From: Allosalinactinospora lopnorensis
GTDB taxonomy: Bacteria > Actinomycetota > Actinomycetes > Streptosporangiales > Streptosporangiaceae
DNA: 64,000 nucleotides
Assembly (NCBI RefSeq): GCF_000981225.1
Contig: NZ_LAJC01000018.1
Location: 1 to 64,000, forward strand
Direction: 5' to 3'
A program made the position numbers and the translations under genes. Within the stretch, counting starts at the first letter, position 1, and each line of letters begins with the position of its first letter. Shown here in pieces: positions 1 through 64,000 of the stretch. The notes under the pieces are model-generated. The model worked only from the letters and a program-made list of their open reading frames with translations. It made no database searches and was not told where the DNA came from.

Positions 1-132
1 GGGGGAGCACCGAACGGGGCGTACCAGGGGTGCTTGCCCCGCCGGATCCGGACGGCGGAAGATTGTGGAAACGGCCGGCGCGCGGGCGAGGAGGACTCTA
101 CGATGACCCGTCGAAAGGGAGGAGGAGCGTCG

Positions 133-741
133 ATGCCCGCCACACTGGAGGATCGACCCGCGGCAGCGCCCCGGCACGGTGGACTGCGCGCGTGGGTCGA
201 GCATCTCGACGTCCCCGAAGGCTTCCGAGCGGAGATCATCAGGGGGACCATCGTGATGTCACCTGTGCCGTCGTTCAAGCACGGCGATATCGTCCATCAG
301 ATCCAGGAGCAGTTGTCGGGGCGTCTCGACAATCGGATCGCACGGCAGATGTACGCGGTCGCCTCGCCGCTGGATCCTGACGACTACAGTGTCCCCGATC
401 TGGCGATCGTGCCCGAAGAAGTGCGTCGCGAGGAAGGCTGGCTGGTACCCGCAGATGCCGTGGACCTCGTCGTCGAGGTGGTCTCCCCCACCAATGCGAC
501 CAATGACACCACTGTCAAGCCATTGGACTACGCAGAGTGGGGCATTCCGCAGTACCTGCTGGTCGACCCACGGACGGGCGCGATCCGGCTGCACTGGGAT
601 TCCGATGGACGCAAGTACCGCGCGCAGCAGAACATCGAGTTCGGCGAGCCCCTGACCCTGCAGGTTCCGCTCAAGGACATCGAGATCGACACCTCCGACT
701 TCCCCCGCTACGAGAAGGAGAAGGGAAGGAAGAAGCCCTGA
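133..741 (+). CDS. Uma2 family (DUF820) nuclease-like protein
   Basis: A 202-residue protein of the Uma2 family, which has a PD-(D/E)XK nuclease fold; its cellular job is unknown in most bacteria. Family marks visible are the VPDLAIVP segment (Asp of the PD pair), an acidic strand VDLVVEVVSP (Glu), a Lys in TVKPLDYAEWG, and the ending YLLVDP with a following beta-rich tail. ATG 133 was chosen because GGGAGGAGG lies 7 bases upstream; ATG 103, also with a GAGGAGG upstream, would add 10 residues. It converges on cbiO with only 3 bases between stop codons. Fold assignment is firm, activity is not shown. Confidence 0.85.
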   Translation: MPATLEDRPAAAPRHGGLRAWVEHLDVPEGFRAEIIRGTIVMSPVPSFKHGDIVHQIQEQLSGRLDNRIARQMYAVASPLDPDDYSVPDLAIVPEEVRREEGWLVPADAVDLVVEVVSPTNATNDTTVKPLDYAEWGIPQYLLVDPRTGAIRLHWDSDGRKYRAQQNIEFGEPLTLQVPLKDIEIDTSDFPRYEKEKGRKKP

Positions 742-744
742 CCC

Positions 745-1605
745 CTACTCACCGGTGATCTCGGCAACCTCCTCCGGGGTGGCCGGGTCCGGGGCGCCGT
801 CGGGCAGGAGGGCGGCCTTGCGCAGCGCGCGTCCTACCGCGGGCCCCCAGGCCGGGCGAAGCCGGGCCGCCGCCAGCAGCGACGGGTCGCCGAGGATCTC
901 CGGTACCGGCCCGACCCCGAGGAGCCCGCGGTCGAGCAGCAGGGCCCGGTCGGCCCAGCGGTAGGCCAGGTCGACGTCATGGGTCGACACCACGAGTGTG
1001 GTCCCCGCCGAACGCAGCCCCTCCAGAGTCTCCAGCAGCGACTCCACCCCGGCGGGGTCGAGCCCCGCGGTGGGTTCGTCCAGGATCAGCACCGACGGGC
1101 GCATCGCGACCGCCCCGGCCAGTACCACGCGTTTGCGCTGGCCGTAGGAGAGCAGGTGGGTCGGCTGGTCGGCGAGCGCGGTGATCCCGAGCGCCTCCAG
1201 CGCCCAGGCCACCCGTTCCCGCACCGCGCCGGTGTCCAGGCCCTGGTTCAGCGGGCCGAAGGAGACGTCCTGGGTGACGCTCGCGGAGAACAGCTGGTCG
1301 TCGGGGTCCTGGAAGACCAGCTGGACGCTGCGTCGCAGCTCTTCCAGGCCGCGCCGGTTCCACCGGACCTCCGCGCCGTCCAGGCGGACCGTTCCCGCCT
1401 GCGGGGCCAGGCTTCCGGACAGCAGCCGCAGCAGCGTCGTCTTCCCGCCGCCGTTGGGGCCGAGCACCGCCAGTACCTCCTCTCGCCGCACCTCCACGTC
1501 CAGCGCGTCGAAGACGGGCCCCGCCTCGGCCGCGTCGTAGCCGAAGCGGAGGCGGGACCCGGACAGGACGGCTGGGGCGTTACCAGTGGTGTCGGGTGGG
1601 GTCAA
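745..1605 (-). CDS. cbiO: Cobalt/nickel ECF transporter ATPase CbiO
   Basis: ATP-binding subunit of the CbiMNQO metal importer, 286 residues. Walker A GPNGGGKTT at residues 49-57, Q-loop FQDPDDQLF near 98-106, an LSYGQ signature (the usual CbiO variant of LSGGQ) near 152, Walker B VLILDEPTAGLD near 172-183 and the switch His in STHD near 209. The start is taken as TTG 1605, whose TTGA overlaps the cbiQ stop and which has GGAG 7 bases upstream; the frame stays open further upstream but there it lies inside cbiQ. Last gene of the minus-strand cbiM-N-Q-O operon. It couples ATP hydrolysis to transport through CbiQ on the cytoplasmic side of the membrane. Confidence 0.93.
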   Translation of the reverse strand: MTPPDTTGNAPAVLSGSRLRFGYDAAEAGPVFDALDVEVRREEVLAVLGPNGGGKTTLLRLLSGSLAPQAGTVRLDGAEVRWNRRGLEELRRSVQLVFQDPDDQLFSASVTQDVSFGPLNQGLDTGAVRERVAWALEALGITALADQPTHLLSYGQRKRVVLAGAVAMRPSVLILDEPTAGLDPAGVESLLETLEGLRSAGTTLVVSTHDVDLAYRWADRALLLDRGLLGVGPVPEILGDPSLLAAARLRPAWGPAVGRALRKAALLPDGAPDPATPEEVAEITGE

Positions 1606-2348
1606 AGCAGGACTCCGTAGCCGAGGGCCGTCGAGGCGACGAGGAGGGGCGGGGCCGCGGCCGCGAGCACCTGCCCCGCCCGGAGGGGGAGGGACTCGAC
1701 GAGGACCCTCAGATCGCCGGTGTAGCCGCGGCACTCCAGGCCGCGCTGCATTCGCCGCGCCCGGTCGTAGGACCGGATGAACAGGGTGGCGCCGAGAGCG
1801 CCCACCGAGCGGATCCACGCGCGCCGGGAGGTGTAGCCCAGCCGCCCCGCCTGCCCGAGCCCGATGCGGCGGGCGGTGTCGAGTGTGACGAACAGCATCC
1901 GGTAGATCAGCGCGATGATCTCGACCAGCGCGCTCGGCAGGCCGATCCGGGTCAGCCGGGGCAGCAGTTCGGCCAGCGGTGTGCTGAACGCGAACAGCAG
2001 TTGGCACAGCAGCGCCGCGGACGCCCGGCCGCAGATCTCCGCCGCCCGCTGCCAGCCGTCGGGATCCCAGGCCACGGCGCCGTCCGGACCGCCGACGCTG
2101 ACCAGCAGGGTGACCGCCCCGGTGAGGATGAAGCCCAGCGGCACCCACGCCGCGCGGGCGAACGCGCGCGGTGGGACCCCGGCCGGGCCGAATGCCGCCG
2201 CGAGGACCACGGCCGCGGTGAGGGCGGCCCCCGGCCAGGCCGGCAGGGCGAGCGCGCAGACCAGCAGTCCACCGCAGAAGATCCCCTTGACGGCGGGGTG
2301 CAGCCGCCGCCACGGGCTGCGGTAGGCCGCCGCGTCGATGGCGAGCAC
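1602..2348 (-). CDS. cbiQ: Cobalt/nickel ECF transporter transmembrane subunit CbiQ
   Basis: EcfT-type membrane subunit, 248 residues, that links CbiO to the CbiM/CbiN substrate module. Several hydrophobic segments are visible (about residues 22-60, 64-88, 108-128, 222-246), and the conserved cytoplasmic coupling region occurs in RRMQRGLECRGYTGD near residue 205. It starts with GTG 2348, 12 bases after the cbiN stop, and its own stop overlaps the TTG start of cbiO, implying translational coupling. Confidence 0.92.
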   Translation of the reverse strand: MLAIDAAAYRSPWRRLHPAVKGIFCGGLLVCALALPAWPGAALTAAVVLAAAFGPAGVPPRAFARAAWVPLGFILTGAVTLLVSVGGPDGAVAWDPDGWQRAAEICGRASAALLCQLLFAFSTPLAELLPRLTRIGLPSALVEIIALIYRMLFVTLDTARRIGLGQAGRLGYTSRRAWIRSVGALGATLFIRSYDRARRMQRGLECRGYTGDLRVLVESLPLRAGQVLAAAAPPLLVASTALGYGVLL

Positions 2349-2360
2349 GACCCCGGCCTG

Positions 2361-2792
2361 TCAGCGCTCTGCGGTTCCCGGGTCGTCCCGGGAGTCGTGC
2401 GCGGCCGAGTCGCCGTGGGCGCCGCTCGCCGCCGCGCTTTCGCGCTGCAGACGGCTGCGGGTGCGCGCGGCGCCGAAGAAGTAGCCGATGACACCCGCGC
2501 CGATGGCCGCCTGCAGGGCGAACAGCGCCGACTCGATCTCACCTGAAGGGGCCTCGTAGATCGGGTCCCACCACGGCTCGTAGTCCGGAGCGACCACCTC
2601 GATCGTCTCCTCGGCCTGGCCGTCGGCTCCCGAGAACGGTTCCGCCATGTGGTCCGCGGCGCCGATCGCCAGCGGCAGCACGGCGATGGCCGCGATAACG
2701 GCGACGATGGTCCAGGTGACCCAGGCCCGGGGCGTGGGGCCGGTCTGCTGCGGGATGATCCCCCCGCCGGACTGCTCCTGTGCGCGTGTCAT
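2361..2792 (-). CDS. cbiN: Cobalt/nickel ECF transporter accessory subunit CbiN
   Basis: CbiN, 143 residues, small membrane partner that delivers metal to or loads CbiM. It has the expected two helices (about residues 24-46 and 86-106) joined by an extracytoplasmic acidic and aromatic loop with the segment APDYEPWWDPIYEAPSGEIES, typical of the family. The protein is longer than the usual roughly 100 residues because of a hydrophilic tail after the second helix. It starts 3 bases after the cbiM stop and is followed 12 bases later by cbiQ, so it belongs to the same transcript. Confidence 0.9.
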   Translation of the reverse strand: MTRAQEQSGGGIIPQQTGPTPRAWVTWTIVAVIAAIAVLPLAIGAADHMAEPFSGADGQAEETIEVVAPDYEPWWDPIYEAPSGEIESALFALQAAIGAGVIGYFFGAARTRSRLQRESAAASGAHGDSAAHDSRDDPGTAER

Positions 2793-2795
2793 CGC

Positions 2796-3515
2796 TCACA
2801 CCGCCTTTCCGTCGGCCGGCTCGGTGGCCGCCGCGTCCGCGCGCAGTATCCCCAGGCGCAGCAGATCGCTGCGGCTCGCGGTGATCAGCAGCCGGACGAT
2901 GACCACTGTGATCAGCCCTTCGATGATCGCCAGTGGGATCTGGGTCACCGAGAAGACGGCGCCGAACTTCGCGAACGCGCCGGGAACACCGCTCTGCGCG
3001 TCGGGAAAGGCCAGGGCGAGCTGCAGGCTGGTCACCGTGTACGTGCCCAGGCTGGCCAGTGAGGCGCCGCAGAACACGGCCAGCCCCAGCGAGGTCGTTT
3101 CGGGCAGCGCGCCGGTGAGGGCGCGGACCAGCCGGTAGACGCCGTAGGCGACCCACGGGCCCACGACCGCCATCGAGAAGACGTTGGCGCCGAGCGTGGT
3201 CAGGCCGCCGTGCGCCAGTAACAGGGCTTGGAATAACAGGGTGATCGTGCCGAGGGCCGCCATGACGGGCGGCCGGAACAGGATCGCCCCGAGGCCCACG
3301 CCGGTGGGGTGGGAGCAGCTGCCCGTCACCGACGGGATCTTCAGCGCCGACAGCACGAAGCAGAACGCCCCGGACGCTCCGAGCAGCAGTTTCGCGTCGG
3401 GATTGGCTCGGACGGCCTGTGTCAGGGAGCGGACGCCGTGGATGACGAAGGGGGCGGCAGCGGCGGTCCAGGCGGCCGCGTGCGCAGGGGGAAGGAAACC
3501 CTCGGCGATATGCAT
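2796..3515 (-). CDS. cbiM: Cobalt/nickel ECF transporter substrate-binding subunit CbiM
   Basis: Substrate-specific membrane subunit (S component), 239 residues. The N-terminus [10 protein letters not shown] matches the CbiM/NikM family, where the amino group of Met1 and His2 help bind Co2+ or Ni2+; the [13 protein letters not shown] segment near residue 65 carries another conserved metal-site His. About seven hydrophobic segments follow. It is first in the cbiMNQO operon, directly behind the cobalamin riboswitch, which argues for cobalt, while a Nur-like operator in the promoter argues that nickel also matters. Sequence alone does not separate CbiM from NikM firmly. Confidence 0.92.
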
Positions 3516-3552
3516 GAGTGGGGGACCAACTCTCCAGCACCTCGTGGACGGT

Positions 3553-3755
3553 CGTCGTGTGCCGTGGCCGGTCTCCTGGCTTGCGGGTCTTCGCCCTGAC
3601 GCCTGCCTTCCCAGGGGCCGTCCGGGTGGACGCCTCCCCAGTGGCGTTGCCGCCGACCGCTGCCGTGCGGTAGCGGTAGACGGGGCGCCGGGCTACCCGT
3701 TCACAGTGGCGAGGGCCGCGCCGGTTTCGCGCCGGACTTCCCGATCACCACGGCT
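3553..3755 (-). promoter_or_regulatory. Cobalamin (adenosylcobalamin) riboswitch
   Basis: On the minus strand the leader of cbiM contains the B12 box GCAAGCCAGGAGACCGGCC (about 3563-3584), upstream GCCACTGGGGAGGC (about 3632-3646) with its partner CCCTGGGAAGGC (about 3608-3621), and the 5' elements GGGAAGTCCGG...ACCGG...GCCACTGTGA (about 3707-3742). These are the conserved core pieces of the cobalamin riboswitch in the right order. In this family, binding of the cofactor lowers expression, so the cbiMNQO transporter should be shut down when B12 is plentiful. Confidence 0.95.
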
Positions 3756-3760
3756 CTATG

Positions 3761-3789
3761 ACGGTACGTCCGATGCAAGTCATTTGCAA
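3761..3789 (-). promoter_or_regulatory. Putative promoter of the cbiMNQO operon
   Basis: Reading the minus strand, TTGCAA (3784-3789) is followed after exactly 17 bases by TACCGT (3761-3766), a plausible -35/-10 pair, and the riboswitch begins within about 10 bases of the -10. The -35 hexamer forms half of the Nur-like palindrome listed separately. Inferred from sequence only. Confidence 0.5.
3773..3789. promoter_or_regulatory. Nur-box-like operator over the cbiMNQO promoter
   Basis: The sequence ATGCAA-GTCAT-TTGCAA matches the published Streptomyces Nur box (tTGCaa-N5-ttGCAA) at 11 of 12 specified positions. Nur is a nickel-responsive Fur-family repressor. The site covers the predicted -35 element of the cbiM promoter, where a bound repressor would block RNA polymerase. 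The regulator gene itself is not in the window. Confidence 0.55.
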
Positions 3790-3943
3790 TAGTGGGCATA
3801 GTTCGAGGTCGGGAATGTACAGACGAGGGTGGGCAACGCCGCCCCACCCCCCTCGGCTCCCCGGGTGGGGCATGTACGCTGATCGGGCTCGTCGAACAAT
3901 GGCGGACCGAGCCGCGCGGACGGTACGCGGGAGGGAGGCAGGC

Positions 3944-4162
3944 GTGTCCTGGCCCGTTGGGGCGGCACCGGTCGCCGTGACAGCGGCGTGCACGGGGTGC
4001 GGAGCCTGCCTGCTCACCTGTCCCGAGCACGCGATCAGGCCGCACGGCCGCCCGCTCGACATCCTCGTCGAGCTGTGCACGGGATGCCTGGAATGCCTGG
4101 AAGTCTGCCCCGCGGACGCCATCGTCATGGTCGACGACCGGGGCACACCGGGCACGCGCTGA
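3944..4162 (+). CDS. Small 2[4Fe-4S] ferredoxin
   Basis: A 72-residue ferredoxin with two CxxCxxCxxxCP clusters, CTGCGACLLTCP (residues 16-27) and CTGCLECLEVCP (47-58), each expected to hold a [4Fe-4S] centre. GTG 3944 is chosen because GGGAGGGAGG sits just before it; the frame is open further upstream but without coding character. It opens the plus-strand cobalamin block, 73 bases before cobH, so it may donate electrons to a corrin-ring enzyme or to cobalt reduction; that role is inference from position. Confidence 0.85.
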   Translation: MSWPVGAAPVAVTAACTGCGACLLTCPEHAIRPHGRPLDILVELCTGCLECLEVCPADAIVMVDDRGTPGTR

Positions 4163-4235
4163 TGGGAGCGCGCCCGCGGGCGACGTCCGAGAGGGCCCAT
4201 TGGCCGCACCAGGGGAGAACAGGGGGGATACGCAC

Positions 4236-4835
4236 GTGAACCGCCAGGTCCATCCGATCGAGGTGGAGTCGTACCGCATTCTGCGCTCACGCGTCGACCT
4301 CTCCCACATGCCCCCTGTGAGCCGGGCCGTCGCCGAGCGCGTCGTCCACGCCAGCGCGGACCTGGAGTACGTCGACGACTTGGTCATCGACGACGACGCC
4401 GTGGCCAAGGCCGCTGAGCTGCTGGCCGGAGGCGCTCCCGTCGTCGCCGACGTCGCCATGGTCGCCTCCGGAATCACCGGACGCGACTGCGTCTGCCACA
4501 TCGGGGACCAGCTCTCTGCCCGGCTGGCCCGGACCGCCGGCATCACCCGTTCCGCCGCCGCGATCCGCACGGCCCACTCCGAGGTCGGCCCCGGTGCGGT
4601 CTGGGTGGTCGGCTGCGCGCCGACAGCGTTGCAGGAGATCATCACCCGCAGGGTCGACCCGGCGCTGGTCATCGGTCTGCCCGTGGGGTTCGTGGGTGCC
4701 GCCGAATCCAAGGAGGCTCTGCGGGCCAGTGGGTTGCCCCAGGTCAGCAACGTCTCGGAGAAGGGCGGGTCCGCCGTGGCCGCGGCGGCGCTGAACGCCC
4801 TCCTCTACGGCCCGACCGAAGTCCCCGAACCGTGA
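4236..4835 (+). CDS. cobH: Precorrin-8X methylmutase (CobH/CbiC)
   Basis: Moves a methyl group from C11 to C12 of the corrin ring (precorrin-8X to hydrogenobyrinate, or the cobalt counterpart) in cobalamin synthesis. The 199-residue protein has the family's catalytic-His segment ERVVHASADLEYVDD near residue 35, DVAMVASGI near 75, and AAIRTAHSEV and VIGLPVGFVGAAESKE in the core. GTG 4236 is preferred because a G-rich ribosome site (AGGGGGGA) precedes it at suitable distance; TTG 4200 would add 12 residues. It lies between the ferredoxin and cbiX genes. Confidence 0.93.
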   Translation: MNRQVHPIEVESYRILRSRVDLSHMPPVSRAVAERVVHASADLEYVDDLVIDDDAVAKAAELLAGGAPVVADVAMVASGITGRDCVCHIGDQLSARLARTAGITRSAAAIRTAHSEVGPGAVWVVGCAPTALQEIITRRVDPALVIGLPVGFVGAAESKEALRASGLPQVSNVSEKGGSAVAAAALNALLYGPTEVPEP

Positions 4836-4899
4836 GGAGCGACCATCCTCCCCCTCGCTCCGGAGCGCCCGCGTTGAACCACACCCTGAAAGGACTGGG

Positions 4900-5806
4900 A
4901 TGAAACCCCCGCTTCTGCTGGTCGGACATGGAACCCGCGACGAGAAGGGCGTCGCCGACTTCATGTCGTTCGTCGGACGCCTGGAGCGCCGGTTCGACGA
5001 CCGCGAAGTCGCCGGAGGTTCATCGAGCTGTCGCCGCCCCCGCTGACCGACGCCGTCGGCGAGCTGCACGGGAAGGGGCACAGGCGCCTGGTGGCGGTAC
5101 CGATGATGCTGGTCGCGGCGGGGCACGCCAAGGGGGACATCCCGGGCGCCTGGCACGGGAGAAGGAGCGCTACGAGGGGTTCGGCTACGCCTACGGCCGT
5201 CCGCTCGGCCCGCACCCCACGATGCTCCGGCTGCTCGCCGAGCGTCTGGACGGCGTGCTGGACGCCCCCGCCGAGGAGCTGTCCGAGCAGGGGGACACCG
5301 CGGTCCTGCTGGTCGGGCGCGGCTCCACCGATCCCGACGCCAACGCCGAAGTGTGCAAGGCCGCCCGGCTGCTGCAGGAGGGCCACGCCAGGAAACGCGG
5401 AATCGCGTTCGTGGAGGCGGCGTTCATTTCGCTGGCCTGGCCGGGGGTGCCGGAAGGGCTTGAGCGTGTCCGCCGTCTCGGAGCGCGCCGGATCGTGGTG
5501 CTGCCCTACTTCCTCTTCTCCGGCGTGCTGCCGGATCGGGTGGTGGACCAGTCCATGTCGTTCGCCGCCGAGCACGGTGAGCTGGACGTCCGCTGCGCCC
5601 CGGTGATCGGCGACTGCGACGGCCTCGCCGACGTGATCGGCGAACGCTACGAGGAGGCCCTGGCCGGCGACATCCGGATGAACTGCGACACCTGCGTCTA
5701 CCGTATCGCCATGCCCGGATTCGAGGACAAGGTCGGGGCGCCCCAGACCCCGCATCACCATCCTGATGACCCGACGCACGGGCACGGCCACGGGCACGGG
5801 CATTGA
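4900..5806 (+). CDS. cbiX: Sirohydrochlorin chelatase CbiX-type, broken by two frameshifts
   Basis: Inserts Co2+ (or another metal) into sirohydrochlorin. The full product would be 302 residues: the N-terminus has LLVGHGTRDEKG with the metal-binding His at residue 10, a middle part has VAVPMMLVAAGHAKGDIPGA, and a second half begins LLVGRGSTDPDAN, matching the long two-repeat class. Two breaks, near 5023-5029 (GGAGG before TTCATCGAG) and near 5150-5154 (GGCGCC before TGGCACGG), each look like one missing base. The C-terminus is His-rich (HHHP, then HGHGHGHGH), a probable metal store. Likely a real gene with sequencing deletions; less likely a pseudogene. Confidence 0.85.
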
Positions 5807-5912
5807 CGGGCCCGACGCGGATCGCCTCCTCGGCGGAGAGCTAGGGTGCGACGGCGGGCAACAGGCGGACGAATGCCGTTGCGGACGGACTGTGTACAAG
5901 AGGAGCTACTCG

Positions 5913-6974
5913 ATGCTGGCGGACACGCATGGCCCCGCGCCGGGCGTGTCGTCCCAGGACAGTGGGATCGATCTGCGCCACCACGGTGACGCCGAGACCG
6001 GTCCCGGCCTGCTGGACTTCGCGGTGAACGTGCGAACGGGGACTCCGCCCCAATGGCTGGCGGAGCGGATCTCCGCATCCGTCGCCGATCTCGCGGCCTA
6101 CCCGGATCCGGCCCCCGCGCGCCGCGCTGTCGCCCGCAGGCACCGGTGCGATCCGGCCGGCGTCCTGCTCACCGCCGGTGCGGCGGAAGCGTTCGTGCTC
6201 CTGGCGCGGGTGCTGCGGCCGCGTCGGGCGGTCGTGCTCCATCCGCAGTTCACCGAGCCCGAGGCCGCACTGCGCGCCGCCGGGCACACTGTGGAGCGGG
6301 TGATCGAGCAGGGCGGATTCGCGCTCGACCCCTCTTCGGTCCCCCCGGACGCCGACCTGGTGATGGTGGGCAACCCCACCAACCCCACATCACTCCTGCA
6401 CCCGGCGGACACCCTGGCCCGGCTGGCGCGTCCCGGCCGGATCCTGGTCGTCGACGAGGCGTTCGCCGACTGCGTCCCCGGTGAACCGGAGTCCGTCGCC
6501 GGGCGCACCGACCTCCCCGGTCTCGTCGTCCTGCGCAGTCTTACCAAGACCTGGGGGCTGGCGGGGCTGCGGGCGGGGTACCTGCTGGCCCCTCCGGACC
6601 TGGTCGCCCGCCTCGGGCGGGCGCAACCCCTGTGGTCGGTCTCGACGCCGGCGCTCGTGGCCACCGAGGCGTGCTGCGCGCCGGAGGCGGTCGCCGAAGC
6701 CGACACCTGGGCGCGCGACCTGTGCGTGGAACGCGCCGCCTTCGCCGACGCGCTGCGCGAGGCCGGGGCGGACGTGCTCCCCGGAGCGGCGGCCTCGTTC
6801 CTCCTCGTCAAGGTGGTGGAGGGAGAACGGATCCGGATCGGGCTGCGGGAACACGGGATCGCCGTCCGGCGCTGCGATACGTTTCCCGGTCTCGGACCCG
6901 ACTGGTTACGTGTAGCGGTCCGGGACAGCGAGAGCAATAGGCGGATGACCCTGGCTCTGGCACAGTTGCTCTGA
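5913..6974 (+). CDS. cobC: PLP-dependent aminotransferase-fold protein, CobC/CobD-like (Rv2231c type)
   Basis: A 353-residue fold-type I PLP enzyme. The PLP-binding lysine lies in SLTKTWGLAGLRAGY (about residue 212) and a conserved Asn/Asp pair in VGNPTNPTS and VVDEAFAD. Its place in a cobalamin cluster and its similarity to the Rv2231c/CobC group point to a role in making or attaching the aminopropanol linker (threonine-phosphate decarboxylase-like), though the reaction is not proven by sequence. ATG 5913 has AGAGGAG 6 bases before it; an open frame continues upstream but overlaps cbiX. Confidence 0.85.
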   Translation: MLADTHGPAPGVSSQDSGIDLRHHGDAETGPGLLDFAVNVRTGTPPQWLAERISASVADLAAYPDPAPARRAVARRHRCDPAGVLLTAGAAEAFVLLARVLRPRRAVVLHPQFTEPEAALRAAGHTVERVIEQGGFALDPSSVPPDADLVMVGNPTNPTSLLHPADTLARLARPGRILVVDEAFADCVPGEPESVAGRTDLPGLVVLRSLTKTWGLAGLRAGYLLAPPDLVARLGRAQPLWSVSTPALVATEACCAPEAVAEADTWARDLCVERAAFADALREAGADVLPGAAASFLLVKVVEGERIRIGLREHGIAVRRCDTFPGLGPDWLRVAVRDSESNRRMTLALAQLL

Positions 6975-7198
6975 ACCGGTTCGGGCGCTCGTTCGTTTGT
7001 GCCTGGTAAAGACGATTGGAGAGGGGATTGAGAAGGGGGCGAGGCGCGGGGCCGGATCCGGCGCCTGCTGAGCGGCCTTTCGGCCGAGGGGGAAGGTTAT
7101 GTGGACACCAACGACGCCAGGGCGCGGGGCGGCACCGCTACCCCGCGGGACCGCGGCACGGACCGGTCGGTGGCCGGGCATGATGCTGGAGGTCTCCG

Positions 7199-9708
7199 AT
7201 GAGCGGTGACGACCACCGTCGCGACTCGAGGTCCCAGGGCGGGGGAGAGGACCCGGACTCTCAGCACGCCGAAACCGCCCGACACAACGGGAAGCGCGGC
7301 CGCCGGTCGGCAGGGGAACCCGATCTGCTCTCGGGGCAGACCGGTGGGGGGCTCCTCGACGACCTGCCCGAAACCGGGCGGGGCGCCGGGCCGCTCGTCG
7401 CCCCGGAGAGGGAGCGCGGGCAGCATGACCGGTCCTCTGGCGGCCATGTCGCCGGTTCCGGTGACGCGGCGCCCGCACGGCCCAATCCCTTCCAGACCCC
7501 TCCGGATCCCACCGGCCCTCCGGCGCCGGCGTCTCCGGTGCGTTCCGTGTCCCCGGCCGCGGGCCCTCAGGAACCCGAACCAGAGCCCGAGCTGGAGCCG
7601 ACCGCGGAACCCGCCCCAGAGCCGGAGCCGGAGCCGCCTCCGGAGCCCGAGCCCCCTTTCCACCAGCAGCCGGAGCAGGACACGGAACAGCCGTTGCAGC
7701 CGAACGTCATACCATTCCGCAGTGCCGGCCAGGGCCGCACTCACGTGTACACCGTCCCGCACGCGGACGGCACCGGCGGCGCCCACAGCACCGCCTCCGC
7801 TTCGGAGGGCGCTTCCGGGGAGCCGGAAACGGTCCCGGCGCCCGATGCGGCCGCCCATGCGACGGAGGACGTGCGGGACGGCGATGCGGAGGGGCGCGCC
7901 CGCGAAGCCGCGCCCGAGTGTCCCGACACGGAGCATCCTGGTGCGGTCCCGGCGGGCGGCCACCGCGTGCCGGAGGCTGATCCGCACGCCTACGGCCAGG
8001 CGGAGCGCGACGCCGTGTACCGCGTGATCCGGGAACGGCGCGACGTCCGCGTGGGGTTCCGCTCCGACCCGATCCCCGGCGAGGTGCTCACGCGCATCCT
8101 CTCCGCGGCCCACCAGGCACCGTCGGTCGGCTTCTCCCAGCCGTGGGACTTCGTCGTCATCGAGAGCGGCGACGTACGGTCCCAGGTGCAGGAGCTCGTC
8201 CAGCGCCAGCGCGAGGAGTACGCTCGGGCGCTGCCCGGCGCGCGGGCCCGCGCCTTCTCCGGCCTCAAGGTCGAGGCGATCCTCGACACCCCCGTCAACA
8301 TCGTGGTCACGATGGACCCGACACGCGGCGGGCGGCACACCCTGGCCGGCACACCCAGCCCCGGATGTCCGGCTACTCCACCGCTCTGGCCGTGGAGAAC
8401 CTGTGGCTGGCGGCCCGGGCCGAAGGGCTCGGCGTCGGGTGGGTGAGCTTCTTCCGGGAACGGGACCTCGCGCGGATCCTCGACCTTCCTCCGCACCTGG
8501 AGGTGGTGGCGTACCTGTGCGTCGGCTATGTTGACGACTTTCCCCCCGAGCCGGAGCTCAGCCTGGGCGGTTGGGCGAAGCGCCGCCCCCTGTCCTGGGC
8601 GGTGCACCGTGAGAACTACGGACGGCGGGGTCTACCGGGGGAAGAGCCGACAAGCCTGCTGGAGGAGACCATTGCCGCCATCGAACCGCTGCACCAGCGT
8701 GCGGTCAACGAGGCGAGGGACCGCCAGGAGCGGATGACCAAGCCCCCCGGTTCGCTGGGCGTCCTGGAGGAGGTCTCGGTCCGGCTGGCCGGTCTGGCGG
8801 GGGAGTGCCCGCCGCCCATCCCGGAGCCGGCGGCCGTGGCGGTCTTCGCCGGGGACCACGGGGTGCACGCCCAAGGGGTGACCTCCTGGCCCCAGGAGGT
8901 CACCTCCCAGATGGTGCACAACTTCCTTGACGGCGGCGCGGTCGTCAACGCCTTCGCCGAGCAGGTCGGGACCGAGGTCACCGTCGTCGACGTGGGAGTG
9001 GTCGCCGATCTGCCCAGTGTCGCCGGCCTGCTGCCGCGCAAGGTGGCGCGGGGGACGGCCGACTTCACCAAGGGCCCGGCGATGACCAGGACCCAGGTGG
9101 CCTACGCTCTTGAGGCCGGTATCGAGGTCGCCCGCGATCTGGTCTCAGCGGGTAACCGATGCCTGATCACCGGTGACATGGGGATCGCCAACACGACCCC
9201 CTCGGCGGCGCTCATCGCGGTGTTCACCGGTGCCGATCCGGCCGAGGTCACCGGGCGGGGCACCGGGTTGGACGACGCCGCGCACGAGCACAAGATCGAG
9301 GTCGTGCGCCGGGCGCTGGCGGTGAACGAGGTCGATCCCGCCGACCCGCGGGGCGTGCTGGCGGCGGTCGGCGGCCTGGAGCACGCCGCGCTCGCCGGGT
9401 TCATCCTCGGCGCGTCCGCCGCGGGTGTACCGGTGCTGCTCGACGGTGTGATCGCCGGCGCGGCCGCGCTGGCGGCCGCGGCCCTGGAACCCGGGTCGAT
9501 GAACGCCTGCTTCGCCGGCCACCGCTCCGCCGAGCCGGGGCATTCGGCGGCGCTGCAGCATTTGGGGCTGCGTCCGCTCGTCGACCTGGAACTTCGGCTG
9601 GGTGAGGGATCGGGCGCCCTGTTGGCGCTGCCCTTGCTGCAGGCGTCGGTGCGCGCGCTCCGCGATGTCGCCACGTTCGACTCCGCGGGCGTCTCCGGAC
9701 ACACGTGA
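7199..9708 (+). CDS. bluB-cobT: BluB-CobT fusion (DMB synthase / DMB phosphoribosyltransferase) with long acidic N-terminus; one frameshift
   Basis: One reading frame (836 residues once a break is repaired) joins three parts. Residues 1 to about 260 are low complexity, rich in Pro, Glu and Ala, with Pro-Glu dipeptide runs. Residues about 265-480 are BluB, the flavin-destroying nitroreductase-like enzyme that forms 5,6-dimethylbenzimidazole (segments ERRDVRVGF, PSVGFSQPWDF, LGVGWVSF). Residues about 490-836 are CobT, which joins DMB to nicotinate mononucleotide (KPPGSLGVLE, FAGDHGVHAQGV, GDMGIANTTPSAAL, LRLGEGSGA with the catalytic Glu). The break near 8343-8346 lacks one base: restoring a G gives the expected LGRHTQPR of BluB. 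ATG 7199 has GGAGG 6 bases upstream. Confidence 0.88.
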
Positions 9709-10030
9709 CTGGCGGGGCGGCGCATCCGGTGTCGGTCGTGCCGCGCCTCGGGACATCGCGGTTAGGGTCGTATTCGGTGACGGAATGCACAGGACACGCC
9801 TATACGGGGCGAAACGCGGTTTGGCACGGTATTTTTTGGGCATCCATGCCTCCCGCTTCAGTGTCGAACGCGGGAACGGAACGAACAGCGTGGCCGAGTG
9901 CCGGGCGAGGGCGTGACCGGAGAACGGGACGCGAGGTGGCGGACCGGTGCCGTCGAGGCTGCGGAAACCACACGGTCACGCCAGGGCTCTGACGCAAGGC
10001 CATGATCTGCAGATCTGGAGGACTACCTCG
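9709..10030. other. Intergenic region before cysG
   Basis: I see no convincing gene, RNA or repeat here. It is slightly more A/T-rich around 9830-9845 (a run of six T) and ends with the GGAGG of cysG at 10017-10021. It presumably contains the cysG promoter. No B12 riboswitch core is present. Confidence 0.5.
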
Positions 10031-11332
10031 GTGACGTATCTTCTTGGCTTGCGCATGGACGGTCGCGACGCCCTTGTCGTCGGGGGCGGCCGCGTGGCCC
10101 AGCGCAGGGTTCCGGTACTGCTCGAAGCGGGAGCACGCGTCACCGTCATCGCTCCGGAGGCCACGGCGACGCTTGAGGATCTCGCCGATGCGGGGCGCAT
10201 CACCTGGCACCGCCGCGGCTTCGAGAGCGGAGACGTGCGCGAGGGCCGCATCGGCGACTTCTGGCTCGTACACGCCGCCACCGACGTCCCCGAGGTCAAC
10301 GCCGCCGTCGCCGATGAGGCGGAGGCCGCCCGGCTGTGGTGCGTCCGTGCTGACAACCGGCACGCCTCCAGCGCTTGGACACCCGCCAGCGGCGGCGCCG
10401 CCGGCATCACCGTCGGCGTCATCGCCGACGGCGACCCCCGCCGTGCCGCCGGTCTGCGCGACACCATCGCCGACGGGCTTTCCGACGGCACGCTCGACGC
10501 GCGTCGGGGACGCGAACCGCTGCGGGGCGTGGCGCTGGTGGGCGGCGGCCCGGGCGATCCCGGCCTGATCACGGTGCGCGGTCGCCAGTTGCTGTCGCAG
10601 GCCGACGTCGTCGTGGTGGACCGGCTCGCCCCCACCTCCCTGCTCGATCAGCTTCCCAGCGATGTCGAGATCGTCGATGCCGCCAAGATCCCCTATGGTC
10701 GCTCCATGAGCCAGGACGACATCAACGGGCTCTTGGTGGAGCGCGCCCGTGCGGGCGAGTTCGTCGTCCGCCTCAAGGGCGGTGACTCTTTCCTGTTCGG
10801 GCGCGGCGGGGAGGAAGCCGCGGCCTGCGCGGCAGCGGGCGTCCCGGTTACCGTCGTGCCCGGGGTGACCAGCGCCTTTTCCGCGCCGGCGAGTGCGGGG
10901 ATCCCGGTCAGCCACCGCGGGGTCGCCCAGGATGTGCACGTGGTCTCCGCGCATGTCGCTCCGGAGGACGAGCGTTCCACCGTCGACTGGGCGGGAATCG
11001 CCCGGTCCGAAGGCACCATCGTGGTGCTGATGGGCGTGGAGCGCATTGGCGCCATCGCCGGCGCGCTGATCGAACACGGCCGCTCCGCGCGGACTCCGGT
11101 CGCCGCCGTCCAGGACGCTACGCTGCCTACCCAACGGACGGTGGTCGCGACCCTGGAAACGGCCGCCCGGGTAATGGGTGCGGAAGGGGTCCGGCCTCCC
11201 GCCGTTATGGTCATCGGTGAAGTGGTCAATGTAGCCGGGGAACTTGACATACTGCACGAGGGGCATCATGGCGACGATCCCGTGGCACGATCGGGTGGGC
11301 CTGCATCCCCGAGGGAAGATCGGGTGTTGTGA
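10031..11332 (+). CDS. cysG: Sirohaem synthase CysG-type: precorrin-2 dehydrogenase fused to uroporphyrinogen-III C-methyltransferase
   Basis: Makes precorrin-2 from uroporphyrinogen III with SAM and oxidises it to sirohydrochlorin, feeding sirohaem and cobalamin. The N-terminal domain has the NAD-binding GGGRVAQRR near residues 18-26; the methyltransferase domain starts about residue 170 with LVGGGPGDPGLITVRG, then VVVDRLA and VRLKGGDSFLFGRGGEE near 243. The 433 residues are close to the family's usual length. GTG 10031 is used because GGAGG ends 9 bases upstream. Its stop overlaps the GTG start of the next gene, an unrelated GTPase. Confidence 0.93.
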   Translation: MTYLLGLRMDGRDALVVGGGRVAQRRVPVLLEAGARVTVIAPEATATLEDLADAGRITWHRRGFESGDVREGRIGDFWLVHAATDVPEVNAAVADEAEAARLWCVRADNRHASSAWTPASGGAAGITVGVIADGDPRRAAGLRDTIADGLSDGTLDARRGREPLRGVALVGGGPGDPGLITVRGRQLLSQADVVVVDRLAPTSLLDQLPSDVEIVDAAKIPYGRSMSQDDINGLLVERARAGEFVVRLKGGDSFLFGRGGEEAAACAAAGVPVTVVPGVTSAFSAPASAGIPVSHRGVAQDVHVVSAHVAPEDERSTVDWAGIARSEGTIVVLMGVERIGAIAGALIEHGRSARTPVAAVQDATLPTQRTVVATLETAARVMGAEGVRPPAVMVIGEVVNVAGELDILHEGHHGDDPVARSGGPASPREDRVL

Positions 11333-13365
11333 CCTCGAACAACGATGAGAAGGACGGAACCGCGATGACCCGGCCGCCTGCTGCGCCGGAAGTGACAGGG
11401 ACAGGCGAGACAGAGCCGGACGGGGCCGACCGGGCCGCCCCCGGTACCGCGGACACTCCGCGGGGGCACGGCGGCCGGTCCGGTCCTGAGCACACCTCTG
11501 ACCAGTGGTCCGCCGGGAAGCACGGGACAGATCGGCACGGACGCCCCCGCGACGACACCGCCCTTGGCGGCGTGGTTCCCCCGAGCAGGGCGAAGCACCG
11601 TGGAGCGGTGACCAACGACGCCCGCTTCGAAAAGGCCCTGGAGGCACTGCGGACCCGGATCCGCGGCATCGAGTTCTCCGAGGGGCTTCCCGGGGCGACC
11701 GAAGGCAAGGCCGCGCGCAAGGACGTGCTGAACCAGCTCGACGAGTACATCCTGCCGCGAGTACGCCGTCCCGACGTCCCGCTGCTGGTGGCCGTCGCCG
11801 GTTCGACGGGCGCCGGTAAGTCCACCCTGGTCAACAGCCTTGTCGGGGAGCAGGTGACGACCACCGGTGTGCGTCGCCCCACGACCAACAGCCCGGTCCT
11901 CGCCTGCAATCCCGCCGATGTCGACTGGTTCAGCGAGGCCTCCTTCCTGCCGACGCTGCCGCGTGTGCGCCAGCAGGGCCTGGCCATGCCGGGGAAGGAC
12001 GGCATGCTCGTGCTGGCCGCCAGCGAGTGCATGCCCGAGGGGGTGGCGCTGCTCGACACCCCCGACGTCGACTCGGCGGTCGCCGCGCACCACGAGTTCG
12101 CCGCGAAGTTCCTCGACGCCGCCGACCTGTGGGTCTTCGTCACCACCAGCAGACGCTACGCCGACGCCCGCGTCTGGGAGTTCCTGCAGGTCGCCCGGGA
12201 CCGCAATACCTCACTGGCGGTCGTGCTGTCACGTGTGCCGCGGCGCGGGCGCGTCCAGCTCCTCGATCATTTCGGGGCGATGCTGGAGGCCAACGGCCTC
12301 GGCAGCGCCACCCGTTTCGCCATCCCCGAGACCGACCAGATCGCGGGGGAGCGCTTCACCGCCAACACGGCCGACGACATCCGCTCCTACCTGGCCGATG
12401 TCGCCGGCGACCTCGCACAGCGCGACCGCGTGTCGCGCCGTACCTTCATCGGTGTAATCGACAGCTTCCGCACCCGCGTCCCCGAGCTCACCAAGCAGGT
12501 GGAGGTGCAGGTGGAGATCGGCCGGACGCTCGGTTCGTCCGTTGAGTCCGCCTACGCCTCGGCGTTTGAACGCGCCATCGAAACCGTTGGCAACGGCTCG
12601 CTGCTGAGCGGCAACCTTCTCGCCCGCTGGCAGGACATCGCGGCCAGCGGCGAACTGGTCCGCACGATGCGGCTGCGCAGCAGGCGCAAGACCGAGGACA
12701 CCGAGGAGGCGACCCCCGCGGGGCCCTTCGATCAGGCCATCCAGGCGATGCGGCTGCGCAGCAGGCGCAGGGCCGAGGCCGCCGAAGAGGCCGCCGCCCG
12801 GGTGCGGGCCCTGGAGCAGGCCATCCACGATGCCCTGGAGGCGCTGGTGGTCTCGGTGGCGGAATACGCCGCCGACGACGTCATGGCGAGCTGGGACACC
12901 ATCCCCGGGGCGCGCGCCCTGACCGGACACATCGGCGGCCCGCAGTGGCCCGAGGATTTCGGGCGCCGCGTACGCGAGGCGATCACCGAGTGGCAGACCA
13001 GTGTGCAGGAGATGATCTCCGCCGACGGCGCCACCAAACGCTCGGTGGCGCGCGTGGTGACCATCGACAAGGAGGCGCTCGCCCTCGTCCTGATCATCGA
13101 GCTCCTGGGGTATGGGTCCACGGAAGCCGCGTCGGGGCGCCAGTCCGCTCCACCGCCCCGGCGGCTGCTCAAGGGGCTCTTCGGCTCCGAGTCGCTGCGT
13201 AGCATTGGCACTGAGGCTCAAGAGGACCTGCACAGGCGCATCAGCAGCCTGCTCGATGAGGAGAAGGCGCGTTTCAACGACGCGTTGGCCGCCGCGAAGC
13301 TCCCTGGTGAGGCCGATGCCGTCCAGCTCTACCAGGCAACATACAACCTTGAGATTGTGCGATGA
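11329..13365 (+). CDS. Dynamin-like GTPase, first of a pair
   Basis: A 678-residue P-loop GTPase of the bacterial dynamin-like type. After about 95 disordered residues come Walker A GSTGAGKST (about 161-169), switch I TTTGVRRPTT, switch II LLDTPDVDS, and a helical C-terminal half. Actinobacterial dynamin-like GTPases act in pairs at membranes (sporulation septa in Streptomyces DynA/DynB, stress envelopes in mycobacterial IniA/IniC); which role applies here is not known. It is coupled to cysG (GTGA overlap) and to the next GTPase (ATGA overlap). It carries a 27-residue internal duplication around residues 447-485. I see no transmembrane segment. ATG 11365 is an alternative start. Confidence 0.8.
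   Translation: MTSNNDEKDGTAMTRPPAAPEVTGTGETEPDGADRAAPGTADTPRGHGGRSGPEHTSDQWSAGKHGTDRHGRPRDDTALGGVVPPSRAKHRGAVTNDARFEKALEALRTRIRGIEFSEGLPGATEGKAARKDVLNQLDEYILPRVRRPDVPLLVAVAGSTGAGKSTLVNSLVGEQVTTTGVRRPTTNSPVLACNPADVDWFSEASFLPTLPRVRQQGLAMPGKDGMLVLAASECMPEGVALLDTPDVDSAVAAHHEFAAKFLDAADLWVFVTTSRRYADARVWEFLQVARDRNTSLAVVLSRVPRRGRVQLLDHFGAMLEANGLGSATRFAIPETDQIAGERFTANTADDIRSYLADVAGDLAQRDRVSRRTFIGVIDSFRTRVPELTKQVEVQVEIGRTLGSSVESAYASAFERAIETVGNGSLLSGNLLARWQDIAASGELVRTMRLRSRRKTEDTEEATPAGPFDQAIQAMRLRSRRRAEAAEEAAARVRALEQAIHDALEALVVSVAEYAADDVMASWDTIPGARALTGHIGGPQWPEDFGRRVREAITEWQTSVQEMISADGATKRSVARVVTIDKEALALVLIIELLGYGSTEAASGRQSAPPPRRLLKGLFGSESLRSIGTEAQEDLHRRISSLLDEEKARFNDALAAAKLPGEADAVQLYQATYNLEIVR
12667..12769 (+). 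repeat. Direct repeat pair inside the first dynamin-like gene
   Basis: A 22-base unit (begins ATGCGGCTGCGCAGCAGG) occurs at 12667-12688 and again, identical, at 12748-12769. The 81-base period is 27 codons, so the frame is kept and the protein repeats MRLRSRR followed by an acidic stretch twice. Confidence 0.85.
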
Positions 13366-15916
13366 CGACTCAGCGGCATACCCCGGAGGCGGACGAGGAA
13401 CGGCCCGTTTCGGCGGCCCGGGTGGACACGCCGGGCCCCGACACCGGCGGCGTTCGCGACCCGGGGTCCGCAGAGCGCAGGTCCGCCGGGGAAGACCCCG
13501 AGCGGTCCGCTCCGAACGCGGCGGAGGACCGGGAATCAGCGGGAAGCGAGCCCGCCCGGAGGGCGGAAGAATGGGAGGGCTACGTGATTCCCTCGTCCGC
13601 GCAGGCAGGTGCGGACGGAGAGTCGGACTCACCCGGCGAGGCGGCATCGGCGCCTGAGACACCGGCGTGGGTGACCGGAGGCCACCAGGCGCTTATGACG
13701 CCGGGTGGACTCCGCCCGCCGGTAGTGCCCGGTCGCCTAATCCCTCTGAGAGCGCCGGCACGGACTCCGCCCCCGGCGACCCCCAGGCCACTGAAGAGGA
13801 AGCCGCAGGGGACACGCCTCAGGCACAGGAAAGCGGTACCCAACCGCGCGGCGACGCGGGCGGGGAAGGCGCCGGGACTGAGAGGCCCAGCGCCTACCCG
13901 GCGCCGCACCGTGCCGCGAAACCGCAGGAGGGCGAGGGGGCCGAGCCGGAGCGGTCCCGCCGGCCCGGCGACCGCGCGGGCGCGGCGGCCGAGACGCCGG
14001 CGCGCGGTGGGAGGCACGCGAAACCCTCCCGCTCCGTCAGTGACGATCCCGATGACCTCGCGGACTGGGTCGGCAGTCTGGCCGACGCCGTGGACGAGGA
14101 GGCCGTGATCGCCGGGCGGCATACGGCCTCGCAGACCGCGGCGCACGGGTCGTCGGTCATCGAGCCGGAGGGACCTGCTGACGACGAACCGGCCACTGGT
14201 GACGCCGAGGAGGAGGTCGGCTGGGCGCCGCGGATCTCCGAGGACGACGACCCCGACGAGTACCGCCCCTCGACCGCCGAGCCGTGGCAGCCCATGCCGG
14301 CGACGACACGGGCCGAGCTGATCACGCGGCTCGACAACCTGGCGACACTCGTGGAGCTGGGCAGGGACGACTTCGAGTCCGAGCTGATCGAGCGCGCGCG
14401 GGGCCTCCTGGTGCACGCCGGAGCCCGGCTGCGGCTGTCCGGCGAGCACACGGTGGTCGCGCTCGCGGGCGGCACCGGCAGCGGCAAGTCATCGCTCTTC
14501 AATGCGCTGTGCGGACTGGAGTTCTCCCGAGTCGGGGTCACACGCCCCACGACGTCATCGGCGCACGCCTGCGTGTGGGGCAACGAGGGCGCCGACGATC
14601 TCCTGGAGTGGCTCGGGGTCCCGCCGCGCTACCGCCATTCCAGGGTCAGCGAGCTCGACAAGGGCGCTTCGGAGCTGAACGGGCTGATCCTGCTCGATCT
14701 GCCCGACCACGACTCGGTGCGGGCCGTTCACATGGAGGAGTCCGACCGGCTGATCAGCACCGCCGATCTGGTGGTGTGGATACTCGATCCGCAGAAGTAC
14801 GCCGACGCCGCGGTCCATCACCGCTACCTCGCCGAAATGGCCGGGCACGGAGCGGTCATGGTGGCCGTTCTGAACCAGATCGACCGGGTCGAGCCGGAGG
14901 AGCTGGAGGAGCTTCTGACGGACCTGCGCCGGCTGCTGGAGACCGAATCCGGTGTGCATCCGCGGATGCTCACCACGTCCACGCTCACCGGCCAGGGGCT
15001 GCGCGGATTGCGCGATCTGCTGACCGAGACCGTCACCGAGCGCCGTGTTTTGATCGACCGGCTGGTCGCCGACCTGGACCAGGTCGTCAGCGGGTTCGAG
15101 CGGTACCGCGCGTCCGAGCGGCCCGTGGTACAGGTGCCCGACGACGCCCGCCGGAGACTGGCGAACGATCTGGTGGAGGCCTGCGGGGTCGCGGGTATCG
15201 CCGGTGCCACCGGAACCGCATACCAGCGTCGAGGGCAGCGGTGCGTGGGCTGGCCGGTGTCCCAGTGGACGCGCAGGCTGTGGCGCGACCCGCTGCGCGC
15301 GGTGCAGCTGGACTTCCTGCGCGAGGGATCGGAGGACAGCCCGAACGGCCTGGTCGGCGTCCAGTTGCCGGAGGTGGAGACCGCCATCGCCGAGGTCGCC
15401 GATCGCGTCGGTGGTTCGCTGCCGGCCCCGTGGCCCCGGCGGATGCGGGCGGCGGCGCGGAGCAATGTGACCGAACTGCCCGGCGAACTCGGGAGCACGA
15501 TCGCCCAGACGGTCCCCGGCTCCGTGGACACCCCCTCGTGGTGGCAGACGGTGCGGGTGGTGCAGTACCTGCTGGCCGCGGTGGCCGGCGCCGGGCTGGC
15601 CTGGTTCGGCACCGCGTTGGTCAGCTGGCTCGGTGGCGGTATGACAGGGGTCCCCCTTCTGGACGATTTCGTCTACATCGGCTACGCCGCCGCCGTGGTC
15701 GTGGCGACGCTGGCCGCGGGCAAGCTGACCGATATCGGATGCCAGAACCTGGTGGAGGTCGACGCGGCGCAACGGCGGGAGCAGGTGGAGCAGCAGAGCG
15801 TCGAACGGGTCCGCTCCCTGACCGATGAACGGGTCGTGGCCCCTCTGGAGGAGGAGTTGAAGCGGTACCGCTTCTACAACGCGGCCCTTAACGCGGCCCT
15901 GGCGAAGCCGGCCTGA
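13362..15916 (+). CDS. Dynamin-like GTPase, second of a pair, with C-terminal membrane hairpin; one frameshift
   Basis: Predicted 851 residues after repair of one missing base, which lies somewhere in the low-complexity stretch around 13660-13750. The first 330 residues are acidic, Pro/Ala/Glu-rich and probably disordered. The G domain has Walker A GGTGSGKSS near 14467-14493, switch I VGVTRPTTSSA, switch II LLDLPDHDS, and NQID as the base-specificity motif. Two hydrophobic segments (about 15562-15640 and 15650-15725) form a likely membrane hairpin. ATG 13362 overlaps the stop of the first GTPase gene, so the two are made together and probably form a hetero-complex. The hairpin terminator follows 31 bases after the stop. 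Confidence 0.8.
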
Positions 15917-15947
15917 CTCGCGACCGCCGCGGCGGGCGACGAACGCG

Positions 15948-15984
15948 GGGATCGGGGTGCGGGCCCGGCTCGCACCCCGATCCC
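15948..15984 (+). terminator. Terminator hairpin after the GTPase pair
   Basis: A perfect 14-bp stem (GGGATCGGGGTGCG with CGCACCCCGATCCC) and a 9-base loop, starting 31 bases after the stop codon; only a weak T-run follows, as is common in actinomycetes. Confidence 0.8.
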
Positions 15985-16386
15985 TTGTCCGCAGCGGTCC
16001 GGCTCCGTCGGCGCCAGGGCTTACCGAGCCGCCCGTTGCCGAAGCGGCGACCGGGGACCCGGTTTCCCCGTGCGCGAGGTACCGGGAGAACCTCCGGCCG
16101 CTCCTTCTTGCTGTCCCCGACGCCCCTGGAGCCCCTCCGTCCCGGCGTAGGGCGCCTTCCCGCGTCCGGCTGCCCGGAGACGCTGCCGCCCTCCTGCCTC
16201 CACCGGACTGCGGTGAGGTCAATGTTCGGTTTTCCCCCGACGCTACACAAGCGGCGATTAAGGTGTTACTGAACGTAATTTCACCTTGGCTCTCCAGCAC
16301 TGTTCCATGGAAGCGGTGAGAGGCCGGTGAAAGGAACCGACCGACGTGAGCCGGATCGGGTTCCGGGGCACGAGTGAGGGGGCGAA
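15985..16386. other. Intergenic region upstream of the GGDEF gene
   Basis: About 400 bases without a convincing gene. Open frames here have no recognisable family or start signal. A distinctly A/T-richer patch at about 16255-16285 contains the BldD-box-like palindrome, suggesting the promoter of the GGDEF gene lies there. Confidence 0.5.
16266..16278. promoter_or_regulatory. BldD-box-like palindrome
   Basis: TTACTGAACGTAA is an inverted repeat (TTAC-N5-GTAA) fitting the BldD consensus nTnACnC(A/T)GnGTnAn at both outer half-sites; two inner positions differ. It lies about 110 bases upstream of a diguanylate cyclase gene. BldD is a c-di-GMP-binding developmental repressor of sporulating actinomycetes. 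Confidence 0.45.
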
Positions 16387-17733
16387 GTGGCGGTAACCCG
16401 GCGAGCCGTTACCGATCGTCGACGATCCTGGATCCGGGGCCTGCGGGGCCGGCCGGTACTTCCCCGGCCGCGGCTCCTGGTCTGCTTCATGGGCCTGGTG
16501 CTGACCTGCGACCTGCTGTCCGTCGTCCTGACGTGGTGGATCACTCCGGCTCGCCTAGCAGAGATCGCCACCTTCGGGGCGCTGGTGCTGTGCGCCGTGA
16601 TCTGCGTGGAGGCCATGCGGCGCCTCGGACCCCCGACCAGACTGGCCCGTGACCTGCTCGGAGCCTGGTGGCTGCCGGCGATCCTGCTTCTTCCCCCACT
16701 GTACTCGCTGCTTATCCCGGTCCCGCTCTTCCTGCTTCTGCAGCTCCGGATCCGGCGCAGAGCGGTGCACCGGCGGATCTTCGAAGCGGCCTCGATCGCA
16801 CTGTCGGGATTCGTCTCGTCCTGGGTCTTCCACGGCCTTCTCGCCGGCGACGCCGCCCGGGCCGTCGAGGGTCCGGTCATGGTGGCCGACGGGACGCTGG
16901 TCGCCGCCCCGGGGCTGTTCTACGCTCTGTCGTGCTGCGCGCTGTTCACCCTGCTGAAGACGGCTATCGTAGCGATCGCGGTGCGCCTGAGCTCGCCGGA
17001 GACCCCGTGGCGGCGCCTGCTGTGGGATCGCGAGACTCTCGTGCTCGACAGCGTGGAGCTGTGCGTCGGGTTGACGGTCGCCATCCTGGCCGGCCTTTCC
17101 GTGGCTCTGCTGCTCATCGCCCTGCCCCCGGTGGTGCTGCTGCAGCGCAGCCTGCTGTTCCAGCAGCTGCAGACGGCCGCGCGCACCGATTCCAAGACCG
17201 GGCTGCTCAACGCTGCGACCTGGGAGCAGGAGGCCGGGGTACAGCTCGCGCGCGCTCTCCAGGCGCGGCGCTCCGTGGCGGTGCTCATCATCGACATCGA
17301 CCACTTCAAGCAGGTCAACGACACCTACGGGCACGTGTTCGGCGACCAGGTGCTGCTCGGGGTGGCCAACACCCTCACCCACCACCTGCGCCAGTCCGAT
17401 GTGCTGGGCCGCTTCGGCGGGGAGGAGTTCGTGGTCCTGCTACCCGGAGCCGACATGGCCGAGGCATGCCGCGTGGCCGAACGGCTGCGCTCGCGGGTGG
17501 GGCGTATGAGGCTGATGGCCGGCGAGAACAGCGTCACCATCACGATCTCGATCGGGGTGGCGCTGCTCCGGGTGCACGGAGATGACGTGATCGAGCTTGT
17601 CGGCTCCGCCGATCTCGCCCTCTACCGGGCCAAGGGGGCCGGGCGCAACCGGGTGTGCCTCCCGTTCACGGGACCCTGGGCGATTCCCGGCGGGACACGC
17701 GGCGGCCGGGTGGCGTCCGGCCGCGAAGGGTGA
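16387..17733 (+). CDS. Membrane-anchored diguanylate cyclase (GGDEF domain)
   Basis: Makes c-di-GMP from two GTP. The first 270 or so of 448 residues are hydrophobic with about eight predicted membrane helices and no recognised sensor family. The GGDEF domain follows (DSKTGLLNAATWE, then IDIDHFKQVNDTYGHVFGDQ) with active-site GGEEF near residue 342. RQSD five residues before it is an intact inhibitory I-site, so product feedback is likely. GTG 16387 has a GAGGGGG stretch upstream. The next gene is unrelated. The signal it senses cannot be told from sequence. Confidence 0.92.
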   Translation: MAVTRRAVTDRRRSWIRGLRGRPVLPRPRLLVCFMGLVLTCDLLSVVLTWWITPARLAEIATFGALVLCAVICVEAMRRLGPPTRLARDLLGAWWLPAILLLPPLYSLLIPVPLFLLLQLRIRRRAVHRRIFEAASIALSGFVSSWVFHGLLAGDAARAVEGPVMVADGTLVAAPGLFYALSCCALFTLLKTAIVAIAVRLSSPETPWRRLLWDRETLVLDSVELCVGLTVAILAGLSVALLLIALPPVVLLQRSLLFQQLQTAARTDSKTGLLNAATWEQEAGVQLARALQARRSVAVLIIDIDHFKQVNDTYGHVFGDQVLLGVANTLTHHLRQSDVLGRFGGEEFVVLLPGADMAEACRVAERLRSRVGRMRLMAGENSVTITISIGVALLRVHGDDVIELVGSADLALYRAKGAGRNRVCLPFTGPWAIPGGTRGGRVASGREG

Positions 17734-17819
17734 ACACCTGAGGTTTTGGTGCCGCGCACTCGTCCACAGGCGGAGACTCCCGATTGCCGGTGCGGCGGTG
17801 CGCGGCGCACGGTGAAGGC

Positions 17820-18922
17820 ATGGTCACCGAACACGCCTCCGGTCCGGTCTCACCCACGTTCACCCTCGGCGAGCCCGCCGAGATCATCGCCGTCATCCCC
17901 TACCTTCTCGGCTACCACCCCACCGACATGCTGGTAGTCCTCGGTCTCCACGGGCCGGCGGCCCGGGTACGCATCACCTTCCGCTGCGATCTCGCCGCCG
18001 ACGCGCCGGAGCACGCCACAGAGCTGGCCGAGCAGGTCACCGGCACTCTGAGCGCTGAGGGGTGCGACGCCGCCCTGGCCGTCGCGTACGGTCCGGCGGC
18101 CCGGGCGACTCCCTGCGTGGACGCACTGCGGGCGCGCGCCGGCGAGGCCGGGGTCGCCCTGCGCGAGGCGCTCCGCTTCACGGACGGCCGCTACTGGTCC
18201 TACCTGTGTTCCGCCCCGGCGTGCTGCCCCGCCGAGGGCGTCCCCGTCGACACCAGCCGCTCGCCCGTCACGGCCGCGGCCGTGCTCAGCGGATTCACCG
18301 CCTGGCGCGACCGCGACCAGGTCCGGCGGTTCCTCGCTCCTGTGGAAGGCGCGGACCGCCTGCGTATGAGACAGGCCACGGAGGAGGCGGAAAGGCGCGG
18401 CGGACAGCTGCGGGAGAAGCGGGCGGACGCCGGAGGGCGCGACGCCTTCGGAACCGCGTTCCGGATCGAGGGGGTCCGTACGGTGCGCGAGACGATCACG
18501 GCCGCGCTCCGCGGGGAACTCCCCGACGATCCGGACCGGATCGCGTGGCTGGGCGTACTGCTCACCTCCGTGCGGGTGCGCGACGAGGCATGGGCGCGGA
18601 TCAGCTCCGACACCGGCGCGACGCGGTCGGTGCGCACGTGCGCCTGTGGCGGCAGCTCCTGCGGCACGTCGAACCCGCCTACGTGGCGGCCCCGGGCTCC
18701 CTGCTCGCCGTGGCGGCCTGGCGCAGCGGCGACCGCGCACTCGCCGAAGCCGCACTGGACGAGGTCGCCAAGACGGCCCCCGACTACTCGATGGCCGGGC
18801 TGATCCGTCAGGGACTGAGGTCGGGGATCTCACTGGACGACTGTTGCGACCTCACTCCGGAATGGCTTGAGGAGGTCTGGCCGGTCGCCGATGCGCGGAC
18901 GGGAGAGAAGCGGGCGCCGTGA
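17820..18922 (+). CDS. DUF4192 family protein, one frameshift
   Basis: DUF4192, a family found in actinobacteria with no known function; about 367 residues when repaired. The N-terminus (FTLGEPAEIIAVIPYLLGYHPTDMLVVLGL) and the C-terminal part (HVRLWRQLLRHVEPAYVAAP, then LLAVAAWRSGDRALAEAALD) are characteristic, but lie in different frames; one base is missing near 18605-18630. ATG 17820 is preceded by GGTGAAGG. Located 39 bases before ettA in the same direction. Confidence 0.85.
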
Positions 18923-18961
18923 CTGTCCGAGGCACCGGTGATGACGTCCTAGGCTGGAGAC

Positions 18962-20626
18962 ATGCCGGAGTACATCTATACGATGCGCAGCGTGCGCAAG
19001 GCGCACGGCGACAAGGTCGTCTTGGACAACGTCTCGGGATCGTTCCTCCCCGGGGCCAAGATCGGTGTCGTGGGTCCCAATGGCGCGGGCAAATCCTCGC
19101 TGCTGAAGCTCATGGCCGGCCTCGAACAGCCCTCCAACGGTGAGGCCCGGCTGATGCCCGGGTACACGGTGGGGCTGCTGGCCCAGGAACCCCGCCTCGA
19201 TCCGGACAAGACAGTGTTGGAGAACGTCGAGGACGGCGTCGCCGAGACGAAGGCGCTGCTCGCCCGGTTCAACGAGATCGCCGAGAAGATGGCGACGGAC
19301 TACTCTGATGAACTGCTCGAAGAAATGGGCAAGTTGCAGGAGCAGCTTGACCACCGCGACGCCTGGAACCTCGACAGCCAGCTCAGCCAGGCGATGGACG
19401 CCCTGCGCTGCCCGCCCCCGGACGCTGAGGTCTCGAAGCTCTCCGGAGGTGAGAAGCGGCGGGTGGCGCTGTGCAGGCTGCTGTTGGAGCAGCCCGACCT
19501 GCTACTGCTGGACGAGCCCACCAACCACCTCGACGCCGAGAGCGTGCAGTGGTTGGAGCAGCACCTGGAGAAGTACCCCGGCACCATCATCGCGATCACG
19601 CACGACCGCTACTTCCTCGACAACGTCGCCACGTGGATCCTGGAACTGGACCGCGGCAAGCTCTACCCCTACGAGGGGAACTACACCACCTACCTCGACA
19701 CCAAGGCGGCCCGCCTGAAGGTCGAGGGCCAGAAGGACGCCAAGCGCCAGAAACGGCTGAAGGAAGAGCTCGAATGGGTCCGGTCCAATGCCAAGGCCCG
19801 CCAGACCAAGAGCAAGGCCCGCTTGGCACGCTACGAGGAGATGGCCACCGAGGCCGACCAGAAGCGCAAACTGGACTTCGAGGAGATCCAGATCCCGCCG
19901 GGGCCGCGGCTGGGCAGCACAGTGGTGGAGGCGAAGAACCTCTCCAAGGGGTTCGACGACCGCATGCTCATCGAGGAACTGAACTTCTCGCTGCCGCCGA
20001 ACGGCATCGTCGGCGTCATCGGTCCCAACGGTGTCGGCAAGACGACGCTGTTCAAGATGATCGTCGGTGAGGAGACCCCCGACTCCGGGTCGATCATGAT
20101 CGGCGACACCGTCAAGATCTCCTACGTCGACCAGTCTCGGGACCGGATCGCCGGCGACAAGAACGTCTGGGAGGCCATCTCCGATGGCGAGACGTTCATC
20201 CAGGTCGGCAACGTCGAGATCCCGAGCCGCGCCTACGTCGCGGCTTTCGGGTTCAAGGGCTCCGACCAGCAGAAGCCGGCCGGCGTGCTCTCCGGTGGCG
20301 AGCGCAACCGGGTGAACCTCGCGCTCACCCTCAAACAGGGCGGAAACCTGCTGCTGCTGGACGAGCCCACCAACGACCTCGACGTCGACACCTTGGGGTC
20401 GCTGGAGAACGCACTGCTGGACTTCCCCGGCTGCGCCGTCATCACCAGCCACGACCGCTGGTTCCTGGACCGGGTCGCTACGCACATCCTCGCTTGGGAG
20501 AACGACGCCAACTGGTTCTGGTTCGAGGGCAACTTCGACGCCTACGAGAAGAACAAGATCGAGCGCCTCGGGGCCGAGGCCGCGCGCCCGCACGCGGTCA
20601 CCCGCCGCAAGCTCACCCGCGGCTGA
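18962..20626 (+). CDS. ettA: Energy-dependent translational throttle protein EttA (ABC-F)
   Basis: A 554-residue ABC-F ATPase that binds the ribosomal E site and tunes entry into elongation according to ATP supply. Two ABC domains: Walker [10 protein letters not shown] at 38-46 with LSGGEKRR at 160-167, and GPNGVGKTT at 354-362 with a second LSGGERNR. The charged linker 250-310 (P-site tether) and the arm insertion at about 95-140 are present. There are no membrane segments, so it is not a transporter. The length and the highly conserved start [13 protein letters not shown] agree with EttA. Complete and undamaged. Confidence 0.95.
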
Positions 20627-20778
20627 CCCGGTGGCCGGTCGGACCAGGGGCCCGTCCGGCAGGTCCTTTGTCCGGCGGCCCGAGGGCGCGGCGCACTCCC
20701 CGGACAGGGCCGTTCCGCGGCGGTTCCGCCCCGGGTGGTCGCCTCGCGCGCCGTCAGGACATAAGCTGGCAGGCGATT

Positions 20779-21291
20779 ATGAGTTTCGCGCGCGATGACA
20801 GTGAAGCCCAAGTGACCTTCTACGAGGCCGTTGGCGGGGAAGAGACCTTCGTCCGCCTTGTCCGCCGGTTCTATGAGGGCGTCGCCGAGGATCCCGTCCT
20901 GCGCCCGCTCTACCCTGGCGACGACCTCGGCCCCGCCGAGGAGCGGCTGCGCCTGTTCCTCATGCAGTACTGGGGAGGTCCCCGCACCTACAGCGAGCAG
21001 CGCGGACATCCCCGGTTGCGGATGCGGCACGCCCCTTTCCGGGTCGGGGCCCAGGAGCGCGACCGCTGGCTGGCGCATATGCGCGCGGCGATGGACGGCA
21101 TCGCACTCCCCGCCGCGCTCGACCGGCAGATGTGGGAGTACATGGTCATGGCGGCGCACAGCATGGTCAACGTCTCCGAGGAGACCATGCAGACGGCGGC
21201 TCCGGTGGCCGACTCCGCACCGGCGGCGGGGGCCGGCGATTCCGGCGGCGATGACGGGGACGGGCCCATCCGGATCTCGCTGCAGCCCTGA
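20779..21291 (+). CDS. glbO: Group II truncated haemoglobin (TrHbO-type)
   Basis: A 170-residue haem protein of the TrHb group II. Visible marks are Tyr32 (B10) in VRRFYEGV, the group II motif YWGGP at 64-68, the proximal His84 in RMRHAPF and Trp97 (G8) in RDRWLAHM. Members of the group bind oxygen tightly and are linked to oxygen, NO and peroxide chemistry. A low-complexity Ala/Gly/Asp tail of about 35 residues follows the globin. ATG 20779 begins the conserved protein; no strong ribosome site is seen. Confidence 0.9.
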
Positions 21292-21412
21292 CGAACCGGC
21301 CGGCCCCGAGGCCTCCTGGACTTTCCGTGAGGTGCCCCGACTCCCGTTGGGGTACTCGGCGAGGGGCGGCACGTGGTCCGCGATAAGGCGCTCCGCCGGG
21401 TGACGGATCGCG

Positions 21413-22578
21413 TCACCGCCGGGCGATCGGTACGGCGACGATGGCCGCCGCGCAGAAGGCGGCGGACACGGCGAACACGGGGGACAGCCCGTACCAGTGG
21501 ATCACCACCGCCATCATGAACGGTGTGAGCATGCTGCTGAGAGCCTGGAGCGAGTTCTGCGCCGCCATCGCCCGCCCCGCCCAGGGCAGCCCCGCGGTCT
21601 CGGCCACGGAGGTGAACGTCAGACCGTTGTGACTCATCGAAAGCACCACGCAGGCCAGGAGCAGTGGCACTCCCGCGACCGGCAGTACGAGCGGGCTCAG
21701 GGACAGCAGGAGCAGGGCCGCGCCGGAGACCGCCGCGATGGTGCGCACGGGCCGCAGCCGGCTGCCCACACGATCCGACCACACCCCCAGCAGCAGCCGG
21801 GACGCCGCCCCCGGGACCTGGGCGACCGCGAGGACGGCGCCGGCGGCCGGTGCGCTCCATCCGTGCTCCTGGACGAGGTAGACCAGCGCGTACGTCATAA
21901 CGGTGAACTGCGGAACCCCTAGCAGCATGGACGCCCCGTGGACCCGCCAGATGGTCGGATGCCGGTAGGGGGAAGCGGGCCGAGACGCGGTCGCCGGCCC
22001 GGGATCGGTCCCCTTCTGCCGCGGCGTGGCGGTCAGAACCGCCACCAGGGGCGCCATGACCATGGCGAGGGCGGCGGGCAGCAGCATCGCTCCAGTGAAT
22101 CCCCAGTGAGCGGCGGCGATGGGGAGCGCGGCGGCTGACAGCGCTATTCCCAGAGGCTGGGCCGTCTGCCGTATCCCCATCGCCAGACCCCGCTCGCGCA
22201 TGGTGAACCAGCCGAGGATCAGCCGGCCGCTGGCGGCGTTCACCGGACCGGCGGCGGCGCCCACGAGAACCAGCACGGCGCCGGCCCCGATCGGACCCTC
22301 CGCCGTGTTGAGCAGGCCGAGGAAGAACGCTGTCAGGAGCAGGCTGGCCGTCATCGTGAACCGCTCGCCGTAGCGGTCGATGATCACTCCCCAGCCAGGA
22401 GCGTCAGCAGCAGCCCCAGGCTGGACAACCCGGCCAGCGTTCCGGCCTGCGCGGTCGTCAGGTCGTAGGCGACGCGCAGTTCGGGGAGGACGAACGGGAC
22501 GCCGAACAGCGCGCTCACGCTCGCGATCTGGGCCACGAGCGCAACAGCTAGGATCACCCAACGATTCCGCGTGCTCAC
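21413..22578 (-). CDS. Major facilitator superfamily transporter, one frameshift
   Basis: A 12-helix MFS permease of about 388 residues once repaired. The loop 2-3 motif region (GWGVIIDRYGERFTM) and its repeat in the second half (LLGVWSDRVGSRLR) are clear. The reading frame breaks near 22388-22395, between LLTLLAG and WGVIIDRYGE, as if one base were missing. Substrate unknown; similarity to oxalate/formate-type and cyanate-type carriers cannot be settled by eye. GTG 22578 is the likely start; GTG 22614 would add 12 residues. Confidence 0.82.
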
Positions 22579-22761
22579 CGGGCCAGCGTAGTGACCGCAG
22601 TCGCTCCTGCTCACAGTGGGGAAAGAAACAGCGAGGCAGTGTGTCCGGCCCCCACAGCGCCGAGGTCCTCCCCGGCGGAGCCGGGAGCGCGGAGCCGGCT
22701 TTCCGACGGCCGTCTGAGGCCCATGGGGAGGAAGCGCACCCCGCCGTTCCCTGGCGGGGCG

Positions 22762-23241
22762 CTAACCGTGCAGGTAACCCCGCAGGTATTCCCGCTCGCT
22801 CTCATCGAGGCGGCGAATCCCCTGGGTCTGCGGATCGAAGCCCACCAGGACCGAGATCGCCTTCAGATAGACCGTGTCGGGGTCGCGGACCTCGTAGGCC
22901 AGCGTGAAGCTGGCGTTCTTCACCTCGGTCACCCAGGTCTCCACCCGGACCGGTTCCCGGCGCAGCAGCAGCGGCCGCACGTAGTCCACCTCGTGCCGGG
23001 CGACCACCAGGCGGCCCATCCTGGACGCCCCGTCGATCTCGCTGTCCCAGTGCAGGAACGAGACACGGGCGTCCTCCAGGTACGTCAGCATCCGCACATT
23101 GTTGACGTGGTTCAGCGGGTCGAGGTCGGCGAACCGGATATGCGCGAAGTGGAGGTGCCTTCGAGGCCCGCCGTTCCCGCTGCGGTCCCCCGCACCGCGG
23201 TCAACGCGCTCCCTCGCCGTGGCCTCTGTCACTGTTCTCAT
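22762..23241 (-). CDS. Acyl-CoA thioesterase, 4HBT hot-dog fold
   Basis: A 159-residue hot-dog thioesterase of the YbgC/FadM type. The signature HIRFADLDPLNHVNNVRML has the catalytic Asp region, followed by FLHWDSEI and a beta sheet with VVARHEVDYVRPLLLRREPVRVETWV. It should hydrolyse a fatty or aromatic acyl-CoA; the substrate cannot be read from sequence. ATG 23241 is used; GTG 23232 sits better relative to the GAGAAGGG upstream. The gene lies upstream of the MFS gene and downstream of the prolyl oligopeptidase, all on the minus strand. Confidence 0.85.
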   Translation of the reverse strand: MRTVTEATARERVDRGAGDRSGNGGPRRHLHFAHIRFADLDPLNHVNNVRMLTYLEDARVSFLHWDSEIDGASRMGRLVVARHEVDYVRPLLLRREPVRVETWVTEVKNASFTLAYEVRDPDTVYLKAISVLVGFDPQTQGIRRLDESEREYLRGYLHG

Positions 23242-23313
23242 CCCTTCTCGGCCATGGCCTGTGTCGATGGTGGCCAGTGTCGCAAACACGGTGCTCTACG
23301 CGGTGCTCCGCCC

Positions 23314-25420
23314 TCAGCGTTCGTCGCCCGCAGCCACGCGCAACCCCGTGTAGTGGGCGAGGAAGGCCATCTGGTCGGCGCTGAGCCGGACGCTGCGGCT
23401 CACCGCGCGGGAACTGTGCCCCACGTCGGTCTCCCTGCGCAGCACGACGGGGCGGTCGCCGATGGGAGCCGCGGTGGCGTACTGCATGGCGGCGCACATC
23501 TTGCGTGCGTGCAGCGGATCGACACGGGTGTCGTTTTCGAAGACGGTGAACAGCGTCGCCGGGTAGCGTACCCCCTCGCGCACGTTGTGGTACGGGGAGT
23601 AGGCCAGCAGCCAGCCGAGCGCTTCGGGGTCGTCGGCGCTGCCGTACTCGACGTTCCACAGCTGGCCCAGACCGAAGTGCTCGTAGCGCACCATGTCCAG
23701 TAACGGAGCCGAGCACACAGCGGCGGCGAACAGTTCGGGGCGCTGGGTGGTCACCGCGCCGACCAGCAACCCACCGTTGCTGCCGCCCATGACCGCGAGC
23801 CGGTCGGCGGCCGTCACACCGGTGGCGATCAGGTGCTCCGCCGCGCTGGCGCAGTCGTCGAACACGTTCTGCTTCTCGCCGAGCATCCCCCGCGATGCCA
23901 CTCCTCGCCCTCTTCCAGGCCGCCGCGCAGACCGGCGACCGCATAGACCCCGCCGGCCCGCACCCAGGCCAGGATCGTCGCCGAGTAGCCGGGGGTGAGC
24001 GAGATCGAGAACCCCCCGTAGCCGTACAGGATGGCCGGGCGCGGTCCGTCCATGTCGGGGGGTGAGACCACCAGCATCCGCACCGGGGTGCCGTCACGCG
24101 AGGTGTAGGTGACCTGCTCAGTGCGTACCTCCGGCAGGTCCAGCGTGCCCGGCGCCGACTCCCAGAGGGCGACCTCGCCGGTCCGGGCGTCGTAGCGGTA
24201 CACCGCACTGGGGGAGGTGTTGTCGGTGTAGTTGAACCACGCCTCGTGGCCGCCTTCGGGGCGCTCCAGGAGCCCGCCGACCGAGCCCAGGCCGGGGAGC
24301 GGGACCGTGCCCTTCCGTTCCCCGGCCACCAGGTCGTGCACGGTGACCTCGCTGACCGCGTGGCGCCGCCAGGAGGCCAGCATCACCGGGCGTTCCAGCT
24401 CCGGGCCGTCCAGGATGGCGAAACCGCTGAGAACCGCGTCGGAGTCGGCGGCGATGAGGGTGCGCCAGTGGTCGTAGCCCGGCGTTGTCGGGTCGGTCAC
24501 ACACACTCGTCCCCGCGGCGCGTCGCGGTCGGTGAAAAGGTAGAGGCGCCCGTCACGCCCGACATAGGGCCAGGCCAGGGCGTCCACCTCCTCCTGGATC
24601 GCGGTGAACTGAGGGGCCTCCGGTCCGGTCTCGTGCAGGTCGGCGATCCAGGCGTCGTTGCGCGAGGCGGTGCCCTTGGTGCAGTCGATCAGCAGCCACC
24701 GGCCGTCCCGGCTGACCGAGACCCCGTAGTAGCTGATCTTGTCGCGTCCCTTCCCGAAGATCAGTACGTCCTCGTCGACGGGAGTACCGACCCGGTGCAG
24801 GTAGACGCGCCGGTGGTACTGCTCCTCCCTTCGGGGACCTCCTCCTCCGGCAGCCGCCGTACGTAGAGGAACGCCGCCTCTCCGGGCAGCCACGCGATGG
24901 GGGAGTATCGGCAGCGGTCGATCGGACCATCAACGTTCTCGCCGGTGGCGACGTCCATGACCCACAGCAGCGACTCCTCGTCGCCCCCCTTGGAGAGCTG
25001 GTAGGCGAGCAGCCGTCCTTCACGGTCGGGGCGCCACGAATCAAGGGTGGTGGCGCCGCTGGGATCGAGCGCCGTCGGATCGATGAGGATGCGTTCGGTG
25101 CCGCTATCGGGCGCCACGGTGATCAGGACCCCGTGCTCCTGGTCGGCGGTGCGCCGGGTGAAGAACCTGCGGCCTTCGCGCCAGACCGGTGCGCCGACGA
25201 ATCCCGCGCCCATGAGTTCCCGGATCCGCTCGCCGAACCAGTCGCGGGCCGGCAGCTCTTCGGCGACAGCCGCGAAGAGGGAGTCCTGGGCGGCCGACCA
25301 TTCCTTGGTCCGGGGGGAGTCGGGGTCTTCCAGCCAGCGGTAGGGATCGTCGATCTCGCGCCCGTGCAGAGTCTCGGTGAGCTTCACACGTTCGGCGATG
25401 GGATAGCGGCGTTCAGGCAT
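23314..25420 (-). CDS. Prolyl oligopeptidase family serine peptidase (S9A), two frameshifts
   Basis: A cytosolic oligopeptidase that cuts short peptides after proline; about 702 residues when repaired. The N-terminal segment DDPYRWLEDPDSPRTKEW, the beta-propeller, and the hydrolase domain with nucleophile GGSNGG, Asp in NDTRVDPLHARKM and His in DVGHSSR are all visible but in three frames. Breaks near 24815-24830 and near 23885-23900 each have the sign of one missing base. ATG 25420 (MPERRYP) is the best start; no signal peptide. Likely functional in the organism if the breaks are sequencing errors. Confidence 0.85.
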
Positions 25421-25717
25421 GCCTAAGACTCTATCCACCCGTATCAGGGCGGTTCACCGGACGAAGGACCGGCTGCCTGATGGTGTATTTCAGGTGCTAT
25501 TTCGATGGCGCGGCGAAAATTGGGGTGGCGGCGGAGCGGTCCGACCAAGCAAACTGAATGCGGGACGTTACTCGGCGGGAACCCACCCACGGGAGGTCCG
25601 TGTGGCAAAACGTGCAGAGCCGGCCGTATGGCCGGTACAAAGGGAGGTCTCCTGGCTGGCCGATCGGCTGGCCGGGGAAGAGACACAGCCGTTCGGCGCG
25701 ACGGCTCAGGAGAAGCC

Positions 25718-26263
25718 ATGAGCGCCGGGCGCGGTACGGAGGGTGGCCCAGCCCACCGTCACGTGCTGTTGCTCAACGCCAGCTATGAACCATTGACGAC
25801 CGTACCGCTGCGCAGGGCGATTCTTCTGGTGCTGCGGGAAAAGGCCGAAGTCGTGCACGGCGACGCCGCGGGTGCCGTCCTGCACTCGGCCACCACGGCT
25901 CTGTCCGTACCGTCGGTGATCCGGCTCCGGCGCTACATCCGCGTTCCCTACCGCAGACGGGTGCCGCTCACCCGGGTGGCGCTCATGCGGCGGGACGGCC
26001 ACCACTGTGGTTACTGCGGAAAACGGGCCGAGACCATCGACCACGTCATCCCGCGCAGCCGCGGTGGAGCGCATGTGTGGGAGAACGTCGTGGCCTCCTG
26101 CAAGTCCTGCAACCACCGTAAGGCCGACCGCCTTCTGGACGAACTGGGATGGAAGCTGAACGTCACACCCAAGGTTCCGCGGGGTCTGCACTGGCGGCTC
26201 ATCAACGGTGAGCACCATGGCGACCCCCAATGGGCGCCGTACATGGCCAAGCAGGCGGCTTAG
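25718..26263 (+). CDS. HNH endonuclease
   Basis: A 181-residue HNH-type nuclease. Zinc-binding pairs CGYC and CKSC flank the core TIDHVIPRSRGGAHVWENVV with the HNH residues, ending CNHRKADR. The N-terminus LLLNASYEPLTTVPLRRAILLVL is typical of a widespread actinobacterial chromosomal HNH family with no established role. ATG 25718 has AGGAGA 5 bases upstream; the open frame upstream looks non-coding. It converges on ilvD with an 85-base gap that includes G/C-rich inverted repeats. Confidence 0.88.
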   Translation: MSAGRGTEGGPAHRHVLLLNASYEPLTTVPLRRAILLVLREKAEVVHGDAAGAVLHSATTALSVPSVIRLRRYIRVPYRRRVPLTRVALMRRDGHHCGYCGKRAETIDHVIPRSRGGAHVWENVVASCKSCNHRKADRLLDELGWKLNVTPKVPRGLHWRLINGEHHGDPQWAPYMAKQAA

Positions 26264-26348
26264 CCGCACATGGCGCCCGGGGCGCCGGGGTGTGCCCGGT
26301 TCCCCGGGGCCGGATACGGCCGGCGCGGCCTTCGTCGTATCCGGGGAG

Positions 26349-28208
26349 TCACTCCACCTGGCTGACGTCCCGCGCGGCCCCGGTCGAGGCCGAGGTGGCC
26401 ATGGCGGCGTACGCACGCAGCGCCGCCGTCACCGGGCGCTCCCGGTCCCTGGGGCGGAACCCGCCGAGTTCCTTGAGCAGCCGCTCGCGCCGCGCCGCCA
26501 GCTCGTCCTCGCTGATCTCCAGGGCAATGCCCCGGTTGGGGATGTCGATGCTGATGACATCACCGTCCTCCACCAGGGCGATGTCGCCCCCGGCACCCGC
26601 CTCAGGGGAGGCGTGGCCGATGGAGAGCCCCGATGTCCCGCCCGAGAAGCGGCCGTCGGTAACGAGGGCGCATGCCTTGCCCAGGCCGCGGCCCTTCAGG
26701 AAGCTGGTGGGGTAGAGCATCTCCTGCATACCGGGGCCGCCCTTGGGCCCCTCGTAGCGGATGACCACGACGTCCCCGGGCTCGACCCGCTTGTTCAGGA
26801 TGCCGTCGACGGCCTCCTCCTGGCTCTCGAAGACCTTGGCCGGGCCGCTGAACGTCCACAGCTCCTCCTCGACACCCGCTGTCTTCACGATGGCGCCGTC
26901 GGGGGCGAGGTTGCCGAAGAGCACCGCGAGACCGCCGTCGGCGGTGTAGGCGTGCTCGACGCTGCGGATGCAGCCGGACTCCCGGTCGGTGTCTAGGCTG
27001 TCCCAGCGGACGTCCTGGGAGTAGGCCTTGGTGGTGCGCTTTCCTCCGGGGGCGGCGTGGAACAGCTCCACGGCCTCCGGGAGCACCTGGTCGGAGATGA
27101 TGTCCCACTGGGCCAGGTACTCGCCCACCGTCTGCCCGTGGACCGTGGGCAGCGAGGTGTCGAGCAGTCCGCCGCGCGCCAGTTCGCCCAGGATCGAGGG
27201 AATGCCTCCGGCGCGGTGGACATCCTCGATGTGGTACTTGTCGGTGTTCGGCGCGACCTTGCACAGGCAGGGGACCCGCCGCGACACTTCGTTGATCTCG
27301 GGAAGGCCGAAGTCCACGCCGGCCTCGGTGGCCGCGGCCAGCAGGTGCAGGATCGTGTTGGTGGAGCCCCCCATGGCGACATCGAGCGCCATGGCGTTGC
27401 CGAAGGCCTCGGGGGTCGCTATCGACAGCGGCAGCACCGAGTCGTCGTCGTCCTCGTAGTAGCGCCGCGCGGCCTGGACCACCAACCGCCCGGCGTCCTC
27501 GTAGAGTCTCTTGCGGGCGACGTGGGTCGCCAGAACGCTGCCGTTGCCCGGCAACGCGAGCCCGATCGCCTCGGTCAGGCAGTTCATCGAGTTGGCGGTG
27601 AACATCCCCGAGCAGGAGCCGCATGTGGGGCAGGCGTTCTCCTCCATCTCGTCGAGCTCCTCCTGGGAGACGCTCTCGTCGGCGGAGGCGATCATCGGGT
27701 TGATCAGGTCGAGCTTGCGGACCCTGGTGGCCGTGCCGTCGACGACGGTGACCTTGCCCGCCTCCATCGGACCGCCCGAGACGAACACCGTGGGGACGTT
27801 CAGCCGCATAGCCGCGAGCAGCATGCCAGGAGTGATCTTGTCGCAGTTGGACACGCAGACCAGCGCGTCGGCGCAGTGGGCGTTGACCATGTACTCGACC
27901 GCGTCGGCGATCATCTCGCGGCTGGGCAGCGAGTAGAGCATGCCGCCGTGGCCCATGGCGATGCCGTCGTCGACCGCGATGGTGTTGAACTCGCGAGGGA
28001 TGCCTCCGGCCTCGCGCACGGCACCCGCCACGACGTCGGCCACCTCGCGGAGGTGGACGTGGCCGGGAACGAACTGGGTGAAGCTGTTGGCTACCGCGAC
28101 GATCGGCTTGCCGAAGTCCTCCCGTTCCACACCGGTGGCGCGCATGAGGGCGCGCGCGCCGGCCATGTTCCTGCCATGGGTGACCGTGCGTGAGCGTAGC
28201 GCGGGCAT
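26349..28208 (-). CDS. ilvD: Dihydroxy-acid dehydratase
   Basis: Third common step of branched-chain amino acid and pantothenate synthesis: dehydrates dihydroxy-isovalerate or -methylvalerate to the 2-oxo acid, using an Fe-S cluster. Cluster cysteines occur in [11 protein letters not shown] and [19 protein letters not shown]; the C-terminal part has [21 protein letters not shown]. The start is set at ATG 28208 ([21 protein letters not shown]), the family's usual N-terminus, with GGAG 8 bases upstream; ATG 28223 would add five residues. 619 residues, as expected for the bacterial long form. Complete. Confidence 0.95.
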
Positions 28209-28499
28209 GGGGTGAACTCCCATCGAGACGAACGTGAACCGGGCGCCCAAGGTAGGCCGGGGTACGGCCAGGGCTGCAAGGGTCGCGGTCGCCGGCCCTC
28301 GCCTTTGGGCGGATATGGATGCCGTTCCTTCCGATGGTAGCCCGGAAACGGCCTGCTCGCGTCCCGGACTCCGGGGACCAGCGGCCCAGGCGGCGCACGT
28401 TCCGAAACCAGGAGACCCCGGCGGTACCCCCGGACGCGGAATGGGCTGCGGTGTCGGCGGAGGGCGCCCGCCTGATGCCCGGCGCGGGTTCAGCAGGGC

Positions 28500-29297
28500 T
28501 CAGTAGCGCGCCGGGAGGACCTTCTTGGCGGCCTGGTAGATCTCCGTGATCTCGTCCTCGCTCAGCCGGTCACTGCCGCTGCGCAGCCACTTGCGGACCT
28601 TGGTTCCGCTGATGATGTCGACCCCGCGCAGGCGGTGGCTGTCCCACGGCATGGTCGGCCCGTAGATCGCCAGCGACGCGCGGACCTTGATGTCGCGGCC
28701 CACTTCCTCACTGATGAGCCGCTCGGCGGTGCGGGCCTCCTCCAGAGCTTCGTCGATGCGCTCGTTCTTGGAGAAGCGGCCGTGGTAGAGCTTCTCCAGC
28801 TTGTTCCGGAGGGGGAGCCGCCGATCCCAGGACTCGGAGTCGATCGAGAACGCTCCCCGGCGCCCGACGATGAAGTGGTCGATCTGCCCGTTCCCGCCGG
28901 GGATCCCCCGTGCGTGCAGCACCCGGTAGCCGAGCCGCTTCATGACCTTGAGCTGGGCCTCGGTTCGTCTTTGCGCCGCTGAGGGCGTGCGCCACCGCGG
29001 TACCTCGGACTGGCGGCGCGCGGAACGGACGGTGAAGGCGATGACGGTGGCGATGGCGAACGTGGCCCCGATGCGCCAGTCGGCCGTGAGGAGGCCCACG
29101 GCCAACCCCACCGCCGCCGCGGCACCGCCACGGATCACCCACCGCCGCCCCGACTCTGAGGACACCAGGGCAGCGTACGTTTTCCGGGGTCCCGCGGAGC
29201 CCCCGGAGCTTTCGCCGCGGCCACCTACGAAAGGCGATGCGTTCGCCGTCCCGCTCTGCTGTTGGTCGCCGTCTTGGAGTCTGGTCGCCGATTCCAC
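28500..29297 (-). CDS. NERD domain membrane protein
   Basis: A 265-residue protein with a hydrophilic start, two adjacent hydrophobic segments (about residues 54-70 and 75-90), then a NERD (nuclease-related) domain: GYRVLHARGIPGGNGQIDHFIVGRRGAFSIDSE, ending with LRGVDIISGTKVRKWL. NERD domains resemble Holliday-junction-type nucleases; activity and role are unknown. GTG 29297 is the annotated start with no strong ribosome site. Divergent from the amidase gene. Confidence 0.8.
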   Translation of the reverse strand: MESATRLQDGDQQQSGTANASPFVGGRGESSGGSAGPRKTYAALVSSESGRRWVIRGGAAAAVGLAVGLLTADWRIGATFAIATVIAFTVRSARRQSEVPRWRTPSAAQRRTEAQLKVMKRLGYRVLHARGIPGGNGQIDHFIVGRRGAFSIDSESWDRRLPLRNKLEKLYHGRFSKNERIDEALEEARTAERLISEEVGRDIKVRASLAIYGPTMPWDSHRLRGVDIISGTKVRKWLRSGSDRLSEDEITEIYQAAKKVLPARY

Positions 29298-29487
29298 GCA
29301 CAGAAGGGTAGTTCGATCCGTATGCGAGTCCTAGCCCATTGAATCTCACACTTTTCTTTCCCCGAGTGGTCCGAATGTCACGTGTCCGGCGGCCGACTCC
29401 GGGGAATAACTAGTCTTTTCCACCTCTCTAGAGATGTTTCGGCCGGCCGGGCCTCCGGTCCGGCAGGGGACCCACTAGCCTCAGCAC

Positions 29488-30912
29488 ATGAACCAGATTC
29501 ATGATCTGACCGCGATCGAGCTGATGGAGCGGGTCCGGCGCCGCGAACTCTCCCCGGTGGAGGTCACCGAGCACTACCTGGGGCGCATTGAGCGGCACGA
29601 CCGGCAGCTCGGGGCCTTCATTACGGTCACCGAGGACTCTGCCCGCCTGCAAGCCCGGAACGCGGAGAAGCGTGTTCTTCGCGACACGCCGGACGAGCTG
29701 CCCCCGCTGCTCGGCATCCCGGTGCCGGTCAAGGACCTCGAACCGCTCGCGGGGGTGCGCCATACCTACGGCTCCGCGGTCTATGCCGACAGGGTCGCCG
29801 ACGTCGACGCGGAATTCGTCGCCGAACTGCGCAAAGCGGGCGCCGTCTTCCCCGGCAAGACGAACACCCCCGAATTCGGCTCGCCCTGCTACACCGAGAA
29901 CGATATCGCCTCGCCGGCCCGCACGCCCTGGGACCTGGCGCGTTCGGCGGGGGGATCCAGCGGCGGCGCCGCGGCGGCCGTGGCCGGGGGACTGGCGCCG
30001 GTCGCACAGGGGGGCGACGGCGGCGGGTCGATCCGGATCCCCGCGAGCGTGTGCGGGATCTACGGTCTCAAACCCACGCGCGGCCGCATTACGGGAGCAC
30101 CGCTCAAACCCGATCTCCTCGGGCTGTCGACGGCCGGGCCGCTCAGCCGGACAGTGAGCGACGCCGCCCTGCTGCTCGACGTCATGGCGGTCAACCAGCC
30201 GGGAGACTACTACACCGCGCCGCCGTTGCCCGAAGGGGAGACCTTCCTCGACCATGCCCGCCGCGAGCCGGGACGGCTGCGCATCGCCCGGTTCCGCGCC
30301 CCGGCGCTGACCGGGGTCGAGGTCCACCCCGATGTCGTCGCCGGCTACGACTCGGCGACGGAGCTCCTCGCGGGCCTGGGCCACGAGATCGAGGAGATCG
30401 AGCCGCCGTTCGACGAGTCGATCGCCGGGGACTTCCTGACGGTCTGGGCCGCGATGACGATCGCCAACCCGGTGCCGCGCGAGCAGGAGGCGCGCCTGCG
30501 CCCCATCAACCGCTGGTTGCGCGAGCAGGCCCGGAACACCACGGTCGCCGGGTATCTGCGGGCGACCATCCGACTGCAACAGCAGGTCCGGGCGGCGCTG
30601 CCCAAGATGCTGTCCTATGACGCGGTCCTCACCCCGACGCTGGCGCTGCCTCCGGTGCCTGTCGGCCACTTCGACGCCGAACCGGAGGAGGAGTTCCGCC
30701 GTATGGCGCACTTCACCCCGTTCACCTCGATGTTCAACGTCACCGGTCAGCCGTCGGTCAGCGTCCCGTTGCACTGGACGGACGGCGGACTGCCGATCGG
30801 GGTCATGCTCTCCGGGCGCATGGGCGGTGAGCCGACACTGCTCTCCCTCTCCGCGCAACTGGAGGCGGCGCGGCCGTGGCTGCATCGCACGCCCCCGATC
30901 TGGACCGGTTGA
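29488..30912 (+). CDS. Amidase (amidase signature family)
   Basis: A 474-residue hydrolase of the amidase signature family, which cuts C-N amide bonds with a Ser-cisSer-Lys triad. The Lys is in [10 protein letters not shown], and the serines in the Gly/Ser-rich block [18 protein letters not shown] and [12 protein letters not shown]. Substrate is not evident; it is not in a gat operon, so GatA is unlikely. The start [18 protein letters not shown] matches the family. Its stop lies 8 bases from the stop of the convergent small membrane-protein gene. Confidence 0.92.
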
Positions 30913-30920
30913 CCGCCGGA

Positions 30921-31250
30921 TCACCGCGGCGCGAGGTCGGGATCCGCGGTGGTCCGCGCCTCCGCCGGCACCGGCGGGAGCAGCGGGACGAGCAGGCCCA
31001 TCCCCAGCGCGGCGGCGAACGCGCGCTGGAGCGGCCGGTGCGTCCCGGGCAACGTACCGGCGACGATCCGGCCGACCAGCGAGCCCAGCGCCCAGATCGC
31101 GGCCAGGACGATCACGTACCCCGGGGCGGCCCGAACGAACAGCGTGTGACCGATGCGGTTCCAGTGGCTCGGCTTCCGCCCGATCCGTCCGAAGAAACCG
31201 GAGGAATCGGCGGAAAAGGTCGTCCGGAAGGGGGTGCTGGCATGGCGCAC
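30921..31250 (-). CDS. Small hypothetical membrane protein
   Basis: A 109-residue frame that I do not recognise. Residues about 45-63 (APGYVIVLAAIWALGSLVG) and 78-94 (RAFAAALGMGLLVPLLPPV) look like two membrane helices separated by a basic loop, and the N-terminus is basic and aromatic. Fills the gap between amidase and malQ neatly. GTG 31250 is the only good start; it would be divergently transcribed from malQ with 32 bases between starts. Real gene probable, but no family evidence. Confidence 0.5.
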   Translation of the reverse strand: MRHASTPFRTTFSADSSGFFGRIGRKPSHWNRIGHTLFVRAAPGYVIVLAAIWALGSLVGRIVAGTLPGTHRPLQRAFAAALGMGLLVPLLPPVPAEARTTADPDLAPR

Positions 31251-31282
31251 CTATCACGTGTCCGCTGGGTGCGGCATGATCG

Positions 31283-33345
31283 GTGTCTGTGAGTGATGCG
31301 GAGTTGACCCGGCTGGCCGAAGAGCTGGCGGTGGCGACGGAGTACGAGGACTGGCGCGGCCGCCGAGTGCGTGTTGGGATCGACACGCTCCGACACGTCC
31401 TGACGACCCTCGGGGTGGACGTCACCGATCCGGGCGCCGCGTTGCGGGCGCGCCAGGAGGAGGCCGCGCGCCGGCTGCTCCCGCCCGCCGCCGTCGCCCG
31501 CTGGGGGCGCACGCCGCGGCTCCGGCTGCCCCCGGGGGCCGAGACCTGGGTGGAACTGGAGCATGATCGCCGGACGCCGCTGGGTCCCGGCCTGCCGATG
31601 GGGGTGCATGCACTGCACGCGGAGTACGGCGGTGTCCACCAGCGGGCCCCGCTGCTGGTCGTCCCCGACCGCCTGGAAACCGCCGAGGCCTTGAGCGAGC
31701 ACCGGGTGTGGGGCCTCATGGTGCAGCTCTACTCGTTGCGCTCCCGCGCCTCCTGGGGAATGGGCGACCTGCGCGATCTCGCCGAGCTCGCCGATTGGAG
31801 CGCGCGCGACCTGGGGGCGGGGTTCACCGCGATCAACCCGGTGCACGCCACCGAGCCCGTACCGCCGATCGAACCCTCCCCCTACCTCCCGGTGAGCCGT
31901 CGTTACGCGAGCCCTCTGTACATCCGGATCGAGGACGTTCCCGAATACGCGCGCCTGGAACCGGCGCGACGCGAGGAGATACAGCGGCTCGCCCGCCCGC
32001 TGCGCGAGCAGGGGCGCACCGCGGACCTGCTGGACCGCGACGCCATGTGGCGTGCCAAGCGCGCGGCCTTGGAGATCCTCTTCGAGGCTCCCAGACCCCC
32101 CGAACGGCAGGCCTCCTACCAGGCGTTCCTGGAACGCGAAGGGGTCTGGCTGGTGGAGTTCGCCACGTGGTGCGCGCTGGCCGAGGAGCACGGCTCCGAC
32201 TACCGATCCTGGCCCGAGCGGCTGCGAGACGTCTCCACGCACCCAGTGGGGGCCGAGGCGCTGCGTCGCTGGCCCGGTATCGAGTTCCACCGCTGGCTGC
32301 AATGGGTCATCGACGATCAGCTGGCCGCCGCGCAGGCCACCGCGCGCGCGGCGGGCATGCCGGTCGGCATCGTGCACGACCTCGCCATTGGCGTGCAGCC
32401 CGGCGGAGCCGAGGCCTGGATGCACCGCGACGCGCTGGTCGCCGGGGTGAGCGTGGGGGCGCCGCCTGACGAGTTCAACCAGCAGGGACAGGACTGGGGG
32501 CAACCGCCCTGGCACCCCGTCCGGCTCGCCGAGCAGGGTTACGGCCCGTTCCGGCAGGTGCTCCGGCAGACCATGCGGCACGCCGGCGGTCTGCGGATGG
32601 ACCACATCGCGGGGCTGTTCCGGCTCTGGTGGGTACCCGAGGGAGCCTCCCCCGACCAGGGGACCTATGTGCGCTACGACCACGAGGGCATGGTCGGTGC
32701 CCTGGCGCTGACCGCGCACGAGTCGGACGCTCTCGTGGTGGGCGAGGATCTCGGGACGGTGGAGCCGTGGGTCCGCCGCCATCTGGCCGAGCGCGGGATC
32801 CTCGGCACGTCGGTGCTGTGGTTCGAGCGCGACGAGGACGGCAACCCCCGGCGCCTGATCAGTGGCGGCGCGATTGCCTGGCCACAGTGGCCACCCACGA
32901 TTTCCCGCCCGTCGCCTCCTACCTGTCGTCGGAGCACATCGAACTGCGAGACCGGCTGGGGCTGCTGAAACGGCCGGTGCACGAGGAGCGCGCCGCGGCC
33001 GAACAGCTGGTGCGTTCCTGGTGCGCGATGCTCGTCGAGCTGGGGCTGCTGGACGCCGATACGGACCCGGTCTCCGAACCGGCCAAGGTCGTGGCCGCCC
33101 TGCACGGCTACCTCGCCCGGACCCCGGCCAGGATGATCGGGGTGGCCCTGGCCGACGTCGTCGGCGATCGGCGGATGCAGAACCAGCCCGGCACCAGAGA
33201 CGAGTACCCGAACTGGCGCATCCCGCTGGCCAACGCCGAAGGAGAGCCGGTGCTGCTTGACGAGCTGGCCGCCGATCCGCAGGTCACCACGTTGGTCCGG
33301 CGCGTGCTGCGCCCGCTGTTGAACCATTCCTCCGTCGAGCAGTGA
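31283..33345 (+). CDS. malQ: 4-alpha-glucanotransferase (GH77), one frameshift
   Basis: Transfers 1,4-alpha-glucan chains (amylomaltase) in maltodextrin and glycogen turnover; 687 residues after repair. Catalytic residues are visible: nucleophile Asp in LRMDHIAGLFRLWWVP, acid Glu in VVGEDLGTVEP, and the third Asp in TVATHDFPP. The last is in another frame: a single base is missing near 32845-32865, within CCCCCGGCGCC. The N-terminal 130 residues are the actinobacterial extension. GTG 31283 is tentative; no strong ribosome site, so a leaderless mRNA is possible. Converges on pepN with a GC-rich inverted repeat between. Confidence 0.9.
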
Positions 33346-33385
33346 GAAGGCCCACCGCCCCGGCGGAGCGGCGGGCCACTGCGGA
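33346..33385. terminator. Possible bidirectional terminator between malQ and pepN
   Basis: The 40-base gap between the two stop codons contains GGCCCACCGCC and, after about 10 bases, GGCGGGCC, able to form an imperfect stem of about ten pairs usable on either strand. Confidence 0.4.
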
Positions 33386-35947
33386 TCAGTTTGCGGTTGC
33401 GGCCTTTCCGTCCCTGCGCTGGGCGCGCAGCGCGCGCTCGACGCCCGCGCGGCCCTCGACCAGCAGCCGGCGCAGCGCCGGAGGCGGGTTCTCCACCTCG
33501 ATGTAGGCATCGGTCCGGCGCAGGGTCTCCTCCTCGATGAGGTGGCTCGGATAGGCGATCTCGGCGAAGGACTGGGCGAACTCCCCGGTCCAGTTCTGCC
33601 ACGCGTCGCCGAGCAGGGCGAAGTACTTCTCCACGTAGGGCCGGTACAGCTCGCGGTGTGCCGGTTCGGTGAACCCGCCCAGCGTGGCCCGGAACTCGGC
33701 ATTGGCCATTTCGGTGGCCGACCTGATCCGCTCCCAGGCCTGGGCCTTGGCCTCCGGTGTCGGGATCGCGGCCCGGCAGCCGGCCGCCTGGCGTTCGCCC
33801 GTGGCGGTCGGGTCGGACTCCAGCTGGACGGTGATCTCCTTCTCCTCGGCCCTGCCGTTAACCACCAGCCGGCGTAGCAGGGCCCAGCGCAGGTCGGTGT
33901 CGATGGTCAGCCCGTCGACGGTGATGGCGCCGTCGAGCAGCCCCTGCAGCAGTGACAGGTGCTCGTTGTCAACGGCCGCGTCGGCGAAGCCCTGCGCGTA
34001 GGCGAGCTGCAGGTCGCTGCCCGGTTCGGCGGCGGTGAGCAGCTCGCGCAGCCGCCCGGCGAGAAGCGAGAACCCGGTTTCGCGCCATTCGGGGGCGGCG
34101 TAGTTGTGCAGTACCGCGACCGCCTGGCGCAGCAGCATCTGCGTCACGGAGACGTCGCGCACCCCGCCGATACCCGACACCACCAGCCGGACGTAGTCGC
34201 GCGCGGCCATCTCGGCGTCGCGGGTCATGTCCCAGGCGGCGGAGAAGCACAGCGCGCGCGGCAGCGACTCGCGGATCTCCCCGACACCCGCGACCACGGT
34301 ACGCAGCGATCGCTCATCCAGCCTGATCTTGGTGAAGGTCAGGTCGTCGTCGTTGATCAGCACCAGGTCGGGCTGTGCCTTGCCGACCAGCTGCGGTACC
34401 TCGGTGCGCTCGCCGATGACGTCCAGCTCCACGCGTTCGCGGCGCACGATCCCCTCGTCGGTGCGGTCGTACAGGCCGATGGCGAGCCGGTGCGACCGCA
34501 GCGTCGGGTAGTCGGGGGCGGCCTCCTGCAGCACGGCGAAGGAGGTGAAGGCGCCATCGGTGTCCGTCTCGAAGTCCGCGCGCATGGTGTTGACGCCCGC
34601 GGTCTCCAGCCACTCCCGCGACCAGGCGGACAGGTCGCGGCCCGAAGCGTGCTCCAGCTGGCGCAGCAGGTCGCTCAGCTCGGTGTTGCCCCAGGCGTGT
34701 TCCTTGAAGTACTCGCGCACCCCGGCGAAGAACGCGTCCACCCCCACGTAGGCGACGAGCTGCTTGAGCACCGCAGCGCCCTTGGCGTAGGTGATGCCGT
34801 CGAAGTTGACCTCAACGGCCTGGATGTCGGGGATGTCCGCCGCGATCGGGTGCGTCGAGGGCAGCTGGTCCTGGCGGAGCGCCCACGCCTTCTCGATGTT
34901 GGCGAACGTCGTCCAGGCGTCCTTCCATTTGGTGGCCTGGGCCTGGCAGTACACGCTGGCGAAGGTGGCGAAGGACTCGTTCAGCCACAGATCGTCCCAC
35001 CAGCGCATGGTGACCAGGTCGCCGAACCACATGTGCGCCATCTCGTGCAGGATCGTCTCGGCGCGGCGCTCGTAGCGGGCGTCGGTGACGCGGGAGCGGA
35101 AGACGTAGTCCTCCAGGAACGTGACGGCCCCGGCGTTCTCCATGGCTCCGGCGTTGAACTCCGGCACGAACAGCTGGTCGTACTTGTCGAACGGGTACCG
35201 CAGGCCGAAGAGGTCGTGGTAGAAGTCGAAGCCCTGCCTCGTGACCTCGATGATCGCGTCGGCGTCGAGGTGTTCGGAGAGGGAGGCGCGGCAGAACACG
35301 CCGAGCGGGATGCCGTCGTGCTCGTCGCGCACCACGTGGTATGGGCCGGCGATCAGCGCGGTGATGTAGGTCGACATCGGCTGGGAGGCCGGGAAGTGCC
35401 ACCGGACCTTGGGCGGCTCGCCCTCGATCCCCTCGACCGCTTCGCGGACGACGTCCGGCGCGGTGTTCGAGACGACTTCGAAGTCGGCCGGGGCCAACAC
35501 CGTCAACTCGAACCGCGCCTTGAGGTCGGGCTGGTCGAAGCAGGTGTACATCCGGTGCGCGTCACACGTCTCGAACTGCGTGTACAGGTAGGTCTTTCCG
35601 TCGACCGGATCCACGAAGCGGTGCAGGCCCTCGCCGGTGCGCATGTAGTTGGCGTCGGCCAGGACCCGCAGCACGTTGCTGGCCTCCAGGCCGGGCAGCG
35701 TGATGCGCCCGCCGTCGAACACCTTCTCCGGGTCCAGTTCGCGCCCGTTGAGTTCGATGCTGTTGACCCTCTGCGCGACGAGGTCGATGAAGGTGCCGGC
35801 ACCGGGCTCGGAGCAGTCGAACCGGACCACCGTCGCGGACTGGAAGGTCTGGTCGCCCTGGGTGAGGTCGAGTTCCACACCGTAGGAGGAGACGTCGAGG
35901 ATTCGAGCCCGCTCTCGTGCCTCGTCACGTGTCAGGTTGCCCGCCAC
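33386..35947 (-). CDS. pepN: Aminopeptidase N (M1 family)
   Basis: Zinc aminopeptidase, 853 residues, removing N-terminal residues from peptides in the cytosol. The substrate-recognition motif GAMENAGAV and the zinc motif HEMAHMWFGD followed by LWLNESFATF (third ligand Glu) are complete; the C-terminal ERAP1-like domain is present. GTG 35947 is used, with GGAGCAGG upstream. The length is like Streptomyces PepN. Divergent from the DsbA-fold gene across 242 bases. Confidence 0.95.
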   Translation of the reverse strand: MAGNLTRDEARERARILDVSSYGVELDLTQGDQTFQSATVVRFDCSEPGAGTFIDLVAQRVNSIELNGRELDPEKVFDGGRITLPGLEASNVLRVLADANYMRTGEGLHRFVDPVDGKTYLYTQFETCDAHRMYTCFDQPDLKARFELTVLAPADFEVVSNTAPDVVREAVEGIEGEPPKVRWHFPASQPMSTYITALIAGPYHVVRDEHDGIPLGVFCRASLSEHLDADAIIEVTRQGFDFYHDLFGLRYPFDKYDQLFVPEFNAGAMENAGAVTFLEDYVFRSRVTDARYERRAETILHEMAHMWFGDLVTMRWWDDLWLNESFATFASVYCQAQATKWKDAWTTFANIEKAWALRQDQLPSTHPIAADIPDIQAVEVNFDGITYAKGAAVLKQLVAYVGVDAFFAGVREYFKEHAWGNTELSDLLRQLEHASGRDLSAWSREWLETAGVNTMRADFETDTDGAFTSFAVLQEAAPDYPTLRSHRLAIGLYDRTDEGIVRRERVELDVIGERTEVPQLVGKAQPDLVLINDDDLTFTKIRLDERSLRTVVAGVGEIRESLPRALCFSAAWDMTRDAEMAARDYVRLVVSGIGGVRDVSVTQMLLRQAVAVLHNYAAPEWRETGFSLLAGRLRELLTAAEPGSDLQLAYAQGFADAAVDNEHLSLLQGLLDGAITVDGLTIDTDLRWALLRRLVVNGRAEEKEITVQLESDPTATGERQAAGCRAAIPTPEAKAQAWERIRSATEMANAEFRATLGGFTEPAHRELYRPYVEKYFALLGDAWQNWTGEFAQSFAEIAYPSHLIEEETLRRTDAYIEVENPPPALRRLLVEGRAGVERALRAQRRDGKAATAN

Positions 35948-36189
35948 GTCCTGCTCCCTTCACGGCCGTCGCCTCCGCCGGCCGGGTCGCTGATGGTCGG
36001 TCTCGTCGCGAAGCCGCGCGGCACCGACCTACTGACCTTGAACATCGTCTGTTTCCGATCCTGCCACGCATCGTCGCGGAATGCGGAACCCGGCGAATCG
36101 GTTGGGGCGAGGCGGAACCCCCCAAAGCGCGACCGGCGCAACGGCCGCGCATAGGGCGCGAACGCAGCCGGAACGAGGAGGAATGCAGG

Positions 36190-36801
36190 GTGAGCGAGCA
36201 ACCGGCCACCGTCGACTTCTGGTTCGACCCGAAGTGCCCGTGGGCGTGGATCACGTCGCGATGGCTGCTGGAAGTCGAGAAGGTCCGACCGGTGCGGGCG
36301 CGCTGGCACGTGATGAGCCTGGCCGTGCTCAACGAGGACAAGGAGGTCTCGGAGGAGTACCGGCGGTTGATCGCGGAGGCGTGGGGACCGGTCCGGGTCG
36401 CCATCGCCGCCGAGCAGCGCTTCGGGAACGAGGTACTGGGCCCCCTTTACACCGCTCTGGGCACCCGCTTCCACGTTCACAAGGAGCCCGCGACGACCGA
36501 GACGATCACGGCGGCCCTGGCCGATACCGGCCTTCCCGGGGATCTGGCGCAGGCCGCCGGCTCCAGTGACTACGATGGGGCACTGCGCAGGTCGCACAAG
36601 GACGGCATGGACCGTGTCGGGTACGAGGTCGGCACCCCGGCGGTCTCGGTCGATGGCGTGTCGTTCTTCGGTCCCGTGGTGACACCCGCTCCAAAGGGTG
36701 AGCAGGCCGGGAAGCTGTGGGACGGTGTCCTGCTGGTCGCCGGCACCGATGGCTTCTACGAACTCAAGCGGAGCCGGGACCGCGACCCCGTCTTCGACTG
36801 A
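36190..36801 (+). CDS. DsbA-fold (thioredoxin-like) protein, Rv2466c type
   Basis: A 203-residue DsbA-family protein similar to the mycothiol-dependent reductase Rv2466c. The active-site region is FWFDPKCPWAWITSRW: the first Cys is present but the second position of CPWC is Ala, so only a single-cysteine mechanism (for instance with mycothiol) could work. The other family marks WHVMSLAVLNE and VGTPAVSVDG are present. GTG 36190 has GAGGAGG 7 bases upstream. Cytosolic, with no signal peptide. A very small acidic gene follows after 45 bases. Confidence 0.85.
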   Translation: MSEQPATVDFWFDPKCPWAWITSRWLLEVEKVRPVRARWHVMSLAVLNEDKEVSEEYRRLIAEAWGPVRVAIAAEQRFGNEVLGPLYTALGTRFHVHKEPATTETITAALADTGLPGDLAQAAGSSDYDGALRRSHKDGMDRVGYEVGTPAVSVDGVSFFGPVVTPAPKGEQAGKLWDGVLLVAGTDGFYELKRSRDRDPVFD

Positions 36802-36846
36802 CATCCGAGCGATAACCGTCTCGTACGGCGTGAAGGGGCGTGAAAG

Positions 36847-37011
36847 ATGAGCGCACCGGATGATGAGCGGCAGGTCGAGCTGTCCGACGACGAGTTGGAG
36901 ATCCTGCCCGACGGACCCGGCGACGAACATGGCGCCGGGTGGGGAGGGGCCCTCTTCGGGGGAGACGACATCGCCCGGCTGCTGGAGGAGCGCCCGCCGC
37001 ACTGGGACTGA
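36847..37011 (+). CDS. Small acidic hypothetical protein
   Basis: A 54-residue frame, ATG 36847 to TGA 37009-37011, with a weak G-rich ribosome site (GGGGCGTG) before it. About a third of the residues are Asp or Glu, with a Gly/Trp-rich centre (GAGWGGALFGGDD) and ending ARLLEERPPHWD. No family recognised. It lies between the DsbA-fold and aldehyde dehydrogenase genes in the same direction, and its codon third positions are strongly G/C, as in neighbouring genes. Confidence 0.5.
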   Translation: MSAPDDERQVELSDDELEILPDGPGDEHGAGWGGALFGGDDIARLLEERPPHWD

Positions 37012-37067
37012 TCCCCGGGGAACCCTGGCCGTGAATACCAGAATCCGGTTCTGGGAAAGTGGCTTCC

Positions 37068-38495
37068 ATGCGATCCCTTTACCTCAACGGGGCCTGGACC
37101 GGCTCCTCCTCGGACCAGGCCCTCGACGTGATCAACCCCGCGACCGAGCAGGTCATCGACTCCGTGCCGGCGGGCGACCCGGCTGACGTCGACCGTGCCG
37201 TGGCGGCGGCCAAGGCGGCCTTTCCCTCCTGGTCGGCTCTGAGCGTCGCGGAGCGCCGCTCGTACCTCGAGCGTGCCCTGGAACTGTTCCGGCGGCGCGC
37301 CGAGGACGTCGCCGCCACCATGGCCGCCGACATGGGGGCCCCTCTGAAGTTCGCCACCAAGATCCAAGCGGGCCTTCCGATGGTGATGTTCCAGACCTAC
37401 CTGGACCTGCTGGACGAGGTGGGCGAACGCTACTTCACCGGTGAGAGGGTCGGTGAGTCCCTGGTCGTCCGTGAACCGGTCGGCGTCGTCGGCGCCATCA
37501 CCCCGTGGAACTACCCCCTGCACCAGATCGTGCTGAAGGTGATCCCGGCGCTCGCGGCGGGCAACACCGTGGTGCTCAAACCCAGCGAGATCGCCCCGCT
37601 CGGCGCGTACGCGCTCGCTGAAGTCTTCCACGACGCCGGGCTGCCGGCGGGCGTGTTCAACCTCGTCTCCGGTACCGGTCCGGTCGTCGGTGAGGCGATC
37701 GCCGCCCACCCCGACGTGGACATGGTCTCCTTCACCGGTTCCGGGCGGGCCGGCCGGCGGGTGAGCGAGGTCGCCTCGGCCACGGTGAAAAGGGTCGCCT
37801 TGGAACTCGGCGGGAAGTCGCCCAACGTGATCCTGCCCGATGCCGATCTCCGGCACGCGGTCAAGCGCGGCGTGGCCGATGTGATGCGCAACACCGGGCA
37901 GAGCTGCAACGCGCTCACCCGGATGCTCGTGCACCGGGACCAGTACGACGAGGCCGTACGGACGGCCGCCGAAGCCGCCGCGAAGCACGCCCCCGGCGAC
38001 CCCCTTGAGGAGGGCACCCGCATGGGGCCGCTGGTCTCCAAGGCCCAGCTCGACCGCGTCCGCGACTACATCGGTATCGGTGTGAAGGAGGGCGCACGGC
38101 TGGTCACCGGTGGTGCCGAGCCGCCCGAGGGCCGCGAGCAGGGCTACTACGTCCAACCGACGGTCTTCGCCGACGTGCGCAATGACATGCGCATCGCCCA
38201 GGAGGAGATCTTCGGTCCCGTCCTCGTGCTGATCCCGTACGACTCCGAGGAGGAGGCCGTCGAGATCGCCAACGACACGGTCTACGGACTCAACGCCGCG
38301 GTGTGGGCGGGCGACCGCGATCACGGGCTCGCTGTGGCCCGGAGGCTCCGGGCGGGGCAGGTCGAGGTGAACGGCGGCGACTTCAACCCGCGCGTCCCGT
38401 TCGGCGGCTACAAGCAGTCCGGTGTCGGACGCGAGTGGGGCATCCACGGGCTCGACGAGTTCTGCGAGGTCAAGGCGGTACAGCTTGGCGCCTGA
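37068..38495 (+). CDS. Aldehyde dehydrogenase family protein
   Basis: An NAD(P)-dependent aldehyde dehydrogenase of 475 residues. The cofactor-binding region [11 protein letters not shown], general-base Glu in [13 protein letters not shown] and catalytic Cys in [12 protein letters not shown] are in order, with the C-terminal EEIFGPVL and [13 protein letters not shown]. The substrate is not determined; similarity is to the betaine/aromatic aldehyde group. ATG 37068 has GGGAAAG 9 bases upstream and is preferred over GTG 37059. Confidence 0.92.
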
Positions 38496-38647
38496 CCCCA
38501 GGGCGGCGAGGCTCGGCCGCGTCCGGGGTGAGCAGTGTCACGAACGGCTCGCCGCGTCTTAGCGGAACCAGGGCACCGGGATCACACGTTGTCGGCTGTG
38601 AAAAGATGCCCCACGCGTCAGTCAGTGTCCAAGAGTCGAGGTGCGAG

Positions 38648-38791
38648 TTGAGCAAGCCGAAGGTGTCGAAGGCCGAGCCACTGAGCAAGGACCTTAAAGC
38701 CATCCTCTGGGTGAACCTCATCGCGGCGGTGTCACTGCTCCTCTTCGCCGCGATGGGCCTGGGCATAGCCACTGTGGGGGCCGCCGCCTAG
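38648..38791 (+). CDS. Very small membrane protein, TTG start
   Basis: A 47-residue frame beginning TTG 38648, with GAGG 7 bases upstream. The first 20 residues are Lys-rich (SKPKVSKAEPLSKDLK), then a single hydrophobic helix (LWVNLIAAVSLLLFAAMGLGIA), a plausible tail-anchored or single-pass topology with cytoplasmic N-terminus. No family recognised. It is followed at once by a terminator hairpin, supporting a real transcript end here. Confidence 0.5.
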   Translation: MSKPKVSKAEPLSKDLKAILWVNLIAAVSLLLFAAMGLGIATVGAAA

Positions 38792-38812
38792 CTCCGGCGC
38801 GCGGCCCGGCCG

Positions 38813-38840
38813 CGCCCGCCTCCGCTCAGCGGGGCGGGCG
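38813..38840 (+). terminator. Terminator hairpin
   Basis: CGCCCGCC-T-CCGCT pairs with AGCGG-GGCGGGCG around a 1-2 base loop with one bulged base; followed by TCCT. It separates the small membrane-protein gene from rpiB. Confidence 0.55.
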
Positions 38841-38868
38841 TCCTCTGTGTCGGACGGCCTGCAAGACT

Positions 38869-39342
38869 ATGGGTGTGCGTGTATACCTTGGATCCGATCA
38901 TGCAGGCTTCGAACTGAAGGAGCACCTCGTCTCCTGGCTCAAGGAGCGGGGATACGAGGTGGTGGACGCCGGACCCGCCGTCTATGACGCGGAGGACGAC
39001 TACCCGCCCTTTGTCCTGCGCGCCGCGGAGGGGGTTGCGGCCGACAAAGGAGCCGTGGGGGTCGTCCTCGGAGGATCCGGCAACGGCGAGCAGATGGCCG
39101 CGAACAAGGTGGCCGGCATCCGCGCCGCGCTGGCCTGGAGCGAGGAGACCGCCCGGCTCGCCCGTGAGCACAACAACGCCAACGTGCTCAGCATCGGAGG
39201 CCGGATGCACCCGCTGGAGGAGTCGACCCGCTTCGTCGAGGTCTTCCTCACCACTCCCTACAGCGGTGGCGAGCGCCACACCCGCCGGATCGAGATGATC
39301 AGCCGCTACGAACAGAACGGCGAACTGCCGCCGCTGCCCTGA
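38869..39342 (+). CDS. rpiB: Ribose-5-phosphate isomerase B
   Basis: Interconverts ribose-5-phosphate and ribulose-5-phosphate in the pentose phosphate pathway; 157 residues. The start VYLGSDHAGFELKEHL and the loop GGSGNGEQMAANKVAGIRAAL are diagnostic; as in the mycobacterial enzyme a Glu (GNGE) replaces the catalytic Cys of the E. coli type. ATG 38869 has no clear ribosome site and may start a leaderless transcript. Confidence 0.95.
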   Translation: MGVRVYLGSDHAGFELKEHLVSWLKERGYEVVDAGPAVYDAEDDYPPFVLRAAEGVAADKGAVGVVLGGSGNGEQMAANKVAGIRAALAWSEETARLAREHNNANVLSIGGRMHPLEESTRFVEVFLTTPYSGGERHTRRIEMISRYEQNGELPPLP

Positions 39343-39776
39343 GCGGCAGCGGTCGGCGGATCAGCGCCGGCGGCGGCGCTCGCGCCGCCGGCCGTGCCTG
39401 GTTGCGCGCTTCGCCTCGCGCGGAGCGGGCGGGATCGCCAGGGCGTCCGGCCCGGTCGTCTGTTCCGGAGGACCAGCGGGCGGTTCGCCGGATCCGCGGC
39501 GCTGCCGATCAGATGGCGCGGATCCGACGCTTCCACGTTCTCCCGTGACCGGGCCGGGCCCGACGTGGCGGGATGGGAAATCCGGGGGAGGGGATCGCGG
39601 TCCGTGCGCGGACGTGACACGTCGCGCACGCGCATCGCCGCGGCCAGGCTGATATGTGTACGTGGCACTTCGACTCCGCCCGCCCCTTCCCTTTTCCACC
39701 CGTTCACGCCTTGCGGTGACGGTAATACGATTACCCGGCCGTGAAAAGGCTCCCGGGCAGCGGGCTGCCCGCGGGT
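39343..39776. other. Intergenic region between rpiB and the eis-like gene
   Basis: About 430 bases with no gene I can support. Several long open frames exist on both strands, but all are Arg/Pro-rich, lack start signals and match nothing. The only structured element is the palindrome at 39721-39735. Confidence 0.5.
39721..39735. repeat. Short perfect inverted repeat
   Basis: GGTAAT-ACG-ATTACC, arms of 6 bp, in an otherwise GC-rich gap between convergent genes. It could be an operator for an unseen transcript; I cannot assign it. Confidence 0.4.
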
Positions 39777-41045
39777 CTAGAAGATCACGCCGCAGAAGGG
39801 ACGGGTGGGGAGGCTGAGCGCGGTGTCCAATCGCTGCGCCGCTCCCGCTGTCTCCTCGGTGAGCGACCCGGCCGCGAGGTGGGAGGACAGCCGGGTGTCC
39901 CCCAGGTAGGCCGCTCCCAGATGGGAGACGTCCAGCCGGATGTCCGGCTCGGCGTCGGTCATGGTGCAGTGTGCGGAACCGGTGTCCGCCGCGAGCCGCC
40001 ACCGGCCGGCGTTCCACGGGCAGTACGTGTCGGTCGCCTCGATCACCACGTCAACGGGTGCGGCGTAGGACCGCTGCTCCAGGGCGGCGGGCAGGTCCAC
40101 GAGCCGGATCCAGAGCCCGTCGGTGAGCCGCGAGCGGGCCGGGTACTTGTCGCTGAGCAGGTGGAAGAGCGGGTCGTCCAGCGGGCGCAGCGCGGTGCTG
40201 ACCGTGGAGACGAGGTCGCGCGTGAGGACGTGCTCCCAGAGCAGCGCGTGCGCCGCGGGGGTTGTGGCGTAGAGCTGGTCGACACGCAGCGGGCAGTCGG
40301 CCACGCCGTGGTCGTCCCACTGCTGCCTGATCCGGTAGAGCGCGTAGCCGCTCGGGCCGGTGCCGTCCTCAGCGAGTGCGCACTTCAGGGAACTGAACCC
40401 GGCGCGGTCCCGCTCCTCGCCGGAGAGGAGGAGGTCCCACCGCGCCTTGTCGCGGGCGAACTCGCCGACCAGGGTGGAGGCCGCGGCCTGGTGTACCAGC
40501 GACAGCTCGTCGCGGACCTCGCCGGGCGAGGCCAGCCTGAGCTGGAGTCCGGGGTCGCGCGGCAGGTCGGGACGCAGGGCGGCCTCGCCCCGCCGCAGCG
40601 TGATCATGGCCGAGGCGGAGGCGGAACCGTACCCGAAGCGTCCGTAGATGCCGCCCTCGCTGGCGAACAGCGCCGCGACCGCCTCGCCCCGCTCGCGGAT
40701 GTCGGCGAGCTGGCGGCGCATCAGCGCGCTGAGGATCCCCCGGCGGCGATGGGTGGGCCAGACCCCCACGCCGGACACCCCGGCGACGGGGCGCTGCCCG
40801 CCGGGCAGCGTCATCGTGAAGGAGTGCGCCACCGCCGTGCCCACCATCTGCTCACCGTCGAACACCGCCAGGGTACGGTCGAGGTCGGTGATGGCGCGGT
40901 AGTGTTCCAGCCGCTCTACGGAGGCGTTATGGCTGTTCAGCGCCTCGGCGCATAACCGCGCGAAGGCGGCGAACCGGTCGTCGTCGATGGGGCCGGGGCT
41001 CCACGTAGCGGCGTCGTCGGTTCTGGCGGTGTGTGATCGCGACAT
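39777..41045 (-). CDS. eis: Eis-family GNAT N-acetyltransferase
   Basis: A 422-residue acetyltransferase related to mycobacterial Eis, which acetylates amines (aminoglycosides, lysines) with acetyl-CoA. The CoA-binding segment is GVGVWPTHRRRGILSALM near residue 88; a conserved Tyr region GIYGRFGYG follows; the protein ends CGVIF, and in Eis the C-terminal Phe carboxylate is the general base. The middle second GNAT-like and sterol-carrier-like domains fit the length. ATG 41045 has AAAGGAAG just upstream. The natural substrate is unknown. Confidence 0.88.
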   Translation of the reverse strand: MSRSHTARTDDAATWSPGPIDDDRFAAFARLCAEALNSHNASVERLEHYRAITDLDRTLAVFDGEQMVGTAVAHSFTMTLPGGQRPVAGVSGVGVWPTHRRRGILSALMRRQLADIRERGEAVAALFASEGGIYGRFGYGSASASAMITLRRGEAALRPDLPRDPGLQLRLASPGEVRDELSLVHQAAASTLVGEFARDKARWDLLLSGEERDRAGFSSLKCALAEDGTGPSGYALYRIRQQWDDHGVADCPLRVDQLYATTPAAHALLWEHVLTRDLVSTVSTALRPLDDPLFHLLSDKYPARSRLTDGLWIRLVDLPAALEQRSYAAPVDVVIEATDTYCPWNAGRWRLAADTGSAHCTMTDAEPDIRLDVSHLGAAYLGDTRLSSHLAAGSLTEETAGAAQRLDTALSLPTRPFCGVIF

Positions 41046-41409
41046 ACTTCCTTTGCCTATCACCGGCGGTACAGGGCGGCCAACGGATTTTCCGCTCGGC
41101 CGCGGGGCGCCGATCACGCCGGCGGAGAACAGTGGCAGTGGGGGAAGCGAGCAGTCACAGTTGCGAGCCGTCCGAAGCCCGGATTGACGGTCGACCGGGT
41201 CCGGGATTTTCCGGCGAATCACCGTCGGATTGCCTCCGGAGGCCTGACGCGGCGGCGCTTCTCTGCCCATACTGGACCATGCGTATTCCTGTGTGGTTTT
41301 TCGGGCACACGCTGGGCGGATATCGGTCTGTCTGCTATCCGCCGCCGTGCTGGAAGCGATTCCGCAGCTGCGTGCCAGGTCCTCAGGTGGACGCTACAGT
41401 TCGGGCACG
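41046..41409. other. Intergenic region between eis-like and SpoIIE-like genes
   Basis: A 364-base divergent gap that should hold both promoters. I find no further gene, RNA or repeat; the open frame that extends the phosphatase gene upstream has no family similarity. Confidence 0.5.
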
Positions 41410-42513
41410 ATGAACGCTTCAGTAACCCCCAAGCTCCTGCGCTGCGCTCGTTCGGCGAGCCAGCGCGTGCTCGCCGTACTCCGGCGCAACGTGCTGTTCC
41501 GGTACCGGATCGTGCTGATCACCCTGGTGGTGCTGGCCGTCGGTATCGGTGTCGGTGCTGTGTGGGGGCCGTCCGGCTGGTTCCCGCCCAGCGCGGTGAT
41601 CCTCACCGTGCTGGCCGGCGGGCTGCTGCTGAAGCGCAAGAGCCTGGCGTTCCTCCTCGGTGTTGTCGCGGCCGTGCTGCTGTTCGTGACGTTCAAGCTG
41701 GACTTCGGGCAGGTGGGCCCGGGGCTGCTGGTGACCATCGGCGTCACAGCGGTCCTGGCCTACCTGCTGTCGGGGGTCCGCGAACGGATCGGGGTTCAGG
41801 GACTCGGAGGCGAGCGGATGCTGCTCGACCTGCGCGACCGCCTGCTCGCCCAGGGGCGCCTGCCGCGCCTGCCCGCCGGCTGGGGCGGTACGGCGATCCT
41901 CCGCCAGGCCGGCGGGTCGTCGTTCGGCGGTGACTTCGTCGTCTCGATGCGCCATGATGAGCGGCTCGACCTCGCCGTCGTGGACGTCTCCGGCAAGGGC
42001 GTGGACGCCGGAACCCGCGCTCTGATGCTCTCGGGCGCGTTCGGCGGACTCATCAGCGCGGTCCCCAGCAGCGAGTTCCTGTCGCACTGCAACGACTATT
42101 TGATGCGGACCTCCATGGGTGAGGGGTTCGTCACAGCGGTGCATCTCAGTATCGACCTGGAGAGCGGCGACTACATCATCGCCTCCGCAGGTCATCCGCC
42201 CGCCGTCCAGTTCGACAACGGCGCCGGCACCTGGAGCACCGCCGATGCCAAAGGGGTCGTTCTCGGTGTCATCCCGGAGATGAGTTACACGCCCGTAAAG
42301 GGGAGGCTGCGCCCGGGCGACGCGATCATGCTCTATACCGACGGCCTTATCGAGACACCGGGAGAGGACCTGGACGCGGGAGTGGACCGCCTCCTGGGAG
42401 CGGCCGAGCAGTTGGTCACCGAAGGCTTCGGCCCGGGGGCAGGCCCCCTTGTGGACGGCCTCAGCAGGGAAAAGAACGACGACTGCGCGCTGGTGGTCAT
42501 CTGGCGCTCCTGA
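41410..42513 (+). CDS. Membrane-anchored SpoIIE-type (PP2C) serine phosphatase
   Basis: A 367-residue PP2C-fold phosphatase of the SpoIIE/RsbU type, expected to dephosphorylate an anti-sigma-factor antagonist. Residues about 25-120 hold three to four membrane helices; the phosphatase domain follows, with GGDFVVSMRHDERLDLAVVDVSGKGVDAG carrying the metal-binding Asp residues, then SAGHPPAV, LYTDGLIE and KNDDCALVVI at the end. No GAF, PAS or kinase domain is attached. ATG 41410 is the first Met of the conserved protein. No partner gene lies nearby. Confidence 0.9.
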   Translation: MNASVTPKLLRCARSASQRVLAVLRRNVLFRYRIVLITLVVLAVGIGVGAVWGPSGWFPPSAVILTVLAGGLLLKRKSLAFLLGVVAAVLLFVTFKLDFGQVGPGLLVTIGVTAVLAYLLSGVRERIGVQGLGGERMLLDLRDRLLAQGRLPRLPAGWGGTAILRQAGGSSFGGDFVVSMRHDERLDLAVVDVSGKGVDAGTRALMLSGAFGGLISAVPSSEFLSHCNDYLMRTSMGEGFVTAVHLSIDLESGDYIIASAGHPPAVQFDNGAGTWSTADAKGVVLGVIPEMSYTPVKGRLRPGDAIMLYTDGLIETPGEDLDAGVDRLLGAAEQLVTEGFGPGAGPLVDGLSREKNDDCALVVIWRS

Positions 42514-42840
42514 CTCCGCGTGCCTCTCCCCGCGCGGTGGAGACGCAGGGCGGCCAGATGTCCGCAGCAAGGGGCGGTGCCGGTAGGGTCGGGGTGCTCC
42601 CCGGGAAGAGGAGCGGCCCCGGAACACCGGCTGAGGTGGGCTCCGCTGTGCGATCACGGTGTTCACCACGGGATCCGACCCATGGCGTCGAGGCGCCGCC
42701 TGGACGACCGACACGCCCATCCGCCTGTGCCAACACGCGTGTTCGCGTGGAATCGGTGTGTTCTGGAGCTGTCGGATGAACTGACGATCCCCATTGGGCC
42801 CGCCCGGGGGTATACGGGACGCACGGAGGGGGTGCTCAGG
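42514..42840. other. Intergenic region upstream of mgtE
   Basis: A 327-base leader with no recognisable magnesium riboswitch (M-box) core and no supported gene. It ends in the GGAGGGGG ribosome site of mgtE near 42825-42832. Confidence 0.45.
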
Positions 42841-44184
42841 ATGGCCAACGACGAGCCCGTCGCGGAACTCACCCAGCTGGTCGAGGCGAACGACCTCACC
42901 GAGATCCGGCTGTGGCTGGCCGAGCATCCCCCTTATGAGATCGCGGACGAGTTGGAACGCATGGACAGCCGTCTCGCGATCGTCCCCTTCCGGCTCCTGG
43001 ACAAGGACCGCGAACTGGAGGTCTTCGAGGAGCTCGACCCGGTTCACCAGCAGGAGATCCTCCTCGGATTGCGCGACGTCGCCTTCCACGAGCTCCTGGA
43101 GGAGATGGACCCCGACGACCGGGCGCGGCTCATCGGAGAGGCGCCGGCCAAGATCGCCACCCGCGCGCTGGCCGGCCTGAGCCCTGCGGAACGGAAGATG
43201 ACCGCGGCCCTGCTGGGCTACCCCGAGGAGTCGGTCGGCCGGTACATGACGCCGGAGACCATCATCCTGCACCGGGATCTCACCGTGGGGCGGGCTCTGG
43301 AGGTCGTCCGGGCGAAGGGCGCCGAGGCCGAGACCGTCTACACGCTGCCCGTGGTCGACGACGGCCGGCGGCTCGCCGGAACCGTGGAGCTGAGCGATCT
43401 CGTCATCAACGACGACGAGACGCTCCTGAAGGACATCGTCGATATCCTCGTCCCTCGGGTGCGGGCGACCGAGCCGGCCGAGGGGGCCGCGCGCCTCATG
43501 CAGGAGGCGAACCTGGTCGCGCTGCCGGTCGTGGACTCCGAGGAGCGTTTCGTCGGGCTGCTGACCTTCGACGACGCCCTGGAACTGATCGAGGCGGCCG
43601 ACTCCGAGGACATCGCCCGTCAGTCGGCGGCCAGCCCGGTCGCCGGGCACTATGTCGCCGTGACGGTGACGAAGCTCGCGCGGGCGCGCGTGGTCTGGCT
43701 CCTGCTGCTCATCATCGCCTCTACCCTTACGGTGACCGTTCTGCAGGGGTTCGAGGGGACCTTGGAGCAGGTCACCGCGCTGGCGCTGTTCATCCCGATG
43801 CTCATGGGGACCGGCGGTAACGTCGGCTCCCAGTCGGCCACCGCGATCGTGCGCGCGCTCGCGGTGGGCGAGGTGCGGCTCCGGGACCTGCCGAAGGTCG
43901 CCTGGAAGGAGAGCCGGGTCGGACTCATGCTCGGGTGCATTCTGGCGACGATCGCGCTGACCGTCGGGTGGGCGGTGGTTCCGGGAGGGGTCGCGTTGGC
44001 GGTCGCGAGCTCTGTCATCGCGATCTGCACGTGGGCCGCGATCATCGGGAGCACGATGCCGCTGCTGGCCCGCCGCGTCGGCGTCGACCCCGCGGTGGTC
44101 TCGGCTCCCATGGTCACGACGCTGGTCGACGCGACGGGGCTGCTCATCTACTTCAGCACCGCCCGTGTCCTCCTCGGGATCTGA
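42841..44184 (+). CDS. mgtE: Magnesium transporter MgtE
   Basis: A Mg2+-selective channel, 447 residues. Cytosolic N domain (about 1-130), paired CBS domains (about 130-255; VGRYMTPETIILHRDLTV, then EANLVALPVVDSEERFVGLL) that sense Mg2+, a connecting helix, and five membrane helices with GTGGNVGSQSATAIVRAL and VVSAPMVTTLVDATGLLIYF in the pore. ATG 42841 has GGAGGGGG 8 bases upstream; the upstream open frame lacks coding character. Complete. Confidence 0.95.
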   Translation: MANDEPVAELTQLVEANDLTEIRLWLAEHPPYEIADELERMDSRLAIVPFRLLDKDRELEVFEELDPVHQQEILLGLRDVAFHELLEEMDPDDRARLIGEAPAKIATRALAGLSPAERKMTAALLGYPEESVGRYMTPETIILHRDLTVGRALEVVRAKGAEAETVYTLPVVDDGRRLAGTVELSDLVINDDETLLKDIVDILVPRVRATEPAEGAARLMQEANLVALPVVDSEERFVGLLTFDDALELIEAADSEDIARQSAASPVAGHYVAVTVTKLARARVVWLLLLIIASTLTVTVLQGFEGTLEQVTALALFIPMLMGTGGNVGSQSATAIVRALAVGEVRLRDLPKVAWKESRVGLMLGCILATIALTVGWAVVPGGVALAVASSVIAICTWAAIIGSTMPLLARRVGVDPAVVSAPMVTTLVDATGLLIYFSTARVLLGI

Positions 44185-44286
44185 TCGTCACTTCCACGTG
44201 TCTTATCTGGTATAACGCGCTGTTTTACGGGTATCGCTCCTCCTGCCCGCCACAGGTGGGACGTATCGCATTCGGAGGTGAGGTGC

Positions 44287-44499
44287 ATGTCCGGTCTCGG
44301 AGACGCCTTCAACAAAGTCAAAAGGACGGCCGAGAAGAACAGCGAGAAGATCGCTGAACAGGTCGAGAAAGTCGCGAAGACCGCGAAGCGGAAGACCGGC
44401 AGCGAACACGACGACAAGATCGACAAGGCCAGTGGGACGGCGACCGAATACCTCCGCAAGCGGGCAGAGAAGGAGCGAACAGAGCGCGACGAGCAGTGA
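44287..44499 (+). CDS. Rv0909/MT0933-type antitoxin-like small protein
   Basis: A 70-residue Lys/Glu/Asp-rich helical protein with the pattern KIAEQVEKVAKTAKRKTGSE then DDKIDKASGTATEYL, resembling the MT0933-like antitoxin family of mycobacteria. ATG 44287 follows GGAGGTGAGG closely; ATG 44278 upstream is worse placed. No toxin gene is adjacent (mgtE before, an [2Fe-2S] protein after), so it is an orphan or acts otherwise. A hairpin terminator follows 16 bases after the stop. Confidence 0.72.
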   Translation: MSGLGDAFNKVKRTAEKNSEKIAEQVEKVAKTAKRKTGSEHDDKIDKASGTATEYLRKRAEKERTERDEQ

Positions 44500-44515
44500 T
44501 CCGCTGCAGCGCGAG

Positions 44516-44549
44516 CGGCCCCGGGCCACGGGCCCGGGGCCGTCCTGTT
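44516..44549 (+). terminator. Terminator hairpin after the antitoxin-like gene
   Basis: A perfect 12-bp stem (CGGCCCCGGGCC with GGCCCGGGGCCG) and an ACG loop, followed by TCCTGTTT. Confidence 0.8.
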
Positions 44550-44612
44550 TGGCGCCCGTGGCCTCCCGGGCTGCAGGCCTCCCGCGCCGGGCGGCGCGGC
44601 GCCAGGAAACTC

Positions 44613-44631
44613 TTAGGGTAACCTCACCTAT
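44613..44631 (+). promoter_or_regulatory. Iron box (IdeR/DmdR1-type operator)
   Basis: TTAGGGTAACCTCACCTAT matches the 19-bp DtxR/IdeR/DmdR1 consensus TTAGGTTAGGCTAACCTAA at 14 positions, with both outer half-sites nearly intact. It lies upstream of the [2Fe-2S] protein gene, so that gene is probably repressed when iron is plentiful. Confidence 0.65.
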
Positions 44632-44760
44632 TGCGGCGGTCGTCCGGCCGCGCCCGGAATGAGCTGGGACGAGACGGGACGGCAGGTGCCGGTCAGCGCG
44701 GATGCCGCACCGGTGCATCCACTCGGCAGGACCCGCGGGTATGAAGAGGAGCGGACCCAG

Positions 44761-45258
44761 GTGACGCCATCGGACAAGCCGTGCCGGCTCGTGGTGTGCC
44801 GTGGTTGCTGCTGCGGTACCCGCAAGAAGCGCCCCGGCGTCGACCACGAGGGGCAGCTGCGGCGGTTGAGCGAGGTGCACGACCACAAGGGGCGCGATAT
44901 CCCCGTGCGTGTCAGCGAGTGCCTCGACATCTGCTTCCAGGCCAACGTCGTCGTCGTGCACCCCTCCTCGCAGGGGCGCGCCCGGGGCGGCCGCCCGGTG
45001 TGGTTCGGTGAGATGACCGAGGAGCGCCTCATCGAGGAGCTCGACGACTGGATCTTCGAGGGCGGGCCCGGCGTCGCCCCGATTCCGGAGTCCCTGGAAA
45101 TCCACGTGACCTCCAAGGACGCCAAGAAACCGAAGAAGGCCAAGAAGGCCAAGAAGGAAAAGAAGGCGAAGAAATCCGCCGAGGCGCCCGCCGGGCCCCT
45201 CCCGGCGAAGCAGCGGCCCGCCAAGAAGGAACGCAAGAAGAAGAGCAAGAAGGCGTAG
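44761..45258 (+). CDS. Thioredoxin-like [2Fe-2S] ferredoxin domain protein with Lys-rich tail
   Basis: A 165-residue protein. Residues 7-100 form a thioredoxin-like [2Fe-2S] domain: CRLVVCRGCCCGTRKK with a Cys cluster, then RVSECLDICFQANVVVVHP supplying the other two ligands. After about residue 119 comes a 45-residue tail very rich in Lys and Ala (KKAKKAKKEKKAKK pattern), resembling nucleic-acid-binding tails. GTG 44761 has AGAGGAG 9 bases upstream; ATG 44659, closer to the iron box, would add 34 residues. The iron box suggests induction in iron starvation, so it may serve iron handling; the precise role is unknown. Confidence 0.82.
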   Translation: MTPSDKPCRLVVCRGCCCGTRKKRPGVDHEGQLRRLSEVHDHKGRDIPVRVSECLDICFQANVVVVHPSSQGRARGGRPVWFGEMTEERLIEELDDWIFEGGPGVAPIPESLEIHVTSKDAKKPKKAKKAKKEKKAKKSAEAPAGPLPAKQRPAKKERKKKSKKA

Positions 45259-45281
45259 GCGCGGGCTCCGCCGCCCCGGCG

Positions 45282-47171
45282 TCACCGGCTCGACGGGGTG
45301 CCCGGCCTCTCCTGCGAGGCGAACTGGGTGCGGTACAGCGCCGCGTAGAGGCCGCCCTGGGCCAGCAGCTCCTCGTGGGTTCCCCGCTCCAGGATCCGGC
45401 CGTCCTCCAGGACCAGGAGCAGATCGGCTTCGCGCACCGTCGCCAGCCTGTGGGCGATCACGAGGGAGGTCCGCCCGGTCAGCGCGGTCCGCAGCGCCTC
45501 CTGAACGGCGGCCTCGGACTCCGAGTCCAGGTGCGCCGTGGCCTCGTCCAGCACGACGACGGACGGGGCCTTCAGCAGCAGCCGCGCGATCGCCAACCGC
45601 TGCTTCTCACCACCGGAAAGCCGGTACCCGCGGTCGCCCACCATCGTCTTCAGGCCATCGGGCAGGGTCTGCAGAAGCTGACCGAGCTGGGCGGCGCGCA
45701 TCGCCTCGACCAGTTCCTCGTCGGTGGCGCCGGGCCGGGCGTAGCGGAGGTTCGCCCCGACGGTGTCGTGGAACAGCTGCGGGTCCTGGGTGACCACGCC
45801 GACGCTGCCGCGCAGCGACTGCGACCTGGCGTCGCGCAGGTCCAGCCCGCCGATCCGTACGCTCCCCTCCGTCGGGTCGTACAGCCGCGAGACCAGGTGG
45901 GTCAGGGTCGTCTTACCCGCGCCCGAGGGGCCCACCAGCGCCACCAGCCGCCCCGGCTCGGCGGTGAACGAGACCTCGCTCAGCACCTGGGTGTTCTCGA
46001 TGGTCTCGGCGTGCGGCGTCAGCTCCAGTGAGGCCAGCGAGGATTCGTCGGCGCTGGGGTAGCGGAACGAGACGTGGTCGAACTCGACGGTCAACGGGCC
46101 GTCGGGCAGGTCCCTCGCGTCGGCCTTCTCCTCGACCATCGGTGTGAGGTCCAGGACCTCGAAGACCCGGTCGAAGCTGACCAGTGCGGTCATGATCTCC
46201 ACGTGCACGTTGGACAGCGCCGTGACCGGAGCGTAGAGGCGAGCCAGCAGCGTCGTCAGCGCCACGAGGGTTCCCAGCTCGAAAGCACCGCTGATCACCA
46301 GGTTGCCGCCCACGCCGTAGACCACGGCCGTGGCGAGGGCGGTGATCAGGCCGAGCAGGGTGAACAGCAGCCCGCCGAACACGGCTTGGACCACGCCTAT
46401 GTTGCGCACCTGGGCCGCCTGCCGGGCGAACCCCTCGGACTCCTCCTCGGGCCTGCCGTACAGCTTCACCAGCATCGCGCCGCCGACGTTGAACCGCTCG
46501 GTCATCAGCGAGCTCATCTCGGCGTTCAGGTCCATGCCGTCGCGGGAGATCCTGGCGACCTTGCGGCCGATGAACTTGGCGGGCAGCACGAACAGGGGCA
46601 CCAGCAGCAGCGCGATGAGAGTGATCTGCCACGAGAGCAGCAGCATCGTGGTCACCACCGCGAGGGTGCTGATCACGTTCGACACCACCGATTGCAGTAC
46701 CGAGGTGATGGCGCGCTGGGCGCCTACGACATCGGTGTTCAGCCGGCTGATGAGCGAACCGGTTTGCGTGCGGGTGAAGAACGCCATAGGCATCCGCTGG
46801 ACGTGGGCGAACACCTGGGTGCGCAGCAGGTAGATGACGCCTTCGCCGATACGCGCCGACAGCCACCTGCCGGTCAGCCCCAGCGTGGCCTCCAGCAGCG
46901 CGAGCACGGCGACCGCGATCGCCAGCCAGACCACCAGGGTGCTGTCCTGCCGCGCGACGCCGTGGTCGATGATCGTCTTGAGCAGCAGCGGGTTGGCGAC
47001 GACAATCGCCGAACCGACCGATGTCACCAGCACGAACAGCAGAATGGACCGCCAGTGCGGCCTGGCGTACTCGCCGATCCTGCGCACGGTTCCCGGAGAC
47101 AGGCTGGTGCTTTTGGCGCTGCCGTCGTTGACCAGGGACCGGTAAATGGGTGGTCCGCCACCCGTCATCAT
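45282..47171 (-). CDS. ABC exporter (fused membrane and ATPase domains)
   Basis: A 629-residue ABC half-exporter. Residues about 35-330 hold the six-helix membrane domain (PHWRSILLFVLVTSVGSAIVV and later helices), and residues about 370-620 the ATPase, with GPSGAGKTT, LSGGEKQR, VVLDEATAHLD and switch-His AHRLATV. An about 20-residue insertion lies just before the Walker A region. It should work as a homodimer exporting a drug, lipid or peptide; the substrate is unknown. ATG 47171 (or 47168). Confidence 0.9.
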   Translation of the reverse strand: MMTGGGPPIYRSLVNDGSAKSTSLSPGTVRRIGEYARPHWRSILLFVLVTSVGSAIVVANPLLLKTIIDHGVARQDSTLVVWLAIAVAVLALLEATLGLTGRWLSARIGEGVIYLLRTQVFAHVQRMPMAFFTRTQTGSLISRLNTDVVGAQRAITSVLQSVVSNVISTLAVVTTMLLLSWQITLIALLLVPLFVLPAKFIGRKVARISRDGMDLNAEMSSLMTERFNVGGAMLVKLYGRPEEESEGFARQAAQVRNIGVVQAVFGGLLFTLLGLITALATAVVYGVGGNLVISGAFELGTLVALTTLLARLYAPVTALSNVHVEIMTALVSFDRVFEVLDLTPMVEEKADARDLPDGPLTVEFDHVSFRYPSADESSLASLELTPHAETIENTQVLSEVSFTAEPGRLVALVGPSGAGKTTLTHLVSRLYDPTEGSVRIGGLDLRDARSQSLRGSVGVVTQDPQLFHDTVGANLRYARPGATDEELVEAMRAAQLGQLLQTLPDGLKTMVGDRGYRLSGGEKQRLAIARLLLKAPSVVVLDEATAHLDSESEAAVQEALRTALTGRTSLVIAHRLATVREADLLLVLEDGRILERGTHEELLAQGGLYAALYRTQFASQERPGTPSSR

Positions 47172-47337
47172 TGTGAACCCCGTATCGTCTCGCGCGTTCT
47201 CTCCGCGGATGCCGCGGCTGGGACAGCAACGTCAACACGGACCGGCATTGGCTGCTTCCCACGATCCCCGGCGAAGGGCCCAGGGGAATTACGCCGGTCG
47301 CGGAACGGGCCGATCGGCGACGCCTCGCGGGCAGGTG

Positions 47338-47835
47338 CTACAGGGATGTCGTGAGTCTGCCAAGCGCGCTGGTGGTGGAGCGGCCGGGAGTCAGCGGCAG
47401 CTCCCACGTCTCGGCTCCCAGGGCCTCGGCTCCATGCCGCTTGGCCTCGGTGTAGGGATCACCGATGGTGAAGGCCAGGGCGGAGGGGGCCAGCGGGCGT
47501 AGCAGGTCGGCGTAGGCGTCCCAGCCCGTGACCTCCGGCGGCCCGGAGATGATGAACACGGCGTCGGTGCAGCGAAGGGCGCTGAGCACCTCGGCGCGTT
47601 CGTCGGCCGGGTTCACCGGCCGCTCCGGCCCCTTCCAGGCGCTGACGCGTTCGTCGTCCTCGACCCCGATCACGAGGGGGAGGCCGCGTTCGCGGATGCT
47701 GCGCAGGAAGCGCACGTGCCCTACGTGCAGTACGTCGAAGACCCCGGTGACAACGACGGGGGTCGATGCGGCGGAGGGCGCGGAGGACCACCGCAGCTCG
47801 AGTTCCCCCGCACGCGCCGACTCGGGACTCGTCAT
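47338..47835 (-). CDS. Cytidylyl/adenylyltransferase family protein
   Basis: A 165-residue nucleotidyltransferase. GVFDVLHVGHVRFLRS carries the HxGH nucleotide-binding motif; EDDERVSAWKGPERPVNPADERAEVL and the ending LTPGRSTTSALGRL (with the S-T-T motif) complete the active site. The family includes glycerol-3-phosphate cytidylyltransferase and heptose adenylyltransferase; the exact substrate is not clear. ATG 47835 follows GGAG closely. It lies downstream of tRNA-Gly on the same strand. Confidence 0.85.
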   Translation of the reverse strand: MTSPESARAGELELRWSSAPSAASTPVVVTGVFDVLHVGHVRFLRSIRERGLPLVIGVEDDERVSAWKGPERPVNPADERAEVLSALRCTDAVFIISGPPEVTGWDAYADLLRPLAPSALAFTIGDPYTEAKRHGAEALGAETWELPLTPGRSTTSALGRLTTSL

Positions 47836-47991
47836 CAGCTCCAACCTCGCAACCCAAGCGCACGATCGACCCTGGGCCGCCATGCCGGCGTGGCCCGCAT
47901 CGATAACATACCCGCGCCAGGGACGTCCCTGGTATGGCCGGGTCCGGCAATGAGGCCTCTGCCGCGCAGCAGGGCGCCCGCTGGAACGACC

Positions 47992-48031
47992 AAGGGCCAG
48001 GCGGTCGGGGTCGTCCGGTCACCTGGCCCTT
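47992..48031 (-). terminator. Terminator hairpin after tRNA-Gly
   Basis: Ten-base arms AAGGGCCAGG (47992-48001) and CCTGGCCCTT (48022-48031) with a 20-base loop, beginning 11 bases past the tRNA-Gly 3' end. Confidence 0.65.
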
Positions 48032-48041
48032 TGTCGTGCGG

Positions 48042-48112
48042 AGCGGGCGACGGGAATCGAACCCGCATGGCCAGCTTGGAAGGCTGGAGTTCTACCATTG
48101 AACTACGCCCGC
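48042..48112 (-). tRNA. tRNA-Gly (TCC)
   Basis: A minus-strand 71-base cloverleaf: acceptor GCGGGCG paired with CGCCCGC, D-arm with AATGGT, anticodon stem CCAGC/GCTGG with loop CTTCCAA (anticodon TCC), and T-arm GCGGGTTCGATTCCCGT. CCA is not encoded. Terminator hairpin just downstream. Confidence 0.97.
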
Positions 48113-48224
48113 GTGGCATCAGCCCGCCTGAGTTTCCTCTAGACTCGTTGAGCCGACGGGGACAAGACTACAGTCTCCACAGCGCTGGTTGTGCCACCTC
48201 CCGGTGGTGCCCGCGCGAGGTCCA

Positions 48225-48299
48225 CGGGGAGTAGCGCAGCTTGGTTAGCGCGCATGCTTTGGGAGCATGAGGCCGCGGGTTCGAATCCCGCCTCCCCGA
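48225..48299 (+). tRNA. tRNA-Pro (TGG)
   Basis: A plus-strand 75-base cloverleaf: acceptor CGGGGAG with CTCCCCG, D-loop AGCTTGGTTAGCGC, anticodon stem ATGCT/AGCAT with loop TTTGGGA (anticodon TGG), T-arm GCGGGTTCGAATCCCGC, discriminator A. Divergent from tRNA-Gly with 112 bases between the 5' ends. Confidence 0.97.
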
Positions 48300-48525
48300 C
48301 GATGACGTTCGTGGTCCGCGGACGTGCGGCGTCAACGGGCCGTGAGCAGCCGCGTATCTGCCGTAGACTCGGCACGATCAGCAGAAAACTGCGAGATCAG
48401 ATCCAGTGCTTTCGTCAGAGCCCGGCGCCACGGTCCGTGCCCGCCGGTGCTTGCCGTATACCGGGGCCGGGCAGTGTGCCGCGGATCGTCCCGGAAAACA
48501 GCCGGAAATCTAGGAGTACCGCCCC

Positions 48526-49980
48526 GTGAAGACCGATGTCGAGGAGCTCAGCCCGACCCGGGTCAAGCTGACCGTCGAGGTTCCCTTCAAGGAACTCGAG
48601 CACGCCTTCGACGAGACATACAAGTCGCTCGCCAAGCAGGTCCGGATCAAGGGCTTCCGCCCGGGCAAGGCGCCGGCTCGGCTGATCGACCGCTACGTCG
48701 GGCGCGGAGCGGTGATCAGCGAGGCGGTGAACCACGCCGTTCCGGAGCTCTACAACCAGGCCGTCCAGCAGCAGGAGCTCTTCACGCTCGGCCAGCCCGA
48801 CGTGGAGATCACCAAACTCGAGGACAACGACGAGCTCGCGTTCACCGCCGAGGTCGACGTCCGGCCGAAGTTCGAGGTCACCGATTACGAGGGCCTTGAG
48901 GTGACCGTCGACGACGCGGAGGCCACCGACGAACAGGTCGATGAGCAGGTCTCCAACCTGCGTGAGCGCTTCTCCACCCTCGTCGGCGCGGACCGCCCGG
49001 TGCAGGGAGGCGACCACCTCTCCATCGACCTCTCCGCCGCCATCGACGGTGAGAAGCTGGAGGACGTGCAGGCCAGCGGGATCTCTTACGAGGTCGGCAC
49101 CAACACCATGCTCGAAGGGCTCGACGATGCCCTGGAAGGCATGTCGGAGGGTGAGTCGAAGACGTTCGCGACGACGCTCGTCGGCGGTGAGTACGAAGGC
49201 AAGGAGGCCGACGTCACCGTCACCGTCCACACCGTCAAGGTCAAGGAGCTTCCCGAGCTCGACGACGAGTTCGCTCAGATGGCGAGCGAGTTCGACACCA
49301 TCCAGGAGCTGCGCGACGACGTCCGCTCCCGCATGGAGCAGACGCGCCATCTGCAGCAGCTCTCCCAGGCGCGCGACCGGGCGCTGGAGCAGCTCGTCGA
49401 GTCCATCGACGTGCCGCTGCCGGAGTCGGTCGTCGAGGACGAGATCACGCGCCGCCGCGAGAGCCTGGAGAAGCAGCTTGAGCAGAGCGGCCTGACCAAG
49501 GAGGCCTACCTCGAGTCGCAGGAGCAGACCGAGGAGGAGTTCGAGGAGGAGCTCACCAAGGGCGCGCACACCGCCGTCAAGGCCGGGTTCATCCTCGACC
49601 AGCTCGCTCTGCAGGAGGAGTTGTCCGCCGACCAGAGCGAGCTCAGCCAGTACGTCGTCGAGCAGGCCCAGCGCATGGGAGTCTCTCCGGACCAGCTCGC
49701 GCAGCATCTCGTCGAGTCCAACCAGATCCGCGTCGCCTACACTGAGGTCGTCCGCGCCAAGGCGATGGAACTGGTCCTGGAGAAGGCCAGGATCACCGAC
49801 GAGTCGGGCAACGTGATCGAGCAGGAGAGCGAAGAGCGGCAGACCGAGCAGGACACCGCCGACGCCGAGGAGGGCGAGCCCACCGAGACCCCGGAGGGCG
49901 ACGCCCCGGAGGCGGCCTCCGAGACGGCCTCTGAAGCGACGGAGACCGAGAGCGCGGAGGCGAAGGACACCGAGAAGTAA
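48526..49980 (+). CDS. tig: Trigger factor
   Basis: Ribosome-bound chaperone and prolyl isomerase, 484 residues. The ribosome-binding signature GFRPGKAP is at 43-50; the FKBP-type domain runs about 150-245 (GDHLSIDLSAAIDGE...), and a helical C-terminal domain follows. The last 50 residues form an acidic, Ala/Thr/Glu-rich tail that is common in actinobacteria. GTG 48526 has AGGAG 9 bases upstream. It sits upstream of clpP1-clpP2-clpX as in many bacteria but is separated from them by a strong terminator. Confidence 0.96.
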   Translation: MKTDVEELSPTRVKLTVEVPFKELEHAFDETYKSLAKQVRIKGFRPGKAPARLIDRYVGRGAVISEAVNHAVPELYNQAVQQQELFTLGQPDVEITKLEDNDELAFTAEVDVRPKFEVTDYEGLEVTVDDAEATDEQVDEQVSNLRERFSTLVGADRPVQGGDHLSIDLSAAIDGEKLEDVQASGISYEVGTNTMLEGLDDALEGMSEGESKTFATTLVGGEYEGKEADVTVTVHTVKVKELPELDDEFAQMASEFDTIQELRDDVRSRMEQTRHLQQLSQARDRALEQLVESIDVPLPESVVEDEITRRRESLEKQLEQSGLTKEAYLESQEQTEEEFEEELTKGAHTAVKAGFILDQLALQEELSADQSELSQYVVEQAQRMGVSPDQLAQHLVESNQIRVAYTEVVRAKAMELVLEKARITDESGNVIEQESEERQTEQDTADAEEGEPTETPEGDAPEAASETASEATETESAEAKDTEK

Positions 49981-50026
49981 GCTCGCCCCGGCCTCCTCGG
50001 TCCGCGGCCGCGCGGACGCGGAGCCC

Positions 50027-50077
50027 GCGCCCCGCGCCATCCTGTTCAGGAGTCGGCGCGGGGCGCGTTCACTTTTT
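50027..50077 (+). terminator. Intrinsic terminator after tig
   Basis: A perfect 12-bp stem GCGCCCCGCGCC/GGCGCGGGGCGC, extended by CCTG/CAGG inside the loop, then CACTTTTT. One of the clearest terminators in the window. Confidence 0.88.
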
Positions 50078-50110
50078 GCGGAAACCGCACGTCAAACGGC
50101 TTTATACCTG

Positions 50111-50124
50111 CGCTCAAAGCGAAC
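50111..50124. promoter_or_regulatory. ClgR box upstream of clpP1
   Basis: CGCTCAAAGCGAAC fits the core CGCYNANRGCGWWS of the ClgR consensus at every position. It lies about 90-100 bases before the clpP1 start. ClgR activates clpP1P2 (and often clpC) in actinobacteria. Confidence 0.72.
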
Positions 50125-50212
50125 AGCGCTGCCATCCGTACCAAGCAGGGGGGCGAGGAGCGTTAGTGTCGCAAGCGTCGCAACCGTTTCGATTTCGGAG
50201 CAGGTGACGAGA

Positions 50213-50839
50213 GTGCCGCCGACCAATGATGAGTCCATGCGAATCGACGCCCGTACGGTCGAGTCGCCTCTTCCCTCGCTTTACGAGCAGACGTCTCAGC
50301 GCCTGCTGCGCCAGCGCATCATCTTCCTCGGCCAGCAGGTCGACGACGAGATCGCCAACCGCATCGTGGGAGAACTGCTACTGCTGTCCGCCGAGGACAG
50401 GAACCGGGACATTACGCTTTACGTCAACTCGCCGGGCGGTTCGGTGACCGCCGGTATGGCGATTTACGACGTCATGCAGTACATCCCCAACGATGTCCGG
50501 ACCGTGGGCATGGGGATGGCCGCCTCCATGGGGCAGATGCTGCTGTGCGCCGGGACGCAGGGGAAGCGCTACGCGCTCCCGCACACCCGTGTCATGATGC
50601 ACCAGCCTTCGGGTGGTATCGGGGGTACCGCCTCCGACATCCGGATCCTGGCCGACCAACTCCTGTACGTGAAGAGGCTGTTCATGGAGCGGGTCTCGTT
50701 CCACACGGGCCAGAGCGTGGAGCAGCTCGAGAAGGATTCCGACCGGGACCGCTGGTTCACCGCGCGGGAGGCCCGGGACTACGGCTTCATCGACGAGGTG
50801 CTAGAGGGCACGCTCGACGTAGCCGGTGAGAGCAGTTGA
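50213..50839 (+). CDS. clpP1: ATP-dependent Clp protease proteolytic subunit, ClpP1
   Basis: A serine protease subunit forming the two-ring barrel with ClpP2. Catalytic Ser in [11 protein letters not shown], His in [12 protein letters not shown] and Asp in [14 protein letters not shown] 50213 is preferred (AGGTGA about 6 bases upstream); GTG 50204 and ATG 50237 are in the same frame. 47 bases before clpP2, same operon. A ClgR-like site lies upstream. Confidence 0.94.
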
Positions 50840-50886
50840 TCGGAGATCCAGCCCGTTTGGATAGGTGCAGTGTGGAAGGCCCGAAC

Positions 50887-51549
50887 ATGACCGAGTACAA
50901 CCCAAGCCCTTACGGCGGCGGCATGGCACCGATGGCCCCGCAGAGCCGGTACATCCTCCCGTCCTACGTCGAGCGCACGTCGTACGGCGTGAAGGAGATG
51001 AACCCGTACAACAAGCTCTTCGAGGAACGGATCATCTTCGTCGGCGTGCAGATCGACGACGCCTCCGCCAACGACATCATGGCGCAGCTGATCACACTGG
51101 AGCAGATCGACAGCGATCGGGACATCCAGATGTACATCAACTCGCCGGGTGGGTCCTTCACGTCGCTGATGGCCATTTACGACACGATGCAGTTCGTGCG
51201 CCCGGACGTCCAGACAGTGTGCATCGGCCAGGCGGCCTCGGCCGCCGCGGTGCTGCTCGCCGGGGGGTCCAAGGGCAAGCGGGGCTGCCTGCCCAACGCT
51301 CGGATCCTGCTGCACCAGCCGGCCACCGAGGGGACGTACGGCCAGGCCAGCGACATCGAGATCCAGGCCAACGAGATCATGCGGATCCGGGAGCAACTGG
51401 AGAAGACGCTCGCCCGGCACACCGGCCGGTCGGCGGAGCAGATCTCCAAGGACATCGAGCGAGACAAGATCCTCACCGCCGACGAGGCCGTGGAGTACGG
51501 GTTGATCGACTACGTCTTCCCGTACCGCAAAGCGTCCTTGAAGGGCTGA
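50887..51549 (+). CDS. clpP2: ATP-dependent Clp protease proteolytic subunit, ClpP2
   Basis: The second ClpP, 220 residues. Actinobacteria need both rings for activity. Ser in [15 protein letters not shown], His in [12 protein letters not shown] and Asp in [13 protein letters not shown]. The N-terminus has the Tyr/Pro/Gly-rich leader normally removed on maturation ([19 protein letters not shown]). ATG 50887 has GGAAGG 9 bases upstream. Coupled to clpP1; clpX follows after 289 bases. Confidence 0.95.
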
Positions 51550-51838
51550 GGCGAGCAGGTCGCTCCCGAAACCGTTCGAGCGAATCGGGTCGGCGGAACA
51601 CACGCCGGAGAGTGCTACGTGGTGAAGCCGGCCCGCTTTTTCGCTTAGTCTCGGGGGAACGACGCACAGCCCGCCCGTCCGAAATCGGCACCGGGAGCGC
51701 ATATCCTGCAAGAGCGGTAGCTTGCGCACGAGAAGGGCGTGATACCGCCTCCGGGATACGGGGACGCCCGCGAGGGACGACCCCTTACCGCTTCGGTGGC
51801 TCGCTGGCGGGACGGCCTACGTTTTAAGGAGTAGCTGG

Positions 51839-53113
51839 GTGGCACGCATCGGCGACGGTGGAGACCTGCTGAAGTGCTCGTTCTGCGGCAAGAGCCAGAA
51901 GCAGGTGAAGAAGCTCATTGCCGGCCCCGGTGTCTACATCTGCGACGAGTGCATCGACCTGTGCAACGAGATCATCGAAGAGGAGCTCGCCGACACCACC
52001 GAGCTGAAGTGGGACACCCTTCCCAAACCTCGGGAGATCTACGAGTTCCTCGACTCGTACGTGATCGGCCAGGAGACCGCGAAGAAGGCGCTGTCGGTCG
52101 CGGTCTACAACCACTACAAGAGGGTGCAGTCCGAGGGCGACCGCCCGCGCGACGAGGATGTCGAGATCGCCAAGTCCAACATCCTGCTTCTGGGCCCCAC
52201 AGGTTCCGGGAAGACGCTGCTCGCCCAGACCCTGGCCAAGATCCTGAACGTCCCCTTCGCGATCGCCGACGCGACCGCGCTCACCGAGGCCGGGTACGTG
52301 GGCGAAGACGTCGAGAACATCCTCCTCAAACTGATCCAGGCGGCCGACTACGACGTCAAGAAGGCCGAGACCGGGATCATCTACATCGACGAGGTCGACA
52401 AGGTCGCCCGTAAGAGCGAGAACCCCTCGATCACCCGGGACGTCTCCGGCGAGGGCGTGCAGCAGGCGCTGCTGAAGATCCTGGAGGGCACCACCGCGAG
52501 CGTGCCCCCGCAGGGCGGGCGCAAGCATCCGCACCAGGAGTTCATCCAGATCGACACCACGAACGTGCTGTTCATCTGCGGCGGCGCCTTCGCCGGCCTG
52601 GAGAAGATCATCGAGTCGCGCGTGGGCAAGCAGGGCATGGGCTTCAACGCCGTGCTGCACTCGCAGGACACGGGCGACGCCGCCGACCAGTTCTCCGACG
52701 TCATGCCCGAGGACCTGTTGAAGTTCGGGCTGATCCCGGAGTTCGTCGGGCGGTTGCCGGTCATCACCAGCGTGCACAACCTCGACCGCGAAGCCCTCAT
52801 CAGGATCCTGACCGAACCCCGCAACGCCCTGGTCAAGCAGTACCAGCGGCTGTTCGAGCTGGACAACGTCGAGCTGGAGTTCAGCGACGACGCCCTCGAC
52901 GCGATCGCCGAGCAGGGCATCATCCGCGGCACCGGTGCCCGCGGCCTGCGTGCGATCATTGAGGAGGTCCTGCTTTCGGTGATGTACGAGGTGCCCAGCC
53001 GCGAGGACGTCGGCCAGGTGATCATCACCCGGGAGGCGGTGCTGGAGCACGTCAACCCGACCATCGTGCCCCGCGCCAAGCTCGCCTCCGAGCGCGAGGA
53101 GAAGAGCGCCTGA
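51839..53113 (+). CDS. clpX: ATP-dependent Clp protease ATP-binding subunit ClpX
   Basis: AAA+ unfoldase, 424 residues, that feeds substrates into ClpP. The zinc-binding domain has Cys13, Cys16, Cys35 and Cys38; then Walker A GPTGSGKT, Walker [10 protein letters not shown], and pore-loop [10 protein letters not shown]. The C-terminal domain ends with EEKSA. GTG 51839 has AAGGAG 8 bases upstream. The 289-base leader suggests its own promoter. Confidence 0.97.
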
Positions 53114-53120
53114 GCGGATC

Positions 53121-53136
53121 CCCGCCCAGGGGCGGG
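53121..53136. terminator. Short hairpin between convergent clpX and DUF305 genes
   Basis: CCCGCC-CAGG-GGCGGG, a six-base stem with a four-base loop in the 34-base gap between the two stop codons; it can serve both strands. Confidence 0.5.
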
Positions 53137-53147
53137 CCCCAGGAGCG

Positions 53148-53837
53148 TCAGTCCTCGATCATGCCGCGCATCCGCGCGATCTCGGCCCTCTGTTCGGCGA
53201 TGACGTCAGAGGCCATCGTGCGGATCGCGGAGCTGTCGCCGTCGACGAGGATGTCCTCGGCCATTGAGACGCCGCCCTCGTGGTGGTCCACCATTAGTTC
53301 GACGAACAGTTCGTCGAACTCGGCCCCGGTCACCTCCGCCAGCTCCGCCAGCTCCGCCTCGGTGGCCATCCCCGGCATGTCGGAGTGGTCCACGTCAGTG
53401 GGGCAGTCCTCGTCGTGGTGGGAGGTCCCTTCCTCGTCGAGCCCGCAGTAGTTCTGGTGGTTGGGGTTCTCCTTGGCCGGGCCGTAGACGTTGGTCTCCA
53501 GCCACCCCTCCATCGCCTCGATCTCAGAGCTCTGCGCGACGGAGATACGGTCGGCGATCCCCTTGACCCCGTCGTGTTCGGCGCGGTCCTCGGCCAGTTC
53601 GGACATCTCGAGCGCCTGCTTGTGGTGCTCGATCATCTTGGCCATGTACTCGACGTCGGCTTCGTTGTGGCCGCCGTCCTCCGCCGCGGACTCAAGCCGC
53701 TCCTCGCTCGCGGGGGAGGGAGAGTCCCCCGGCGCACCGGGGTCCAGGACGGGCGGGCCCTCGGCGGAGTCCGATCCCGTACAGGCTGACACCGCGACCA
53801 GCGTCGCGGCCCCCGCTGCCAGAACCCAACGGTGCAC
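53148..53837 (-). CDS. DUF305 family lipoprotein
   Basis: A 229-residue secreted lipoprotein: signal peptide then lipobox VSAC (Cys19), a Pro/Ser-rich spacer, and a DUF305 domain of the ferritin-like fold with two metal-ligand motifs, MIEHHKQALEMSELA and MVDHHEGGVSMAEDI. A middle segment is rich in His and Asp (TSHHDEDCPTDVDHSDMPGM). DUF305 proteins often sit with copper or other metal genes; the role is unknown. GTG 53837 has AGGAG 6 bases upstream. Divergent from the LVIVD gene. Confidence 0.88.
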   Translation of the reverse strand: MHRWVLAAGAATLVAVSACTGSDSAEGPPVLDPGAPGDSPSPASEERLESAAEDGGHNEADVEYMAKMIEHHKQALEMSELAEDRAEHDGVKGIADRISVAQSSEIEAMEGWLETNVYGPAKENPNHQNYCGLDEEGTSHHDEDCPTDVDHSDMPGMATEAELAELAEVTGAEFDELFVELMVDHHEGGVSMAEDILVDGDSSAIRTMASDVIAEQRAEIARMRGMIED

Positions 53838-54083
53838 GAGCGCTCCTTCCGCCGCAGTCCAGGAGGATGTTTCTCCTGGGTGCTCCCTCCAGGTTCTACA
53901 TCATTGCCCTGGTGCCCTGTCCAGGGTGAGGAAAGTTTCCTTCCTGTCACGGTGTGTAGTTTACCCGGCTGATCTGCGGCAATATGTTCAAGACAAAACC
54001 GAATATTCTGCTCCTCTGTACACCGGAATACTGACCTGTGTATTTTTTTCATGTTTTCGGTGTGCACCGGACAAGGAGTTCAC

Positions 54084-55531
54084 ATGCCGACATCCCCCGT
54101 ACGATCCAGAAGACCGGGTTCGGGTCGAAGAGCGGGGCGCGCTGGGATCGCGCTCCTCGGTACGGCCGCCCTGACCCTGAGCATGGCGCTCCTGCCCTCC
54201 GCGGCCGGCGCCTCCGATATCCCGCCGGTGGACGAGGTCGTCACCAGCGACAACATCGAGCACCTGGCGAATGTCCCGCACCAGCCGCCCCTGGACGGGG
54301 CGGGCTCCACCGGCACCGACCTGGCCTTCACCGGTGACTACGCCATCGCCGGCAACTACAAGGCTTCGTCGTCTACGACATCTCCACCCCGTCCGACCCG
54401 CAGGCCGTCAGCCGGGTGCTGTGCGAGGGTGGTCAGGGAGACGTCTCGGTTAGCGGCGACCTGCTGTACTTCTCGGTGGACTACCCGCGCGAGGGGGAAG
54501 AGTGCGGCAGCCCTGAGAGCAGCCCGGCCGACCCGGACGCCTTCGAGGGGATCCGGATCTTCGACATCTCCGACAAGACCCAGCCGCAGTACGTCTCGGC
54601 GGTGCGCACCGACTGCGGTTCGCACACCAACACGCTGGTCCCGGGCAAGGACGGCGAGACCGACTACATCTACGTGTCGTCCTACGCCCCCTCCGAGGAC
54701 TTCCCGAACTGCCAGCCGCCGCACGACAAGATCTCGATCATCGAGGTCCCGCGCAGCGACCCGGCCTCGGCCGAGGTCGCCAACGCCCCGGTGCTGTTCC
54801 CGGACGGGGGCAACGAGGACCAGGACGGCCTGCTCCGGCCGACCGAGGGCTGCCACGACATCACGGCCTACCCCGAACTCGACGTCGCGGCGGGCGCATG
54901 CATGGGCGACGGGATCCTGATGGACATCAGCGACCCGCTCGAACCCGAGGTCATCGAGCAGGTGCAGGATGAGAACTTCGCGTTCTGGCACTCGGCCACC
55001 TTCGGCAACGACGCCTCCACCGTGTTCTTCACCGACGAGCTCGGCGGCGGTGTCGCGGCCACCTGCAACGAGGAGGTCGGCCCCGAGCGCGGCGCGAACG
55101 CCTTCTACTCCGTCAAGGGCAAGTTCGACAGGGGCAAGAAGCCGCCGAAGCTGAAGTTCGACGGCTACTTCAAGCTCCCGCGGCACCAGTCCGACACCGA
55201 GAACTGCGTGGCCCACAACGGATCGCTGATCCCGGTGCCCGGTAAGGATTTCTTCGTGCAGGCCTGGTACCAGGGAGGCGTCTCCGTCCTGGACTTCAAC
55301 AAGTCCAAGAAACCCAAGGAGATCGGCTACTTCGAGCGCGGGCCGGTCTCAGACGAGAACCTGGTCACCGGCGGCTCCTGGTCGGCGTACTACTACAACG
55401 GCCACATCTACTCGTCGGACATCACGAAGGGCTTCGACGTCCTCAAACTGACCGACAAACGGACCGACCCGGCCGAGGACGTCACCTACGACGAGTTCAA
55501 CCCGCAGAGCCAACCGCGCTACGGCCGCTGA
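54084..55531 (+). CDS. Secreted LVIVD-repeat protein, one frameshift
   Basis: A secreted protein of about 482 residues with a signal peptide (RRAGRAGIALLGTAALTLSMALLPSAAGA) and LVIVD repeats, seen as GIRIFDISDKTQPQYVSA, ILMDISDPLEPEVIEQV and GVSVLDFNKSKKPKEIGYF, which build a beta-propeller-like surface. The frame breaks near 54360-54363: restoring one G gives GNYKGFVVYDIS. ATG 54084 has AAGGAG 7 bases upstream. Function unknown; such proteins are extracellular or surface attached. Confidence 0.85.
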
Positions 55532-55550
55532 CGCGGCGCCCGGCCCACGC

Positions 55551-55584
55551 AGCCCGGCCCACCCCGGAAGGGGTGGGCCGGGCT
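55551..55584 (+). terminator. Terminator hairpin after the LVIVD gene
   Basis: A perfect 15-bp stem (AGCCCGGCCCACCCC with GGGGTGGGCCGGGCT) and a GGAA loop, 20 bases after the stop; it lies also downstream of the convergent Mur ligase gene (65 bases from its stop). Confidence 0.82.
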
Positions 55585-55648
55585 GATCGCGTTTCCGGCC
55601 TCGGCCGATGGAGGCGGGCCAAGGCCGTCGGTCCCTCTCGGCACTTTT

Positions 55649-56880
55649 CTATGCGGTGAACAGCCGCTCGGTGTCGGCGCCGATGAGATCCAGGATCCGG
55701 CCGGTGAAATAGACCGTGCCCAGCACCAGTACCCGGTCGCCGAGTCCCGCGAGCGTCTCCGGGGTCAGGCTCGCGGCGTTCCTGCGTCCCCAGTGCTCCG
55801 GTGCCCTGTGACCGAAGCGCAGGTGGGCCTCGGCCAGTGTCACGGCTGTGACGGGCAGTCCGTCGAGCTCGGCCGCTGCTCCGTCGACGTCCTTGTGGTC
55901 GGGCAGGCACAGCAGAACGTGGTCGATCCCGCCCCAGTGCCTCCGGGCGTGCGCGATCGCCGCGGCGACACCGGTGCGGTTGATCGCCGAGTCCACGATC
56001 AGCTCGGCACCGGGTATCCGGTGGTGGGAGAGCCGTGCCGGGAGACGCACGGAGGACAGCACCTCCGCGATCCGGTGCGGCGCCGCGGGGGGACGCCCCA
56101 GGAGCTCCAGCAGCCGCCGGGCGGCCGCCTCGCCCAGGTGGGCCGAGGCGGCGGAGAGGCCGTGGGGCGGAGTCCACCCCGTCGGGCCGGTGTCCGGCGG
56201 GCGCACGGTCTGCGGCCGGGTGCCCTCAGCGGCGACCTTGCGCACCATCCGGTCGACGACCTCCGCGATCTCGGAGGACTGGGGGAGGCGCAGGAACGCC
56301 TCGGTGCCGGTGCCGGCCACGGCCGCCTTCTCCTCGGCGATCTCCGCCACGGTGTCGCCGAGGACGCCGATGTGCTCGGCGAACACGCTGGCCATCGCGA
56401 CCACGCGCGGACCGATCAGGCGCAGTTCGTCCCCGCGGCCGCCCATACCGGCCTCCAGCACGCAGGCATCGGCGTTTAGCGGCGCGCCCGCAGCAGGCCG
56501 GCGATGTGGAACAGTCCGCTGGGAGCGAGGTAGCCGCCGTCCGCGGGGAGCAGCCGGCGGCGCGCGGCCTCGATCTCCTCGGCGAGGGCGGCGATCTCGG
56601 CGTCGCCGGAGGCGAGCCCGTTGACCCGGACACGCTCGCGGTGAGCGCGGAAGCTGGGACCGGTGACCGTCACCACACGCAGGCCCGCGGCGGCCAGGTG
56701 CGCCGAGGCGTAGGTCGCGGTCGTCCCTTTGCCCTTGGAGCCCACGACCCCGAGGACGGGAACGCCGGACGGCTCGGGAAACCCCAGCTCGCGCATGAGG
56801 TCGGCGGCCCGGGAGAGGCTCCGCTGCCGGCCCGGGCGGCGCTCCCGCCACTCCTGGAAGAAGACGTCGATACTCGCCAT
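55649..56880 (-). CDS. FolC-like Mur ligase family protein, one frameshift
   Basis: An ATP-dependent amide ligase of the Mur/FolC fold, about 410 residues when repaired. P-loop GSKGKGTT (near residue 44), EAGMGGRGDELRLI and HIGVLGDTVAEIAEEKAAV match FolC blocks, but the FolC motif D[GS]AHNP is here DSAINRTG, so the substrate is probably not folate. The frame breaks near 56478-56490, before NADACVLEAGMGG, with one missing base. It is followed on the other side by folC itself beyond the TnpB element. ATG 56880 is the start used. Confidence 0.75.
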
Positions 56881-56989
56881 GGTTCCCAGTACAGCAGGCC
56901 GGGGCCGGCGTGCGAATGAGTAGGCTGGAGAAGTGTGCACACCGACCCAGCGCATGACCGTTGGTTCTGCGCGGTGTAGGCCCTTGCCT

Positions 56990-57193
56990 TTAGGCGTGGG
57001 GGTAGCCGTGCCGCCGTGCTGGGTGTCGTTCGCGCCAGGCGTCAAGTTCCTTGATCGGCCAAAGCGAGGTGCGGCCGATCTTGGTCGGCCGGGGGAAGTC
57101 GGGGTCGCGGTTGGCGAGGTTGTACAGGGACTGCCGGTGGATACCGAGCCGCTGCGCGGCCTGCTCAGAAGTGAGGTAGTCGGACAGGTCCAT
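56990..57193 (-). CDS. AlpA-like helix-turn-helix protein (excisionase type)
   Basis: A 67-residue winged-helix DNA-binding protein of the MerR/AlpA/excisionase class: YLTSEQAAQRLGIHRQSLYNLANRD is the HTH and FPRPTKIGRTSLWPIKELDAWRE the wing. Such proteins regulate or aid excision of mobile elements. It is divergent from tnpB with a perfect 17-bp palindrome between. ATG 57193 has no strong ribosome site. Whether it belongs to the TnpB element or is a host gene cannot be decided from one copy. Confidence 0.75.
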   Translation of the reverse strand: MDLSDYLTSEQAAQRLGIHRQSLYNLANRDPDFPRPTKIGRTSLWPIKELDAWRERHPARRHGYPHA

Positions 57194-57213
57194 GAGTCCA
57201 CGGTAACGGCGAA

Positions 57214-57230
57214 CAGTAGTTCAACTACTG
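57214..57230. repeat. Perfect 17-bp palindrome between HTH gene and tnpB
   Basis: CAGTAGTT-C-AACTACTG, 8-bp arms around one base. It lies 21 bases before the HTH gene start and 41 bases before the tnpB start. It may be the operator of the HTH protein or the left-end hairpin of the element. Confidence 0.75.
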
Positions 57231-57271
57231 GTAAATTCGGGGTGGTTCAGGTACTCGATCGGGGGTGTGGG

Positions 57272-58489
57272 ATGCGGCTCAGATACCGGTACCGGCTCTA
57301 CCCCACTCCCGGGCAGTGCGTCGCGCTCGCCCGCGCATTCGGGTACGCCCGGGTCGTATTCAACGACTTCGTCGCCGCACGCGACCAGGCCCACCGGGCC
57401 GGGGAGAAACCCCCCTCCGGTGGGGCGCTTCAGAAGAAGCTGATCACCGAGGCGAAGAAGACCCCTGAACGCGCGTGGCTGAGCGAGGTGTCCAACATCG
57501 TGCTCCAGCAGGCCGCCCGGGATGCCGAGACTGCGTATCGCAACTTCTTCGCCTCCTTCAACGGACACCGGCGCGGTGCCCGCATGGGAGCCCCTCGGTT
57601 CCGCTCCCGCAAGGATCACCGGCAGGCCATCCGCCTGCATTCGGGCGGGTTTCGTGTCCGGGACAATGGGCGCTTGAATCTCGCCCGTATCGGGGATGTG
57701 CGCGTGGCTTGGTCGCGTGACCTACCCTCGGCTGCGACCTCGGTCACGGTCATCAAGACCGCCGACAGCCGGTACTTCGCTTCGTTCGTGGTCGAGACCG
57801 ACCCCGACAACCACGGCGAGCACCTTCCCGCGGTCGTGGATAAGCACGGCGACGTGGAACTTGCCCTCGACCTGGGGCTGAACGCGTTCGCCACCGACCA
57901 GCGTGGACGGGTGATCGACAACCCGCGCGTGCTGCGCCGAGCCGAACGGCGCTTGAAGAAGGCCCAACGCGCCCTGTCTCGCAAACAGGAAGGGTCGGCC
58001 AACCGGGCCAAAGCACACGCACGGGTCGCCCGCCTGCACGCCAAGGTCACCGACACGCGAGCCGACTGGCTGCACAAGGTCACCACGAGGATGATCCGCG
58101 AGAGCCAAGCGATCTACCTCGAAGACCTGAGCGTGAAGGGCCTGGCCCGGTCCCGGCTGGCCAGGTCGGTGCACGAGGTCTCATGGGGCCGGTTCATGTC
58201 CCTACTGCAGTACAAGGCCGCCCGGTACGGGCGCACCGTGGTCACGATCGGCCGGTTCCACCCCAGCACCAAACTGTGTTCGCGGTGCGGGGCGTTGCAG
58301 GAGATGCCCTTGTCCGCCCGGATCTACCGGTGCGGGTACGGGCTTGCGTTGGACCGCGACCACAATGCCGCACACAACATCCTCGCCGCCGGACGGGCGG
58401 AGAGACAAAACGCCTGTGGAGACCAGGTAAGACCGCCCTTCGGGGTGGCGCAGGTCGCCGAAGCAGGAACCCACCGGAGTGCACGATGA
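57272..58489 (+). CDS. tnpB: TnpB, RNA-guided nuclease-type transposon protein
   Basis: A 405-residue TnpB. TnpB proteins are RNA-guided nucleases that favour retention of their element. RuvC-I Asp in LALDLGLNAFATD, RuvC-II Glu in IYLEDLSVKGL and RuvC-III Asp in LDRDHNAAHNIL are all present. The zinc ribbon between them begins CSRCG but its second half reads YRCGYGLA, where RCxxCG is usual, so one Cys is missing in frame. N-terminal start MRLRYRYRLYPTPGQ is typical. ATG 57272 is chosen on that basis. The 3' end and the right end should encode the guide RNA. Confidence 0.9.
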   Translation: MRLRYRYRLYPTPGQCVALARAFGYARVVFNDFVAARDQAHRAGEKPPSGGALQKKLITEAKKTPERAWLSEVSNIVLQQAARDAETAYRNFFASFNGHRRGARMGAPRFRSRKDHRQAIRLHSGGFRVRDNGRLNLARIGDVRVAWSRDLPSAATSVTVIKTADSRYFASFVVETDPDNHGEHLPAVVDKHGDVELALDLGLNAFATDQRGRVIDNPRVLRRAERRLKKAQRALSRKQEGSANRAKAHARVARLHAKVTDTRADWLHKVTTRMIRESQAIYLEDLSVKGLARSRLARSVHEVSWGRFMSLLQYKAARYGRTVVTIGRFHPSTKLCSRCGALQEMPLSARIYRCGYGLALDRDHNAAHNILAAGRAERQNACGDQVRPPFGVAQVAEAGTHRSAR

Positions 58490-58496
58490 GTGCGCA

Positions 58497-58535
58497 GGAG
58501 GAATCCCCCGGCTTTAACCGTGGGAAGGACGTCAA
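58497..58535 (+). other. Right end of the TnpB element / omega-RNA 3' part
   Basis: The sequence GAATCCCCCGGCTTTAACCG then TGGGAAGGACGTCAA contains the family-typical hairpin (CCC-C-CGG / CCG-T-GGG) and terminal GTCAA. In TnpB elements, the RNA made across this end carries as guide the bases immediately beyond it; here those are the first bases of folC. The AAGGA at 58524-58528 also acts as ribosome site for folC. Confidence 0.75.
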
Positions 58536-59882
58536 GTGAGTAAGAGCAGCCCCCGCGGACGGTACGCGCAGGTCGCGGCCGAGATCAGCGCCCGCCGTGT
58601 CGAGACCGACATCGACCCTTCGACCGACCGGATCCGCGAGCTCATGGATCTGCTCGGCGATCCGCAGCGCAATTACCGGATCATCCATCTGACGGGGACG
58701 AACGGCAAGAGCTCCACCGCGCGGATGATCGACGCCCTGCTGCGGGAGCGGCACCTGCGCGTGGGGCGCTATACCAGCCCGCATCTGAGTACCATGCGCG
58801 AACGCATAGTCGTGGACGGCGAACCCGTCTCCGAGGAGCGGTTCGTCGAGGTCTACGAGGACATCCGCCCCTATGTCGAGATGGTCGACGCCGGCGGTGA
58901 CGTGGCACTGTCGTTCTTCGAGGTGCTGACGGCCATGGCCTACGCGGCGTTCGCCGACGCGCCGGTGGATGTCGCGGTGGTGGAGGTCGGTATGGGCGGC
59001 TCCTGGGACGCCACCAATGTCGTCGACGCCGACGTCGCCGTTGTCACCCCCATCGCCATCGACCACACCGAGTTCCTGCCCGACACCGTCGAGGGCATCG
59101 CCGAGGAGAAGGCGGGCATCATCAAGCCCGGTTCGATCGCGGTGCTCGCCCAGCAGCCGCTGGCCGCCGCCGAGGTGCTGATGCGGCACGTCTCCGAGGT
59201 CGGCGCGCGGGTGGCCCGCGAGGGGCTGGAGTTCGGGGTGGCGCACCGCGACGTCGCCGTCGGCGGCCAGAGTCTTGCGCTGAAAGGGCTGCGCGCCGCG
59301 TACGAGGACCTTTTCCTGCCGCTGTTCGGAGCGCACCAGGCCGGGAACGCCGCCGTAGCGGTCGCCGCCGTCGAGGCCTTCGCCGCGCCGGTCGAGGGGG
59401 ACGACCGGCTCGACCCGGAGCTGATCGGTTCCGCGCTGTCCGGGGTCGACTCCCCCGGGCGGTTGGAGGTTGTGCGGCGCAGCCCCACTGTGCTGATCGA
59501 CTCCGCGCACAACCCCGCGGGGATGGCGGCGTCGGTGGAGACCGTGGAGGAGGCGTTCTCCTTCACCCGGCTCGTCGGGGTCGTGGCGATCATGGCCGAC
59601 AAGGACGTCGAGGGCATCCTCGAACCGCTCGAACCGCTGCTCACCGAGGTCGTGGTGACCCGCAACTCCTCGCCGCGCAGCCTGCGGCCGGAGGAGCTGC
59701 ACGAAGTCGCCGAGAGTATCTTCGGGGCAGAGCGGGTGCACGTCGCTCCGCGCATGGACGACGCCATCGACAGGGCCGTCACCCTTTCTGAGGAGACCGA
59801 CGAGTTCGGCGGCGCCGGTGTACTCGTCACAGGTTCGGTCGTCACCGCCGGCGATGCCCGCCACCTGATGAAAGGGGAATAG
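58536..59882 (+). CDS. folC: Bifunctional dihydrofolate/folylpolyglutamate synthase
   Basis: Adds glutamate to dihydropteroate and folates; 448 residues. P-loop HLTGTNGKSSTARMI, EVGMGGSWDATNVV, DHTEFLPDTVEGIAEEKAGI and DSAHNPAGM are intact FolC motifs. GTG 58536 is the first codon after the TnpB right end, and its ribosome site AAGGA lies within that end, so expression now depends on the element. DUF4233 and ndk follow as usual in actinobacteria; valS, the common upstream partner, is absent. Confidence 0.94.
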   Translation: MSKSSPRGRYAQVAAEISARRVETDIDPSTDRIRELMDLLGDPQRNYRIIHLTGTNGKSSTARMIDALLRERHLRVGRYTSPHLSTMRERIVVDGEPVSEERFVEVYEDIRPYVEMVDAGGDVALSFFEVLTAMAYAAFADAPVDVAVVEVGMGGSWDATNVVDADVAVVTPIAIDHTEFLPDTVEGIAEEKAGIIKPGSIAVLAQQPLAAAEVLMRHVSEVGARVAREGLEFGVAHRDVAVGGQSLALKGLRAAYEDLFLPLFGAHQAGNAAVAVAAVEAFAAPVEGDDRLDPELIGSALSGVDSPGRLEVVRRSPTVLIDSAHNPAGMAASVETVEEAFSFTRLVGVVAIMADKDVEGILEPLEPLLTEVVVTRNSSPRSLRPEELHEVAESIFGAERVHVAPRMDDAIDRAVTLSEETDEFGGAGVLVTGSVVTAGDARHLMKGE

Positions 59883-59884
59883 CG

Positions 59885-60274
59885 ATGCGTACGCTGTGCG
59901 CGGTGGTGCTCGCGTTCGAGGCCGTCGTCATCGGCCTGGCGGTGCCGGTCGCCATCCAGCTCGGCGGCCATTCCCCGGCCCTGGCGGGAGGAGTCTGGGG
60001 CGGGCTGGCCGTGGCCGCGCTGCTGCTCGCCGCCCTGCAGCGCTTCCGCTGGGCGTACTATGCCGGGTGGGTGCTGCAGATGGCGCTGGTGACCAGCGGG
60101 TTCCTGGTTCCGGGCCTGGTCGTTCTGGGCGTGATCTTCGCCGGCCTGTGGATCGCCGCCATCGTCGTGGGGACCCGGACGGACGCGCTGCGGCAGGCCG
60201 CGGAGCGGGAGGCGGCCCCCGAGACCGGGGGCAGCGAAGAGGGCGACAAGGACGAAAGCGCCGCGCAACGCTAG
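59885..60274 (+). CDS. DUF4233 membrane protein
   Basis: A 129-residue protein with four membrane segments (about residues 3-25, 32-52, 58-80 and 85-100), belonging to DUF4233, a family encoded almost always between folC and ndk in actinobacteria. Function unknown. Starts 2 bases after the folC stop (ATG 59885), so it shares the transcript. The tail is acidic and hydrophilic (AAPETGGSEEGDKDES). Confidence 0.9.
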   Translation: MRTLCAVVLAFEAVVIGLAVPVAIQLGGHSPALAGGVWGGLAVAALLLAALQRFRWAYYAGWVLQMALVTSGFLVPGLVVLGVIFAGLWIAAIVVGTRTDALRQAAEREAAPETGGSEEGDKDESAAQR

Positions 60275-60413
60275 CCGTTATGCCCGTAACTCGCCCGGAT
60301 AAGGCGCGCTAAGCGGTAAGGTTACGGACAGCCGGTTGCGGTTTCCCAGTGATGATCCTGCCGAAACCGGTACCCGTTCACCCGACTTCCAGCAGCCGAG
60401 GGAGACAACTGAC

Positions 60414-60821
60414 GTGGAGCGCACCCTTGTTCTGATCAAGCCCGACGGCGTGCGTCGCAACATCATCGGCGAGATCATCTCCCGGATCGAGCGCAGAGAC
60501 CTGCGCATCGTCGCGATGGACCTGCGTACGCTCGACAGCGGCACCGCCAAGAAGCACTACGAGGAACACTCCGAGCGTCCGTTTTTCGACTCGCTCGTCG
60601 AGTTCATTACCGGCGGTCCTTTGGTGGCTATGGTGGTCGAGGGCGAGCGTGCCGTCGAGGCGTTCCGGGCGCTGGCCGGCGCTACCGACCCGATTGCCGC
60701 CGCCCCCGGCACGATCCGCGGTGACTTCGCGCTGGAGGTGCAGCAGAACATCGTGCACGGCTCGGATTCCACCCACTCCGCCGAGCGCGAGATCAAGCTG
60801 TTCTTCCCCGAGCTGGACTGA
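60414..60821 (+). CDS. ndk: Nucleoside diphosphate kinase
   Basis: Transfers the gamma-phosphate between nucleoside di- and triphosphates; 135 residues. Active-site His in NIVHGSDS, start [19 protein letters not shown], and substrate loop [22 protein letters not shown] 60414 has GAGGGAG about 10 bases upstream. A strong intrinsic terminator follows, separating it from the mre operon. Confidence 0.96.
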
Positions 60822-60847
60822 CCTCGGCCGCCGACCGGAGGAATCGG

Positions 60848-60872
60848 TGCGCCGGGGAACCCCGGCGCTTTT
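60848..60872 (+). terminator. Intrinsic terminator after ndk
   Basis: GCGCCGGGG-AA-CCCCGGCGC (9-bp stem) followed directly by TTTTT. Confidence 0.9.
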
Positions 60873-61027
60873 TGCGTCCACGGAGGCCGTAACGATCCGG
60901 TGTGTTTGCGTAGCTAGGTGAACGCCGAGAGTTACGATGCGAGTGCTGAATCCGCATACGTGCTGGAACGAGCTCGTATTGACCGCCCTGGCATAGTGCA
61001 CCCGATTGGTGCCGATGAGGACGTTTC

Positions 61028-62065
61028 ATGAGCAAGAACAATCTCGCCTTTCTCGGCCGTGATATGGCGGTCGATCTCGGTACTGCCAACACCTTGGTGT
61101 ACGTACGGGGCCGAGGCGTTGTCCTGAACGAACCATCGGTCGTCGCGCTCAACACGTCCACGGGCAAGATCGTTGCGGTCGGTATCGAGGCGAAGCAGAT
61201 GATCGGCCGTACGCCGAGCAACATCACGGCCGTGCGCCCACTCAAGGACGGTGTCATCGCCGACTTCGAGATCACCGAGCGCATGCTGCGCTACTTCATC
61301 CAGAAGATCCACCGGCGCCGGCACTTCGCCAAACCGCGCCTCGTCGTCGCCGTGCCGAGCGGGATCACCTCCGTCGAGCACCGCGCCGTGAAGGAAGCCG
61401 GCTACCAGGCCGGGGCCCGCCGCGTCTCGATCATCGAGGAACCCATGGCCGCCGCCATCGGCGCGGGGCTTCCGGTGCACGACCCGACCGGCAACATGGT
61501 CGTCGACATCGGAGGCGGGACCACCGAGGTCGCGGTGATCTCCATGGGCGGCATCGTGACGTCCCAGTCGATCCGTGTCGGCGGCGACGAGCTGGACCAG
61601 GCGATCAGCATCTTCATCAAGAAGGAGCACTCGCTGATGATCGGGGAGCGCACCGCCGAGGAGCTGAAGTTCGCGATCGGCTCGGCGTATCCCACGGGCG
61701 GGGAGGAGCTGCACGCCGAAGTGCGCGGCCGCGACCTCATCAGCGGTCTGCCCAAGACCGTGGTGCTTTCGGCCGCCGACGTCCGGCAGGCCATCGAGGA
61801 GCCGGTCTCCTCGATCATCGACGCGGTCCGCACCACGCTCGACAAGTGCCCCCCGGAGCTCTCAGGCGACATCATGGACCGCGGTATCGCCGTGACCGGG
61901 GGCGGCGCCCTGCTACGCGGGTTGGAGGAGCGGTTGCGCCACGAGACGGGGATGCCCATTCACCTCGCGGAGAACGCGCTGGACTCTGTGGCCATCGGTT
62001 CGGGCACGTGCGTGGAGAACTACGACCGGCTTCACCAGGTTCTCGTCCCGGAACGGCAGCGCTGA
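61028..62065 (+). CDS. mreB: Rod-shape determining protein MreB
   Basis: A bacterial actin homologue of 345 residues. ATP-binding segments [33 protein letters not shown] and [15 protein letters not shown] are complete. In filamentous actinomycetes MreB guides spore-wall synthesis more than vegetative elongation. ATG 61028 has GAGGA 9 bases upstream. First gene of mreB-mreC-mreD-PBP2; mreC follows after 1 base. Confidence 0.97.
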
Positions 62066-62066
62066 G

Positions 62067-62999
62067 ATGCGGCGCGGCGCCCCTCGGCAGCGGCTTGTCC
62101 TCACCGTCCTGCTCGTCGTCTCGTGCGCCCTGGTAGTTCTGGACTCTCGGGAGGACACCGCTTTCGTCACCGACGGCGCCCGCGCGGCGGGCGAGATGGT
62201 CTTCACCCCGGTCTCCGCCGGGGTCTCCGCCGCTACGAGCCCGGTAGGCGACGCCTACCGGGCTCTCACGGCGGCCCCGAACGCGCGCGAGCGCATCGAC
62301 GAACTGGAGGAGCGGAACCGCGAACTCACCGCCGAGCTCGAAGCGCGCGATCTCGACGAGCAGCGCTCAGCGGAACTGGAAGAGCTGCTGCACCTCTCCG
62401 GCCTGGGCGGCTACGAGATCGTGCCCGCGCAAGCGGTGACCCGGGTGGACTCGCAGGGCTTCTCGGACACGATCACCCTTGACGTCGGAGAGCGCGACGG
62501 GATCGAGCCGGACATGACCGTCGTCAACGGCGACGGGCTCGTCGGCCGTGTCCTGCGGGTCGGAACGAAGACCGCGACCGTCCTGCTGCTCACGGACGGG
62601 GCCTCCTCCGTCGGAGCCCGCCTGGAAGGGGCGAGCGAAATGGGCATAGCGCACGGGACGGCGCGGTCCCTCGACGAGTCCTCGTCGATCCGGTTCGAGC
62701 TGCTGGACGCCGACGCGAGCGTGTCTTCGGGGGAGCGGCTCGTCACTATGGGCTCGCACGGCGGCACCCCGTTCGTGCCGGGCGTCCCGGTCGGCACGGT
62801 CAAGGAGGTCCAGGACACGCCGGGTGCGCTTACCCGGACGGCGGAGGTCACCCCCGCGGTCGACATCGGTTCGCTGAACATCGTCGGCGTGGTCGTCAGC
62901 GAACCCGAGAGGGATCCCCGCGACTCGGTGCTGCCGCCCAAGCCCGACGAGGACGCGGCCCAGGCGCCCCGAGACGACGGGGCGGAGGACGAGGAATGA
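62067..62999 (+). CDS. mreC: Rod-shape determining protein MreC
   Basis: A 310-residue membrane-anchored scaffold. One N-terminal helix (VLTVLLVVSCALVVLD), a coiled coil (about residues 73-108, ELEERNRELTAELEARDLDE), then the beta-barrel domain (QAVTRVDSQGFSDTITLDVGERDGI, DGLVGRVLRVGTKTATVLLLTD). The C-terminus is acidic. It starts 1 base after mreB and overlaps mreD by ATGA. Confidence 0.95.
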   Translation: MRRGAPRQRLVLTVLLVVSCALVVLDSREDTAFVTDGARAAGEMVFTPVSAGVSAATSPVGDAYRALTAAPNARERIDELEERNRELTAELEARDLDEQRSAELEELLHLSGLGGYEIVPAQAVTRVDSQGFSDTITLDVGERDGIEPDMTVVNGDGLVGRVLRVGTKTATVLLLTDGASSVGARLEGASEMGIAHGTARSLDESSSIRFELLDADASVSSGERLVTMGSHGGTPFVPGVPVGTVKEVQDTPGALTRTAEVTPAVDIGSLNIVGVVVSEPERDPRDSVLPPKPDEDAAQAPRDDGAEDEE

Positions 63000-63541
63000 A
63001 AGGGCTGACGACGGTCCTGCTCCTGGTGTTCGCGGTTCTGGTGCAGGTCGCGGCCATCAACAGGCTTCCACTGCCATGGGGGATGGGGCCGGACCTGGTG
63101 GTGCTCGCCGTCGTGGCGGTCGCCCTCGGCTCCACCCCGGTGGGCGGCGCCGTCGCAGGGTTCTCCACCGGACTGGCCCTCGACGTCCTGCCGCCGGCCG
63201 ACCACGAGATCGGCCGCTACGCCCTGGTGCTGTGCCTGGGCGGCTACCTGGTGGGCCGGCTGCGGGATTCCCCCCGACACTCGCGGCTGTGGCCGTACCT
63301 GGTGGCCTTCGGGGCGGCCTTCGGTGTCGGGCTCGGCTTCGCCCTCGTCGGTCTGGTGCTGGGCGACCCGCGGGTGGGCGTGGCGACCTTCCTGTTCTAC
63401 GTCCCCCTCTACGCCGGTATGACCGTGCTGGTGAGTCCACTGCTGCTGGCTCCGGTGCTGAAGCTGCGGCGCTACCTCTCCAAGAACGAGTTCCCCGATA
63501 TCACCGACGCCTCGTGGGTCAGTGGGGGGGTACGGCTGTGA
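62996..63541 (+). CDS. mreD: Rod-shape determining protein MreD
   Basis: An integral membrane protein of 181 residues with about five helices (VLLLVFAVLVQVAAIN, VVLAVVAVALGST, ALVLCLGGYLVG, and two more) and the usual segment GGAVAGFSTGLALDVLPPADHEIGRYAL. Overlaps mreC at the start (ATGA) and the PBP2 gene at the end (GTGA). Confidence 0.93.
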   Translation: MKGLTTVLLLVFAVLVQVAAINRLPLPWGMGPDLVVLAVVAVALGSTPVGGAVAGFSTGLALDVLPPADHEIGRYALVLCLGGYLVGRLRDSPRHSRLWPYLVAFGAAFGVGLGFALVGLVLGDPRVGVATFLFYVPLYAGMTVLVSPLLLAPVLKLRRYLSKNEFPDITDASWVSGGVRL

Positions 63542-64000
63542 GACGGCTCATGAGGCGCAGGGGACAGTATGACCACGGTCCCAGGCGGCCCGGCTGGCTC
63601 CCGCTGGTGGTGGTGCAGGTGCTCGTCATCTCGCTGGCGGCGGTGCTCACCATGCGGTTGTGGTACCTCCAGATCCCGATGGCCGATCACTACCAGAGCC
63701 TGGCGGCGGCCAACCACGTGCAGGAGCTCGTCGTTCCCGCGACCCGCGGCCAGATCCTCGACGCGGAGGGGCGACCACTGGTGCGCAACCGCACCGAACT
63801 CGTCGTCTCCGCCGACTACCACAAGCTGCAGCGCGCTCCGGACGGCGGCGACGAGGTCCTGCGCGACGTCGCCGAGGTCCTCGATATCCCGTTCGAGGAC
63901 ATCCGGCAGCGTACGCGGCTGTGCGGCCCCGAGGTAAGCCGACCCTGCTGGCCGGGCTCGCCCTACCAGCCCATCACGCTGGCCGAGGACGTGCGGCCCG
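63538..64000 (+). CDS. mrdA: Penicillin-binding protein 2, 5' part (runs off the window)
   Basis: The first about 154 residues of a class B PBP: a basic N-terminus, one membrane helix (WLPLVVVQVLVISLAAVLTM), then the PBP dimerisation start (RLWYLQIPMADHYQSLAA, VPATRGQILDAEGRPLVRN). The transpeptidase domain lies beyond 64000. It is translated from GTG 63538, overlapping mreD; ATG 63550 is an alternative. Acts with MreBCD in wall synthesis. Confidence 0.93.
   Translation, partial: MRRLMRRRGQYDHGPRRPGWLPLVVVQVLVISLAAVLTMRLWYLQIPMADHYQSLAAANHVQELVVPATRGQILDAEGRPLVRNRTELVVSADYHKLQRAPDGGDEVLRDVAEVLDIPFEDIRQRTRLCGPEVSRPCWPGSPYQPITLAEDVRP

Follow-up and report, generated by a model that had tools for sequence, protein, structure and literature searches.

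The cbiMNQO operon of Allosalinactinospora lopnorensis raises the question of whether its expression answers to one signal or to two. The initial annotation of this locus proposed joint control of the operon by a Nur-like operator over the promoter and a cobalamin riboswitch in the leader. We followed up this proposal in the 64-kb stretch of DNA analysed here (the window), in the genome from which it comes and in other genomes of the same family. On the sequence evidence set out below, we give dual control of this kind slightly better than even chances.

The operon lies on the minus strand, downstream of the riboswitch, and includes cbiM (2796–3515; TIGR00123, 255 bits, cut-off 184), cbiN (2361–2792; TIGR01165, 113.5 bits, cut-off 104.9), cbiQ (1602–2348; TIGR02454, 152 bits, cut-off 112) and cbiO (745–1590, start codon unsettled; TIGR01166, 259 bits, cut-off 212). 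All four genes exceed the NCBIfam curated cut-offs, and judged by these families the transporter is of the CbiN-bearing cobalt type. A ferredoxin-like gene with Fer4 Pfam hits (3944–4162, plus strand) is divergent from cbiM, shares its intergenic region and heads a group of corrin-synthesis genes; the gene that follows it matches the precorrin-8X methylmutase family, with scores below the curated cut-offs. Further along, a cbiX-like gene (4900–5806) appears to shift frame at about 5019 and 5150, through assembly indels or because it is a pseudogene, and a fragment of it gave no family match in a profile search.

The cobalamin riboswitch aptamer was found at 3549–3767 on the minus strand. The match to Rfam RF00174 spans model positions 1–189 of 189 and scores 56.9 bits (gathering score 31.5). 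The 5' strand of its P1 helix, GCCGTGG, lies at 3754–3748 and is complementary to 3561–3567. When 20 cbiM loci of the family were searched, 18 had this riboswitch above the Rfam threshold, the exceptions being the leaders of L109 and L111, both from g31. No terminator-like element was found in the cbiM leader, and therefore control at translation is likelier than attenuation; the riboswitch probably acts at that level. The folding of the leader was uninformative (z -1.26).

Upstream of the aptamer we identified a single putative promoter, with the -35 hexamer TTGCAA at 3789–3784, a spacer of 17 nt and the -10 hexamer TACCGT at 3766–3761, all on the minus strand; P1 begins 6 nt past the -10. 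A generic sigma-70 scan did not call this promoter. The arrangement is largely kept in cbiM leaders of the same family, which share a -35 of the form TTGC-NA, the 17-base spacer (18 bases in two loci), a -10 of the form TAC--T at the same distance, and the distance to P1. It is also kept in genera g31 and g47, in neither of which nur was found.

The -35 forms the left half of a 17-bp near-palindrome, ATGCAAGTCATTTGCAA, at 3773–3789, which differs at one position from TTGCAA-N5-TTGCAA and reads TTGCAAATGACTTGCAT on the minus strand, the coding strand of cbiM. Both elements described in the initial annotation, a palindrome over the -35 and a complete B12 riboswitch behind it, were thus confirmed. 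The site is the only match to TTGCAA-N5-TTGCAA with at most two mismatches in the 64-kb window; 0.17 such matches are expected in the shuffled window, and 16 of 100 shuffles held at least one. Genome-wide, the Streptomyces Nur consensus at up to two mismatches was found 14 times, against 43 for a reversed control pattern. Since such sites are no commoner than the control, the consensus alone is uninformative for the site at 3773–3789, and we dropped it as the sole yardstick; it also misses, by three mismatches, the box TTGCGAATAGTTCGCGA elsewhere in the same genome that is described below. The other sites within one mismatch of this consensus in the genome (contigs C6, C7 and C44) had no recognised metal gene alongside.

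Control by nickel calls for a Nur protein, and the genome encodes four members of the FUR family. One has znu genes as neighbours, two are next to catalase/katG genes, and a fourth adjoins a YgfZ-like gene. For the fourth, the best match among solved structures is 3EYY (1.9e-29; the next is 1.5e-10), which is the Nur of Streptomyces coelicolor (PMC7055735), where nur is likewise co-located with YgfZ according to a survey of Frankia (PMC4531530). The gene assumed in the initial annotation is therefore present as an orthologue, but its sequence is not intact in the assembly: nur (L004:1370–1806, contig C56) lies in two frames that meet at L004:1501. Both pieces are 86–89% identical to the Nur of g7. 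The residue aligned to His72 of Nur, which we take to be a ligand of the nickel site, is leucine in this genome (H72L) and histidine in 20 of 20 aligned relatives. A mistake in the assembly may account for the indel, because the cbiX-like gene of the window also looks frame-broken; H72L is less easily explained in this way. A search for nickel superoxide dismutase (PF09055) gave no match in the genome, and as the control was also silent this result shows no absence.

In order to define the box that Nur would read in this family, we combined a pattern search over 30 same-family genomes with a search for nikA. A family-specific box, TTGCRAA-N3-TTYGCAA (palindromes of the type TTGCAAAYNRTTCGCAA), recurs near the nikA start in 13 nur-positive relatives. 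At E ≤ 1e-50, nikA is absent from the window genome, from both g7 genomes and from all nur-less genomes, and one further genome (G043) has distant matches only, with 32–33% identity. Exactly the four nur-positive genomes without nikA (the window genome, G006, G071 and G043) carry an orthologous methyltransferase gene behind a box of the same type. In the window genome, which lacks nikABCDE, this box is TTGCGAATAGTTCGCGA, near-perfect with respect to the family box. The SAM methyltransferase gene behind it adjoins, on the opposite strand, a nicotianamine synthase (NAS) gene (PF03059, 173 bits), together with genes for two ABC ATPases, an MFS protein, an SBP5 protein and a permease. We regard this NAS locus, which spans L246:5218–13427 (C2:138217–146426), as a candidate locus for nickelophore synthesis and nickel import. 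All 17 genomes with nur have either nikA or the NAS-linked methyltransferase, and the 13 without nur, g31 and g47 among them, have neither. This pattern of co-occurrence, together with the box's resemblance to the published one, leads us to infer that Nur reads the family box.

These searches bear on two further points of the initial annotation. Other Nur boxes, to be looked for at nikA and at sodF/sodN, were found at nikA in relatives and at the NAS locus in the window genome, but none at sodF was convincing in the 30 genomes. The suggestion that one transporter serves both nickel enzymes and corrin synthesis was not supported: the transporter is of the cobalt type with CbiN, and the separate candidate locus for nickel import has a Nur box of its own. 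Two more boxes were seen in relatives. An exact TTGCAACCAATTTGCAA lies just 5' of a gene for a metal-binding protein that looks to be of the ZnuA type, followed by an ABC ATPase gene (L163, G071:C2:191427), and a Nur-like box, TTGCGAATACTTTGCAA, lies at the start of an operon for an OppC/NikC-type permease and an ATPase (L225, G021:C1:916295); nikA is present in that genome as well.

We built a scoring matrix from the nikA and NAS-locus boxes only, so that no cbiM site was ever in training. In leave-one-out scoring the training boxes reached 17.5–31.8. The candidate Nur operator at 3773–3789 (TTGCAAA-TGA-CTTGCAT on the minus strand; it differs from the family box TTGCRAANNNTTYGCAA at two positions) scores 23.6, inside this range and highest of all cbiM boxes. 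The second-best site in the window scores 9.8, and no site reached 12 in 308 kb of unselected DNA from the family.

The main alternative is that Nur plays no part, that the palindrome consists of a conserved -35 of slightly unusual sequence (TTGCRA) and a spacer that matches by chance, and that cbiMNQO obeys the B12 riboswitch alone. That the site was only a conserved -35 was also our first view, from a few aligned relatives, and we dropped it as the favourite once the nikA boxes had yielded a family matrix. The promoter does account for the left half of the operator, because the -35 persists in the nur-less genera g31 and g47, and for this reason we held the left half fixed when calculating how often a right half would arise by chance. 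A right half as good as that of the window site then has a P of about 3e-4. The same-place sites in the Nocardiopsis (g9) leaders score 17.0–18.6 (right-half P 0.002–0.005), with two named species in agreement, and those in both g7 leaders 13.3 and 16.4 (P 0.02 and 0.009). These low values of P argue against a chance spacer match.

The palindrome was expected in close relatives, and it is there in part: Nocardiopsis (g9) and the two g7 genomes have a weaker form, g22 has a site displaced by 17 bp upstream, and g19 and g44 have none. In the g22 leaders the promoter site is poor, and a site scoring 18.2 or 16.1 lies 17 bp upstream of it. These two loci (L103 and L106) have, some 287 bp upstream of cbiM, a second copy of the -35 motif CTATTGCGAA 17 bp upstream of the first, which places the Nur-like site next to the promoter and not across it; perhaps the site stems from a duplication of this motif. 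By the matrix, the nur-positive g19 (7.4) and g44 (-1.1) have no box at the cbiM promoter, and their lack of the right half favours the plain -35. Among more distant nur-positive genomes, g50, g61, g39 and g67 also have no promoter box (best leader scores at most 11.7). In nur-less leaders the maximum is 7.3, with no box. Boxes scoring 13–24 therefore occur at 9 of 11 close nur-positive cbiM loci versus none of nine nur-less loci (Fisher P 3e-4, for loci that are related to each other). By genus the counts are four of six versus none of two, a difference that is not significant, and few of the clades are independent.

The compared Streptomyces cbiM leaders have the riboswitch and no box at the promoter, which, with the failure of the Streptomyces consensus at two mismatches to outnumber its control in the window genome, also agrees with a plain -35. 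Some Streptomyces loci (L064, L025, L027, L044, L052 and L069) carry TTGCATATTA(A/G)TTGCA(A/G) some 380 bp upstream of cbiM. The L064 box adjoins a divergent gene that matches NikA families best among the curated ones, with scores short of their cut-offs. Weighing the missing right halves against the right-half probabilities, we consider control by the riboswitch alone unlikely, though a serious contender.

A second alternative is that the operator is a relic, bound by Nur in an ancestor, while nur is now decaying in the window strain and the riboswitch acts alone. The broken frame of nur, its unique H72L and the loss of nikABCDE from this genome would all fit such a history. Against decay stand the 86–89% identity of both nur pieces to the g7 protein, the near-perfect box still present at the NAS locus and a cbiM box that has the top score of all, and the apparently frame-broken cbiX makes assembly indels plausible. 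We judge a relic to be improbable.

Boxes of the Zur type have the form TGAAAATGATTTTCA. With FUR-family genes beside znu and catalase/katG in the same genome, Zur or a catalase-linked Fur might be imagined to use the site at 3773–3789, but this is very improbable, since the site fits the nikA/NAS-locus box and not the Zur type, and the box is missing at cbiM in the nur-less genomes examined.

In the favoured reading, with Nur at the promoter and the riboswitch behind it, cbiMNQO would be transcribed from the single promoter TTGCAA-17-TACCGT, and the 5' end of the transcript would coincide with P1 or lie only a few bases from it. In the window genome, g7 and Nocardiopsis g9, the spacer beside the -35 would supply the second half of the operator, and in g22 the shifted site would take this role. 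Nickel-loaded Nur lying over the -35 would block initiation, and cobalamin would act later, shutting the riboswitch once transcription has begun, probably at the level of translation. Full expression of the importer would require both the absence of nickel-loaded Nur and low B12. The likely purpose would be to close a nickel side entrance when nickel is ample and not to run a shared supply line of nickel and cobalt; we read the control in this way because the transporter is of the CbiN-bearing cobalt type and the separate candidate nickel-import locus has its own Nur box. The broader picture is of a cobalt importer gated in several genera of the family by a nickel repressor together with a B12 riboswitch. 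The operator would be formed around the -35 and would be lacking in nur-less genera, and the cell would treat the importer as a leak for nickel that has to be shut. In our estimate, this picture has an even chance of being right.

Nur, its box, the B12 riboswitch and the CbiMNQO transporter are each of a known kind. In the open-licence literature searched, we found no report of Nur acting on cbiMNQO. The Nur regulon of S. coelicolor includes nikABCDE and sodF, with the box tTGCaa-N5-ttGCAA (PMC3919588, PMC7055735). The system proposed here resembles it in having a FUR-family nickel repressor, a 17-bp palindrome over the promoter and an orthologue of the regulator next to YgfZ (PMC4531530), but the predicted target is cbiMNQO, the box is TTGCRAA-N3-TTYGCAA and none was found at sodF. 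Riboswitch-controlled cbiMNQO operons of actinobacteria, in Streptomyces and other relatives, have the same riboswitch (RF00174), operon and leader layout, and the Streptomyces leaders compared differ in lacking the promoter box. The nrdABS operon of S. coelicolor is controlled by the NrdR repressor and a B12 riboswitch. There, too, a protein repressor at the promoter and a cobalamin riboswitch share one transcript; unlike the metal sensor predicted here on a metal importer, the repressor of nrdABS senses nucleotides, and its target is a reductase operon.

Cells must import cobalt against a background of nickel. If the proposed control is true, one importer would be closed by two signals, the end product B12 and the competing metal nickel, which would make a simple and testable gene-control design for metal selectivity.
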